From contig JAJPJR010000075.1 in the NCBI GenBank assembly GCA_021324165.1, positions 1-42,306 of the forward strand: DNA of 42,306 nucleotides, read 5' to 3'. This document shows positions 1 through 42,306 of this stretch, piece by piece. Source of the DNA: Armatimonadota bacterium (GTDB lineage Bacteria; Armatimonadota; Fimbriimonadia; Fimbriimonadales; ATM1). The position numbers and the translations under genes are program-made. The notes under the pieces are model-generated. The model saw only the letters and a list, made by a program, of their open reading frames with translations, ran no database searches and was not told the DNA's origin. Positions within the stretch are counted from its first letter, which is position 1; every line of letters starts with the position of its first letter.

Positions 1-334
1 CCACAACCGAGCCGCATTCGGGAGTCGAATACTCCGGATGCCCATGGTCGTTATAAAACCGGGCTCCGTTGGCAAGCACCCGGTCGGCCCGCGACTCGGC
101 ATCGTGCCGAGGCTCGCGCCCCGCATCGAACTGGGAATCCACCGGATCGAACGCCAGCTTTTCCACGCAGAACCCTCGAAGATCGCTGCGGGGGGATTCG
201 AACTGGCTGTCCCACCCGGCAAAACATGGCAAATCGAGGCACGCCACCAGGCCGGCCGCGTCGTCAATCTGGTCGCCGGGTGACCGCCCAGCCACCTGCA
301 TCCCGTACTCGATATCGGTGCCGTACAAACGCAC
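1..334 (-). CDS. Pup/UBact ligase or depupylase (Dop/PafA family), N-terminal part
   Basis: This CDS starts at a GTG at 334 and runs off the left edge, leaving 111 residues. In-frame stop TAG lies four codons upstream of the GTG, so no earlier start is possible. The N-terminus reads VRLYGTDIEYG, matching the ATP/Mg-binding GxExEYG strand of carboxylate-amine-ligase-like Dop and PafA. Residues 95-106 read NDHGHPEYSTPE, the Dop/PafA hallmark with the catalytic Asp at 96. In actinobacteria these enzymes deamidate or ligate Pup for proteasomal degradation, and related UBact systems are known in Armatimonadetes and Nitrospirae. Dop versus PafA cannot be settled from this fragment; the HPEYS form leans towards Dop. 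It lies 32 nt downstream of the 222-aa exported protein gene on the same strand and may be cotranscribed with it. Pup/UBact, proteasome and ATPase genes would lie beyond the left edge. Confidence 0.82.
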   Translation of the reverse strand, partial: MRLYGTDIEYGMQVAGRSPGDQIDDAAGLVACLDLPCFAGWDSQFESPRSDLRGFCVEKLAFDPVDSQFDAGREPRHDAESRADRVLANGARFYNDHGHPEYSTPECGSVV

Positions 335-366
335 ATTGCGATGCTACCTTTCGGGCCGATGGCAGC

Positions 367-1035
367 CTATTTCGCCAACGTGCCTTTGATCTTCACATCT
401 CCCGAAGCGCCCGCCCCCTGCTGAGGAATCGGCCAGTTTTTCACGTCCAAATCAAGTTTGAGCGGGCGGCCGTCTTTGGCAATCCAAAAGAACCCCGTAA
501 CCTGCATCGCGCTTTCGCCGCTTTCCGTGAATTTCACCGCGACCTTCATCGCGTCATCGCCCTCTGCTTTCTCGATCCCTTTGGCTTCGAACTCCTGCTT
601 GATCTGATACTTCGTCCCATCGGGGTTCTTGGTGGTCTCATCCGACCATTTGTCGCCGGCCTCGATCGGTTTTTCAGGATAGATGAAAAACATCGGAAGC
701 ATCTGCCTGCGAAACTCTTCGCCCATTTCCGAGTCGGCTTTCAACAGTTTGCCGCGCTTGTCCAACGTGCACACCGCATCCATCGTCATGCCTGCGGGCG
801 AACCGTTAACCGTGATGTCCGTCCAGCTCAAATTCGCCTTGAACCCTTTGTCGTCCTGCTGGGTGATTCCCAGCGAAGCGCCAAGTGTTACCGCGACGTG
901 TTCCCCCTGCGATTCCACGTCAATCGTTACATTCATTTTGTAAGTCTTGTCTTTTTGATAGGGAGGTTTGATCTCCCATTTGTCAATCGCGCTGGGAGCA
1001 AGCGCGAGGGTTCCGATTACGAATGAAGCCAGCAT
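367..1035 (-). CDS. Exported protein of unknown function, 222 aa
   Basis: The start at 1035 is chosen because an AGGAGGTAA Shine-Dalgarno sits at 1041-1049 and the protein then begins with a short hydrophobic signal-like segment (MLASFVIGTLALAPSA). A longer frame extends to 1227 but has no ribosome site and would run into lon. The mature part is rich in alternating polar and hydrophobic residues, suggesting a beta-rich fold. It resembles the general style of exported proteins that average a quantity over a WD..T/PDGT core, but I do not recognise a named family. It is transcribed away from lon and lies just upstream of the Dop/PafA gene. A role in the Pup/UBact system is not supported by anything in its sequence. 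Confidence 0.75.
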   Translation of the reverse strand: MLASFVIGTLALAPSAIDKWEIKPPYQKDKTYKMNVTIDVESQGEHVAVTLGASLGITQQDDKGFKANLSWTDITVNGSPAGMTMDAVCTLDKRGKLLKADSEMGEEFRRQMLPMFFIYPEKPIEAGDKWSDETTKNPDGTKYQIKQEFEAKGIEKAEGDDAMKVAVKFTESGESAMQVTGFFWIAKDGRPLKLDLDVKNWPIPQQGAGASGDVKIKGTLAK

Positions 1036-1123
1036 TTCAATTACCTCCTGCGGCAGTGCGTTGAAACGATACCCACGATGTCGGCTTCGGGTTGCACGCT
1101 TTTGGGCCCATTGGCCATCGGGG

Positions 1124-1129
1124 TAACTT
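1124..1129 (+). promoter_or_regulatory. Candidate -10 box of lon (leaderless arrangement)
   Basis: TAACTT lies 7 nt before the ATG at 1137, and no Shine-Dalgarno is visible. A weak -35 (TTTGGG, 1101-1106) sits 17 nt upstream. The spacing places the transcription start at or next to the start codon. Confidence 0.4.
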
Positions 1130-1136
1130 TGCCCAG

Positions 1137-3494
1137 ATGGCAAATTCGAAGGCAGATCGAAAACGCGCATCCAAGGCTCCTGCGCGATATCCGGTTCTGC
1201 CTGTCCGCGATGCCGTGCATTTTCCAAACCTGATCAACACGCTTTTGGTCGGTCGCACGCTTTCGCTCCGGGCACTGCATCACGCATTGAACTCCGACCG
1301 CATGGTTGTGATCCTCACGCAGCGCGACACTTCGGTTGAAGAGCCGTCGCCGAACGACCTTTTCACGACTGGCGTTCTGAGCGAGGTTGTGCAGGTTCTG
1401 CCGCTGCCCGACGGCACGATGCGCGTCGTTGTCAGAGGGTTGGATCGTGTGGAGATCGGCGGGATCGCGTTCCGCGACGGGTTTATGGTAACCCCCGTTC
1501 AAAAACTTCCGCAGCGCAAAGCCGCCGGCCCCGAAGTGGAAGCCGCGATGCGCGAATCGCTCCGCATGTTCGAAGAGGTGATGCAGCTGGGACGCCAAGT
1601 TCCGGTCGAGGCGCTTCAGATGGCTTCACATCTCGAAGACGCAGGGCAGCTCGCCGACGCCATCGCCCACAACCTTCCGATCCGCCCATCGCAAAAGCAG
1701 GAAGTGCTCGAAGAAACCCACCCGTTCCTCCGGCTCAAAAACGTTTTGAAACTGTTGGAGCGCGAAAGGGAAGTGCTGCGCCTTCAACAAGATATTCGTC
1801 AGCGCGTGGAGGAGGAGTTGGGCGCGACGCAGCGCGAGTACTACCTGCGCGAACAGCTCAAAATCATTCAGCAGGAGCTCAACGAACGCGACGAACGCGG
1901 AAGCGAAATTGACGAATACGCCAAAAAGATCGAAGCCGCCGGAATGAGCCCCGAAGTGCGCGAAAAAGCCGAACACGAACTCAGGCGGCTCGAGCGCGCC
2001 CCGGCCGCCTCCCCCGAAAGCATGGTCATCCGGTCATATCTGGATTGGCTCACCCAGCTGCCGTGGTCAACCACAAGCAAAGACAGCCTCGACGTGATGA
2101 CCGCCAAGCGCATCCTGGATCGCGACCATTACGGCCTGGCCAAAGTCAAAGACCGGATTCTGGACTTTTTGGCAGTGCGCCAGCTATCAAAGTCGCTCCG
2201 CGGGCCGATCCTATGCTTCGTCGGTCCGCCCGGTGTGGGCAAAACCTCGATCGGCCGATCCATCGCCGAAGCGCTCGGAAGAAAGTTCATCAGGGTTTCG
2301 CTGGGCGGTGTTCGGGATGAAGCCGAAATCCGCGGCCACAGAAGAACCTACATCGGCTCGATGCCCGGAAAAATCATCCAAGGCGTTCGGAACGCGGGCA
2401 CCAAAAACCCGGTCTTCATGCTCGACGAGGTGGATAAACTCGCATCCGATTTTCGCGGCGATCCAACCAGCGCGCTTTTGGAAACGCTCGATCCCGAGCA
2501 GAACAGCCGGTTCTCGGATCATTACATTGATCTGCCGTTCGATCTGAGCGCGGTGATGTTCATCACCACCGCCAACCTTTTGGATGCGATACCGTGGGCC
2601 CTCCGCGATCGCATGGAACCGATCCCGTTTCCTTCGTACACCGAACAGGAAAAAGTGGAGATCGCCACGCGGCACCTTGTCCCAAGAAACATCGCCGAGC
2701 ACGGTTTGACCACAAAACAGCTGAGCCTTCCCAAAAAAGCGATCGAAACGATCGTGCGCGACTACACGCGCGAGGCCGGCGTCCGAAACCTCGACCGGGA
2801 AATCGCCGCCGTCTGCCGAAAAGCCGCCCGACGGATCGCCGAGAAAAAATCCAAAACCGTCGCGGCCAACGGCCCCACCATCAGAGAGTTTCTCGGCCCT
2901 TCCCGCTTTCAATGGGGAGCCAAACAGAAGCACGATGAAGTGGGCGCAGCGACCGGGCTCGTCTACACCGAGTTCGGCGGAGATATCGTTACCATCGAGG
3001 TGATTCAAACTCCGTCCGAGGGTCAGGAGCCCGAAGTGATTCTCACCGGACAACTGGGAGACGTGATGAAAGAGTCGGCGCAGACCGCCGTCACCTGCGT
3101 TCGCAACTGGCTGATGAAAGCCAAAAAGGTTGATCCGATGCCCAGGCACAACCTGCACATCCACGTGCCCGCCGGCGCGGTGCCCAAAGACGGCCCGAGC
3201 GCTGGAATCACCATCGGCATCGCCTACGCCTCGGCGATGATGCGGCTCCCCGTGCGCTCCGATGTGGCGATGACCGGCGAGATCACGCTGCGGGGGAGAA
3301 TCCTGCCGGTCGGCGGCCTCCGCGAGAAGGTCTTGGCCGCTCACCGAGCCGGAATTAGAAAACTGATCATTCCGCAGGACAGCCGGAAAGACCTTACCGA
3401 GATCGCCCCCGCGGTGCTCAAAGAGATCGCCGTGCACCCAGTGTCGCGCCTCGAAGAGGCGATCGCCATCGCCTTGGCAACCCGGAAAATCTGA
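1137..3494 (+). CDS. lon: Lon ATP-dependent serine protease
   Basis: Lon is a cytoplasmic hexameric protease that unfolds and degrades misfolded and regulatory proteins. With the start at ATG 1137 the protein has 785 residues, the usual length; the frame is open 15 codons further upstream but without a better start. Order of domains: LON substrate-binding domain from about residue 18 to 210 ([14 protein letters not shown] start), coiled coil, AAA+ module with Walker A GPPGVGKT at 363-370 and Walker B MLDEVDK with D430/E431, and the C-terminal peptidase. The catalytic Ser688 is in KDGPSAG and the dyad Lys731 in [11 protein letters not shown], 43 residues later as in E. coli Lon (S679/K722). 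The gene is divergent from the exported-protein/dop pair; the intergenic region is only 101 nt and must hold both promoters. All key residues are present. Confidence 0.97.
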
Positions 3495-3543
3495 CAGTTT
3501 TTCAAAAAACCCGCTCATCCCCCTGGAATTTTGCAAAACCTCT

Positions 3544-3552
3544 TGCTATACT
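3544..3552 (+). promoter_or_regulatory. Extended -10 promoter of the PEP-CTERM gene
   Basis: TGCTATACT is an extended -10 (TGn plus TATACT at 3547-3552). The same nine bases occur in the rho promoter. It is followed by a GC-repetitive leader (CGCGCGCG around 3563-3572) and the Shine-Dalgarno GAGGAGAG at 3599-3606. A second TGCTATAGA at 3594 lies too close to the start codon to be the main promoter. Confidence 0.55.
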
Positions 3553-3611
3553 TACAGTTCGCTCGCGCGCGCGGGCGCTTACGTTTGATTTTGCTATAGA
3601 GGAGAGAAAGA

Positions 3612-4133
3612 ATGAAAAACCTTGCGATTTTAGCGGTCGCTGTGGCTTCAGTCGGCGCTCATGCCGTTCTGTTTGAAACCGAACCGAACAACACCCCCGG
3701 CACGGCGAACTTTATCGCCCGCGGGGCGTCCCCCTGGGCCGACGTAGGCGTAATGAGCCTGAACCCGGCCGGAGACGTTGACTGGTTCATTTTCGACATG
3801 AATGCAGGCGAATACCTGACGGCCATCACCTATCCGATCGCTGACGACACGGAAAACAACCCCGACACGATGATGGCGCTTTGGGATTCCAACCTGAACC
3901 AACTCGATTTCGACGATGATGCGAACGGGTTCGGCTCGGCAATTCGGTATCACAACGTTGAAACCGGCCGATACTATCTGTCCATCACAGGGTTCGGCGA
4001 TGACAATTTCACGGGCGATCATAGCGAGCAGGGAGACTACATTCTCACCATGAGCCTCGTTCCCGAGCCGGCCACGATGATTGCACTCGCTGCCGGAATT
4101 GCGGCCATCGCCGCCCGTCGGCGCCGAAAGTAA
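3612..4133 (+). CDS. PEP-CTERM protein with PPC-like domain
   Basis: The 173-aa product has a signal peptide (MKNLAILAVAVASVGAHA), a pre-peptidase C-terminal (PPC)-like domain with the EPNNT and GDVDWFIFD motifs, and a C-terminal PEP-CTERM sorting tail: VPEP at about 150-153, a hydrophobic segment, and RRRRK at the end. PEP-CTERM tails are recognised by exosortase and direct proteins to the cell surface in exopolysaccharide-producing diderms. PPC domains are usually attached to secreted proteases, but here the domain stands alone, so the protein is probably a surface or matrix protein. The start is fixed by GAGGAGAG 5-6 nt upstream. It has its own extended -10 promoter and ends at a strong hairpin shared with the convergent gene. 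No exosortase gene is in the window. Confidence 0.88.
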   Translation: MKNLAILAVAVASVGAHAVLFETEPNNTPGTANFIARGASPWADVGVMSLNPAGDVDWFIFDMNAGEYLTAITYPIADDTENNPDTMMALWDSNLNQLDFDDDANGFGSAIRYHNVETGRYYLSITGFGDDNFTGDHSEQGDYILTMSLVPEPATMIALAAGIAAIAARRRRK

Positions 4134-4156
4134 CCCTCACACTCTCCTCCACGAGA

Positions 4157-4190
4157 GCGGGAGCCTGACCTTATTCAGTCAGGCTCCCGT
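4157..4190. terminator. Bidirectional hairpin between convergent genes
   Basis: A perfect 12-bp stem (4158-4169 with 4178-4189, loop 4170-4177, flanked by a possible G-U pair) separates the PEP-CTERM gene from the convergent gene ending at 4209. No U-tract follows on either strand, so it may act with Rho or as an mRNA 3-prime end stabiliser. Confidence 0.7.
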
Positions 4191-4208
4191 GATCGCGTGT
4201 CGCAAAGC

Positions 4209-4889
4209 CTAACTGCCGCCGTGCGACCGAAGCCAGACGATCGCTTTCCGGCCGCTTGGGGAGTCGGGTGAAACCTGATACGCAGCAGTGTACGCATCGC
4301 GGGCTAGCTCGACCAAACCGGCGTGCAGAAATCCCGACGCCATCGAGACGTGCCAATCCGCCTGCCGGTCTTTAGGAACCGACGACCAGCCGTCTCCCAT
4401 CAGACGCCTTGCCAAAGTTAGCGCGTTCAACCCATCGGTATACAGTTCGAGCCCGGGCTCGAATCCCACCAAAGCCATGCCCGCATCGAACTGAAAGTCG
4501 GCATCTCGGGCTCCGACGGGCAGCGCGCTGGTCATCGCTCGTCGGCCCTCGTCAATTCGGCGCTTGCGGGTGATCGGATCGCGGGAATCGAACGCTTCTT
4601 TTGTTCGGAAGTAGCCGAACGCGAACTTCGCCCGATAGTTCAAGTCGTCTTCGGCAGACAGCCTTTGGGCTGCCGCCTTGCCGAGGTTGTGGGCATCTTT
4701 GTCGCCTTGGTTGGATCGCATCAGCAGCAGCCACACAAGCCGCGTCTGTTCAGGAGCGGTGGACTTGCCTTCGGCTGCCAAACTCCTAATTTTATCGGCG
4801 ACCTGTTTGTCGGTCGTCAGTTCATCCTGCGCGATGGCGCAAAGCGACGTCAGCGCAATAGCGGCAAATAGCGGATAACGGAGTTTCAT
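4209..4889 (-). CDS. Exported helical-repeat protein, 226 aa
   Basis: The product begins with a signal peptide (MKLRYPLFAAIALTSLCAIAQ, cleavage after AIA) and is then mainly alpha-helical. The C-terminal part, with GLVELARDAYTAAYQVSPDSP followed by a short helix, resembles one or two tetratricopeptide repeats. No catalytic motif is visible. TPR-like exported proteins act as protein-interaction scaffolds in the periplasm, but no partner can be named here. The start ATG at 4889 has no Shine-Dalgarno; it is preceded by a short A-rich spacer and a 7-bp leader hairpin. It is divergent from the large propeller protein gene at 4995. Confidence 0.78.
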   Translation of the reverse strand: MKLRYPLFAAIALTSLCAIAQDELTTDKQVADKIRSLAAEGKSTAPEQTRLVWLLLMRSNQGDKDAHNLGKAAAQRLSAEDDLNYRAKFAFGYFRTKEAFDSRDPITRKRRIDEGRRAMTSALPVGARDADFQFDAGMALVGFEPGLELYTDGLNALTLARRLMGDGWSSVPKDRQADWHVSMASGFLHAGLVELARDAYTAAYQVSPDSPSGRKAIVWLRSHGGS

Positions 4890-4896
4890 TTTTTAA

Positions 4897-4915
4897 GCCT
4901 GAAGACGATTCAGGC
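4897..4915 (-). other. Leader hairpin before the 226-aa gene
   Basis: GCCTGAA and TTCAGGC form a 7-bp stem with a 5-nt loop, ending 7 nt from the ATG at 4889 on the minus strand. There is no U-run after it. It could affect translation initiation; this is inference from position only. Confidence 0.4.
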
Positions 4916-4935
4916 GCCGCAAACGATACTTTGGG

Positions 4936-4966
4936 TTGCGGGAGACTATCTCGCATCTGCTATCGT
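4936..4966 (+). promoter_or_regulatory. Candidate promoter of the propeller protein gene
   Basis: TTGCGG (4936-4941) and TATCGT (4961-4966) are 19 nt apart, and the -10 carries an upstream TGC (extended -10). The transcription start would be near 4973, followed by AAGGAG at 4977-4982. Confidence 0.45.
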
Positions 4967-4994
4967 ATAGGGAACTAAGGAGAGGACTGGGGAA

Positions 4995-7610
4995 ATGCAA
5001 CCTGTTACGGCTGTTTCGCGTTGTGTCGTTGGATCGGCGCTCGCATTCTGTTTTTTGGGCCTGTTTTCGCAGGCAGGTCCAACTGAAATCGTTCAGAACA
5101 TCAAGTTTCGCAACATCGGGCCTGCGCTGATGGCAGGACGGATGGCTGATATTGACGTTGACCGCAAAAACCCCGCGGTGATCTATATCGCGTCGGCTTC
5201 GGGCGGCGTTTGGAAAAGCACAAGCGGCGGACTCCTTTGGACGCCGATTTTTGACGATCAAGACTCCGCTTCGATCGGCGATGTTACGATCTCGCTTGCC
5301 GACAGCAACACGGTTTGGGTCGGCGCAGGCGAATCGAACAACCGCAACTCTTCGGCGTGGGGAAGAGGCGTTTATAAATCTACCGACGCAGGAGCGACGT
5401 GGCAAAACATGGGGTTGCGCGATACGCAGCAGATCGCACGCATCGTAACCCATCCGAAAGATGTGAACACCGCGTGGGTGGCTGCAGTCGGACCGCTTTG
5501 GAACGCATCCGATCAACGCGGAGTTTTCATGACCACCGACGGCGGAAAAACCTGGACGAAAACGCTGTACGTTGACGAAAACACTGGCGCCACGGATATC
5601 GTAATTGATGAAAAAAATCCGAACGTGCTTTATGCCGCGATGTATGAGCGCCGGCGATACCCGTGGACGTTCAAAAGCGGCGGCCCGAACGGCGGCATTT
5701 TTAAATCAACCGATGGCGGCCGAAAATGGACGAAGCTGACCGGAGGGCTCCCTTCGCCAACCGGCAAAATCGGCCTGACGATCTATCAAAAAAACCCAAA
5801 CATTCTTTACGCGATCGTCGAGACCGACGCGCCGCCTCCAGGAAGCAAACCCGAAGACAACAAGAACGGCATCTATCGCACCGAAGATGGCGGAAAAACG
5901 TGGAAGAGAATGGGAACTCACTCCTCGCGCCCGTTTTATTATCACGAGATTCTTGTTGATCCGAACGACGATGCGCGCGTGTATTCAGTCTCGACGAATC
6001 TGATGTTGAGCACCGACAAAGGCGCAACCTGGCGCGCCATGCGCAACCAGATTCACGTTGATTATCACCTGGTGTGGGTTGACCCGGCGAACTCGGATCA
6101 CATCATCGTGGGCAACGACGGCGGCATCGGCATCACCTATGACCGCGGCGAAACGTGGAGGCATTGCAGCAACATGTGCTGTACGCAGTTTTATGCAATC
6201 GGTTTGGATAACGCCGTGCCGTATTGGGTTTATGGCGGATTGCAGGACAACGGAAGCTGGGGCGCTCCCACCGTTTCAAGGATGCGGCAGGGAATAGCAA
6301 ACTGGGAATGGATTAACACAAACGGAGGCGACGGCTTTCATTGCCAAGCCGATCCCGAAGACAACGAAACGGTGTATTCGGAAAGCCAAGGCGGCGGTCT
6401 TTCAAGATTCAACAAACGCACCGGCGAATCCCGATTCATTCGGCCGCGCGCGCCCGAAGGTGAACGGTATCGCTTCAACTGGTCAACGCCGATTCTGATC
6501 AGCCCTCACAACGCCAAGACGTTGTGGATGGGAGGCAACAAACTTTTCAAATCGCTGAACCGCGGCGACACCTGGCAGGCCGTGAGCCCCGACCTTACGA
6601 CCAACGACCCCGAAAAGCAGAAGCCGATGCAAGGCATGAGCCCAGAAAACACCGGAGCCGAAACCCACTGCACCATCATTACGATCAGCGAATCTCCGAT
6701 GAAAGCCGGAGTGGTTTGGGTGGGAACCGACGACGGCCTGGTGCAGGTGACCGAAAACGACGGCCGCGACTGGACGAACGTGAGCGACAAAGCCGCCGCA
6801 GCAGGCGTTCCCAAAAACAGTTGGGTGAGCCGCGTCACCGCCAGCAAATACAAACTGGAAAGATGCTACGCAACCTTCGACGGCCACCGGTCCGGCGACA
6901 TGAAACCTTATGTGCTGATGACCGACGACATGGGCAAAACGTGGACGAACATTACTGCAAACCTTCCCGAGGAGTCGGTGTATGTGATCAAAGAAGACCC
7001 CTCGGTCGAGGACACTCTGTATGCCGGAACTGAATTCGGTCTTTATGTGAGTTTCGACCGCGGCAAGTCGTGGACCAGGTGGAAATCGAACCTTCCGACT
7101 GTGGCGGTTCACGATATCGCGATTCAGCCCCGCGACAAAGAGATCGTGCTCGCGACGCACGGCCGCGGCATCTGGATTGCGCCGCTGGAAGGTCTGATGA
7201 TGCTGGATGCCGACACCCGCTCGAAGCCTTATGCGCTTGCCGATCCGGTAACGGCGTATGAATGGGTCATGAGTTCGAGCGGCGGCTATGGCGACGGCCA
7301 GGGCGGCTATTTCGGTCAGAATCCTCCGGCTGGCGCCCGGATCATGTACTATTTGGGTTCGGATGCCAAAGACGTGAAGGTTGAGATTCTTTCGGCGGAC
7401 GGCAGCGTGGTTGCGTCGGTGGCGAGTCCGCCGAGTTCCAAAGGAGTTCAAACGGTGTATTGGAACCTGCGCGGGGCTGGCGGTGAGGGCCGGCGCGGCG
7501 GGCTTGCGCCGACCGGAACGTATGGCGTGAGGCTGACGGTGGATGGCAAGAGCGTTACGAAGGCGCTGAACGTGAAGCCCGACCCGGCAGTGGAGCGTGA
7601 ACAGCCTTGA
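4995..7610 (+). CDS. Secreted Asp-box (BNR/VPS10-type) beta-propeller protein, 871 aa
   Basis: A signal sequence (residues 1-27, ending FSQAG) is followed by a long beta-propeller region with repeated Asp-box motifs such as STDAGATW, TTDGGKTW, STDGGRKW, TEDGGKTW and STDKGATW. This is the pattern of VPS10/sortilin-like and sialidase-like propeller proteins common as secreted or outer-surface proteins in Bacteroidetes, Acidobacteria and Armatimonadetes. Residues from about 780 to the C-terminus (VKVEILSADGSVV..., PTGTYGVRLTVDG) form an FlgD/Fn3-like Ig-fold domain. Many relatives are annotated as glycosyl hydrolase, but sialidase catalytic residues cannot be asserted here. The start is supported by AAGGAG 12 nt upstream and by GGGG closer in. 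The C-terminus is short compared with relatives of about 1000 residues. No terminator follows; a repeat element starts about 70 nt downstream. Confidence 0.85.
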   Translation: MQPVTAVSRCVVGSALAFCFLGLFSQAGPTEIVQNIKFRNIGPALMAGRMADIDVDRKNPAVIYIASASGGVWKSTSGGLLWTPIFDDQDSASIGDVTISLADSNTVWVGAGESNNRNSSAWGRGVYKSTDAGATWQNMGLRDTQQIARIVTHPKDVNTAWVAAVGPLWNASDQRGVFMTTDGGKTWTKTLYVDENTGATDIVIDEKNPNVLYAAMYERRRYPWTFKSGGPNGGIFKSTDGGRKWTKLTGGLPSPTGKIGLTIYQKNPNILYAIVETDAPPPGSKPEDNKNGIYRTEDGGKTWKRMGTHSSRPFYYHEILVDPNDDARVYSVSTNLMLSTDKGATWRAMRNQIHVDYHLVWVDPANSDHIIVGNDGGIGITYDRGETWRHCSNMCCTQFYAIGLDNAVPYWVYGGLQDNGSWGAPTVSRMRQGIANWEWINTNGGDGFHCQADPEDNETVYSESQGGGLSRFNKRTGESRFIRPRAPEGERYRFNWSTPILISPHNAKTLWMGGNKLFKSLNRGDTWQAVSPDLTTNDPEKQKPMQGMSPENTGAETHCTIITISESPMKAGVVWVGTDDGLVQVTENDGRDWTNVSDKAAAAGVPKNSWVSRVTASKYKLERCYATFDGHRSGDMKPYVLMTDDMGKTWTNITANLPEESVYVIKEDPSVEDTLYAGTEFGLYVSFDRGKSWTRWKSNLPTVAVHDIAIQPRDKEIVLATHGRGIWIAPLEGLMMLDADTRSKPYALADPVTAYEWVMSSSGGYGDGQGGYFGQNPPAGARIMYYLGSDAKDVKVEILSADGSVVASVASPPSSKGVQTVYWNLRGAGGEGRRGGLAPTGTYGVRLTVDGKSVTKALNVKPDPAVEREQP

Positions 7611-7678
7611 GGCTGAACTCAACATAATATTCCTTATCAGACACAATAGTGAACGGTGAAGCGGGGGGTTGTCTCAAT

Positions 7679-7740
7679 CCATGCTTCCCCCTGGAATCAG
7701 GGGGAAGCCCCGTGAGCGAAAGCGAACGGTGAAGGGGGTT
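7679..7740 (-). repeat. Dispersed intergenic repeat, copy A
   Basis: A perfect 10-bp palindrome arm pair (GCTTCCCCCT at 7683-7692, AGGGGGAAGC at 7699-7708) is followed by GTGAGCGAAAGCGAACGGTG and AAGGGGGTT. Read on the minus strand, the order AACCCCCTTC, spacer, CTTCCCCCT, 6-nt loop, AGGGGGAAG, ATGG is the same as in copy B at 31970-32025. GAACGGTGAAG also occurs a second time at about 7652. Confidence 0.7.
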
Positions 7741-7745
7741 CGATT

Positions 7746-7889
7746 CTATCTCCCAAACAGCCTGCCGTTGACATGCACAAACACGTCTTTCTTTCCGTTC
7801 GTGTCGTTGGGAACGAGGTTCGTTGCGATCGAAACGAACGCGACGATGCGGCGAGAAGCGTGTTCGCCCGAATCCGAGGGTTTGCTAAG
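7746..7889 (-). pseudogene. Remnant of a TolB/WD40-like secreted protein (C-terminal fragment)
   Basis: The minus strand from 7889 to the TAG at 7746-7748 encodes a tail containing IVAFVSIATNLVPNDTNG and KDVFVHVNGRLFG. This is the repeated motif of secreted propeller proteins (SxATNLVxxDTNGxxDVFV). No start codon or upstream remainder exists: in the neighbouring frame the 81-aa membrane protein ends at 7885. The fragment is therefore a decayed gene end, or a tail cut off by rearrangement. It is too short for function to be expected. Confidence 0.6.
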
Positions 7890-8130
7890 TTCCGGCTTCG
7901 GAGATCAGGCGGTCGAGCTCGCTGGTCCGCGAGCGGACGAACTCCAGCAGGTCGTCCACCACTTCGCCCGTGTCTCCGCCGCGCTCTTTGATCTTCTTGA
8001 TGTAGATCACGGCGGCCGCGCCGAGGCCGACCACCGCTGCCGTAACGGCAAGGATCAGTTTCCAGTTAGGGCCGTTTTCTGCCATCCGTGATTTAGAATC
8101 GGCAGATTGCGGAATTGTTTCAGATGTCAT
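7885..8130 (-). CDS. Small single-span membrane protein, 81 aa
   Basis: The product has a short polar N-terminus, one transmembrane segment at about residues 24-44 (LILAVTAAVVGLGAAAVIYI) followed by a positive cluster KKIKERGG, and an amphipathic C-terminal helix. This topology (N-out or anchored, helix inside) resembles YtxH-like proteins, but no family is certain. The start ATG at 8130 lies inside the end of the response regulator gene (its stop is at 8120-8122), so translational coupling is likely; an alternative start is the ATG at 8085 (MAENGP). It is the last gene of the rho-nuclease-regulator series. Confidence 0.7.
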   Translation of the reverse strand: MTSETIPQSADSKSRMAENGPNWKLILAVTAAVVGLGAAAVIYIKKIKERGGDTGEVVDDLLEFVRSRTSELDRLISEAGT

Positions 8131-8518
8131 ACCGTTTCGGACCGTCTTCGGGCGGGCCGCCTTGAATGATTCTCTTGACGAACGTGACCAGCTCCATCGG
8201 GTTGAAAGGCTTGGTCAGGTACACGTCAGCGCCGTAGTGATACCCTTCAAACACGTCTTTGTCTTGTGCTTTGGCGGTGAGCATCACCACGGGCAGGGTT
8301 TGAAGCTCGGGATCGCGCCGAAGGGTTTTCAACACCTCGAACCCGTCCATGTACGGCATCATCACGTCGAGCACGACCACATCGGGCTTTTCGGATTTAA
8401 TCTTTTCGAGCCCCTCTTTGCCGTCGTATGCGGTTACGACCTGCCAACCTTGGCGCTCGAGATTCACTTGAATCAGTCTTACGATGCTCCTTTCGTCGTC
8501 ACAAACCAGCACCTTCAC
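8120..8518 (-). CDS. Single-domain response regulator (CheY-like), 132 aa
   Basis: A stand-alone receiver domain. With the GTG start at 8518 (GGAGGGAG 10 nt upstream) the protein starts MKVLVCDDE, giving the acidic pocket D7/D8, phospho-acceptor D51 in VVVLDVMMP, the switch Thr in MLTAKA and the conserved Lys in YLTKPF. No output domain follows; the last residues are a polar tail (GGPPEDGPKRYDI). Proteins of this kind relay phosphoryl groups or act by binding a partner, such as a motor or kinase. An in-frame extension to 8566 exists but has no ribosome site. It is 75 nt after the nuclease gene and overlaps the small membrane protein gene. The cognate kinase is not identified. Confidence 0.92.
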   Translation of the reverse strand: MKVLVCDDERSIVRLIQVNLERQGWQVVTAYDGKEGLEKIKSEKPDVVVLDVMMPYMDGFEVLKTLRRDPELQTLPVVMLTAKAQDKDVFEGYHYGADVYLTKPFNPMELVTFVKRIIQGGPPEDGPKRYDI

Positions 8519-8593
8519 GGCTACACTCCCTCCTGATGGATGGGCCGCAATCGGCCCCCAACGCATAAAAACTTCCCCAGATGGTACCCGGAA

Positions 8594-9115
8594 CTATCGC
8601 TCTTCCTCGTCATCGGCCCCCTCGTCGTCGAATCCGCCGTCCAGAATCGAGTCCATCACATAGATTTTTGAGTCGGTTCGCAGTGCAAGGGCGATGGCAT
8701 CGCTCGGGCGGCAGTCAATCTCCACTTCCCCGCTCTTGGTGTGCACATACAGTTTGGCGTAATAGGTTTGGTTCCAAAGATCGTCAATCACCACCCGGTC
8801 GAGCCGTCCGTCGAGCTTGTCCAGCAGGTTGCGCATCAGATCGTGAGTAAGAGGGCGCTGTGTGGGCGAGTTTTCGAGCGCCATATGAATGGCGAGCGCT
8901 TCGAACGGGCCGATGGACATCGGCAGCACCCTTCCTGCGTCGTCTTCCAGCTGCACATACCTGTGGATGGTGCCCATCTCTTCAGTGCTGTACACGCCTT
9001 CCACTTTCACGCGCACGGGGCTGCCAAGCCCGCCGCTTCCGCGTCCGATATCTTTCGGGAAGAAAGCCGGCGGCTCTTCGAAATCATCGCTGTCGAATGG
9101 CAGGTTTTCTGGCAT
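8594..9115 (-). CDS. Bifunctional nuclease family protein (BFN, DUF151)
   Basis: The 173-aa product contains the complete BFN/DUF151 core: VKVEGVYSTEE, LPMSIGPFEALAIHMALE, RPLTHDLMRNLLDKL, VVIDDLWNQTYYAKLYV and EIDCRPSDAIALALR. These proteins are small metal-dependent enzymes reported to degrade DNA and RNA, and are found in plants, actinobacteria and Thermotoga-like lineages. The N-terminal 30 residues are acidic and low complexity, and the C-terminus ends in an acidic tail (DDEGADDEEER). The ATG at 9115 is 22 nt after the rho stop, so cotranscription with rho is likely. A molecular role here cannot be deduced from the sequence. Confidence 0.9.
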   Translation of the reverse strand: MPENLPFDSDDFEEPPAFFPKDIGRGSGGLGSPVRVKVEGVYSTEEMGTIHRYVQLEDDAGRVLPMSIGPFEALAIHMALENSPTQRPLTHDLMRNLLDKLDGRLDRVVIDDLWNQTYYAKLYVHTKSGEVEIDCRPSDAIALALRTDSKIYVMDSILDGGFDDEGADDEEER

Positions 9116-9136
9116 GTGCGCTCTACGGCGTTAATC

Positions 9137-10531
9137 TTACACGCCGCGCGTCTTTTGAAGGACGCTGTTCAGGAACTCTGCGTTCGAAGGAGTGCGCTTC
9201 AGGAACTTGATCAGCGATTCTGTGGCCTCGACGCTGTCCTGCATATTGGCGAGCAGCCGGTGGAGTTGATAAACCCCTTCCAGGGCGGAGGCATCGAAAA
9301 GTTTCTCTTCGGCGCGGGTGGAGCTGCGTTTCACATCAATCGCGGGCCAAATGCGCCGCTCGGCCAGATCGCGATCCAGCACCAGTTCCATATTGCCGGT
9401 GCCTTTGAACTCCTCGAAAATCGCTTCGTCCATTTTGCTTCCTGTGTCAATGAGGGCTGTGGCGATGATCGTAAGGCTTCCGCCTTCTTCGATGTTGCGC
9501 GCCGAGCCGAAAAACCGGCGTGGACGGTACATCGCCGAGGGATCGAGTCCGCCGCTCAGCGTGCGTCCGCTGGGGTTCACCGTCAGGTTGCTCGCCCGCG
9601 ACATCCTCGTAATCGAGTCGAGAAGAATCACCACATCCTGGCCCACTTCGACCATTCTTCTGGCTTGGTGCAGGCAGAGGTCAGAAACGCGCATGTGGTT
9701 TTCCGGCGGCTCATCGAACGTGCTCGAAATCACCTGTCCGCGGACCGAGCGTTTCATGTCGGTAACCTCTTCAGGCCTTTCGTCCACAAGCAGCACCATC
9801 AGTTTGATTTCGGGATGGTTGGTCTCGATGGCGTTGGCGATGGTTTTCAAAAGCGTGGTCTTCCCTGCTTTCGGGGGCGAGACGATCAAGCCCCGCTGAC
9901 CTTTTCCTATAGGACAGATCAGGTCAATGATCCTGGCCGCGATGTTTTGCGGCTCGGTTTCCATGCGAATCCGTTCGTCAGGGAACAGCGGTGTGAGCTT
10001 TTCAAACTCGGGCCGGGTGCGGATGATCTGCGATTCGGTGGCGTATCCGTTCACCGATTCAACGCGCAGCATTCCGTAATACTTTTCGCCTTCCTTCGGC
10101 GGCCTCACCTGGCCGAACAGCGTGTCGCCGGGCCTTAGGCCAAACCTGCGGACTTGCGATTGGCTCACATACACGTCTTCGGAACTTGGAACGTAGTTTT
10201 TCTGGCGGGCGAACCCCCAGCCTTCGTTCAACAGCTCCAGCACGCCGGTGCGATACTCCGCGCCCGACTCTTTATTTGCATGAATCAGAAGTTGTTCGCA
10301 GATTTGCGAACGGCTGGCTCCGTTCAGATTGAGTCCGGCCTGCTTTGCCTGCTTGGCAAGATCCACGTCGCTCAGGCTGTCAAATTTGGAGTAATCGGTT
10401 TCGGGGAGCATTTCGAGGTCGGCTTGCGACATCATCGGCTCGCGCATGCGGTCGCGGTTTTTCTGGCGCCTGCGCTTGGAAGATTGAGATTGAGGGTCGG
10501 AGTCCGGCCCTCCGGGTCTGCGGAAGTGCAT
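9137..10531 (-). CDS. rho: Transcription termination factor Rho
   Basis: Rho is the hexameric RNA helicase that ends transcription of untranslated RNA. The 464-aa product has a basic N-terminal extension (KRRRQKNRDRMRE, about residues 19-31), a Rho_N helical domain (DLAKQAKQAGLNLNG), the cold-shock-like RNA-binding domain (GVLELLNEGWGFAR, with the YVPSSEDVYVSQSQVRRFGLRPGD segment), and the RecA-type ATPase with Walker A PPKAGKTTLL at about 219-228, Walker B VVILLDSITR and the Q-loop/R-loop region through VNPSGRTLSGG. The ATG at 10531 follows TTAGGAG by 6 nt. It has its own strong promoter overlapping the 3-prime end of hpt. The gene leads the series with the BFN, response regulator and membrane protein genes. 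Confidence 0.97.
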   Translation of the reverse strand: MHFRRPGGPDSDPQSQSSKRRRQKNRDRMREPMMSQADLEMLPETDYSKFDSLSDVDLAKQAKQAGLNLNGASRSQICEQLLIHANKESGAEYRTGVLELLNEGWGFARQKNYVPSSEDVYVSQSQVRRFGLRPGDTLFGQVRPPKEGEKYYGMLRVESVNGYATESQIIRTRPEFEKLTPLFPDERIRMETEPQNIAARIIDLICPIGKGQRGLIVSPPKAGKTTLLKTIANAIETNHPEIKLMVLLVDERPEEVTDMKRSVRGQVISSTFDEPPENHMRVSDLCLHQARRMVEVGQDVVILLDSITRMSRASNLTVNPSGRTLSGGLDPSAMYRPRRFFGSARNIEEGGSLTIIATALIDTGSKMDEAIFEEFKGTGNMELVLDRDLAERRIWPAIDVKRSSTRAEEKLFDASALEGVYQLHRLLANMQDSVEATESLIKFLKRTPSNAEFLNSVLQKTRGV

Positions 10532-10598
10532 GAATTCTCCTAAGGGATTGGGGAGATGAGAGAAGGGATTCGGGTAGGAACCCCACCCAACAGTTGAT

Positions 10599-10626
10599 AG
10601 TATAGCACGATTTCAGGAATTTTCAA
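10599..10626 (-). promoter_or_regulatory. rho promoter (TTGAAA-N16-TATACT)
   Basis: On the minus strand, TTGAAA (10621-10626) and TATACT (10599-10604) are 16 nt apart and the -10 is extended (TGC). The -35 lies inside the last codons of hpt. The predicted 5-prime leader of rho is about 60 nt, room enough for autoregulation but without a clear structure. Confidence 0.75.
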
Positions 10627-11143
10627 GGGGGCTCCGGCAGATCATCAGGTCTTTCAGCCCCCGATACCTGCCGCTGAGGTCCATTCCGTATCCGACAACG
10701 AACCCGTCATCCAGCAAAAAACCCACGAAATCGGGAAGCCGATCGGTTTTCAGCCTCGCCTGCTTCAGGATGAGGACGGCGGACTTGACGGAGGCGGCTC
10801 CCCTGCGCTCAAACTCCTCGATGAGCGCACGCAAGGTGAGGCCGGTATCCACGATATCTTCAAGAATCAGCACGTCGCGGCCGTCGAGGGGAATCTCCAG
10901 ATCCATTCGAAATCGAAGTTCGGTGGTGGAGTTCTCTCCGTCGTAGCTGCAAACGCTCACGAAAGCAAGTTCGTAATCGGCGGGTAGCCGGCGGACGAGG
11001 TCGGATGCGAAGATCACCGAACCGTTCAGCACTGCCACAAGAAGCGGCGGCTTCTTGTCGGCATAGGCCTCGCGGATTTCGGCGGCGAGCCTAACAACCA
11101 CCTGCTCGATGCGCTCCTCGTCGGCGAAAATCTGAAGGTTCAT
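10613..11143 (-). CDS. hpt: Hypoxanthine phosphoribosyltransferase
   Basis: The enzyme salvages hypoxanthine (and guanine) to IMP/GMP using PRPP. The 176-aa product has the type I PRTase fold, with the PRPP-binding motif VLILEDIVDTGLTL at residues 91-104, LNGSVIFASDL near the N-terminus (loop I), and VGYGMDLSGRYRGL near the end. The start chosen is ATG 11143, overlapping the stop of guaA (ATGA); a GTG at 11149 is an alternative that adds two residues. It is translationally coupled to guaA, forming a purine-salvage and GMP-synthesis pair. The gene end overlaps the rho promoter. Confidence 0.95.
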   Translation of the reverse strand: MNLQIFADEERIEQVVVRLAAEIREAYADKKPPLLVAVLNGSVIFASDLVRRLPADYELAFVSVCSYDGENSTTELRFRMDLEIPLDGRDVLILEDIVDTGLTLRALIEEFERRGAASVKSAVLILKQARLKTDRLPDFVGFLLDDGFVVGYGMDLSGRYRGLKDLMICRSPLENS

Positions 11144-12675
11144 TCCCACTCGATCGTGGCTGGCGGCTTGCTGGTGTAATCGTAGAGCACTCGGTTGACT
11201 CCGCGCACTTCGTTCACAATTCGGGTGGCCACGCGTTCCAAAAGTTCGTGCGGAAGATTGGCGGCGTGCGCCGTCATCGCGTCCGCGCTGATTACGGCCC
11301 GGAGCGCGACCGCGTGCTGATAGGTTCGTTCGTCTCCCATCACTCCCACGCTTTTTACGTCGAGCAGCGCGGCATACGACTGCCAGATCCCGACATTCAG
11401 GCCGGTAACGCGCAGCTCTTCGCGAAAGATGTGGTCGGCTTCGCGGGTCATTCTGAGTTTGTCTTCGGTGATCTCGCCCAAGATTCTTACGGCGAGACCG
11501 GGACCGGGAAACGGCTCTCGGTCAATCATTGCGGCTGGGAGACCCAGGGCATAGCCGACGCGCCTCACTTCGTCTTTGAAAAGGTCACGCAGGGGCTCGA
11601 TCAGTTCCATTTTCATCCAATCGGGAAGCCCGCCCACGTTGTGGTGCGTTTTGATTTTGGAAGCAGTGGGTGAGCCGGATTCCACCACATCGGGATAAAG
11701 AGTTCCTTGTGCGAGAAACGAACAGTCTTTCAGCTCGTCGGCGTGCGCTTCGAACACGCGAATGAACTCAGCGCCTATGATCCTTCTCTTCTCTTCTGGA
11801 TCGGACACGCCTTTCAGCGCAGACAGAAACTGTTTCGAAGCGTTGTAGAAAACCAAATGCGCGGGGATGTGCGCGCGGAAAGATTCGATCACCTCTTCGG
11901 CCTCGTTCTTTCTTAGCAGGCCGTGATCCACGAACACGCAAGTGAGACGCGGGCCGATCGCGTTCGCAAGCAGCGCGGCGGCCACGGTGCTGTCCACGCC
12001 TCCGGAGACCGCACACAACACTTTGCCGCCGCCGACCCGCTTGCGGATCAACTCGACGGTTTCGTCTACAAAATTGCGCGGCGTCCAGTCGCCGGCGAAC
12101 CCGGCCTCATCGAACAGAAATCGCGAAAGGATTTCAAAGCCGTGCTCGGTGTGCGAGACCTCCGGATGAAACTGCACGCTGAAGATTTTTTTAGACGCAT
12201 TTTCCATCGCGGCGATGGGGCAGGTGTCGGTCTGCGCGGAGAGCGAAAACCCTGGAGGCAGTTCGGAAACCGTGTCGAAATGGCTCATCCACACGAAGCC
12301 TGGATCGCGGATCAGCGCCGAGCCTTCGCACGGCTTGATCTTTTGCCGGCCGTATTCTCCGGCCGCAGCCTTCAGCACCTTTCCTCCCACCAGTTTGGCA
12401 AGCAGCTGATGACCGTAGCAGATTCCGAGCACGGGCTTGCCCTGATCGAGAAGCGCGGGATCGAGTGAAGGGCTTTGCGGATCGAGCACGCTCTTAGGCC
12501 CGCCGCTTAGAATCGCCGCCCGCGCTCGGCTCCATGCGGCAGCAAGTGAAGGGGAGTTCCAAGCGACGATTCTTGAGAACACATTCTGCTCGCGCACCTT
12601 CCGCGCGATCAACTGCGTATACTGACCTCCGAAATCAACGATCAGGAGCGTCTCGTGTTGCGAAGCCTCGGGCAC
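11140..12675 (-). CDS. guaA: GMP synthase (glutamine-hydrolysing)
   Basis: It converts XMP to GMP with ATP and glutamine. Class I glutamine amidotransferase at the N-terminus: LLIVDFGGQYTQLIARKVRE, the catalytic Cys in GICYGHQLL (about residue 85) and VQFHPEVSHTEHG. The ATP pyrophosphatase P-loop is AVSGGVDSTVAAALLA (about 222-237), followed by the dimerisation domain ending in DYTSKPPATIEWE. I place the start at GTG 12675, eight residues before the LLIVDFG strand as in other GuaA; the frame is open to TTG 12705. About 511 residues, normal length. It is coupled to hpt by an ATGA overlap and is divergent from the unknown gene at 12705, leaving 29 nt between them. Confidence 0.96.
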   Translation of the reverse strand: MPEASQHETLLIVDFGGQYTQLIARKVREQNVFSRIVAWNSPSLAAAWSRARAAILSGGPKSVLDPQSPSLDPALLDQGKPVLGICYGHQLLAKLVGGKVLKAAAGEYGRQKIKPCEGSALIRDPGFVWMSHFDTVSELPPGFSLSAQTDTCPIAAMENASKKIFSVQFHPEVSHTEHGFEILSRFLFDEAGFAGDWTPRNFVDETVELIRKRVGGGKVLCAVSGGVDSTVAAALLANAIGPRLTCVFVDHGLLRKNEAEEVIESFRAHIPAHLVFYNASKQFLSALKGVSDPEEKRRIIGAEFIRVFEAHADELKDCSFLAQGTLYPDVVESGSPTASKIKTHHNVGGLPDWMKMELIEPLRDLFKDEVRRVGYALGLPAAMIDREPFPGPGLAVRILGEITEDKLRMTREADHIFREELRVTGLNVGIWQSYAALLDVKSVGVMGDERTYQHAVALRAVISADAMTAHAANLPHELLERVATRIVNEVRGVNRVLYDYTSKPPATIEWE

Positions 12676-12704
12676 TCCGACAGTTTCGCACAACGCAAAA
12701 CTCA

Positions 12705-13343
12705 ATGTCTATTCGATTGGAGGCGATCGGCTTCGGGCCGTTGGAAACCGACAAGGCGGTGGCCAAGACGCTTTCCCAGGTTGCGAAACATTCCACCGAG
12801 GCGGGTCCCCGAAAACTGTTGTTTCGGCCGTTTGAGGGATGCCTCATCGAGACGTGTCTGGACGACCGCCATGAACCGTGCGCGGTTTCGGTGATGATCG
12901 AGGCGCCGCTTCAGCCGGTGTTTGTTTCGACCATCGAGCCGGTGAAGGGCGAATATCGGATTACGGCGTTCAGCTGCGTTGACGGCAGGGCCGTGGTGCC
13001 GATGAACATGTTTTCTCCGTTTCCACCGCCGGAAAGCGATCGCCGCGGGGTGGCGCTAGCGCAGATCTGCGGATTCGCTCACAGCCTGCAGGTGATTGAC
13101 GCGCACCCAAACGAATCGGGAGTTGACGCGGTTGCGGATGACGGCAGCATGATTCTTCAGGGAGTGGTGCTGAGCGAAGACGAGCGCGTGAACCGGCTGA
13201 GCGGAGACTCGGTGTCTTTGGGAGCGATCTGGATGCCTGGGATCGAACTGCGATATGCCGCGCGCGGAGGGCAGAACGTGCGGCCGGGAAACATGGTTCG
13301 AGGCGCCGTGCGCATCTATGCGGAGATTCAGGAGTTCGTTTAG
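12705..13343 (+). CDS. Conserved-looking protein of unknown function, 212 aa
   Basis: The product starts MSIRLEAIGFGPLETDK and contains no signal peptide or transmembrane segment, so it is probably cytoplasmic. It is mixed alpha/beta with a Gly/Val-rich C-terminal half (GDSVSLGAIWMPGIELRYAA, GNMVRGAVRIYAEIQEF) and no motif I recognise. Coding use is like that of its neighbours, which supports a real gene. Its start codon is weakly supported: there is no Shine-Dalgarno. It is divergent from guaA and converges with surE, overlapping it by 4 nt at the stops (13340-13343). Confidence 0.65.
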   Translation: MSIRLEAIGFGPLETDKAVAKTLSQVAKHSTEAGPRKLLFRPFEGCLIETCLDDRHEPCAVSVMIEAPLQPVFVSTIEPVKGEYRITAFSCVDGRAVVPMNMFSPFPPPESDRRGVALAQICGFAHSLQVIDAHPNESGVDAVADDGSMILQGVVLSEDERVNRLSGDSVSLGAIWMPGIELRYAARGGQNVRPGNMVRGAVRIYAEIQEFV

Positions 13344-14128
13344 CCTACGCGAGACTCGCGGGCGAAAGCCGCAATGTGCCGCTCTAAGCTGACGAGCGAC
13401 GCGTGGTCAGTCCAATCCATTCGGATGGGAGTTACCGACACGAATCCCTCGCTGACGGCGGTGACGTCGGTGCCGGGCTCTTCGTTTCCGGTGATCACCA
13501 CTCCGCCCTGCCAAAAGTAGTTTCTTCCCCACGGGTCTTGGCGCTTTTCCACGCGGTCTTCATAGGTGCGCGTCCCCATCCGGGTCGAGCGGGTGCCGCG
13601 GAGTTCCGTCCACGCGATGCTCGGCACGTTGATGTTGAGCACGGTGTAATCGGGAAGCGGCGCTGTGGTGAGCCAGTCCCATGCGTTTTCGAGCCATGTG
13701 GCGGCGGTCTCAAAATGAGCGGGAGCATCCTCGACATAGATGGCGACCGAGATGGCGAGCGATCGGATGCGGTTGACGCTTCCTTCCAGAGCGCCTCCAA
13801 CAGTGCCCGAATAAGTCGAGTCCCATCCGAGGTTGGGGCCGTTGTTGATTCCGGCGATTACGAGATCGCATCCGTTGGGAAGCAGTTCGTGCAGCGCGAG
13901 GTTGACGCAGTCCACGGGCAGTCCGTTCACTTCGAAGGCGGGCACGCCGGATGCTGTCTCCACCTGTCTCATCCGGAGGGGTTCTCTCAGGGTCATTCCG
14001 TGGCCGCAGGCGCTCCGTTCGCGGTCGGGTGCGCAGATGATCGGTTCGCCATGCCTGGAGGCGACTTCGGCGAGCGCGCGGAGCCCAGCTGAGTGAACGC
14101 CGTCGTCGTTGGTGAGAAGGATTCGCAA
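13340..14128 (-). CDS. surE: 5-prime/3-prime nucleotidase SurE
   Basis: SurE is a metal-dependent nucleoside monophosphatase that helps stationary-phase survival and protein repair. With TTG at 14128 as start the N-terminus is MRILLTNDDGVHSAGLRAL, the family signature with the metal-binding D8/D9; the earlier in-frame ATG at 14254 would overlap fliL. Further family motifs: ERSACGHGMTLREPL, NGLPVDCVNLAL and VIAGINNGPNLGWDSTYSGTVGGALEG. 262 residues, typical length. No Shine-Dalgarno precedes the TTG, but a -10 box lies 9 nt upstream. It diverges from the flagellar operon, and the 50-nt space between them must carry both promoters. Confidence 0.95.
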   Translation of the reverse strand: MRILLTNDDGVHSAGLRALAEVASRHGEPIICAPDRERSACGHGMTLREPLRMRQVETASGVPAFEVNGLPVDCVNLALHELLPNGCDLVIAGINNGPNLGWDSTYSGTVGGALEGSVNRIRSLAISVAIYVEDAPAHFETAATWLENAWDWLTTAPLPDYTVLNINVPSIAWTELRGTRSTRMGTRTYEDRVEKRQDPWGRNYFWQGGVVITGNEEPGTDVTAVSEGFVSVTPIRMDWTDHASLVSLERHIAAFARESRVG

Positions 14129-14137
14129 GAGGTTGAA

Positions 14138-14143
14138 AGTGTA
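14138..14143 (-). promoter_or_regulatory. Candidate -10 of surE (leaderless arrangement)
   Basis: TGGTACACT on the minus strand is an extended -10 whose hexamer ends 9 nt before the TTG start at 14128. The transcription start would fall within about 3 nt of the start codon. Confidence 0.5.
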
Positions 14144-14160
14144 CCAAGATCGGGCACAAC

Positions 14161-14170
14161 TGCCGATAAT
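14161..14170 (+). promoter_or_regulatory. Candidate -10 of the flagellar operon (TGCCGATAAT)
   Basis: GATAAT at 14165-14170 is 8 nt from the ATG at 14179, with no Shine-Dalgarno between. The box also matches the flagellar sigma-28 -10 GCCGATAA, but no TAAA -35 lies 15 nt upstream. The identical decamer is found at 24691 before the L,D-transpeptidase gene. Confidence 0.5.
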
Positions 14171-14178
14171 CTCGGCTG

Positions 14179-14790
14179 ATGGCTGAAGATTTGGACAACG
14201 CGGACGAAGCAACCAGCGCCGCCGACAAGGCAGGCGGATCGAAGAAAGAGGCAAGCGGCAAGCCCGGGGGGAAGGGCAAGCTGCTTGTGATCGTGCTGCT
14301 GGCGATCGCTCTTGGGGGAGGCGGGTTTTTCGGAATGAAGGTTTTGCGGGGCGGCAAGCACGGGCCCGTGAAACTGAAAGTGGGCAAGGTCGTTACCTTG
14401 AAAGAGTTCTTGGTGAACTTGACCGGATCGAAACCCGTTTGGCTGAAGACGGAGATCGCGCTTGGAATCGCCGAAGGGATGGAGCTGGGGCATGGCGGCG
14501 GTCATGAGGGAGGCGGCGAAGACCCGCCGGAAGTCCGCGACGCGATTAATATGCTGCTAATGTCCAAGAGTGCGAAGGATCTTGCGACGGTCGAGGGCAA
14601 AGAGCAGTTGAAACGCGAGATCATTCAAACCCTGAACAAACTTCTTAGCAAAGAGCACGGAAGCCCTGCGGAAAACCTTCAAACCGCCGATAACGGAACA
14701 CATAGCCCTGATAAGGAAAGCGAAGGAGAAACGAACAGCGGCCCGGTGCTCGAGGTGTATTTCATCTCGTTTGCGATGCAGGAGAATTAG
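14179..14790 (+). CDS. fliL: Flagellar basal body-associated protein FliL
   Basis: FliL is a membrane protein of the flagellar base that supports stator function and torque. The 203-aa product has a polar, Lys/Gly-rich cytoplasmic N-terminus, one transmembrane segment at about 34-55 (LLVIVLLAIALGGGGFF), and a periplasmic domain with VTLKEFLVNLTG (the FliL beta strand) and KSAKDLATVEGKEQLKREIIQTLNKLL, ending VLEVYFISFAMQEN, the typical C-terminal strand. An inserted His/Gly-rich loop (HGGGHEGGGED) near residue 113 is unusual. It is the first gene of the fliL-M-N-O-P-Q-R-flhB operon. Confidence 0.88.
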   Translation: MAEDLDNADEATSAADKAGGSKKEASGKPGGKGKLLVIVLLAIALGGGGFFGMKVLRGGKHGPVKLKVGKVVTLKEFLVNLTGSKPVWLKTEIALGIAEGMELGHGGGHEGGGEDPPEVRDAINMLLMSKSAKDLATVEGKEQLKREIIQTLNKLLSKEHGSPAENLQTADNGTHSPDKESEGETNSGPVLEVYFISFAMQEN

Positions 14791-14823
14791 GGCGGCGGCG
14801 CGTTTCTTCGAGGAACGTGTTGC

Positions 14824-15834
14824 GTGGCAGATTCATTAACGCCTGACGAGATCGAAGCACTGCTCAGCGCGCTTTCGGCCGAGGAGACCGAAACCGCGTC
14901 TCAAACCTCGTCGGCACAGTCTCTGAGTTCCGAAACCAAAACCCGAGGGCATCGGGAGGCAGCCGCGTATGAGGTTTATGACTTCCGGCGGCAGGACAAA
15001 CTTTCAAAAGACCAACTGCGGACGCTGCAGATGCTTCATGAAACGTTCGCAAGACTGGCGAGCAGTTCGTTCGCGGCGTTTTTGCGCACGCCGATTCACG
15101 TTGAACTGATTTCGGTGGAGCAGGTGCCTTATGAAGAGTATCTGCGAAGCATCAATCAGTCGGTGTTCACGATTTTGAACCTCGCGCCGCTCAGCGGACA
15201 GGCTGTTCTTGAAATCGAGTTTGCTTTGGTTTTCAGCATTATTGATCGGATGCTGGGCGGGCCGGGAAAGGCGCTCGAACGGACGCTTTTGACCGACATC
15301 GAGCGCCCCCTTGCAACGCAGATCATTCAGCGCGCTTTGCAGACGTTGAAAGCTGCCTGGGAAGGTGTGGTGATTGTGAATCCCGCAATCGAAGGAATTG
15401 AAACCAGCGCCCAGTTTGTGCAGATTGCACCGCCCGGCGACATCTGCGTGATGGTGCTGTTTGAAGTGAAGGTGGGCGAACAGAGGGGGGCGATGAGCCT
15501 GTGCATCCCGTACATGGTGCTCAAGCCGGTTACTACAAAACTTGCGACGCAGAAGTGGGCCGCAAGCGCCGGCAGGAAGCGTGGCGAATCGTTTCGGCGG
15601 CAGTTTGCGATGCAGATATCGCGCACAAGCCTGCCGTGCAAAGTGGATTTGGGCAAAGCGACCGTGCCGATCGCAGATTTTTTGGCTTTGCAAACCGGAG
15701 ATGTTTTGGAACTTCAGCAGCGGACGGACGACGGCATGGTGTTCAGCGTGTTGAAGTCGCCGAAGTTTTTGGGTCACCCCACAAAGGTTGGAAAAAACAT
15801 GGCTTTTCAAATAACTGAGAGAGTGACGGAGTAG
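14824..15834 (+). CDS. fliM: Flagellar motor switch protein FliM
   Basis: FliM is the C-ring protein that binds phosphorylated CheY and sets rotation direction. The N-terminus LTPDEIEALLSAL is the CheY-binding peptide, followed by a linker of Ser/Thr/Glu. The middle domain has the signature RMLGGPG (GGxG), and the C-terminal SpoA domain runs through VPIADFLALQTGDVLEL. 336 residues, normal. The GTG start at 14824 has GAGGAA 8-9 nt upstream. It precedes the FliN/FliY gene by 3 nt. Confidence 0.95.
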   Translation: MADSLTPDEIEALLSALSAEETETASQTSSAQSLSSETKTRGHREAAAYEVYDFRRQDKLSKDQLRTLQMLHETFARLASSSFAAFLRTPIHVELISVEQVPYEEYLRSINQSVFTILNLAPLSGQAVLEIEFALVFSIIDRMLGGPGKALERTLLTDIERPLATQIIQRALQTLKAAWEGVVIVNPAIEGIETSAQFVQIAPPGDICVMVLFEVKVGEQRGAMSLCIPYMVLKPVTTKLATQKWAASAGRKRGESFRRQFAMQISRTSLPCKVDLGKATVPIADFLALQTGDVLELQQRTDDGMVFSVLKSPKFLGHPTKVGKNMAFQITERVTE

Positions 15835-15837
15835 GAA

Positions 15838-16719
15838 ATGGCAAGAATCGAACCAGAGTTTATTACACGCTTCGGCGATGTGCAGAGTTCCATTTGGGAG
15901 ATCGCAGCCCAAAGCGTGGGCACGTCTTTTAATGCCGAAATTGAACTTGCAAACCCGCTGACGATATCGGCCAAGCCCGACGATCTGCTGGCAGAGCTCG
16001 GCGGCGCGCAGCTGATCATCAGATGGGAGTTCGCTCAGCTGCCGGAACACGAGCACTTGATTGTGCTGAGCCAGGAGCTGGCGCTTCAGCTGATCGGGCT
16101 GGTGGAAGATCCGCGTCCGGAAAGCATGGAACCCGATGTGCTGTTTCCTCACAACGAACGGTTCGCATCGTTTGTTCAGGGAATCATCGAGGGATGCGCT
16201 TCGTTCAAGTCGCTCACGATTCAACCGGATTCGCTGCAGATTCAGTACGAAGTGTTTTCTCTTCCGAACGATCTGCAGCTTCGCGATGAACTGGTGCGGG
16301 TTCAGGTTGCGCTCGGCGGCGGCGATGTGAGCGGCGGCGTTACGTGGATTTTGGATGAGGAATCGGCGCGCGGTCTTTTGGGTGAGCAGATGCCGGTGGA
16401 TTCGGGCGTTGAAGAGCACGCGGCCGCTCCAAAAATCGTTTCGAAAGAGGAGCGCGACATCGAGATGCTGATGGACATTCCGCTGGAAGTAACGGTGGAG
16501 CTGGGGCAGGTTTCGATGTTGATTCAGGACATTTTGGAACTGGGTTCTGGAAGCATTGTCGAGCTGGAAAAAGCCGCAGGCGAACCGGTGGATGTTTTGG
16601 TGAACGGCCGTTTGGTTGCCCGCGGCGAAGTTGTGGTTGTCGAAGACAATTTCGGCGTGCGCCTGACCGAGATTTTGAGTTTGCAGGATCGCGTTGGGAA
16701 GTTGGGTGAGGCAGCGTGA
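15838..16719 (+). CDS. fliN: Flagellar motor switch protein FliN with FliY-like N-terminal domain
   Basis: The last 85 residues are a canonical FliN/SpoA domain: DIEMLMDIPLEVTVELGQ, IQDILELGSGSIVELEK, GEPVDVLVNGRLVARGEVVVVEDNFGVRLTEI. The N-terminal 200 residues resemble FliY, where a CheC-like domain precedes FliN, but the CheC phosphatase motif ([DS]xxxExxN with a distant P) is not evident, so phospho-CheY phosphatase activity is doubtful. It completes the switch complex with FliM. The start is ATG 15838, 3 nt after the fliM stop, and its end overlaps fliO by 4 nt. Confidence 0.9.
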   Translation: MARIEPEFITRFGDVQSSIWEIAAQSVGTSFNAEIELANPLTISAKPDDLLAELGGAQLIIRWEFAQLPEHEHLIVLSQELALQLIGLVEDPRPESMEPDVLFPHNERFASFVQGIIEGCASFKSLTIQPDSLQIQYEVFSLPNDLQLRDELVRVQVALGGGDVSGGVTWILDEESARGLLGEQMPVDSGVEEHAAAPKIVSKEERDIEMLMDIPLEVTVELGQVSMLIQDILELGSGSIVELEKAAGEPVDVLVNGRLVARGEVVVVEDNFGVRLTEILSLQDRVGKLGEAA

Positions 16720-17117
16720 TTTTTTTACTTGCAGGGTTAGATGCGCTCCGAGACGATCCGGTGCCCCCGTTTCAGAGCGGAGCCGGACCCGTGGGGTTTG
16801 GCACGCTGCTGCAGATGCTGTTGGCGCTTGGGTTAGTTGCTGCGCTGATCAGATGGCTTGTTCCGAAACTTGCATTGAAGTTTTCAAAGCGCGTTTCAAA
16901 TCATTCGAGTTTGCAGGTGGAAGCGACCGCGGCGATCGGCGCGCAGCAGATCGCGATCGTGCGAGTGCGCGACAGGGCGTTTTTGGTGGGCACCGGATCG
17001 CAGTCGGTTAATCTGATTGCGGAGTTGACCGAGGAACCGTCGTTTGCACCCGCGCGCGATATTGCAGATTCGGAATTCGGCGCCATGATGGAGCAGCTGC
17101 GAAGGCTTACGAAGTGA
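16716..17117 (+). CDS. fliO: Flagellar biosynthesis protein FliO
   Basis: FliO is a small membrane chaperone for FliP assembly in the export gate. The 133-aa product has one transmembrane segment at about 28-50 (GTLLQMLLALGLVAALIRWLV), and a C-terminal cytoplasmic domain with SLQVEATAAIGAQQIAIVRVRDRAFLVGTGSQ, the FliO beta-strand core. The GTG start at 16716 overlaps the fliN stop. The gene sits in the conserved place before fliP. Confidence 0.85.
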   Translation: MIFLLAGLDALRDDPVPPFQSGAGPVGFGTLLQMLLALGLVAALIRWLVPKLALKFSKRVSNHSSLQVEATAAIGAQQIAIVRVRDRAFLVGTGSQSVNLIAELTEEPSFAPARDIADSEFGAMMEQLRRLTK

Positions 17118-17872
17118 ACACGCTTCGGTGGATTGCGATTCTGTTTCTGCTGCTGCTGGCGGCTTGCGCGTTCGCTCAACAGGCCGCGAGCGCCGGCGTG
17201 GATGTTCCCAACATCAAACTCGGAATTGATAAGGCACACAATCCGGGAGAAGTGGCAAGCAGTCTGCAGATTCTTGCGCTGCTGACGATTTTGAGCCTGG
17301 CTCCGGCTTTGCTGATGATGACAACCGCGTTCACGCGCATCGTGATCGTTTTCAGCTTTCTTCGAACCGCAATCGGAACGCCGACGATTCCGCCCAACCA
17401 GGTGGTAATCGGCTTGAGTTTGTTTTTAACTTTTTTTGTGATGGCGCCGACCTATGACAAGATCAATCAGAACGCGCTGCAGCCGTATATGGCCAAAAAA
17501 ATCGGATTCGACGAGGCCAAACAGAAGGCGTGGAGCGAAATCCGCGGCTTTATGCTCGCGCAGACGTATCGAAAAGACCTGAACATGTTCGGGCATCTCG
17601 CAAAGAAGCAGTACAAAAACGAGAACGATGTGGGTTGGCAGGAACTGATTCCCGCGTTCATCCTTAGTGAACTCAAGACGGCGTTTATCATCGGGTTTTA
17701 CATTTTCATTCCGTTTTTGGTGATTGACTTTGTGGTGGCAAGCACGCTGATGAGCATGGGAATGATGATGATGCCGCCGACGGTGGTCGCCCTGCCGGCG
17801 AAACTTCTGGTGTTTCTGCTTGCCGACGGGTGGTCGGTGTTGACGAACGCGCTGGTCGGAGGGTTTCGATAG
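17114..17872 (+). CDS. fliP: Flagellar export gate protein FliP
   Basis: FliP forms the core pentamer of the type III export gate. The 252-aa product has an N-terminal signal-like hydrophobic stretch, then TM segments with the signature ALLMMTTAFTRIVIVFSFLRTAIGTPTIPPNQVVIGLSLFLTFFVMAP, a periplasmic loop, and the C-terminal FILSELKTAFIIGFYIFIPFLVIDFVVASTLMSMGMMMM, all highly conserved. The GTG start at 17114 overlaps fliO (GTGA). It is followed directly by fliQ. Confidence 0.97.
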   Translation: MNTLRWIAILFLLLLAACAFAQQAASAGVDVPNIKLGIDKAHNPGEVASSLQILALLTILSLAPALLMMTTAFTRIVIVFSFLRTAIGTPTIPPNQVVIGLSLFLTFFVMAPTYDKINQNALQPYMAKKIGFDEAKQKAWSEIRGFMLAQTYRKDLNMFGHLAKKQYKNENDVGWQELIPAFILSELKTAFIIGFYIFIPFLVIDFVVASTLMSMGMMMMPPTVVALPAKLLVFLLADGWSVLTNALVGGFR

Positions 17873-18144
17873 TGGATCAGAGTCACCTTTTGGAAGTGGG
17901 AAGACAGGCGATCAATCTGGCGGTTTCGATCAGCATGCCGATTCTGCTGTTTACGCTTGTTGTGGGTTTGACCGTCGCGGTTTTTCAGGCAGTGACTCAG
18001 GTTCAGGAGATGACGCTGACCTATGTTCCCAAGATTCTTGCGGTGATTGCTGCGCTGGCGCTTTTCGGCGCGTGGATGCTCGCGCAAACCGTAGCATTTA
18101 CCGCGCATTCCTTTGAATCCATTCAGCAAGTAACAAAGCGGTGA
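17872..18144 (+). CDS. fliQ: Flagellar export gate protein FliQ
   Basis: A 90-aa two-span membrane protein. With GTG at 17872, sharing its G with the fliP stop TAG, it begins MDQSHLLEVGRQAINLAVSI, matching FliQ, and continues with LVVGLTVAVFQAVTQVQEMTLTYVPKILAV and the second helix. The longer frame upstream would overlap fliP by 14 codons. It works with FliP and FliR in the export gate. Confidence 0.94.
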   Translation: MDQSHLLEVGRQAINLAVSISMPILLFTLVVGLTVAVFQAVTQVQEMTLTYVPKILAVIAALALFGAWMLAQTVAFTAHSFESIQQVTKR

Positions 18145-18893
18145 CGCTCGACTCTTCCCTTCTCATCGCGTTTTTGGCGCTGGTCGTGCGGATCGGTGCG
18201 ATGTTCGTTGCGGCTCCTTTGTTCGGCGGAGCCAACACGCCGCCTTCGGTGAGGGCGCTGCTTTCGATTGCGATCGGAATGGCGTTGTGTCCGTTGCTCG
18301 CTGGCCACGTCGCGGTGCCGAGCACGCTTTATGACCTTGGCACATTGGTGTTTCGCGAAGTGGCATATGGACTGCTGATCGGGTTTTGCGTTCAGTCGGT
18401 GCTGCTGGTTGCGGAGATCGCGGGTTCGTTTTTGGATTTTCATTTGGGTTTGGGGCTTTCTGCCGCGCTGAACCCGATCGAAGGCATTCCTTCGAGCACA
18501 CTTTCGAAATTCAAATACACGCTCGCGCTCGTTCTGCTGCTTGCGGTGAACGGACACCACATTCCGATCCGCGCGCTCCTTTACAGTTTTGAAGTGTCGT
18601 CGCAGCTGAACCTCGCATCGTCGTTCAATGTGGTGATGAACGGACTGGCGCATATCGGCGTTGCCGCAATTCAGATCGCGCTGCCGGTTGCGGCGGTCGG
18701 GTTTGTGGTAGACGTTGCGCTGGCCGTCGTCAACCGAGCCGTTCCGCAGATCAACATTTTGATGTCGGGAATATCCGCAAAGATTTTGGCCGGGATGATC
18801 GCACTTTCGGTTGCGCTGCCGGGTTTGGCGCACGGAATTGATGCAAGCATCGAGTACATGGCGCGGTCGGTTCAGCAGCTGACCCACAAATAA
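18141..18893 (+). CDS. fliR: Flagellar export gate protein FliR
   Basis: FliR closes the FliPQR channel complex. The 250-aa product has the expected six-helix hydrophobic pattern, and FliR motifs including PPSVRALLSIAIGMALCP, FREVAYGLLIGFCVQSV, GSFLDFHLGLGLSAALNP and IPIRALLYS. The GTG start at 18141 overlaps the fliQ stop by 4 nt. It is followed by flhB 3 nt later. Confidence 0.95.
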   Translation: MTLDSSLLIAFLALVVRIGAMFVAAPLFGGANTPPSVRALLSIAIGMALCPLLAGHVAVPSTLYDLGTLVFREVAYGLLIGFCVQSVLLVAEIAGSFLDFHLGLGLSAALNPIEGIPSSTLSKFKYTLALVLLLAVNGHHIPIRALLYSFEVSSQLNLASSFNVVMNGLAHIGVAAIQIALPVAAVGFVVDVALAVVNRAVPQINILMSGISAKILAGMIALSVALPGLAHGIDASIEYMARSVQQLTHK

Positions 18894-18896
18894 ACG

Positions 18897-19958
18897 ATGG
18901 CGGAACAGACACAGGAAAGAACAGAGCGCGCGACCCACCGGCGGAGGCAGGAGGTCCGCCGTCAAGGTACCGTCGCCCGCAGCGCCGACCTCTCGTCCTC
19001 GCTGCCGCTGGTTCTGCTTGCCGCCATGCTGCCTTCGATCGGCACGATTGTGGTGAACGGGGTTTTTCAAGCCTTGCGCAACGGGCTCGATATTTCAGGA
19101 GCTAAGGCTTCCGGGCCCGACATCGCGCATCACTTTTTCAAAACCGCAGTTCCGGTCGTTGCCGGATGCGTTCTGATTGCGGGGATCGCGATGCTTGTGG
19201 GTTTGTTCGCGAATTTCGCGCAGGTGGGAATTCATCCGACGCTCGAGCCGATAGCGCCGAAACTCGAACGGCTGAACCCGCTCAATGGAATCAAACGCCT
19301 GCTTTCGCGCCGAGGGCTGTTTGAAACCGCGAAGTCGGTTGCCAAACTGGGAATCGTCGGCTGGATCGCTTTTCACGAAACGCAAGCCAACTGGGATGAA
19401 ATGCTGAACTTGGGATTGATGCCGGCGGCTGCGGGAATGGCGTGGCTTGGGCGGTTCGTGGCTTTGCTCATTTTGAAAGTTTCGTTTGCATGGCTGGTGC
19501 TCGGTGCGGTTGATTACTGGTGGCAAAGAAGGATGTACGAAAAGGACATCATGATGTCCATCGAAGAGGTGAAGCGCGAAATGCGCGAAACCGAAACGTC
19601 GCCCGAACTCCGCGCAGAAATGCACCGCCGGAGGCAGCGGCTGGCACGCGCGCGCATGATGGCAAACGTCAAACATGCCGACGCTGTGATCACAAACCCA
19701 ACCGAATATGCCGTGGCGATCAAATATGACCCGAAACGGTTTGCCGCACCTGTGGTTTTGGCAAAAGGCAGACACCTGACCGCCGAGCGGATTCGCGAAG
19801 AGGCCAAAAAGCAGAAGGTTCCGATCGTTCCCAACCCGCCGCTCGCCCGGTCGCTTTTCGAGCAGGTGGAGGTCGGCGATCAGATCCCTTCGGCTTTGTT
19901 TCAGGCAGTTGCCGAAGTCTTGGCGTTTGTGTTCAAGAAATCCGGCAAAAAGTTGTAG
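18897..19958 (+). CDS. flhB: Flagellar export protein FlhB with NPTE instead of NPTH
   Basis: FlhB controls the substrate switch of the flagellar export apparatus. The N-terminus EQTQERTERATHRRRQEVRRQG is the conserved cytosolic segment, four transmembrane helices follow up to about residue 210, and the cytoplasmic C-domain carries the cleavage loop. Here it is N267-P268-T269-E270 followed by YAVAIKYDP, so the usual NPTH is NPTE. The Asn and Pro needed for autocleavage are kept. The neighbouring helix (KREMRETETSPELRAEMHRRRQ) and KGRHLTAERIREEAKK are normal. The last gene of the operon; flhA is not in this window. Its stop is 2 nt from the convergent pseudopilin gene. Confidence 0.95.
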   Translation: MAEQTQERTERATHRRRQEVRRQGTVARSADLSSSLPLVLLAAMLPSIGTIVVNGVFQALRNGLDISGAKASGPDIAHHFFKTAVPVVAGCVLIAGIAMLVGLFANFAQVGIHPTLEPIAPKLERLNPLNGIKRLLSRRGLFETAKSVAKLGIVGWIAFHETQANWDEMLNLGLMPAAAGMAWLGRFVALLILKVSFAWLVLGAVDYWWQRRMYEKDIMMSIEEVKREMRETETSPELRAEMHRRRQRLARARMMANVKHADAVITNPTEYAVAIKYDPKRFAAPVVLAKGRHLTAERIREEAKKQKVPIVPNPPLARSLFEQVEVGDQIPSALFQAVAEVLAFVFKKSGKKL

Positions 19959-19960
19959 TT

Positions 19961-20770
19961 TTAGTCACAGGCCCAGTACCAAGTGCCGTAGTCGCTGTTC
20001 GGTTCTCCGGACTGATGGCCGGTCGGCTCGACGATGGTTTCATCGAACGGCCCTGCGCCCACGATGTGCTTGGAATGGCCGTCGGCAAACAGCATGTTGC
20101 CTCCGGTCGAGTGCCACTGCCTGTAATAGTTGTATGGCGGGTCGCAATCGTATCCGTATCTTTCACACGCATCGGGTGTGTTCTTTCTGTCGAAGATGGG
20201 AAACATTTCATCGCGCAGAATGCGTGAATCAGACGGGTAAATGATCTCCGACTCTTTGACGATTTTTGTGTAATCGAAAGGCACATTGTTGCGCGTGCTT
20301 ACGTCTTTCACCACGCTGAACATGCATTTGGTGAAATGATAGCTGCTGCCGTACGCCTTCCAATAACTGTCGGCGCCGGGCACATCTTGAAATGTGAACG
20401 GCCCTCCGAAATCCAACGGGCACCGGAAAATCTCGTTCAGCGGGATGATCAGTTGTCCGGTTGAATCCGACTTCGACTGTCTCATGCCGATATAAGGGTT
20501 GAGTGCGACCTCGATTCCGTAGTGTCCGTTTTTTTCGGCAGGAGGCTGACTGTTATAGTCGGTAAAGATCGGATACGTTCCGTTTTCGTCGCTCAGGTAC
20601 AGGCCGAGCGCCATGCCGATCTGCCTTGTGTTGGAAAGGCAGTTTGTGCGTTTGGCCGCCTCTTTTGCGCGGCTGAAAACGGGAAACAGCACGGCGGCCA
20701 GAATCGCGATGATCGCGATGACGACCAAAAGTTCGATCAGAGTGAACGCTCTGCTTCGGTTCGAATTCAT
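19961..20770 (-). CDS. Prepilin-type protein with H-X9-DG motif (DUF1559-like), preceded by a TPP riboswitch
   Basis: With ATG 20770 (AAGGAG 8 nt upstream), the N-terminus is [20 protein letters not shown], a type IV prepilin leader cut after the AF/TLIE site, with Glu at +5 and a hydrophobic assembly helix. Then [22 protein letters not shown] and the C-terminal [12 protein letters not shown] (H-X9-DG), the hallmark of the large pseudopilin-like family expanded in planctomycetes and Armatimonadota. 269 residues. The family is thought to form or decorate pili or secretion pseudopili; a specific partner is not known. The gene is directly downstream of a TPP aptamer and terminator, so transcription should fall when thiamine pyrophosphate is abundant. 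It converges with flhB. Confidence 0.92.
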
Positions 20771-20788
20771 TTTTTCGCTCCTTGTGAG

Positions 20789-20820
20789 CAAAAACGCCGC
20801 TCCGCGGGCTGCGGAGCGGC
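20789..20820 (-). terminator. Rho-independent terminator of the TPP riboswitch
   Basis: On the minus strand, GCCGCTCCGC (20811-20820) and GCGGAGCGGC (20796-20805) form a 10-bp perfect stem with a 5-nt loop, followed by GTTTTT. The CTCCGC of its 5-prime arm can pair instead with GCGGAG at the end of aptamer helix P1, giving an antiterminator. Confidence 0.92.
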
Positions 20821-20836
20821 CGAAACTCGAACGCTC

Positions 20837-20926
20837 TCCGCTTCCCTACGCCGGTTTTCAGCCGGATCAGGTTCCAAGGGTCTCTTCTTGCGAAAACTCT
20901 CAGCCCAAACGGGCTCCCCTAGCGGA
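20837..20926 (-). ncRNA. TPP riboswitch (THI element) aptamer
   Basis: The minus strand carries the whole conserved THI core: CTAGGGGAGCC, GGCTGAGAG, then ACCCTTGGAACCTGATC, a CCGG-loop-CCGG helix and GCGTAGGGAAGCGGA. P1 is TCCGCT (20921-20926) with AGCGGA (20837-20842). All positions that contact thiamine pyrophosphate (CUGAGA, CCUGAUC, GCGUAGGGA) are intact. It lies 26 nt after the stop of the 280-aa gene, where TAAATT could be its -10. Confidence 0.96.
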
Positions 20927-20951
20927 ACGGTGTTTTGCTGCTCAACGCAAT

Positions 20952-21794
20952 TTACCCTCCGCCGTGTTTGCTTTTCTTGGCATGACCGCCGCCCTTTTGC
21001 GCGGGTGCGCCGCGTTTCGGGCCGTGCGCAGTTTGGCGCTGCATTTTGCGCGGCTGGTTGTGCATTTTCGGCGCATGAGCAGGCGACATGCCGCGGGGAC
21101 TCGATCTGTACTTAAAGTTGTTCTTGGGACTCGGCGCGGTTTTCACCCGGCGGCTGGAAGGCGCAGTTCTGATTCCCGAATGAGATTCCTGATACGACCA
21201 TCGCATGTGCGGCTCGAATGTGCGCCCAACCGTGTTCCAACTTCTGCTGCGTTCGTATTGTGCAAAAACCTCCTGCGGACGGCGGCGCGATTCGACGGCG
21301 ATCGCCGTGCCGGCGGCGATGCGCGACCAGTTCCATCCGCGGTTTCGCCAAACGGTGATCTCGTTTCGAGAGCATCCGTTGTCGAGAAGAACCGGTTCCC
21401 AACATTCTTGATACACCACCGTGTCGGGAATCCGAATCAGTTCATAGCCTGGATCATAAAACACCTCGGGACCGCAATCCATGCGCGAAGCGATTACGCC
21501 CCAGCTGTATCCGCGGCGGCGAAGGATTAGAACGTCTTCCAGAGGGCAGCCGCATGCGCGGGAGATTCGCAGAGCGGGGCCCATGTAATAGATCGGAACA
21601 CCGTAGCGGCGGCCGGTCGAAATGATAAACGTAGCATCCAGATTGAATGCGCGCGCCAGCAGATATGCGGCTGCCGCCTGTTCAATCGAAAGGTTGTTTC
21701 GTGCAGCGATCACCGTGATCTGCGCCCTCGCAGGAAACGCGGTGATGAGCGCAAGCGCGGCGATCGGAAACTGTTTGGCGATTGTCCTTAACAT
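20952..21794 (-). CDS. Exported protein with a long basic His/Lys/Gly-rich tail, 280 aa
   Basis: The start at ATG 21794 follows a perfect AAGGAGGTGA. A signal peptide (MLRTIAKQFPIAALALITAFPARAQ) leads into a helical domain (ARNNLSIEQAAAAYLLARAFN), a repeated Trp-containing unit (RRRGYSWGVIASRMD and WRNRGWNWSRIAAGTA, at about residues 92 and 150) and a final 100-residue low-complexity tail rich in Pro, Lys, His, Gly and Ser. The Trp-containing segments look like two copies of the same short motif. I do not recognise the family. A basic tail like this could bind polysaccharide, nucleic acid or metal; this is inference. The frame is open upstream to 21908 but without a start signal. Confidence 0.8.
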   Translation of the reverse strand: MLRTIAKQFPIAALALITAFPARAQITVIAARNNLSIEQAAAAYLLARAFNLDATFIISTGRRYGVPIYYMGPALRISRACGCPLEDVLILRRRGYSWGVIASRMDCGPEVFYDPGYELIRIPDTVVYQECWEPVLLDNGCSRNEITVWRNRGWNWSRIAAGTAIAVESRRRPQEVFAQYERSRSWNTVGRTFEPHMRWSYQESHSGIRTAPSSRRVKTAPSPKNNFKYRSSPRGMSPAHAPKMHNQPRKMQRQTAHGPKRGAPAQKGGGHAKKSKHGGG

Positions 21795-21929
21795 GAGATT
21801 CACCTCCTTAAACGTTCGATAGGCTTCTCGATTCTCGCCAAACGGTTTGAGTCGTGCGGCTGCCCAGATGTTCGCACTCTGCTCCAGGATCACCTTCAAA
21901 AACCGCAAGATTGCCAGGTGGGTTTTGTG

Positions 21930-21935
21930 TAAACT
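21930..21935 (+). promoter_or_regulatory. Candidate -10 of the DUF899 gene (leaderless arrangement)
   Basis: TAAACT lies 6 nt before the ATG at 21942 (spacer GAGTGA). The transcription start would coincide with the start codon. Confidence 0.45.
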
Positions 21936-21941
21936 GAGTGA

Positions 21942-22499
21942 ATGAACGCCGAAATTTCAAAACTTCACCGCCAAATCGAATCGTTGAAAAAACGGCTGCG
22001 CAAGGCTCAGCAAAAGGCGGAACCGAAGAAGGTGAAAAACTTCACGCTCTCCACGCCGAAAGGCGATGTTGCGCTGCGCGATCTGTTCGGCAGGAAGCGC
22101 GATCTCATCGTTGTGCACAACATGGGAAGGTCGTGCCCCTATTGCACGCTTTGGGCCGATGGATATAACGGCCTCGTCGAGCACATCGAAAGCCGGGCTG
22201 CGTTCGTTGTGGTTTCTCCCGACGCACCCAAAGATCAGCAGAAGTTTGCAAAAAGCCGCGGATGGAAATTCAAAATGGCCAGCGACAAAACCGGCGCGTT
22301 TACAAAAGCGATGGGCTATTTGAAGCCGAAGTCCAGCTGGTGGCCGGCGGTTTCCGCGTTTCACTTGCAAGATGATGGAACGATTGTGCGAACAGGCACT
22401 GCGGTTTTTGGTCCGGGCGATGATTTTTGCGCGCTTTGGCCGATGTTCGACCTTTTGAAAGGCGGAGCCGGCAGATGGTCGCCCAAATATAAATACTAA
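21942..22499 (+). CDS. Thioredoxin-like DUF899-type protein with CPYC motif
   Basis: The 185-aa product starts with a short coiled coil (ISKLHRQIESLKKRLRKAQQKAE) and then a thioredoxin fold: LRDLFGRKRDLIVVHNMGRSCPYCTLWADGYNGL with C65-P-Y-C68, AAFVVVSPDAPKDQQKFAKSRGW and SDKTGAFTKAMG. This pattern matches the DUF899/COG4312 family, AhpC-like proteins proposed to be dithiol-disulfide oxidoreductases. The two Cys suggest peroxidase or disulfide activity. No signal peptide, so cytoplasmic. The start is preceded by a -10 hexamer only. It converges with ogt, sharing 4 nt at the stops. Confidence 0.85.
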   Translation: MNAEISKLHRQIESLKKRLRKAQQKAEPKKVKNFTLSTPKGDVALRDLFGRKRDLIVVHNMGRSCPYCTLWADGYNGLVEHIESRAAFVVVSPDAPKDQQKFAKSRGWKFKMASDKTGAFTKAMGYLKPKSSWWPAVSAFHLQDDGTIVRTGTAVFGPGDDFCALWPMFDLLKGGAGRWSPKYKY

Positions 22500-22972
22500 A
22501 TCGGAAGCTTGGCGGCGGCGCCTTCGATGGAAAGAAGTTTTTCTTTGCGCCACAATCCGCCGCCGTAGCCGCACAACTCGCCGTCGGAGCCGATCACGCG
22601 GTGGCACGGCACGATAATCGCTATCGGGTTTCTGCCGTTGGCGGCGCCGACCGCGCGCACTGCCCCCGGGTTTCCGATCCGCTCAGCGATCTGCGCGTAC
22701 GACGTCGTTGAACCGTAAGGGATTTTCAGCACCGCGTTCCAGACCTTTTTCTGAAACTCCGTTCCGCGCAACTCCAACGGAATCGTAAACGCTTTACGCG
22801 TGCCTTCGAAGAATTCCTGAAGCTGCCTGGCGGTTTCGGTGAGCAGTTCGGTTTCGGCTGATAGACGCGGTTCTTCCGAATCCGCAAACCGGAGTTCGAC
22901 CAGCCCCGTTTGTGTTGCGGCGGCGATCAGCGGGCCGATCGGCGACCGGATCGTCTGCCTTTGAATGCTCAC
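22496..22972 (-). CDS. ogt: Methylated-DNA--protein-cysteine methyltransferase
   Basis: The enzyme removes O6-alkyl groups from guanine by a suicide transfer to its Cys. With GTG at 22972 the product has 158 residues: an N-terminal ribonuclease H-like domain, then the active domain with FQKKVWNAVLKIPYGSTTSYAQIAERIG, GAANGRNPIAIIVPCHRVIG (acceptor Cys123) and GGGLWRKEKLL. This is the short, stand-alone Ogt type with no Ada domain. The open frame extends to 23215, but the GTG gives the length usual for the family and has a -10 box 7 nt upstream. Confidence 0.94.
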   Translation of the reverse strand: MSIQRQTIRSPIGPLIAAATQTGLVELRFADSEEPRLSAETELLTETARQLQEFFEGTRKAFTIPLELRGTEFQKKVWNAVLKIPYGSTTSYAQIAERIGNPGAVRAVGAANGRNPIAIIVPCHRVIGSDGELCGYGGGLWRKEKLLSIEGAAAKLPI

Positions 22973-22979
22973 GCTAAGG

Positions 22980-22985
22980 ATTATG
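22980..22985 (-). promoter_or_regulatory. Candidate -10 of ogt (leaderless arrangement)
   Basis: CATAAT on the minus strand ends 7 nt before the GTG start at 22972. There is no Shine-Dalgarno. Confidence 0.5.
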
Positions 22986-22990
22986 CCCTT

Positions 22991-23021
22991 TTGAAACTTT
23001 CCAAAGGGCTGGACGTACAAT
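22991..23021 (+). promoter_or_regulatory. Serpin promoter TTGAAA/TACAAT
   Basis: TTGAAA (22991-22996) and TACAAT (23016-23021) are 19 nt apart. The hexamer ends 6 nt before the ATG at 23028; the spacer AGGAGT could serve as a Shine-Dalgarno only if transcription starts upstream of it. Confidence 0.55.
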
Positions 23022-23027
23022 AGGAGT

Positions 23028-24281
23028 ATGAACTGGATTTTGGTAGTCGGCGCGGCGGCGCTGCTTGCGGGGTGCGGAGGAAACGATTTGACCGATGAAT
23101 CAGGGAGTTCGAAAACGTTGAAGGAGAGCGAATCGGTCAGAAACTCGGCCACAAAACAGCTCATTGACGCTCCATCCAAAAAACTGATTGCGGCGCAAAG
23201 TTCGCTTGGGTTCAAACTGCTGGCACCCGTGTCGGGCGCGAACGCCTCGATCTCTCCTGTGAGCGTTTCGCAGGCGCTGGGAATGGTTTACAACGGCGCC
23301 GGCGGCGAAACCAAATCGCAGATGGAACGCGCCTTGGGCTATTCAGGTTTGCAGCTGGCTGAGATTAATTCTGCGAATCGAGCCGCACGCATTTTGGCCG
23401 ATAACATTGATCCAAAAGTCGAATTGAGAATCGCCAACAGCATCTGGGTGAACAAAAACCTGACCCTCGAGCCGACGTTTTTGAAAACCAACGACGAGTC
23501 TTATGCCGCCGAAGTGTCTTCGCTCGATTTTTCTAATCCAAAGTCGCCCGATACCGTGAACGGATGGGTCAGCCAGAAAACCAAAGGCCGAATTCCTTCG
23601 ATCCTTGATCAGATTTCCCCTGACGCCGGCGCGCTGCTCATCAACGCGGTGTATTTCAAAGGCGTCTGGTCGGAGCCGTTCGCCAAGGATGCCACGCGGC
23701 CGTCGCCGTTTCATCTCTCTTCGGGACAGACCGCCGATGTGCAGATGATGCATCGCCATGGCAGCTACGAGTTTTTCGAACGCGAGGAGAACAAGGCCGT
23801 GAAAATCCCGTTCGGATCGAACCGTCTGAGCATGATTCTAATTCTGCCTCCGGCGGGCGCGCCGCTTTCCGAATATGTTAGTTCGCTCGCCAACGGCGGA
23901 TGGGATTCCATCATCGGCAATCTGCATTCGGCAGATGTTGATTTGGCGCTTCCGAAGTTTACGTTTTCGTTCGCGGCGTCTTTGAAATCGTCGCTCGCAA
24001 ACCTCGGAGTCAAAGACCTTTTCGTTCCTGGGAAGGCTGATCTTTCGATGATGAGAAAAGCCAACGATCTTTTCGTTCAAGATGTGATTCACAAAACTTG
24101 GATTCAGGTGGACGAAGAGGGAGCCGAAGCCGCAGCGAGCACGGACGTTACTGTGGGGGTCACTTCCCTGCCGAAAACGGTCAGCTTCACTGCCGACCGT
24201 CCGTTTGTGTGGGCGATCGTTGACTCGCCGAGCGGCATGATCCTGTTTGCGGGCGTGGTGCAAGACCCTCGGGCGAAGTAA
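23028..24281 (+). CDS. Serpin-family lipoprotein
   Basis: Serpins are suicide inhibitors of serine or cysteine proteases. The 417-aa product has a lipobox (MNWILVVGAAALLAGCGG, lipidated Cys at about 16), a short linker, and a full serpin domain: NASISPVSVSQALGMVYNGAGGETKSQMERALG, ANSIWVNKNLTLEP, NGWVSQKTKGRIPSIL, LLINAVYFKGVWSEPF, MILILPPAG and the C-terminal RPFVWAIVDSPSGMILFAGVVQDP. The reactive-centre hinge EEGAEAAASTDVTVGVTSLP (from about 363) has small residues at P14-P9 as needed for inhibition; P1 is uncertain, near the SLPK segment. It is probably anchored at the outer membrane or on the cell surface. It is divergent from ogt. Confidence 0.95.
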   Translation: MNWILVVGAAALLAGCGGNDLTDESGSSKTLKESESVRNSATKQLIDAPSKKLIAAQSSLGFKLLAPVSGANASISPVSVSQALGMVYNGAGGETKSQMERALGYSGLQLAEINSANRAARILADNIDPKVELRIANSIWVNKNLTLEPTFLKTNDESYAAEVSSLDFSNPKSPDTVNGWVSQKTKGRIPSILDQISPDAGALLINAVYFKGVWSEPFAKDATRPSPFHLSSGQTADVQMMHRHGSYEFFEREENKAVKIPFGSNRLSMILILPPAGAPLSEYVSSLANGGWDSIIGNLHSADVDLALPKFTFSFAASLKSSLANLGVKDLFVPGKADLSMMRKANDLFVQDVIHKTWIQVDEEGAEAAASTDVTVGVTSLPKTVSFTADRPFVWAIVDSPSGMILFAGVVQDPRAK

Positions 24282-24319
24282 ACTATCCGCGCTCGGCCCG
24301 CCGGCCCAGGTTTACCGAA

Positions 24320-24685
24320 ATGCGGATTATCTTGATTACTAACGAAGAGGAGCTCGCCAAGGCCGCCAAAGAGGCCTATCAAGCCACCGATAAGCTGGAA
24401 CTTTACGCCGAGTGGCCGAAGGCTTTGGACAACGCTCGGGGCGCCGACCTGATGATCGTTGACCTGATCTCCACCCTGGAGCAGCCCCATTTGATCGCGG
24501 GATACGAAAAGTTCGCAACCTCGAAAATGTCCCGCGAGGACAGCAAAGACATCCCGTTGGTGCTGATCTCGCCCCCCGACGACTATGAACTCGATTCGAT
24601 GGTCGGGTGGCCGAACTTCGTGTTCGGAATGGTCAAGCGGCCGGTTACGATGAAGATTTTCCGCCGAATCTCCACTTGGATCTGA
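24320..24685 (+). CDS. Atypical receiver-domain protein, 121 aa
   Basis: The product looks like a stand-alone receiver: MRIILITNEEEL (first strand), ADLMIVDLISTLEQP with an Asp at the phospho-acceptor place, PLVLISPPDD (Ser in the switch position) and FGMVKRPVTMKIFRRI with the conserved Lys-Arg-Pro segment. The acidic pair after strand 1 is replaced (TNEEE), so phosphorylation by normal means is uncertain. It could be a signalling adaptor. It lies between the serpin and the L,D-transpeptidase genes with short gaps, and its own start has no clear Shine-Dalgarno. Confidence 0.7.
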   Translation: MRIILITNEEELAKAAKEAYQATDKLELYAEWPKALDNARGADLMIVDLISTLEQPHLIAGYEKFATSKMSREDSKDIPLVLISPPDDYELDSMVGWPNFVFGMVKRPVTMKIFRRISTWI

Positions 24686-24690
24686 ACTGT

Positions 24691-24700
24691 TGCCGATAAT
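24691..24700 (+). promoter_or_regulatory. Candidate -10 of the L,D-transpeptidase gene (TGCCGATAAT)
   Basis: GATAAT (24695-24700) ends 7 nt before the ATG at 24708. The decamer is identical to the one before fliL at 14161. Confidence 0.5.
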
Positions 24701-24707
24701 TGAAGCG

Positions 24708-25199
24708 ATGCTCGTTTTGCACCTGACCGCGCGCCTGTGGGTGGCTGCCGCTCCGGCTCTCGAGGTCGCGATCCCTGGATGGATGCTGGATGACCAGACG
24801 CCGAACGCACAGATCAGCGGACAGGTGGTGGAGCGCGCTCCGGCCAAATCCATCATCATTGATCTGAAGTCACAAAAACTCTCCGCGCTCGAAAACGGCG
24901 AAACGGTGATGGAGTTTCACTGTTCCACGGGGCGGAACAACGGAACGCCGCCCGGCGATTGGCCGGTGAAGCAGAAACTGCGATGGAATGTGGCGCTTCC
25001 CGAATACCATTCGGTTCCGATTCCTTACTCGCTAAGGCTGGATATTGTGTATCGCGGGCAGCGGTATCGCATCGCGATTCATGCGCACGACTCGGTGCCG
25101 AACTACCCTGCATCCCACGGCTGCATCCGGCTTCGGTATCCCGACGCGAAGAAGCTGTTCGATTGGGCTGAAGTTGGAATCGTTGTGAACATCAGATAA
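24708..25199 (+). CDS. L,D-transpeptidase (YkuD domain)
   Basis: These enzymes make 3-3 crosslinks in peptidoglycan or attach lipoproteins to it. The 163-aa product begins with a hydrophobic N-terminal segment (MLVLHLTARLWVAAAPALE) that looks like a signal anchor. It has SIIIDLKSQKLSALENGETVMEFHCSTGRNNGTPPGDWPV (YkuD start) and the catalytic SHGCIRLRYPDA with H137, G138 and Cys139. I take ATG 24708 as start; an in-frame TTG at 24690 is an alternative. The enzyme would act in the periplasm. Confidence 0.92.
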   Translation: MLVLHLTARLWVAAAPALEVAIPGWMLDDQTPNAQISGQVVERAPAKSIIIDLKSQKLSALENGETVMEFHCSTGRNNGTPPGDWPVKQKLRWNVALPEYHSVPIPYSLRLDIVYRGQRYRIAIHAHDSVPNYPASHGCIRLRYPDAKKLFDWAEVGIVVNIR

Positions 25200-25222
25200 A
25201 AAAAAGCCCGCCATGCGGCGGG
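25196..25222 (-). terminator. Rho-independent terminator of the Spy-like gene
   Basis: CCCGCC (25207-25212) and GGCGGG (25217-25222) form a stem with a 4-nt loop. On the minus strand it is followed by eight T residues. It ends the Spy-like gene and may also serve the L,D-transpeptidase gene. Confidence 0.85.
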
Positions 25223-25253
25223 TCGAATAACATCCGAACTGGATCGTGAAACT

Positions 25254-25706
25254 TTATCCGCCTCCTTTGCCTCCGGGAGCGGGTTTGGTTCCTCCGCCGC
25301 GGTTTTTGAACTGCTCCATCGCTTTTTTGCGCATGTCGGCGAGCTGTTTGCGCTGGGCCGGAGTGAGGATGGCATCAACCTTTTTCATCCAGTCGTCGTG
25401 CAGTGCTTTCATTTTTGCTCTGCGCTGATCTTCGGTGAGTTTCTGGTTGCGAAGCGCTTGAAACTGTTTCATCTGTGCTTCCTGAAGCGCCTTGAGTTTG
25501 GTTTTTTGGGCTGGAGTGAGGTTCAGTTTGTCGAACATCCCCATGCCCATGCCGGGCCCGCGGCGCATGCCGCCCTGCCAGTTTTTCTGGCTGGCCGTTC
25601 CGGGAGGTTTCGCGCCTCCGGGCTTCGCCTGAGAATAAGCGGAAACGAACAGCGCTCCGCTTGCGGCGCACACCGCCAAAATCGTGCTGATTCGAGATAG
25701 GTTCAT
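25254..25706 (-). CDS. Spy/CpxP-like periplasmic protein, 150 aa
   Basis: With ATG 25706 (GGAGGG about 7 nt upstream) the product has a signal peptide ([27 protein letters not shown]), a Pro/Gly/Ala-rich spacer, and a helical part with two LTxxQ motifs: [18 protein letters not shown] and [17 protein letters not shown]. LTxxQ is the signature of Spy and CpxP, small periplasmic chaperones induced by envelope stress. The C-terminus is Gly-rich ([15 protein letters not shown]), which is not typical of Spy. The open frame extends upstream to 26090 but overlaps the HD gene and is not used. It ends with its own terminator. Confidence 0.85.
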
Positions 25707-25782
25707 TTGTCCCTCCGACAGGTATGGCCGCTCTCGGCCTACCAGGTTATACGAGTTTCGGGGAAAAAAGGTCACCAATCGG

Positions 25783-25788
25783 TACAAT
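25783..25788 (+). promoter_or_regulatory. Candidate -10 of the HD-domain gene (leaderless arrangement)
   Basis: TACAAT ends 7 nt before the GTG start at 25796, with no Shine-Dalgarno in the spacer. Confidence 0.5.
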
Positions 25789-25795
25789 TTTGGCC

Positions 25796-26359
25796 GTGCC
25801 CCACACCCGCGAAGACGCCCTTGCCCTGCTGTTTGCGCACACGCCGAGCGAGTCGCTGAGGCGCCACTGCCTGATGGTGGAATCCGCCCTGCGAGGGTAT
25901 GCCGAACGTCTGGATCAGCCCGCAGAACAGTGGGGAATCGTGGGACTTTTGCACGATTTCGACTACGAGCAGCACCCCGATGAACACCCCGAATGGGGGA
26001 TGCGCCTGCTCGAGCAGCAAGGCTGGCCCAAGGAGACGATCCGCGCGATCGGTTCGCACAACGACCGGCTCGGAATTCCGCGCGAAACACCGCTCGAAAA
26101 GCACCTGTTCGCGTGCGACGAACTTTCAGGATTCATCGCGGCGGTGACCTATGTGCGTCCTTCGAAGGACGTGCGCGAAGTGGAACTGAACAGCGTGCTG
26201 AAGAAACTGAAAGACAAAGCGTTTTGCGCCGCAGTGAGCCGCGAGGAGGTTCGATCGGGCGCAGAACTCATCGGTCTCAGCTTGGAAGAGCACATCGCCA
26301 ACATGCTGCAATCGTTCAAAGCCGATGCCGAATCGCTGGGTCTGGCAGCGAAGCCCTAA
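25796..26359 (+). CDS. HD-domain hydrolase (COG2316-like), 187 aa
   Basis: The product has HD-superfamily motifs: [16 protein letters not shown] (first His), then [19 protein letters not shown] with the HD dyad, [10 protein letters not shown] and [19 protein letters not shown]. These bind metal and hydrolyse phosphomonoesters or nucleotides; this particular group is of unknown substrate. The start is GTG 25796, where a -10 box 7 nt upstream supports it; the frame is open to 25724. It converges with serC and their ends overlap by 4 nt. Confidence 0.88.
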
Positions 26360-27483
26360 CCGTTCCGCTTGGCGAAATCCGCCATAAATTCCGCCAGCAG
26401 CTTCGCGCCTTCTTCCGGAAATGCGTTGTACATCGAAGCGCGGATGCCGCCCGTGCTGCGATGGCCCTTCAGGGTGCTCATGTTCAGCTGTTTGGCATCT
26501 TCCAAAAACTTTTCGTCGAGTTCGGGCGATGGGCATTTGAAAGTGATGTTCATCCGGCTGCGGTTTTCTTTCACGGCGTGGCCTTTGTAAAACCCTCCGC
26601 TTGCATCAATCTGGTCATACACCAGTTTTGCCTTTCGCTCGTTGTAAGGGGCAATGGCGTCCACACCGCCTTTTGCCAGAAGCCACTTGTAGTACAGACC
26701 GCAGATGTATACGATGAACGTGGGCGGGGTGTTATGAATCGAATGCGCTTCGGCAGCCCGCGGCCACGACAGCATCAGCGGCAGATCCTTGGATTTGGCG
26801 ATCTCCATCGCGCGCGGAGAAACGATCAACGTGGTAATTCCTGCGGGGCCCTGGTTTTTCTGCGCGCCCGCGAAGATCACATCGTATTTTGTCACGTCAA
26901 GTTTTCTTGAAAGAATGTTGCTCGATGCGTCGCACACGATCAGCGCATCGCTATCGAATTTTGGGTCGCGCAGAAAGTCAACTCCGCCCACCGTTTCGTT
27001 GCTTGTGAAATAAACGTAGCTGGGGTTTTCGAATCGAGGTTCGGAATCGGCGGGCGCGCGATCGAAACCGGTTGATTCGCTTGAGTAGGCGATGTGCACC
27101 CGCCCAAGTTTTTGCGCGTCTTTGATGGATTGGTGTCCCCAATATCCTGTGTCAATGTAGTTCGGCGTTTTGCCCTCGACCGAAAGGTTCATCGGCACCA
27201 GAGCGTTTTCTAAACTCGCTCCGCCTTGCAGCATCAAAATCTGATAATCATCCGGCGCACCGAGCAGTTTGCGCAAGTTTGCGAGCGCCTCCATATGAAT
27301 TCCGTCGTAATGTTTGCCGCGATGGCTCATCTCCATCACGCTCATGCCCGTGCCGTGCCAGTTCAGCAGTTCGTCTCTCACCTGCTCCAGCACTTCGACG
27401 GGCAGACTTCCAGGCCCGGCGGAAAAGTTGAAGATGCGGTCGTAGGGCTGAGGGGTTTTCTTCAATTCTTGCGACGGAATCAT
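26356..27483 (-). CDS. serC: Phosphoserine aminotransferase
   Basis: SerC makes 3-phosphoserine from 3-phosphohydroxypyruvate, and also acts in pyridoxine synthesis. The 375-aa PLP enzyme has [47 protein letters not shown] and the PLP Lys209 in [12 protein letters not shown], followed by RMNITFKCP and the final [15 protein letters not shown]. The length is normal. The ATG start at 27483 has a TATGAT -10 6 nt upstream. No serA or serB lies next to it; dnaE follows on the same strand after a gap. Confidence 0.96.
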
Positions 27484-27489
27484 ACTCAG

Positions 27490-27495
27490 ATCATA
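27490..27495 (-). promoter_or_regulatory. Candidate -10 of serC (leaderless arrangement)
   Basis: TATGAT with TGG upstream (extended -10) ends 6 nt before the ATG at 27483. No Shine-Dalgarno is present. Confidence 0.55.
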
Positions 27496-27504
27496 CCACG
27501 CGCT

Positions 27505-30500
27505 TCAGGCCACGGGCGCGTTTCGATTCACCTGAAGGAAACTTCCGTAAAACATGGTTCGCAGCTTATGCAGCCACGGCCCGTCGGATACACGATACGG
27601 CAGGTTGAATCTCCACGCAGAGCCGTTGGCTGCATCCCCGTTTTTTGACACCTCGAAAAAAAGTTCGAACTCTCCAGGGTTATTGCGTATCAACTCTTGA
27701 GCCAGTCTCAGCTCATCGAGGCTCGCCCTGCTGATGCGAACGACGATGCGGCCCGGCGCGGGCTCGTCCACCAACTGTGCACGCTCCGAGTTCGGTTCAC
27801 CAAGGTTTTCGATGCTTCGGGAGATCAGTTCAACGCCGCGATCCCGATGTTTGATCGAGCCTCTGACTGCAACCACGGCCCCTTCCCGAATCAGGTCCTT
27901 CAACGCCTCATACGCTTTCGGAAAGACGGTCACCACTGCTTGTCCCGAAAAATCTTCGACCGTGAGCACCGCCATCTTTTCGTTTTTCTGTTTGGTGCGC
28001 ATCTCTCTAACCGCTGCAATCAACCCGGCTATTTTTGCGTTCGCTCCATCTTTTAGATTGGGCAGCGACGCCGCGTTTTGCACACCCGGCGCTTTGAGCA
28101 GCCGCTCGTACTCACGAAGAGGATGGTCGGAGATAAAAAGTCCCAACACTTCCCTTTCCATCGTAAGTTTTTCCTGCGCGGTGGGCGGTTCCACGAACGG
28201 AAGGTTCGGATAAGCGCGCCCCGTGGCCTGCACCGGGTCGCCGAACATGCTGGTCTGTCCCGACGTTCGTTCGCGCTGTGCGTTTTCCGCGTAAGCCATC
28301 GCGGTGTCGAGCACATTCAGATGTTTGTTTCGATTATCGTCAATCGAATCGAGCGCACCAGCCTTGATCAACGCCTCGATCGCAGGTTTGTTGAGCGCGC
28401 CGAACTCTTTGGCCCTTACCGCAAGATCGTAAAGGTGCGTGAACGGCCCCTTTTCGCGCGCCTTCAGAAGCATCTCGATCGCGGCGTCTCCGATCCCTTT
28501 GATCGCGCCCAATCCGAATCGGATATCCGATCCTTCGACGGTGAACTCGGTCATTGAGCGGTTAATATCCGGCGGGAGCAGCCTGATTCCGAGCCTCCGG
28601 CACTCTTCGATCATTCCGATAATCCTGCCCGAATCGCGGTAGGCGCCCAGCAGTCCGGCGAAATACTCAACCGGGTAGTTCGCCTTCAGATACGCGGTTT
28701 GATACGCGATCAGCGCGTAGCACACGGCGTGCGCTTTGTTGAAAGCGTAGCCCGCGAACGGTTCCAGCAGAATCCAGATTTTTTCTGCCGTTTCGGGCGC
28801 GATTCCGTTTGCGGAAGTGCCGCGCATAAACTCGATTTTCATCGAGTCGAGCAGCGCTTTGTCTTTTTTGCCCATCGCTCTGCGCAGCACGTCGGCCCTG
28901 GCAAGCGAAAACCCTGCGAGCGCCTGCACAATCTGCAGCACCTGGTCTTGATAAGTGATCACGCCGTACGTTTCCCGAAGAATTGGCTCCATCCGTTCGT
29001 CAAGATAGTTCGGTTTTCGCTTACCGAACTTTCCTTCGATGTACGCCGTGATATGTTCGTAAGGGCCCGGACGGTACAACGCGACCATCGCAGTAAGTTC
29101 GCTGATCGAGTTGGGCAGCAGCTGCGTGATATGTTTCCGCATCCCTTCGCTTTCCAGCTGAAACACTCCGGCCGTTTCGCCTCGTCCGAGCATCGCGAAA
29201 GTTTTTTCGTCGTCCAGCGGGATCTCGCGGATGTTGATTTTTCCTTTCCCCGAACGCTCGATGTTCTGCACGGTGCGCGCGACTACGGTGAGGTTGCTCA
29301 GCCCCAAGAAATCCATTTTCAAAAGGCCGATCTTTTCCAGATCGCCCATCGGATACTGCGTAATAATCTGATCATCCGAACCGCGAGCCAAAGGCACGCG
29401 CTCCTCGAGCGGCTCTTTGCTGATGACGACCCCCGCCGCATGCACACCCGCGTGCCGCGCGATGCCCTCGATTTTCAGCGCCGTGTCAATGAGCTGTCTT
29501 GCTTCCGGGTCCACAGTGTAGGCGCGCTTGATTTCGGGAACCTGTTCCAGCGCGCGCTGGAGCGGGAAGCCGGGCGAGCTTGGAACCAGGCGGCACAACT
29601 TGTCCACTTCGGCAACCGAGCGGCCAAGCGCACGGCCTGCATCGCGCATCGCCTGCTTTGCTCCCAAAGTTCCGAACGTTACGATCTGCGCCACATGATC
29701 GTCTCCAAACCTCTGGCGCACATAGTTCAGCACCTCATCGCGCCGATCGTCTTGAAAATCCATATCAATGTCCGGCATTTGGATGCGTTCAGGATTGAGA
29801 AACCTTTCGAAGGTTAAGTTGTATTCGAGCGGATCAACATCCGTGATACCGATGCAATAGCTGACGAACGATCCTGCCGCCGAACCGCGCACGCCGAACT
29901 CGATCCCTTTTTCTCGGGCGTACATCGCGAACTCCCTCACCAACAAAAAGTATTTCGAAAACCCGGTTTGTTCGATCACTCCGAGTTCATACTGCACACG
30001 CTGCATCGCCCTGTCTTGATCGCCGGAATAGTTCTCGGCAAGAAACCGTTCGGCAAGCGATCGCAAATGCGAGTCGGGGCTTGCCCCTTCAGGAACCTGC
30101 GGGTCAGGAAGCTCGGCGCGCTCCGCTGCCAGATCGAAATCCACCTGTTCGGCAACGGCCAGAGTGTTTTCGATCGCTTCCGGCGTATCGGCGAACAGTT
30201 CCGCCATCTCTTCCTGCGTTTTCAAATAAAACTCGTTCGTTTCAAACCGCAGGCGCTTCTGGTCCGAAACGCGCTTGTTGGTTTGGATGCACAGCAGCAC
30301 GTCGTGCGCTTCGTAGTCGCTTTTGCACAGATAGTGCGCATCGTTGGTGCAGATGAGCGGCAGGCGAAGCTCCTTGGCGATTTTCAGGAGACCTTCCTTC
30401 ACCTGCTGCTGCTCTTTCAACCGGTGATCTTGAAGTTCCACATAAAAGTTGCCTTCGCCGAAGATCTCCTTATACATCGCCGCGGTGCGCGCGGCCTTAT

Positions 30501-30960
30501 CATAATCGCCTGCAAGAAGATAACTGTTCACCTCGCTGCCCAAACAGGTGGTGGAAGAGATCAAGCCCTCGGCGTGCTCGCGCAGAACGTCGTGATCAAT
30601 TCTCGGCTTGTAATAGTAGCCCTGCAAGGCGCCGATCGTCGCCAGTTTGCAAAGGTTGCGATAGCCCGTACGGTTCTTTGCCAACAGCAACAGGTGATAC
30701 GTGCTGGCATCTTCCCTGCCCGATTTTTTGTGCCTACCCTGAGGCGCAACGTACGCTTCCATGCCGATAATCGGTTTGATCCCCTGCTTTTTGCATTCGA
30801 AGAAAAACTCGATCACACCGTACATCGCCCCGTGATCCGAAATCGCGAGCGCGGGCATGCCGAACTCCTTCGCCCGCGCAACCATTTCGGGGATGCGCTG
30901 CGCGCCATCCAAAAGGCTGTACTCTGTGTGATTGTGCAGATGCACAAACGGCTTGGACAT
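27505..30960 (-). CDS. dnaE: DNA polymerase III alpha subunit
   Basis: The replicative polymerase catalytic subunit, 1151 residues. The N-terminus SKPFVHLHNHTEYSLLDGAQRI is the PHP domain start with the HxH metal motif. Pol3 core: PDIDMDFQDDRRDEVLNYV (catalytic Asp pair), RGSAAGSFVSYCIGITDVDPL, YQDQVLQIVQALAGFSLARADVLRRAMGKKD and YAFNKAHAVCYALIAYQTAYLKANYP. The C-terminal part has helix-hairpin-helix and an OB-fold (KIAGLIAAVREMRTKQKNEKMAVLTVEDFSG). This is the standard DnaE type, without the 3-prime exonuclease of PolC. The start at ATG 30960 has no Shine-Dalgarno. It is divergent from the EamA gene. Confidence 0.97.
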   Translation of the reverse strand: MSKPFVHLHNHTEYSLLDGAQRIPEMVARAKEFGMPALAISDHGAMYGVIEFFFECKKQGIKPIIGMEAYVAPQGRHKKSGREDASTYHLLLLAKNRTGYRNLCKLATIGALQGYYYKPRIDHDVLREHAEGLISSTTCLGSEVNSYLLAGDYDKAARTAAMYKEIFGEGNFYVELQDHRLKEQQQVKEGLLKIAKELRLPLICTNDAHYLCKSDYEAHDVLLCIQTNKRVSDQKRLRFETNEFYLKTQEEMAELFADTPEAIENTLAVAEQVDFDLAAERAELPDPQVPEGASPDSHLRSLAERFLAENYSGDQDRAMQRVQYELGVIEQTGFSKYFLLVREFAMYAREKGIEFGVRGSAAGSFVSYCIGITDVDPLEYNLTFERFLNPERIQMPDIDMDFQDDRRDEVLNYVRQRFGDDHVAQIVTFGTLGAKQAMRDAGRALGRSVAEVDKLCRLVPSSPGFPLQRALEQVPEIKRAYTVDPEARQLIDTALKIEGIARHAGVHAAGVVISKEPLEERVPLARGSDDQIITQYPMGDLEKIGLLKMDFLGLSNLTVVARTVQNIERSGKGKINIREIPLDDEKTFAMLGRGETAGVFQLESEGMRKHITQLLPNSISELTAMVALYRPGPYEHITAYIEGKFGKRKPNYLDERMEPILRETYGVITYQDQVLQIVQALAGFSLARADVLRRAMGKKDKALLDSMKIEFMRGTSANGIAPETAEKIWILLEPFAGYAFNKAHAVCYALIAYQTAYLKANYPVEYFAGLLGAYRDSGRIIGMIEECRRLGIRLLPPDINRSMTEFTVEGSDIRFGLGAIKGIGDAAIEMLLKAREKGPFTHLYDLAVRAKEFGALNKPAIEALIKAGALDSIDDNRNKHLNVLDTAMAYAENAQRERTSGQTSMFGDPVQATGRAYPNLPFVEPPTAQEKLTMEREVLGLFISDHPLREYERLLKAPGVQNAASLPNLKDGANAKIAGLIAAVREMRTKQKNEKMAVLTVEDFSGQAVVTVFPKAYEALKDLIREGAVVAVRGSIKHRDRGVELISRSIENLGEPNSERAQLVDEPAPGRIVVRISRASLDELRLAQELIRNNPGEFELFFEVSKNGDAANGSAWRFNLPYRVSDGPWLHKLRTMFYGSFLQVNRNAPVA

Positions 30961-31055
30961 AAAGGCGATACAGAATCAAGTATGCCCCGGAAGGTTGTCC
31001 GGGGTGGCTTGGATCGGTAATTTTTCAGACGATTGTGACGCGCATCGGCGATTCA

Positions 31056-31931
31056 ATGAATATTCGCAGACTCACTTATCCAGCGCTGACCGCCGCGGCT
31101 CTCTGCGCGTTTGCGGCGAATTCGATTCTCTGCCGGCTTGCGCTCGGCGGCGGAAGGATCGGCGCGGTCGAGTTTACAGTCGTCCGCTTGATCTCTGGAG
31201 CCGCGCTGCTGTTTGCTTTGTTCTTTCCCCGCAAGAGGCTCGAAGGTCGGTCGTCTGCGCCCGCGGGAGCGCTCCTGTTTGGTTATGCGATCCTGTTTTC
31301 GCTTGCCTATCTGAAGGTTGGTGCCGGTGCGGGCGCTCTGGTTCTGTTTGGCTCGGTTCAGATTTCGATGCTGACGGCAGGGATGATTCTGGGCCACCGC
31401 ATCACGCTTTTCGAAACGGTGGGCGCGGTTGTCGCCTTTTGCGGGTTGTGCGTGCTCGTTGTCCCCAGCGCATCCTCTCCGCCCATTCTGGGGTGCATCT
31501 TGATGGGCGGAGCGGGAGCGGCCTGGGGGCTGTATACGGTGCTCGGCAAATCCGTAGATGATCCGTATTCCCGAACGATGGGCGCTTTTGCAGCGGCGTC
31601 GGTTCTTGGCGTTTTGTGCCTGCCGCTGGCACACGGCTTCATCGGATCGGCATACGGCGTTGCGCTGGCAGCGGTTTCCGGAGCCGTCACTTCGGCGCTC
31701 GGATATGTGATCTGGTTTCTCGCGCTGCGGCGGTTGAGCGTGCTTCAAGCGGCCTGTGTTCAGCTCTCAGTTCCGGTGCTGGCGGCAGCCGGCGGAGCGT
31801 GGCTGCTCTCGGAGACGATCAGCCCCCGGCTGGTGCTTGCCGGAGGAATCGTTTTCTTGGGAATCGGGATTTCGCTTTGGGCGAAAGCCTCGCCGTCCTC
31901 CCATTCATTGGACGACCCGCCCGAATTGTGA
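31056..31931 (+). CDS. EamA-family (DMT) transporter
   Basis: The product has ten hydrophobic segments and the two EamA repeats (AALCAFAANSILCRLALGGGRIGAVEFTVVRLISGA and GGAGAAWGLYTVLGKSVDD), typical of drug/metabolite exporters such as RhaT or YddG types; substrate unknown. I take ATG 31056 as start; a GTG at 31035 in frame adds seven residues. It converges with the DppA-like gene, with a repeat element (31929-32025) between. The C-terminal tail is hydrophilic. Confidence 0.9.
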   Translation: MNIRRLTYPALTAAALCAFAANSILCRLALGGGRIGAVEFTVVRLISGAALLFALFFPRKRLEGRSSAPAGALLFGYAILFSLAYLKVGAGAGALVLFGSVQISMLTAGMILGHRITLFETVGAVVAFCGLCVLVVPSASSPPILGCILMGGAGAAWGLYTVLGKSVDDPYSRTMGAFAAASVLGVLCLPLAHGFIGSAYGVALAAVSGAVTSALGYVIWFLALRRLSVLQAACVQLSVPVLAAAGGAWLLSETISPRLVLAGGIVFLGIGISLWAKASPSSHSLDDPPEL

Positions 31932-32025
31932 GCGGAGCGAACGTTGAAGGGGGTGTCGCGCGAAACACCAACCCCCTTCCGGCGCTGCTCGCCGCCTTCC
32001 CCCTAAGGGCAGGGGGGAAGGATGG
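31929..32025 (+). repeat. Dispersed intergenic repeat, copy B
   Basis: The core 31970-32025 contains AACCCCCTTC, a spacer, CCTTCCCCCT, a 6-nt loop, AGGGGGGAAGG and ATGG, collinear with copy A read on the minus strand. GTGAGCGGAGCGAACGTTGA at 31928-31947 matches the second module of copy A. The two G/C runs also form hairpins, which may end both convergent transcripts. Confidence 0.65.
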
Positions 32026-32037
32026 ATATCGTAAGAA

Positions 32038-32856
32038 CTATACGCGCCAGGTCCAGATCTGATCCCACGCCTCCTGCCAGCACGAGCCTCTGCTCACCAC
32101 CTTTAGAGGCTCGACGATTTCCACGCCGTGCCTGCCTCGGAAGCCGTCTGCCGAGTCCACCGTTCCGAGCTCCACCGTGATGGTGCACGGCGATTCGGGC
32201 ACGTAAGGCTCCACCGATCGCAGATCGCGCAACGCTTGGAATGCCCCTTCCTCGATCAGCTCGCGGGCTCGGACGGGCGGCAGATGCCGGGCGGAGTACC
32301 TGCCCAACCCTTTCTTTACCGCCGCAGTCTTGAGGCCCGGGCCCAACAACTCCTTCCCTTCCCGGCAAGAGGCCTCATCTCCAGTTACCAACAGCACGGG
32401 AACTCGGTAGACGCCGACCACCGCGGCGTTGATTCCGATCTCACCCACAAGTTGATCGTTGAACCAAAGGTTTCGCCATGTGGTGGTGCTGATCGTGTGG
32501 CACATCACCCCGTCGGGAGTGCCCGCTCGGGCATGCATTCCGACCAGAAGGCAGGCGTCGCATTTCTCTTCCAGCATTTCGGTATAGCGTGACCAGGCCG
32601 TGTGCGCGACCCACTCGCAATCGGGGTGGATGAGTTCGGGGACAAGAGAGTTGAACGTGTGTCCTTTTCCGGCTCCGTGGCAGTCCACGACAACCACCCT
32701 TTTGGCGCCCGCGCGCTTGGCGCCCCTCACGGCCGCGTTGATCTCTTCGGTATAAAGCCGCCTGCCCTCCTCGAACATCGGTTCGCCGCTGCTCACCTGG
32801 TCCCAGACGGTGATTCCGCTCACGCCCTCCATGTCGGTCATGACTAACACATGCAT
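32038..32856 (-). CDS. M55 D-aminopeptidase (DppA-like)
   Basis: DppA is a zinc D-aminopeptidase that hydrolyses D-Ala peptides. With ATG 32856 the product has 272 residues, close to DppA of Bacillus (274). The start MHVLVMTDMEGVSGIT has the zinc ligands D8 and E10; other motifs are VVVDCHGAGKGHTFNSLVPEL, LLVGMHARAGTPDGVMCHTIS (zinc ligand and catalytic His) and LWFNDQLVGEIGINA. The earlier in-frame ATG at 32901 adds 15 residues without support. No dpp transporter genes are near. Confidence 0.9.
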   Translation of the reverse strand: MHVLVMTDMEGVSGITVWDQVSSGEPMFEEGRRLYTEEINAAVRGAKRAGAKRVVVVDCHGAGKGHTFNSLVPELIHPDCEWVAHTAWSRYTEMLEEKCDACLLVGMHARAGTPDGVMCHTISTTTWRNLWFNDQLVGEIGINAAVVGVYRVPVLLVTGDEASCREGKELLGPGLKTAAVKKGLGRYSARHLPPVRARELIEEGAFQALRDLRSVEPYVPESPCTITVELGTVDSADGFRGRHGVEIVEPLKVVSRGSCWQEAWDQIWTWRV

Positions 32857-32945
32857 TTCGAGTTTTTCTCCATGTTTTGGGAATCTACCAGCCCGGAACA
32901 CTGTTGATAAGTTGTCGAATGCCCTCTTTCAGGGCGAAGGAGAAA

Positions 32946-32960
32946 ATGGATGGGATCTAA
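32946..32960 (+). other. Four-codon overlapping ORF MDGI before the 86-aa gene
   Basis: An ATG at 32946 opens a frame of four codons and stops at TAA (32958-32960). It overlaps the real start at 32950 in a different frame. AAGGAG (32937-32942) is 3 nt from this ATG and 7 nt from the main one, so the first ATG is poorly placed. A regulatory role is only possible. Confidence 0.3.
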
Positions 32961-33210
32961 AGTATGGATGCGAGTTGGGGTGCTGGCGGCGGTAAGCGCG
33001 ATGGCTTTGAGCCTGGCGTTCGCGCAAGGCACATCGGGCGACAAAAAGACCACCAAGAAGCCCGTGATGCATTCCAGCACGCATAAGACCACGAAGCATC
33101 ATCATGCGGTGAAAAAGACCACCAAGAAAGTGATGCATCATCACGCAGCGAAGCACAAGAGCAGCACGCCTTCGAAGGGCGGCACAGCAAAAACGGGTTC
33201 AGGCAAATAG
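32950..33210 (+). CDS. Small exported Lys/His/Thr-rich protein, 86 aa
   Basis: The signal peptide (MGSKVWMRVGVLAAVSAMALSLAFAQ) is followed by a basic low-complexity mature part with repeating KKTTKK and HHHA units and about 12 His. The start ATG 32950 has AAGGAG 7 nt upstream. It resembles other exported basic, His-rich small proteins of these bacteria, which may bind metal or anionic polymers, but no family is known to me. It is followed by a strong terminator at 33246. Confidence 0.75.
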   Translation: MGSKVWMRVGVLAAVSAMALSLAFAQGTSGDKKTTKKPVMHSSTHKTTKHHHAVKKTTKKVMHHHAAKHKSSTPSKGGTAKTGSGK

Positions 33211-33245
33211 CCTCCCGGTTTTTTGTTTAACCTTGCGAACACCTC

Positions 33246-33283
33246 GCGCGGCCGGCAGACTTGGTCGGCCGCGCTATCTTTTT
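33246..33283 (+). terminator. Rho-independent terminator of the 86-aa gene
   Basis: GCGCGGCCG (33246-33254) and CGGCCGCGC (33266-33274) form a perfect 9-bp stem with an 11-nt loop, followed by TATCTTTTT (33275-33283). Confidence 0.88.
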
Positions 33284-33342
33284 GCCTAATGGCAAGAATG
33301 GAAGTTGTGGGCGGCAGAGAGTTCCGGCCTCAGCCCAGGGAG

Positions 33343-33348
33343 TAATCT
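33343..33348 (+). promoter_or_regulatory. Candidate -10 of the PrpB-like gene (leaderless arrangement)
   Basis: TAATCT ends 6 nt before the GTG at 33355. GGGAG lies 15 nt before the start, too far to be a Shine-Dalgarno. Confidence 0.45.
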
Positions 33349-33354
33349 TTCAAC

Positions 33355-34251
33355 GTGATTCAAGGCCGGCTGCCAAACCCGGGCAAGGCGCTGCGGGAAC
33401 TGATTTCGACCCAGAAGATTGTGGTTCTTCCGGGCGTTTACGACGCCATCACGGCTCGCGCCGCGGCGGCGGCAGGAGCGAAGGCGCTTTATCTTTCGGG
33501 GGCGGGAGTTACGAACAGCCGGCTGGCCGTTCCGGACATCGCGCTCATCACGCTTCCCGAGATCGCCGACCAGGCCAACAACGTGTGCAATGCCGCCGGC
33601 ATCCCGGTGATTGCCGATGCAGACACCGGGTTCGGCTCGACCGCAAACGTGGCGCGGTGCGTGGAGGAGTATGAACGGAGCGGTTTGGCGGGGCTTCACA
33701 TCGAAGATCAGGAGAGCCCGAAGCGCTGCGGGCATCTTTCGGGGAAGCGGCTCGTTGAAAAAAGCGAAATGAGGGCAAAGATCAGGGCGGCGGTGCATGC
33801 TCGATCAAGCCCGGATTTCTTGATCGTGGCTCGAACCGATGCGCGAGGCGTGACCGGTTTGGATGACGCGATCGCGCGGGCGAAGGCGTATGTGGACGCC
33901 GGCGCGGACTGCATCTTTCCCGAGGGCCTGAAAAACGAGAGGGAGTTTGAGCAGTTTCGGAAAGCCGTGCCGGGCCCTCTGCTGGCTAACATGACCGAAT
34001 TCGGCCAGACGGACCTGATTTCGGCCGAGAGGTTCGAGGCGCTTGGGTACAATTTGGTTATCTTCCCCATGACGGCGTTCCGGGTCATGTTGAGGGCTGT
34101 TAGCGAAGCCTACGCGACGCTTTTGCGAACGGGCACACAGGCCGAGTTGTTAAGTGCAATGAAGACTCGCGAGCAGTTGTACGAACTCATCGAGTACCCG
34201 GCGTACGAACAGTTGGATGAAAGGCTCGCGAAGGAAGCGGGCGAAGCGTAA
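33355..34251 (+). CDS. prpB: Methylisocitrate lyase (PrpB-like; PEP mutase/isocitrate lyase family)
   Basis: PrpB cleaves 2-methylisocitrate to pyruvate and succinate in the methylcitrate cycle. The 298-aa product has GVYDAITARAAAAAGAKALYLSGAGV, PVIADADTGFG (Mg site) and PKRCGHLSGKRLVEKSEM, with K123-R124-C125-G126-H127 containing the catalytic Cys; KRCGH rather than KKCGH points to methylisocitrate rather than isocitrate lyase. Next are FLIVARTDARG and the C-terminal lid. Start GTG 33355. The citrate-synthase-like gene follows after 12 nt, as in prp operons. No prpD gene is visible in the window. Confidence 0.88.
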   Translation: MIQGRLPNPGKALRELISTQKIVVLPGVYDAITARAAAAAGAKALYLSGAGVTNSRLAVPDIALITLPEIADQANNVCNAAGIPVIADADTGFGSTANVARCVEEYERSGLAGLHIEDQESPKRCGHLSGKRLVEKSEMRAKIRAAVHARSSPDFLIVARTDARGVTGLDDAIARAKAYVDAGADCIFPEGLKNEREFEQFRKAVPGPLLANMTEFGQTDLISAERFEALGYNLVIFPMTAFRVMLRAVSEAYATLLRTGTQAELLSAMKTREQLYELIEYPAYEQLDERLAKEAGEA

Positions 34252-34263
34252 GGAGTTTTCGAC

Positions 34264-35406
34264 ATGGCGACCACCACTTATAGTCCCGGCTTGGAAGGCG
34301 TCGTTGCAGGCATCTCCAAGATCAGCGATATTGACATCGAGAAGTCTCGGCTCATCTACCGCGGCTACGATGTTCACGAACTTGCCGAAAAAGGGTGTTT
34401 CGAAGAGACCGCGTATTTGCTGCTGTTCGAGAAGCTTCCGACGCGACCCGAACTCGACGCATTCAACAAAACGTTGTCGGCGGCGCGCGCGGTGCCCGGA
34501 TTTGTGTATGAGGCAATGTCCAAAGTGCCGTCGAACGCGCACCCGATGGATCTGCTGAAAGTGGGGCTTGCAGTTTTGGCTCCGAGCGATCCTGAGTATT
34601 CGGCGAGCCCGACCGACACCGAAGCGAACCGCCGCAAAGCGGTGCGCATGACTTCCAAAATCGGCGCGATCGTTGCGAACGGCTGGCGGATTTCTCATGG
34701 CGAAAAGGTTGTAGAGCCCGATCCTTCTTTGTCCACCGCAGCGAATTTTTTGTATATGCTCAACGGCAAGAAGCCGGAAGAGTTCGCAGAAAAAGCGATT
34801 GACACGTCGCTGGTTTTGTATGCCGAGCACGGATTCAACTGTTCGACGTTCACGGCGCGGTGCACGGTTTCGTCGCTGAGCGACATTTACAGCGGTGTGG
34901 TTTCGGCAATCGGCGCGTTGAAAGGCAACCTGCATGGCGGAGCGAACGAAAAAGCGATGGAGATGCTGATGGAGATCGGGACTCCGGAAAACGCCGAGCC
35001 TTACATCCGCGACGCTTTGGCTGGCAAGAAAAAGATCATGGGATTTGGGCACCGGGAGTATCGTTTGAGCGACAGCCGCGCGGGAATTATGGGCAAGATC
35101 GGCAAAGAGGCGGCCCGCAGAAGCGGAAACGAAAAGTGGGCAGAAATTGCCGACATCGTCGAGAAGTTGATGATGGACGAAAAGAAACTGTTTCCGAACG
35201 TGGACTTCCCTGCCGCTTATGCGTACTACTCGCTGGGCATTCCGATTCCGCTTTACACGCCGATTTTCGCGGTTTCGCGGGTAACAGGCTGGTGCGCGAA
35301 CATCATCGAACAGTTGCAAAACAACCGGATTATGCGGCCGAAGAGCATTTATGAAGGCGATCCACTGAAGCCGTATGTGCCGATTGATCAAAGGCCGATT
35401 GATTAA
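34264..35406 (+). CDS. Citrate/2-methylcitrate synthase
   Basis: It condenses oxaloacetate with acetyl- or propionyl-CoA. The 380-aa product has the citrate synthase catalytic triad: H224 in LHGGANE, H263 in GFGHREYR (GFGHRVYR in most) and D314 in NVDFPAA. FNCSTFTARC and FAVSRVTGWCANIIEQ also match. AAGGAG stands 9 nt before ATG 34264. Position after prpB suggests the methylcitrate synthase role (PrpC), but a housekeeping citrate synthase cannot be ruled out, so no symbol is given. Confidence 0.93.
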   Translation: MATTTYSPGLEGVVAGISKISDIDIEKSRLIYRGYDVHELAEKGCFEETAYLLLFEKLPTRPELDAFNKTLSAARAVPGFVYEAMSKVPSNAHPMDLLKVGLAVLAPSDPEYSASPTDTEANRRKAVRMTSKIGAIVANGWRISHGEKVVEPDPSLSTAANFLYMLNGKKPEEFAEKAIDTSLVLYAEHGFNCSTFTARCTVSSLSDIYSGVVSAIGALKGNLHGGANEKAMEMLMEIGTPENAEPYIRDALAGKKKIMGFGHREYRLSDSRAGIMGKIGKEAARRSGNEKWAEIADIVEKLMMDEKKLFPNVDFPAAYAYYSLGIPIPLYTPIFAVSRVTGWCANIIEQLQNNRIMRPKSIYEGDPLKPYVPIDQRPID

Positions 35407-35419
35407 AGACAGCCGCACA

Positions 35420-36733
35420 ATGTCCGAGCGATCGAGCGAACTGGTCAGCGCCGTTCATCTGGCCACGCAGAAACTTTCGAGCACGCAGAGCGTGGAAGAA
35501 ACGCTTCGCGAAGTTTTGGAACTTTGCGTTGAAGCAAGCGGCGCGTATGGCGGCACGATTTATATTCACGACCCCAGCGCTCGCAAACTTGTGTTTCGGC
35601 ACGTGATACCGAAAGAGGTTGCAGACCAGATTCAGATGAAGCGTCTCGACGATACCGAAGGCATCGCGGGCGAGGCGTTTCAAACGCGCAAGTCCATCAT
35701 TTCGCGATTCGATAACGAGGCATCCGACGGCCCGCGCGCGCAGGTGGAGCAGGCGACTTCGGTTAAAGTTCGGAACATGGTAACCGTTCCTTTGATGATT
35801 CCTGGAATGGACCCGATCGGGCTGGTTCAACTCGTGAACAAAAAAAGCGGCGAGTTTGTCGAAAGCGATCTGCAGGTGCTGGAGACGGTCTGCTCGGTGA
35901 GCGCGATGGCATATTTAAACTCGGTTTTGGGTGAACAGGCGAGCAAAGCTGCGAGTTTGATGGGAATGGGCAGAGTGGCGCACGACATCGGCAATCTTTC
36001 CAGCGCGCTTTCGTATGACCTGATGTATATGGAGCCGATGGTGAAGGACCTCGCGAATGCGAAAACGACGCACGAAACGATGCGCGAATATGCGGCGAAC
36101 ATCGCTTCTGCGCTCGACGATCTGCGCGAAAGCATCGAAACGATTATCAGCTACAGCCGATTGATCTCGAACATTTCGGCTGGGCAGGCGATTTCGGCAT
36201 CCAAAAAGCCAAAAAAAGTTTCGGAACTGGTGGCGAACGCGGTGTCGTTTTTGGAGACGCAGGCGCGGACGAATCACGTTGCGCTGCGTTATGACATTCA
36301 GCCTTCGCAGGCGGCCTCGTTGATTGATCCGCTGTTCGTGATTCGGATCGTTCAGAACCTGACGGGAAATGCGATCCGCGCAGTGTGCGAAGGCGTTCCC
36401 ACCGAGTGGGCAAACAAAATGGAATCGCGCGAAGGTCTCGAGGTGTTGGGGGAGGTAACGGTGAAATATCGGTTCGATGAGAAGTGGCACGTGATTACAG
36501 TAACCGACACCGGGCCCGGAATGAGCGAGGAGATCGTTCAGCAGATCATGAGCGGAACCGCGAATTCCCGCTGGGCCGCGAGCAAAGGGAGCGGATGGGG
36601 CACAAAAATCGTAAGAGAACTTGCGGGGGCTCATGGAGGCGTGATCGAAGTTCGATCACAACTCGGCGCAGGAACGGAATTTGAAGTGAAGATTCCGCTC
36701 GAGCTGGAGCCTGCGGAAGCGGTGAAACAGTGA
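35420..36733 (+). CDS. GAF-domain sensor histidine kinase
   Basis: The 437-aa product has an N-terminal GAF domain (about residues 20-165: EETLREVLELCVEASGAYGGTIYIHDP, then MVTVPLMIPGMDPIGLVQLVNKK), the H-box MGRVAHDIGNLSSALSYD with H188, and the HATPase_c domain with N-box IVQNLTGNAIRAV, G1 DTGPGM, and G2 KGSGWGTKIVREL. No transmembrane segment, so a cytoplasmic kinase sensing a small ligand. The start MSERSS at 35420 is 13 nt after the citrate synthase stop; the frame is open a little further upstream. It overlaps the LCP gene (GTGA) and is probably in one operon with it. Confidence 0.9.
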   Translation: MSERSSELVSAVHLATQKLSSTQSVEETLREVLELCVEASGAYGGTIYIHDPSARKLVFRHVIPKEVADQIQMKRLDDTEGIAGEAFQTRKSIISRFDNEASDGPRAQVEQATSVKVRNMVTVPLMIPGMDPIGLVQLVNKKSGEFVESDLQVLETVCSVSAMAYLNSVLGEQASKAASLMGMGRVAHDIGNLSSALSYDLMYMEPMVKDLANAKTTHETMREYAANIASALDDLRESIETIISYSRLISNISAGQAISASKKPKKVSELVANAVSFLETQARTNHVALRYDIQPSQAASLIDPLFVIRIVQNLTGNAIRAVCEGVPTEWANKMESREGLEVLGEVTVKYRFDEKWHVITVTDTGPGMSEEIVQQIMSGTANSRWAASKGSGWGTKIVRELAGAHGGVIEVRSQLGAGTEFEVKIPLELEPAEAVKQ

Positions 36734-37701
36734 ACACGATGCAGCCATCGCCCGGCAGAACGATCACCGTTCGTTCGGTGGTCGTGGGGTTTTTGTATCT
36801 GCTGCTTTGTTTGGGCGCGCTCGCGAGCGGGATGTTCGGCTGGCTTTTGAAGACGTATCCGCTTGCGCGATACGAAGTTTTGCGGCATGTGCCTGGGTTT
36901 GCTCCAAGAAACCCGTTCGAAGGGCGCGACGATCTGATCGTATTGTTGATGGGGTGCGACGAGAATTACACTTACGGCGGCGGAAAAGTGATTACGAAGT
37001 TTGCGCGCGCCGATTCAATTCACCTTGTGCGGTTCGACTTCAAAAACCAAGGTGTAGGAATGCTGGACATTCCGCGCGACAGCCGCGTGAGCGTTCCAGG
37101 GCACGAAGGAGTGAAGATTACGGCCCTTCATGTTTATGGCGGCGAAAACCTGGTGATCGAAGGCGTGCGGCAGCTCACCGGCGTGGTTCCCGACCGGGTG
37201 ATTACGATCAATTACGCTTTTGTGAAGAAGATTGTGGAGCTCGCCGGCGGCGTTGAAGTTTATGTTCCGAAGGATATGAACTATGACGACAACCGCGGGC
37301 ATCTGCACATCCATCTGAAAAAGGGATGGCAGAGGCTGGACGGTGATCAAGCGGTTGGCTTTATGCGGTTCCGACACACCGACACCACGGAGATGCGAAG
37401 CCGTCGTCAAGAGGAGTTCATGCTGGCGTTGAAAGAGGAGCTTTCAAAAGATCCTTCCAAGCTGCCCGATCTTTCGAATCTGATTCTTGAAATGGTGATC
37501 TCGAGTTTCAGCACTGCCGAAGTGGACTACTTGATGAACTTCGTGCGCGAGCTTCCAACGAACCGGATCAAACGGGGCGGCCTTCCCGGAACTTGGAACG
37601 AGCACAACTGGGAGTGGCTGGTGGATGAATCGAAAGTGCCGCAGGCGTTGGTCGAAGCCGGAATCAAACCTCAAACCGCGTTCGGCTACAGTTCGCGGTG
37701 A
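36730..37701 (+). CDS. LytR-CpsA-Psr (LCP) family protein
   Basis: LCP enzymes transfer undecaprenyl-linked glycopolymers to the cell wall or protein. The 323-aa product has a cytoplasmic N-terminus, one TM at about 16-38 (VVVGFLYLLLCLGALASGMFGWLL), then the LCP domain: LIVLLMGCDENY, FARADSIHLVRFDFKNQGVGMLDIPRDSRVSVPG, VIEGVRQLTGVVPDRVITINYAFVKKIVELAGGVEVYVPKDMNYDD and QAVGFMRFRHTDTTEMRSRRQEEF. The conserved Arg and Asp residues are present. The GTG start at 36730 overlaps the kinase stop; ATG 36739 is an alternative. It is followed by the pilin-like gene with overlap. Confidence 0.9.
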   Translation: MNTMQPSPGRTITVRSVVVGFLYLLLCLGALASGMFGWLLKTYPLARYEVLRHVPGFAPRNPFEGRDDLIVLLMGCDENYTYGGGKVITKFARADSIHLVRFDFKNQGVGMLDIPRDSRVSVPGHEGVKITALHVYGGENLVIEGVRQLTGVVPDRVITINYAFVKKIVELAGGVEVYVPKDMNYDDNRGHLHIHLKKGWQRLDGDQAVGFMRFRHTDTTEMRSRRQEEFMLALKEELSKDPSKLPDLSNLILEMVISSFSTAEVDYLMNFVRELPTNRIKRGGLPGTWNEHNWEWLVDESKVPQALVEAGIKPQTAFGYSSR

Positions 37702-38495
37702 TTCTGTTCTTTTCGTTTGAATCGGAAGATGACCGCGACGTTGAACGTCGCGGCCCTCAGTACGTTTCGCTTAGAACATCGTTTTTTGCGCTGGGAATTC
37801 TGGTGCTGATCATCTCGATTTTTTTGGCGATCGTGATGCCGGGTTGTCTTGCCCGCAAAAGACTTTTCATTACGCAGGCCAATTTGAAAGCGCTCGCATC
37901 GGGTTTTCAGGCCTACGCGGATTCGAACGATGAGGGTCTGCCTCCGGCTTTTGAAGCCGCGGATGGAAAGCCGGTCGTTTCGAACGGAGTTCCCGACACG
38001 TGGGCTTCGAGGATCATTGATTACGTGGATCCCGCGGTGATGAACAACCCTTCGAGCAGTTCCGAATGGGACAGCCGCGTTGCCGACCCAAAAACCGCCA
38101 AGCCGGTTTCGTTGAGTTATGGCGCGAACGCGGCGCTGCTTTCGCCCCCGTTGCGAACCACCCAGATCGCGAATCCCGGAGAGTTGGTGCTGCTGGCAGA
38201 GACGATCGGCGGAGGCAGGCAGAACTCGTTCGATCCGGTTCCGCTCGAAGTTCCAGAACTTCGTGACGGTTTTCTCATCGGGTTCGACAACACAAACGGC
38301 AGGCCGAACTCGGCTTCAACCCGCGTAACGAGGCTGGCGTTCATTTCCGAGGTAAAAAACCCGAAGTTGAGCGACATGAGGTCGCTGCACCCCGATCACG
38401 GTCTGGCGGCGATTACCGTGGAAGGAAGGATTTTGGCGCTTCAGGCAGAAGATCAGATGCTGGGGACTCAGCAGCGCCGCTGGGTGCCCAAATGA
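37698..38495 (+). CDS. Pilin-like membrane protein lacking the prepilin cleavage motif
   Basis: The 265-aa product starts at GTG 37698 with a 4-nt overlap to the LCP gene. A hydrophobic segment (about 28-50: FFALGILVLIISIFLAIVMPG) is followed by ANLKALASGFQAYADSNDEGLPPA, the same pattern that follows the assembly helix in H-X9-DG prepilins. However, the FTLIE cleavage site is absent, and near the C-terminus HPDHGLAAITVEGRI has EG where the family has DG. It is probably a pilin-derived membrane protein that is no longer processed. Function unknown. Confidence 0.78.
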   Translation: MILFFSFESEDDRDVERRGPQYVSLRTSFFALGILVLIISIFLAIVMPGCLARKRLFITQANLKALASGFQAYADSNDEGLPPAFEAADGKPVVSNGVPDTWASRIIDYVDPAVMNNPSSSSEWDSRVADPKTAKPVSLSYGANAALLSPPLRTTQIANPGELVLLAETIGGGRQNSFDPVPLEVPELRDGFLIGFDNTNGRPNSASTRVTRLAFISEVKNPKLSDMRSLHPDHGLAAITVEGRILALQAEDQMLGTQQRRWVPK

Positions 38496-38526
38496 GCCGA
38501 ATCGGCGATAATACAGAACAGCCCGG

Positions 38527-39222
38527 ATGATTGCCACCACACAGTTGACCGAAAGCCGAGAACAGACCCAGCGGCTGCTGAGCGCGCTGAGCCAACAGGC
38601 GGGGGAACGCCTTCCCTCCGGGGGCTCGCTCAGAACCGCGGTCTTAAAGATGGTCGAATCGGGCGGGCCGCAATCGGTGGAGTTCGGCGAATGCCGGATC
38701 GAACAGTTGGGCAGGCCGGTGGAGGGTGCCGCACAATCGTTGGGGTTGGTTTCACGGTTTGTGCCCGTGGAGAGTCCGCCGGAAATTTGGACTCCAGGCT
38801 CGATCGGGCGGCTCAGGCACGCAGGAGGCTCGCTAAGGATTTTGGTTCTTGGAGAGCACAAAGGCGAGCTGCTCTTTGCCCGCGCGCCTGCGCACAAAGA
38901 CCGCCGAGCGTTCCGCCGTGCGATGGCCGAAGGGGTTGCGATTCTGCATCTTGACGGAATGGAAAAAAGCGCCGACCTTTTCGACATCAGCGAAGGCGGC
39001 GTTGGGCTGGGTGCTCCGTTTGCGGTGGAGATCGGCGAGAGCATGCGGATGCTGCTTCGGATCGAAGGCCGAGGACCGATTTCGCTCGAATGCGCGGGGA
39101 TCGTTCGCTGCTGCCGCAGGATCGGCGCTTCGCAGTGCAGAGTCGGTGTGGAGTTCACCGAACTGCCTGCCGCAATGCGCGAGGCGATCCGCGACCAGGT
39201 GACACAAGCGGGCGAGGGCTGA
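38527..39222 (+). CDS. PilZ-domain protein (c-di-GMP effector), 231 aa
   Basis: The C-terminal part is a PilZ domain (from about 122): DRRAFRRAMAEGVAIL gives the RxxxR segment, and DISEGGVGL the D/NxSxxG motif, both of which bind c-di-GMP. The N-terminal half is of unknown kind (SLRTAVLKMVESGGPQSVEFGECRIEQLGR) and may be a YcgR-like domain, which would link it to flagellar speed control. ATG 38527 lies 14 nt after GCGATAAT, a candidate -10 (38505-38512). It ends 18 nt before the cytochrome gene. Confidence 0.85.
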   Translation: MIATTQLTESREQTQRLLSALSQQAGERLPSGGSLRTAVLKMVESGGPQSVEFGECRIEQLGRPVEGAAQSLGLVSRFVPVESPPEIWTPGSIGRLRHAGGSLRILVLGEHKGELLFARAPAHKDRRAFRRAMAEGVAILHLDGMEKSADLFDISEGGVGLGAPFAVEIGESMRMLLRIEGRGPISLECAGIVRCCRRIGASQCRVGVEFTELPAAMREAIRDQVTQAGEG

Positions 39223-39239
39223 CGTCTGATTCTCCAACG

Positions 39240-40466
39240 ATGCTGCGTCGTTGGGGCCCCGACTTAGGAACTGCTGTTTTCGGGCTTTTTCTTATCCAGA
39301 TCGTTGCGGGGTTGGTTTTATCGCTGCGTTACCAGGCAGACCTCGCAAACGCGCACGATTCGGTTGTTCAGATGCACGCGCTGCCTCTCTGGAAGTTCTT
39401 GGCGGGGTTTCATTACTGGTCGAGCGCGGCGATCATCGCCGCTGCTTGGATTTGCGTGCTGTGCCTGCTGTGGACGGGGCAGTACCGTTGGCAGACGCGC
39501 GCGATCTGGTGGTGCTGCTGCGGGCTTTTGTTGTGCGCCATGGCGGCTCAGATTTCGGGCAATCTGCTGCCGGCGTCGCAGCATGATGTGCGCACGGCGG
39601 TTGCCGAGGCGCAGATCGCAGGCGGTTCGCCCATTGCGGGAGACGCAATCCGGGCCGCGATGCTGAGGGGGAGCGAAGTTTCGACTGCGACGCTTGGCGC
39701 TTGGTATTTTGTGCACCGGTTTGTGGTGCCCGCGGCTGCGTTGATCATCGGGACGATGTTGCTCGCTGCGAAACGAGGGGTTTCGAAGTCGTCGCTGATC
39801 TGGATCGCCGCATTGGGCATCGGCGCGTGCGCGGCGGCGGGAGTGATCGGGGCGCCGCTGGGTCCGAAGCCGCAGGAGTTTGATTTTGCATCGGGCGCGA
39901 CGAGGCCGATGTGGTATGTGCTTCCGTTGCATGCGCTGCTCAGCATCGCTTCGGAACGCACGAGCGGCGCCGGATGGATCGGCTCGATGCTGATCCCTTC
40001 GCTGGTGGTGCTATGCGCCGTGATTGCGCCGTGGTCTTCGCGGCGCGGGAGCGATTCGCCTCCGGCTCTTGGCAGGCTGTGGGCGCTTGCGATTGTGGTG
40101 TTCGTTTTTCTTGCGTATTTGAGTTATGGCGGCAGGGTGCAGCCGATTGACCGCGAACCGTTGCTTTCTATTCCCTCGGCATCTGCTCCGCGTCAGCCTG
40201 CGGCGATTGATCTTGAACTTGCGCGGCTTGGCAGGAGCGCGTTTTTGAAAGCGGGCTGCATGAACTGCCACAAAGTCGACGGCGAAGGGAGCGCGAACAC
40301 GGGGCCGAATCTGGCAGGCGCTGGAAAACGTTTTTCGGATCGGGCTTGGCTGGTTTCGATGCTGAAAAACCCGGCTGCGGTTGGGCTGAGCAGGATGCCT
40401 TCGTTCGGCAGGCTGAATGCTGGACAACTGAACGCGATCGCCGAATACGTTCGCAGTTTGAAATAG
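39240..40466 (+). CDS. Cytochrome b / cytochrome c fusion protein, heme-depleted cytochrome b domain
   Basis: The 408-aa product is a membrane protein with about eight hydrophobic segments and a C-terminal cytochrome c domain (CMNCH, C340-C343-H344, axial Met in LSRMPSFG). The membrane part follows cytochrome b/b6 plus subunit IV: DLGTAVFGLFLIQIVAGLVLSLRY, FHYWSS with H58, WYFVHRFVVPA with H159, and APLGPKPQ then RPMWYVLPLHALLSI. H58 and H159 match the first heme pair (H86/H187 in b6). At the positions of the second pair I see C72 and M173/L174, and PEWY reads PMWY (224 is Met). It therefore looks like a one-heme b-type protein. The start is ATG 39240. No Rieske gene is in the window. Confidence 0.85.
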   Translation: MLRRWGPDLGTAVFGLFLIQIVAGLVLSLRYQADLANAHDSVVQMHALPLWKFLAGFHYWSSAAIIAAAWICVLCLLWTGQYRWQTRAIWWCCCGLLLCAMAAQISGNLLPASQHDVRTAVAEAQIAGGSPIAGDAIRAAMLRGSEVSTATLGAWYFVHRFVVPAAALIIGTMLLAAKRGVSKSSLIWIAALGIGACAAAGVIGAPLGPKPQEFDFASGATRPMWYVLPLHALLSIASERTSGAGWIGSMLIPSLVVLCAVIAPWSSRRGSDSPPALGRLWALAIVVFVFLAYLSYGGRVQPIDREPLLSIPSASAPRQPAAIDLELARLGRSAFLKAGCMNCHKVDGEGSANTGPNLAGAGKRFSDRAWLVSMLKNPAAVGLSRMPSFGRLNAGQLNAIAEYVRSLK

Positions 40467-40467
40467 A

Positions 40468-40543
40468 TGGCGCGCTCGAGAGGACTCGAACCTCCGACCT
40501 ACAGGTCCGCAACCTGTTGCTCTATCCGCTGAGCTACGAGCGC
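40468..40543 (-). tRNA. tRNA-Arg (anticodon GCG), CCA encoded
   Basis: A full cloverleaf on the minus strand: acceptor GCGCTCG/CGAGCGC, D-stem GCTC/GAGC, anticodon stem ACAGG/CCTGT with loop TTGCGGA (anticodon GCG, codons CGC/CGU), T-stem GGAGG/CCTCT with TTCGAGT loop, discriminator G and encoded CCA. It starts two bases after the cytochrome gene ends on the other strand. Confidence 0.96.
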
Positions 40544-40856
40544 GTGTGGGGGATGGTACCCACAAGGCGGGTTCCCGGCGGACCTGATTCTCGAATTGCG
40601 CCTGTCTGAGCGTTGAGGAAGTCAGGATTCCCGCCATCCCGTCGTCCCCCGTGATTTCTGCCCGCAATGATTCTTTCAACCCTAATGATTCCGATTGGTG
40701 TCCAACGCGCGTGCGCGGTCGAGCGTTCGCGCTCATAGAGTTCCGCAAGACAGGTTTTGAACCAATCGCCGCCTGGACTTCCGTATAACGCACAGAAACG
40801 CGAAACTGTCCTGGTGCGTATAATGCATTGAGAGCACTCTAACCGAGGCAAGCGGA
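40544..40856. other. Intergenic stretch of 313 nt without a clear gene
   Basis: Several overlapping frames are open on both strands, but none has a recognisable product or start signal. The part around 40620-40670 (GATTCCCGCCATCCCGTCG) has the look of a dispersed GC-rich repeat. Near its right end lies the Rhs promoter. Codon use is unlike that of neighbouring genes. Confidence 0.5.
40819..40824 (+). promoter_or_regulatory. Promoter -10 (TATAAT) of the Rhs gene
   Basis: A consensus TATAAT is placed 32 nt before the ATG at 40857, and GAGG (40844-40847) lies 9 nt before the ATG. A -35 is not clear. This suggests the short Rhs gene is expressed on its own. Confidence 0.6.
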
Positions 40857-41726
40857 ATGGCTGGTGAAGGCGGAAAGCGAGGCTGGTGGCGGTTCGAGCA
40901 GGGTGGGAACACGACGACATACAACTGGGATTACGAGTCGCATCTTGTGAGCATTGACTACCCTGGAACGTCGAATGACGACACGCACGAGTACGACGGC
41001 GACGGTCGCAGGATGCGCTCGAAGCTGAGCGGCGCTTCGGATTGGACGAACTTTGTGCACGAAGAAGTCGGCGGCGCGCTGCTTGCGGAATACACTTTGA
41101 TTTCTGGAACGTTCACGATTAAGTGTTTGTACACGAGCGGTTTGGGTTTGGTATCAACGAACCGCGAAGGGACGAAACGGTATTTCCACTTCGATGGTCT
41201 TGGTTCGACGTGGGCACTTACGGATGAAAACGAAAACGTGACGGATAACTATGGGTATTCTGCTTTTGGTGTAACCGTTTCAGCAACCTCCACCAACGGC
41301 CCATCTACGAATCCGATGCGCTTCGGAGGAAGATGGCGATATTACGATGATGGTGCGATGGCCGCAAGTTCTGGCTTGTCACTCCTTGGAGTTCGGTATC
41401 TCTCGATCACGAATGGCCGATTCTGGAGCTGGGATCCGATACCCAACAGATACGCGTATCTTTATGTCCAGAACAGATCAACGATGGAAGCCGATCCGAG
41501 CGGCCTCATAATACCGATCATCATCGGCGGTGCGATGTGCGCCACCTCAAGCAGGCAAAAAAACATTGATTGGAACGTGTGGCACCTTGAGTGCGTCGAC
41601 TGTTGCAAGGAGATCAACAAGAACGACTCACTGATCGGCTACGATCCAAAAGGATTTGCAGATTGCGTAAAGTACTTCTGCACACTTCACAAGAATCCGT
41701 GCGTCTGCGCGTTTGAGACTCAATGA
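40857..41726 (+). CDS. Truncated Rhs-repeat protein with Cys-rich C-terminal domain
   Basis: The 289-aa product begins inside a YD-repeat region (NTTTYNWDYESHLVSIDYPG, DDTHEYDGDGRRMRSKL, KRYFHFDGLGSTWALTDENENV) and carries the Rhs core junction GVRYLSITNGRFWSWDPIPNRYAYLYVQNRSTMEADPSGL, with DPSGL at about 213-217. The variable C-terminus (218-289) holds a small hydrophobic stretch and eight Cys (MCATS, ECVDCC, DCVKYFC, PCVC) and is probably a toxin-type or disulfide-knot module. Full Rhs proteins are over 1000 residues, so this is a bare tip, yet it has its own TATAAT and Shine-Dalgarno. The base composition is lower in GC than the left of the window, in line with acquired DNA. Confidence 0.85.
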   Translation: MAGEGGKRGWWRFEQGGNTTTYNWDYESHLVSIDYPGTSNDDTHEYDGDGRRMRSKLSGASDWTNFVHEEVGGALLAEYTLISGTFTIKCLYTSGLGLVSTNREGTKRYFHFDGLGSTWALTDENENVTDNYGYSAFGVTVSATSTNGPSTNPMRFGGRWRYYDDGAMAASSGLSLLGVRYLSITNGRFWSWDPIPNRYAYLYVQNRSTMEADPSGLIIPIIIGGAMCATSSRQKNIDWNVWHLECVDCCKEINKNDSLIGYDPKGFADCVKYFCTLHKNPCVCAFETQ

Positions 41727-42181
41727 TGCTTTCCCGCACAACCGTATCCGTTATTGGGTTGCTCGCCTTAGTAGGCGTCTTGAACATCGCTGTGGTCTCT
41801 TGCTTATCCCGACAAGTGGCACGCAAGAATCAAATGGAATGTAATGAAATCGTTAGTACGGGCTGCCTTGCCAAACGGTGCCTTAGAGTCATGAGAGCCA
41901 CCCGCGGTACGAGCCGCGATGCGAAGTCCTTCATCGAGTATCTGGTCGCCAACGACGACCAAGCAACACGAATACTAGCGCTTGACTTGTTGGAGTTGTC
42001 GGTTGCACTGTCCCCAACAAATCAGCGCTGGGCGGTGCAGCTGGCTGAGCGGGGGAAGGCAGAGTCGTTGCCGGAGTTGCGGAGTCTGTGGACGGACTGC
42101 ATCTCTAAGATCAAGCGGACCATGCCGGAGGCAAGAACCAGAGCGCCCCTGAGCGAATCGGCTGAAAGCAAAAGGAAATGA
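41723..42181 (+). CDS. Membrane-anchored protein downstream of Rhs, possible immunity protein, 152 aa
   Basis: ATG 41723 overlaps the Rhs stop (ATGA), so translation is coupled. The N-terminus has one membrane segment (VSVIGLLALVGVLNIAVVSC), and the rest is helical with AKSFIEYLVANDDQATRILALDLLELS, like one or two HEAT-type repeats. The C-terminus is basic. Immunity genes usually sit directly after the Rhs toxin tip, and a membrane location would fit a toxin acting at the envelope; this is inference from position. The family is not recognised. Confidence 0.6.
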   Translation: MMLSRTTVSVIGLLALVGVLNIAVVSCLSRQVARKNQMECNEIVSTGCLAKRCLRVMRATRGTSRDAKSFIEYLVANDDQATRILALDLLELSVALSPTNQRWAVQLAERGKAESLPELRSLWTDCISKIKRTMPEARTRAPLSESAESKRK

Positions 42182-42248
42182 GTGTGACTGATCGCGTGCC
42201 ACGGTCGAGGCGAAGGCTCGGCCGTGATGCAACAAGAGGATGTATGAG

Positions 42249-42306
42249 ATGATTGCGAGTTCTTCGCGCAGCGTAAATAGTGGCCCACTGGCGCATTCGA
42301 AGCTGA
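42249..42306 (+). CDS. Possible start of another gene at the right edge
   Basis: An open frame from ATG 42249 (MIASSSRSVNSGPLAHSKL) runs to the window edge, and AGAGGATG stands upstream at 42233-42240. It is too short for identification and could be noise. Confidence 0.2.
   Translation, partial: MIASSSRSVNSGPLAHSKL

Follow-up and report, generated by a model that had tools for sequence, protein, structure and literature searches.

TPP riboswitches (THI elements) usually lie ahead of thiamine genes. The salvage operons known to be controlled by such switches combine a thiamine pyrophosphokinase (TPK), which converts salvaged thiamine to TPP, with a transporter, such as thiV, thiXYZ, omr or thiT, or Dur31 in yeast. 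ThiV of the bacterial THI regulons belongs to the sodium:solute symporter superfamily (PMC2211319), and the SSF-family protein Dur31 of Candida is a proven thiamin transporter under the control of a TPP riboswitch (PMC5997356). Prepilin-type proteins, among them the type II secretion pseudopilin GspG and the major type IV pilins, have in common an N-terminal prepilin cleavage/methylation motif. A large group of them, the DUF1559-type prepilins, has to our knowledge no assigned function; genomes of Planctomycetota, Verrucomicrobiota, and Armatimonadota encode dozens to hundreds of these proteins each. Their Pfam family, PF07596 (SBP_bac_10), was once described as a solute-binding family (PMC2754498). 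We found no earlier report in the open-access literature of a TPP riboswitch placed ahead of a prepilin-type gene.

We analyzed a stretch of 42,306 nucleotides, named here the window, which corresponds to contig JAJPJR010000075.1 of an Armatimonadota bacterium of the order Fimbriimonadales (assembly GCA_021324165.1). The minus strand of the window carries a TPP riboswitch aptamer at 20826..20930, matched by the Rfam covariance model RF00059 over its full length (model positions 1–105) with 70.7 bits (gathering score, 54.3) and an E-value of 4.6e-12. The CUGAGA and GAACCUGAUCC motifs are both intact. A preliminary description, made from the sequence alone, had claimed a full THI aptamer here and had argued from its intact contact positions against decay; the RF00059 match, well over the gathering score, and the intact core bear out both points. 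The coordinates given then were correct to within a few bases, while the size of the aptamer is 105 nt according to Rfam and not 90 nt. This aptamer is the sole RF00059 match in the source genome (2.33 Mb). About 22 nt separate the aptamer from the end of the upstream ORF (20952-21908, minus strand), which may contain the riboswitch promoter. This ORF encodes a protein with a signal-peptide-like N-terminus and no Pfam match, and was not seen ahead of the switch in the relatives that we read.

The region that follows the aptamer has the features of a complete expression platform. An intrinsic terminator hairpin (20796..20820, minus strand), detected by a terminator scan and by RNAfold, starts a few bases 3' of the end of the Rfam match. 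It is made up of a perfect 10-bp stem, with nine GC pairs and a free energy of -23.5 kcal/mol, and a five-nucleotide loop, AGCCC, and is followed by GTTTTTG (20795-20789). The scan, carried out over a 1.4-kb region, returned five terminator-like sites versus 2.6 in shuffled sequences, and the 20820-20796 hairpin is by far the strongest of them. The GCGGAG segment of the 3' strand of P1 (20836..20841, minus strand) is complementary to CTCCGC in the 5' arm of the terminator (20816-20811), and RNAfold of a transcript cut before the 3' arm of the terminator forms this alternative, antiterminator helix. A second hairpin, TTTTTGCTC/GAGCGAAAAA (20771..20794, minus strand), predicted by RNAfold of the leader, encloses part of the Shine-Dalgarno sequence AAGGAG (20778..20783, minus strand) of the pilin gene, which starts with an ATG at 20770. 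The order of terminator, AAGGAG, and pseudopilin gene first noticed is thus present, and the mutually exclusive aptamer and antiterminator, the layout of an OFF-switch, are supported by both sequence and folding.

From these features, we infer a functional TPP OFF-switch that acts on transcription termination. Abundant TPP would let the aptamer close P1 and the terminator form, so that no pilin would be made; under TPP shortage, the 3' strand of P1 would pair with the arm of the terminator, allowing pilin synthesis. The complete aptamer, the mutual exclusion of P1 and terminator, and the position directly before the Shine-Dalgarno sequence and start codon are shared with known TPP riboswitches that use a terminator platform, from which this locus differs in that the controlled gene is of the prepilin type. 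A single terminator mechanism for the whole clade of linked pilins described below is ruled out: clear terminators are observed in 10 of 78 pilin leaders across the clade, with 0.4 expected by shuffling. Most lineages therefore probably rely on another platform, which is probably translational.

The controlled gene (19961..20770, minus strand) encodes a protein of 269 residues, assigned by PF07963, PF07596, TIGR02532, our profile A1, and its linkage to a TPP-riboswitch-linked pilin subfamily of Armatimonadota. Its N-terminus carries the motif for cleavage and methylation by prepilin peptidase, as testified by scores of 35.5 bits for PF07963 (N_methyl, cut-off 21.2) and 28.8 bits for TIGR02532 (cut-off 16.3). 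The match to PF07596/DUF1559 is just over the cut-off (25 versus 23.3 bits) and covers only profile positions 2-41 of 268. The protein scores 32.3 bits with the GspG profile TIGR01710, against a curated cut-off of 88.85 bits; unlike its prepilin motif, its C-terminal part of about 200 residues is unrelated by sequence to GspG and PilA, all profile matches falling at the N-terminus. AlphaFold (pLDDT 80, with one good model out of five) predicts the long helix of pilins together with a C-terminal domain, and a fold search of the PDB with this model returned no significant or close solved structure, with a weak match to a type IV pilin (PilA1). With the DUF1559/PF07596 proteins of the three phyla named above, the protein shares the prepilin N-terminus, the DUF1559 start, and membership of a large paralogous family (the source genome has 29 pilin matches in total), whereas the riboswitch-linked pilins form a distinct clade. 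Downstream of the pilin gene lies the convergent end of a flagellar gene cluster, a gene that we take from its sequence to be flhB, leaving the pilin as the sole gene of its transcript here. Elsewhere in the window, a full serpin gene with a lipoprotein-like start (23028-24281, plus strand; PF00079, 341.6 bits) overlaps head-to-head with a methylguanine-DNA methyltransferase ORF.

The pairing of switch and pilin extends through the phylum. In about 38 of 61 genomes from the order, a TPP riboswitch precedes the best match of the pilin by 40-110 nt. A search of all 291 genomes of the phylum with profile A1, an alignment of 26 orthologs, conducted blind to riboswitches, yielded 142 ortholog loci in 136 genomes from 12 families. 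These orthologs score 179-456 bits (438 for the source pilin) versus at most 148 for paralogs, and form one monophyletic clade with a support of 1.0. A listed RF00059 match on the same strand accompanies 101 of the 142 loci, with a median gap of 73 nt. Forty of the other 41 loci were examined: 37 carry RF00059 above the gathering score and one carries it at 52.6 bits, just below. The remaining three of the 142 are second copies, two of them in tandem behind a linked copy and one with its leader outside the examined set. At least one copy is thus found directly behind a TPP riboswitch in each of the 136 pilin-bearing genomes (in one of them at 52.6 bits), kinship among the genomes inflating all of these counts. 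A loose riboswitch motif lies upstream of 2 of 104 other pilins. The generic prepilin N-terminus supplies the most conserved peptides of the pilin alignment, and a contig search with this alignment therefore returned mostly unrelated pilins; searching 50 whole genomes behind related pilin matches revealed the subfamily in only one, a Capsulimonas, itself a member of Armatimonadota.

Two simple artifacts can be set aside. That a riboswitch came to lie beside one of the many pilins by chance is ruled out, since it is the same orthologous clade each time. A recent deletion is ruled out by gene order, since none of the relatives has a thiamine gene between the switch and the pilin. The initial reading of the locus had left two alternatives: either pilin expression answers to TPP, or the pilin displaced the gene that the switch had formerly controlled. 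The latter, in which the riboswitch is the leftover of a lost thiamine gene and the pilin is there by accident, draws on the normal position of TPP riboswitches ahead of thiamine genes and on ten genomes of family f2, where thiC lies directly behind the same TPP riboswitch. Against it stand the linkage in 136 of 136 genomes from 12 families, the intact aptamer core, and the position of the pilin at the head of thiamine operons elsewhere (see below). Such a conserved pairing refutes a decayed or leftover riboswitch, and we regard an accidental association as scarcely credible. The former alternative is strongly supported by the same linkage, and the pilin is, as judged from these genome comparisons, a regular target of the TPP regulon.

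Variations of the arrangement were also observed. Two riboswitch-family pilins lie in tandem behind one TPP riboswitch at G009:C10:162455-164792, G068:C3:37166-38766, and G079:C71:92977-95015. Two f4 genomes carry a second TPP riboswitch (G033:C18:2989-3099, L058, and G060:C9:417074-417176, L059), followed by genes for exported-looking proteins of 231 and 580 residues, respectively, with no convincing Pfam family; these genes are possible further members of the TPP regulon. In a genome of family f5 with neither thiC nor a pilin ortholog (G011, L057), the riboswitch (2273-2380) precedes a gene whose product, a membrane protein of 227 residues, belongs to no known family; this gene may be a substitute for uptake. 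In other families, a TPP riboswitch precedes what is, by its sequence, a Thi4-type thiazole synthase gene (L156, L157, L165, L167, L168, and L169).

The genes downstream of the pilin connect it to thiamine salvage. Outside the order, 37 genomes were read, 34 of them with room downstream of the pilin. TPK, identified by PF04263/PF04265/TIGR01378, is the next gene in 25 of these 34 and often overlaps the pilin gene or starts a few bases from its stop codon. In 19 of these 25 genomes, the third gene encodes a sodium:solute symporter of about 475 residues (PF00474), resulting in the order riboswitch-pilin-TPK-symporter. The farther neighbors differ between lineages, indicating that this order is retained and does not reflect general synteny. 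The pilin is thus co-operonic with TPK and a transporter, as are the members of a thiamine salvage regulon. Like the known salvage operons under TPP riboswitches, the operons of the sister families combine TPK with a transporter, here a symporter of the same superfamily as thiV/PanF and Dur31. They differ from those operons in being headed by the gene of an exported pilin, which is also their most conserved gene; in the order of the source genome, no gene other than the pilin was seen under the switch. Because it is the first gene of a TPK and symporter operon in sister families, the pilin is itself probably a thiamine gene and a previously unrecognized salvage component; to describe the switch as controlling a prepilin-type gene "instead of a thiamine gene", as was done at first, is probably wrong in terms of function. 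In the source genome, TPK followed by a homologous symporter is found on another contig (C15). A genome from the same family as the source (G006) carries TPK and the symporter and has neither riboswitch nor pilin, which indicates that the pilin is dispensable. Many pilin-bearing f4 genomes do not have this symporter, and the pilin is therefore not tied to that transporter.

The gene content of the pilin-bearing genomes agrees with a salvage lifestyle. The source genome possesses TPK and lacks both thiC and thiE. Twelve of the order's 61 genomes have thiC, none of them pilin-bearing except for a 59-position fragment in G133. In the same set, thiE above the cut-off is confined to f2, with weak matches elsewhere (the borderline match of G004 exceeds the cut-off only when summed with its neighbors), and TPK occurs in nearly all pilin-bearing genomes. 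Over the phylum (n = 291), 130 genomes have the pilin only, 112 thiC only, 6 both, and 43 neither, a near-exclusion with a Fisher p of 3e-36, uncorrected for kinship. Mixed states occur inside f6, f11, f12, and f13, and the six genomes where pilin and thiC coexist count against a dedicated thiamine role. Pilin-bearing Armatimonadota thus appear to be mostly unable to make thiamine. In Fimbriimonas ginsengisoli, thiamine synthesis was reported as "completely absent" except for TPK (OP10G_4820) (PMC4072686). In G093, a genome with the riboswitch-pilin-TPK-symporter operon, thiC is in several pieces with an in-frame stop (C10, 72979-74218, and L249), perhaps a decay in progress.

We consider it fairly probable, on balance, that the pilin serves specifically in thiamine acquisition, under the control of a functional TPP OFF-switch. 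The pilin would be exported and processed by a type IV pilus/type II secretion-like machinery and would have its site of action beyond the inner membrane, where it might, for instance, capture thiamine or its phosphates. Transport of thiamine across that membrane would fall to a sodium:solute symporter, and its conversion to TPP to TPK. Thiamine is the putative substrate of the symporter, and the pilin itself may act by surface capture of thiamine or in a pilus or secretion role. Direct capture and a pilus or secretion function induced by thiamine hunger are both possible readings, given the many secretion and pilus ATPases of the source genome. The older solute-binding label of the DUF1559 proteins weakly favors capture. 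The most specific version, in which a TPP-repressed (pseudo)pilin binds thiamine outside the inner membrane and hands it over to the symporter, is a proposal that we put forward tentatively, at somewhat under even confidence.

TPP starvation could also induce a general pilus or pseudopilus, with a pilin that itself handles no thiamine; such a structure could serve in adhesion to thiamine-producing neighbors or particles, in DNA uptake, or in type II secretion of a hydrolase. The protein is a true prepilin by its N-terminus (PF07963, TIGR02532), pilus and type II secretion ATPases are abundant in the source genome (11 PF00437 matches), and Fimbriimonas has fimbriae and 79 PulG-type genes (PMC4072686), all of which suit this explanation. 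However, the switch is placed on this one subfamily and not on the other pilins, be it the 29 matches of the source genome or the 104 pilins screened for the loose motif, and its place in one operon with TPK and symporter implicates thiamine itself, so that we consider a general pilus unlikely. A further variant concerns phosphorylated thiamine, which first requires dephosphorylation, since TPK needs free thiamine: the pilin could aid the processing or release of bound thiamine, for instance if it were a pseudopilin needed to secrete a phosphatase that converts TPP or TMP to thiamine outside the cell. The pilin indeed resembles type II secretion pseudopilins as much as pilins; but neither the operon nor its partly annotated neighborhood showed a phosphatase gene, and this variant seems improbable to us.

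A dedicated role of the pilin in thiamine acquisition, our preferred reading, has several implications. One clade of DUF1559-type prepilins is now tied to a defined nutrient by regulation, operon structure, and phyletic pattern, and an exported pilin is added to the list of TPP riboswitch targets. Thiamine capture by the pilin, if true, would be a new way of vitamin acquisition and the first specific function in the large DUF1559 prepilin superfamily. The tie of one clade to a nutrient suggests that other members may be specific for other solutes, in keeping with the older solute-binding annotation of PF07596. For the thiamine-auxotrophic Armatimonadota, these findings suggest a route by which they may scavenge the vitamin.
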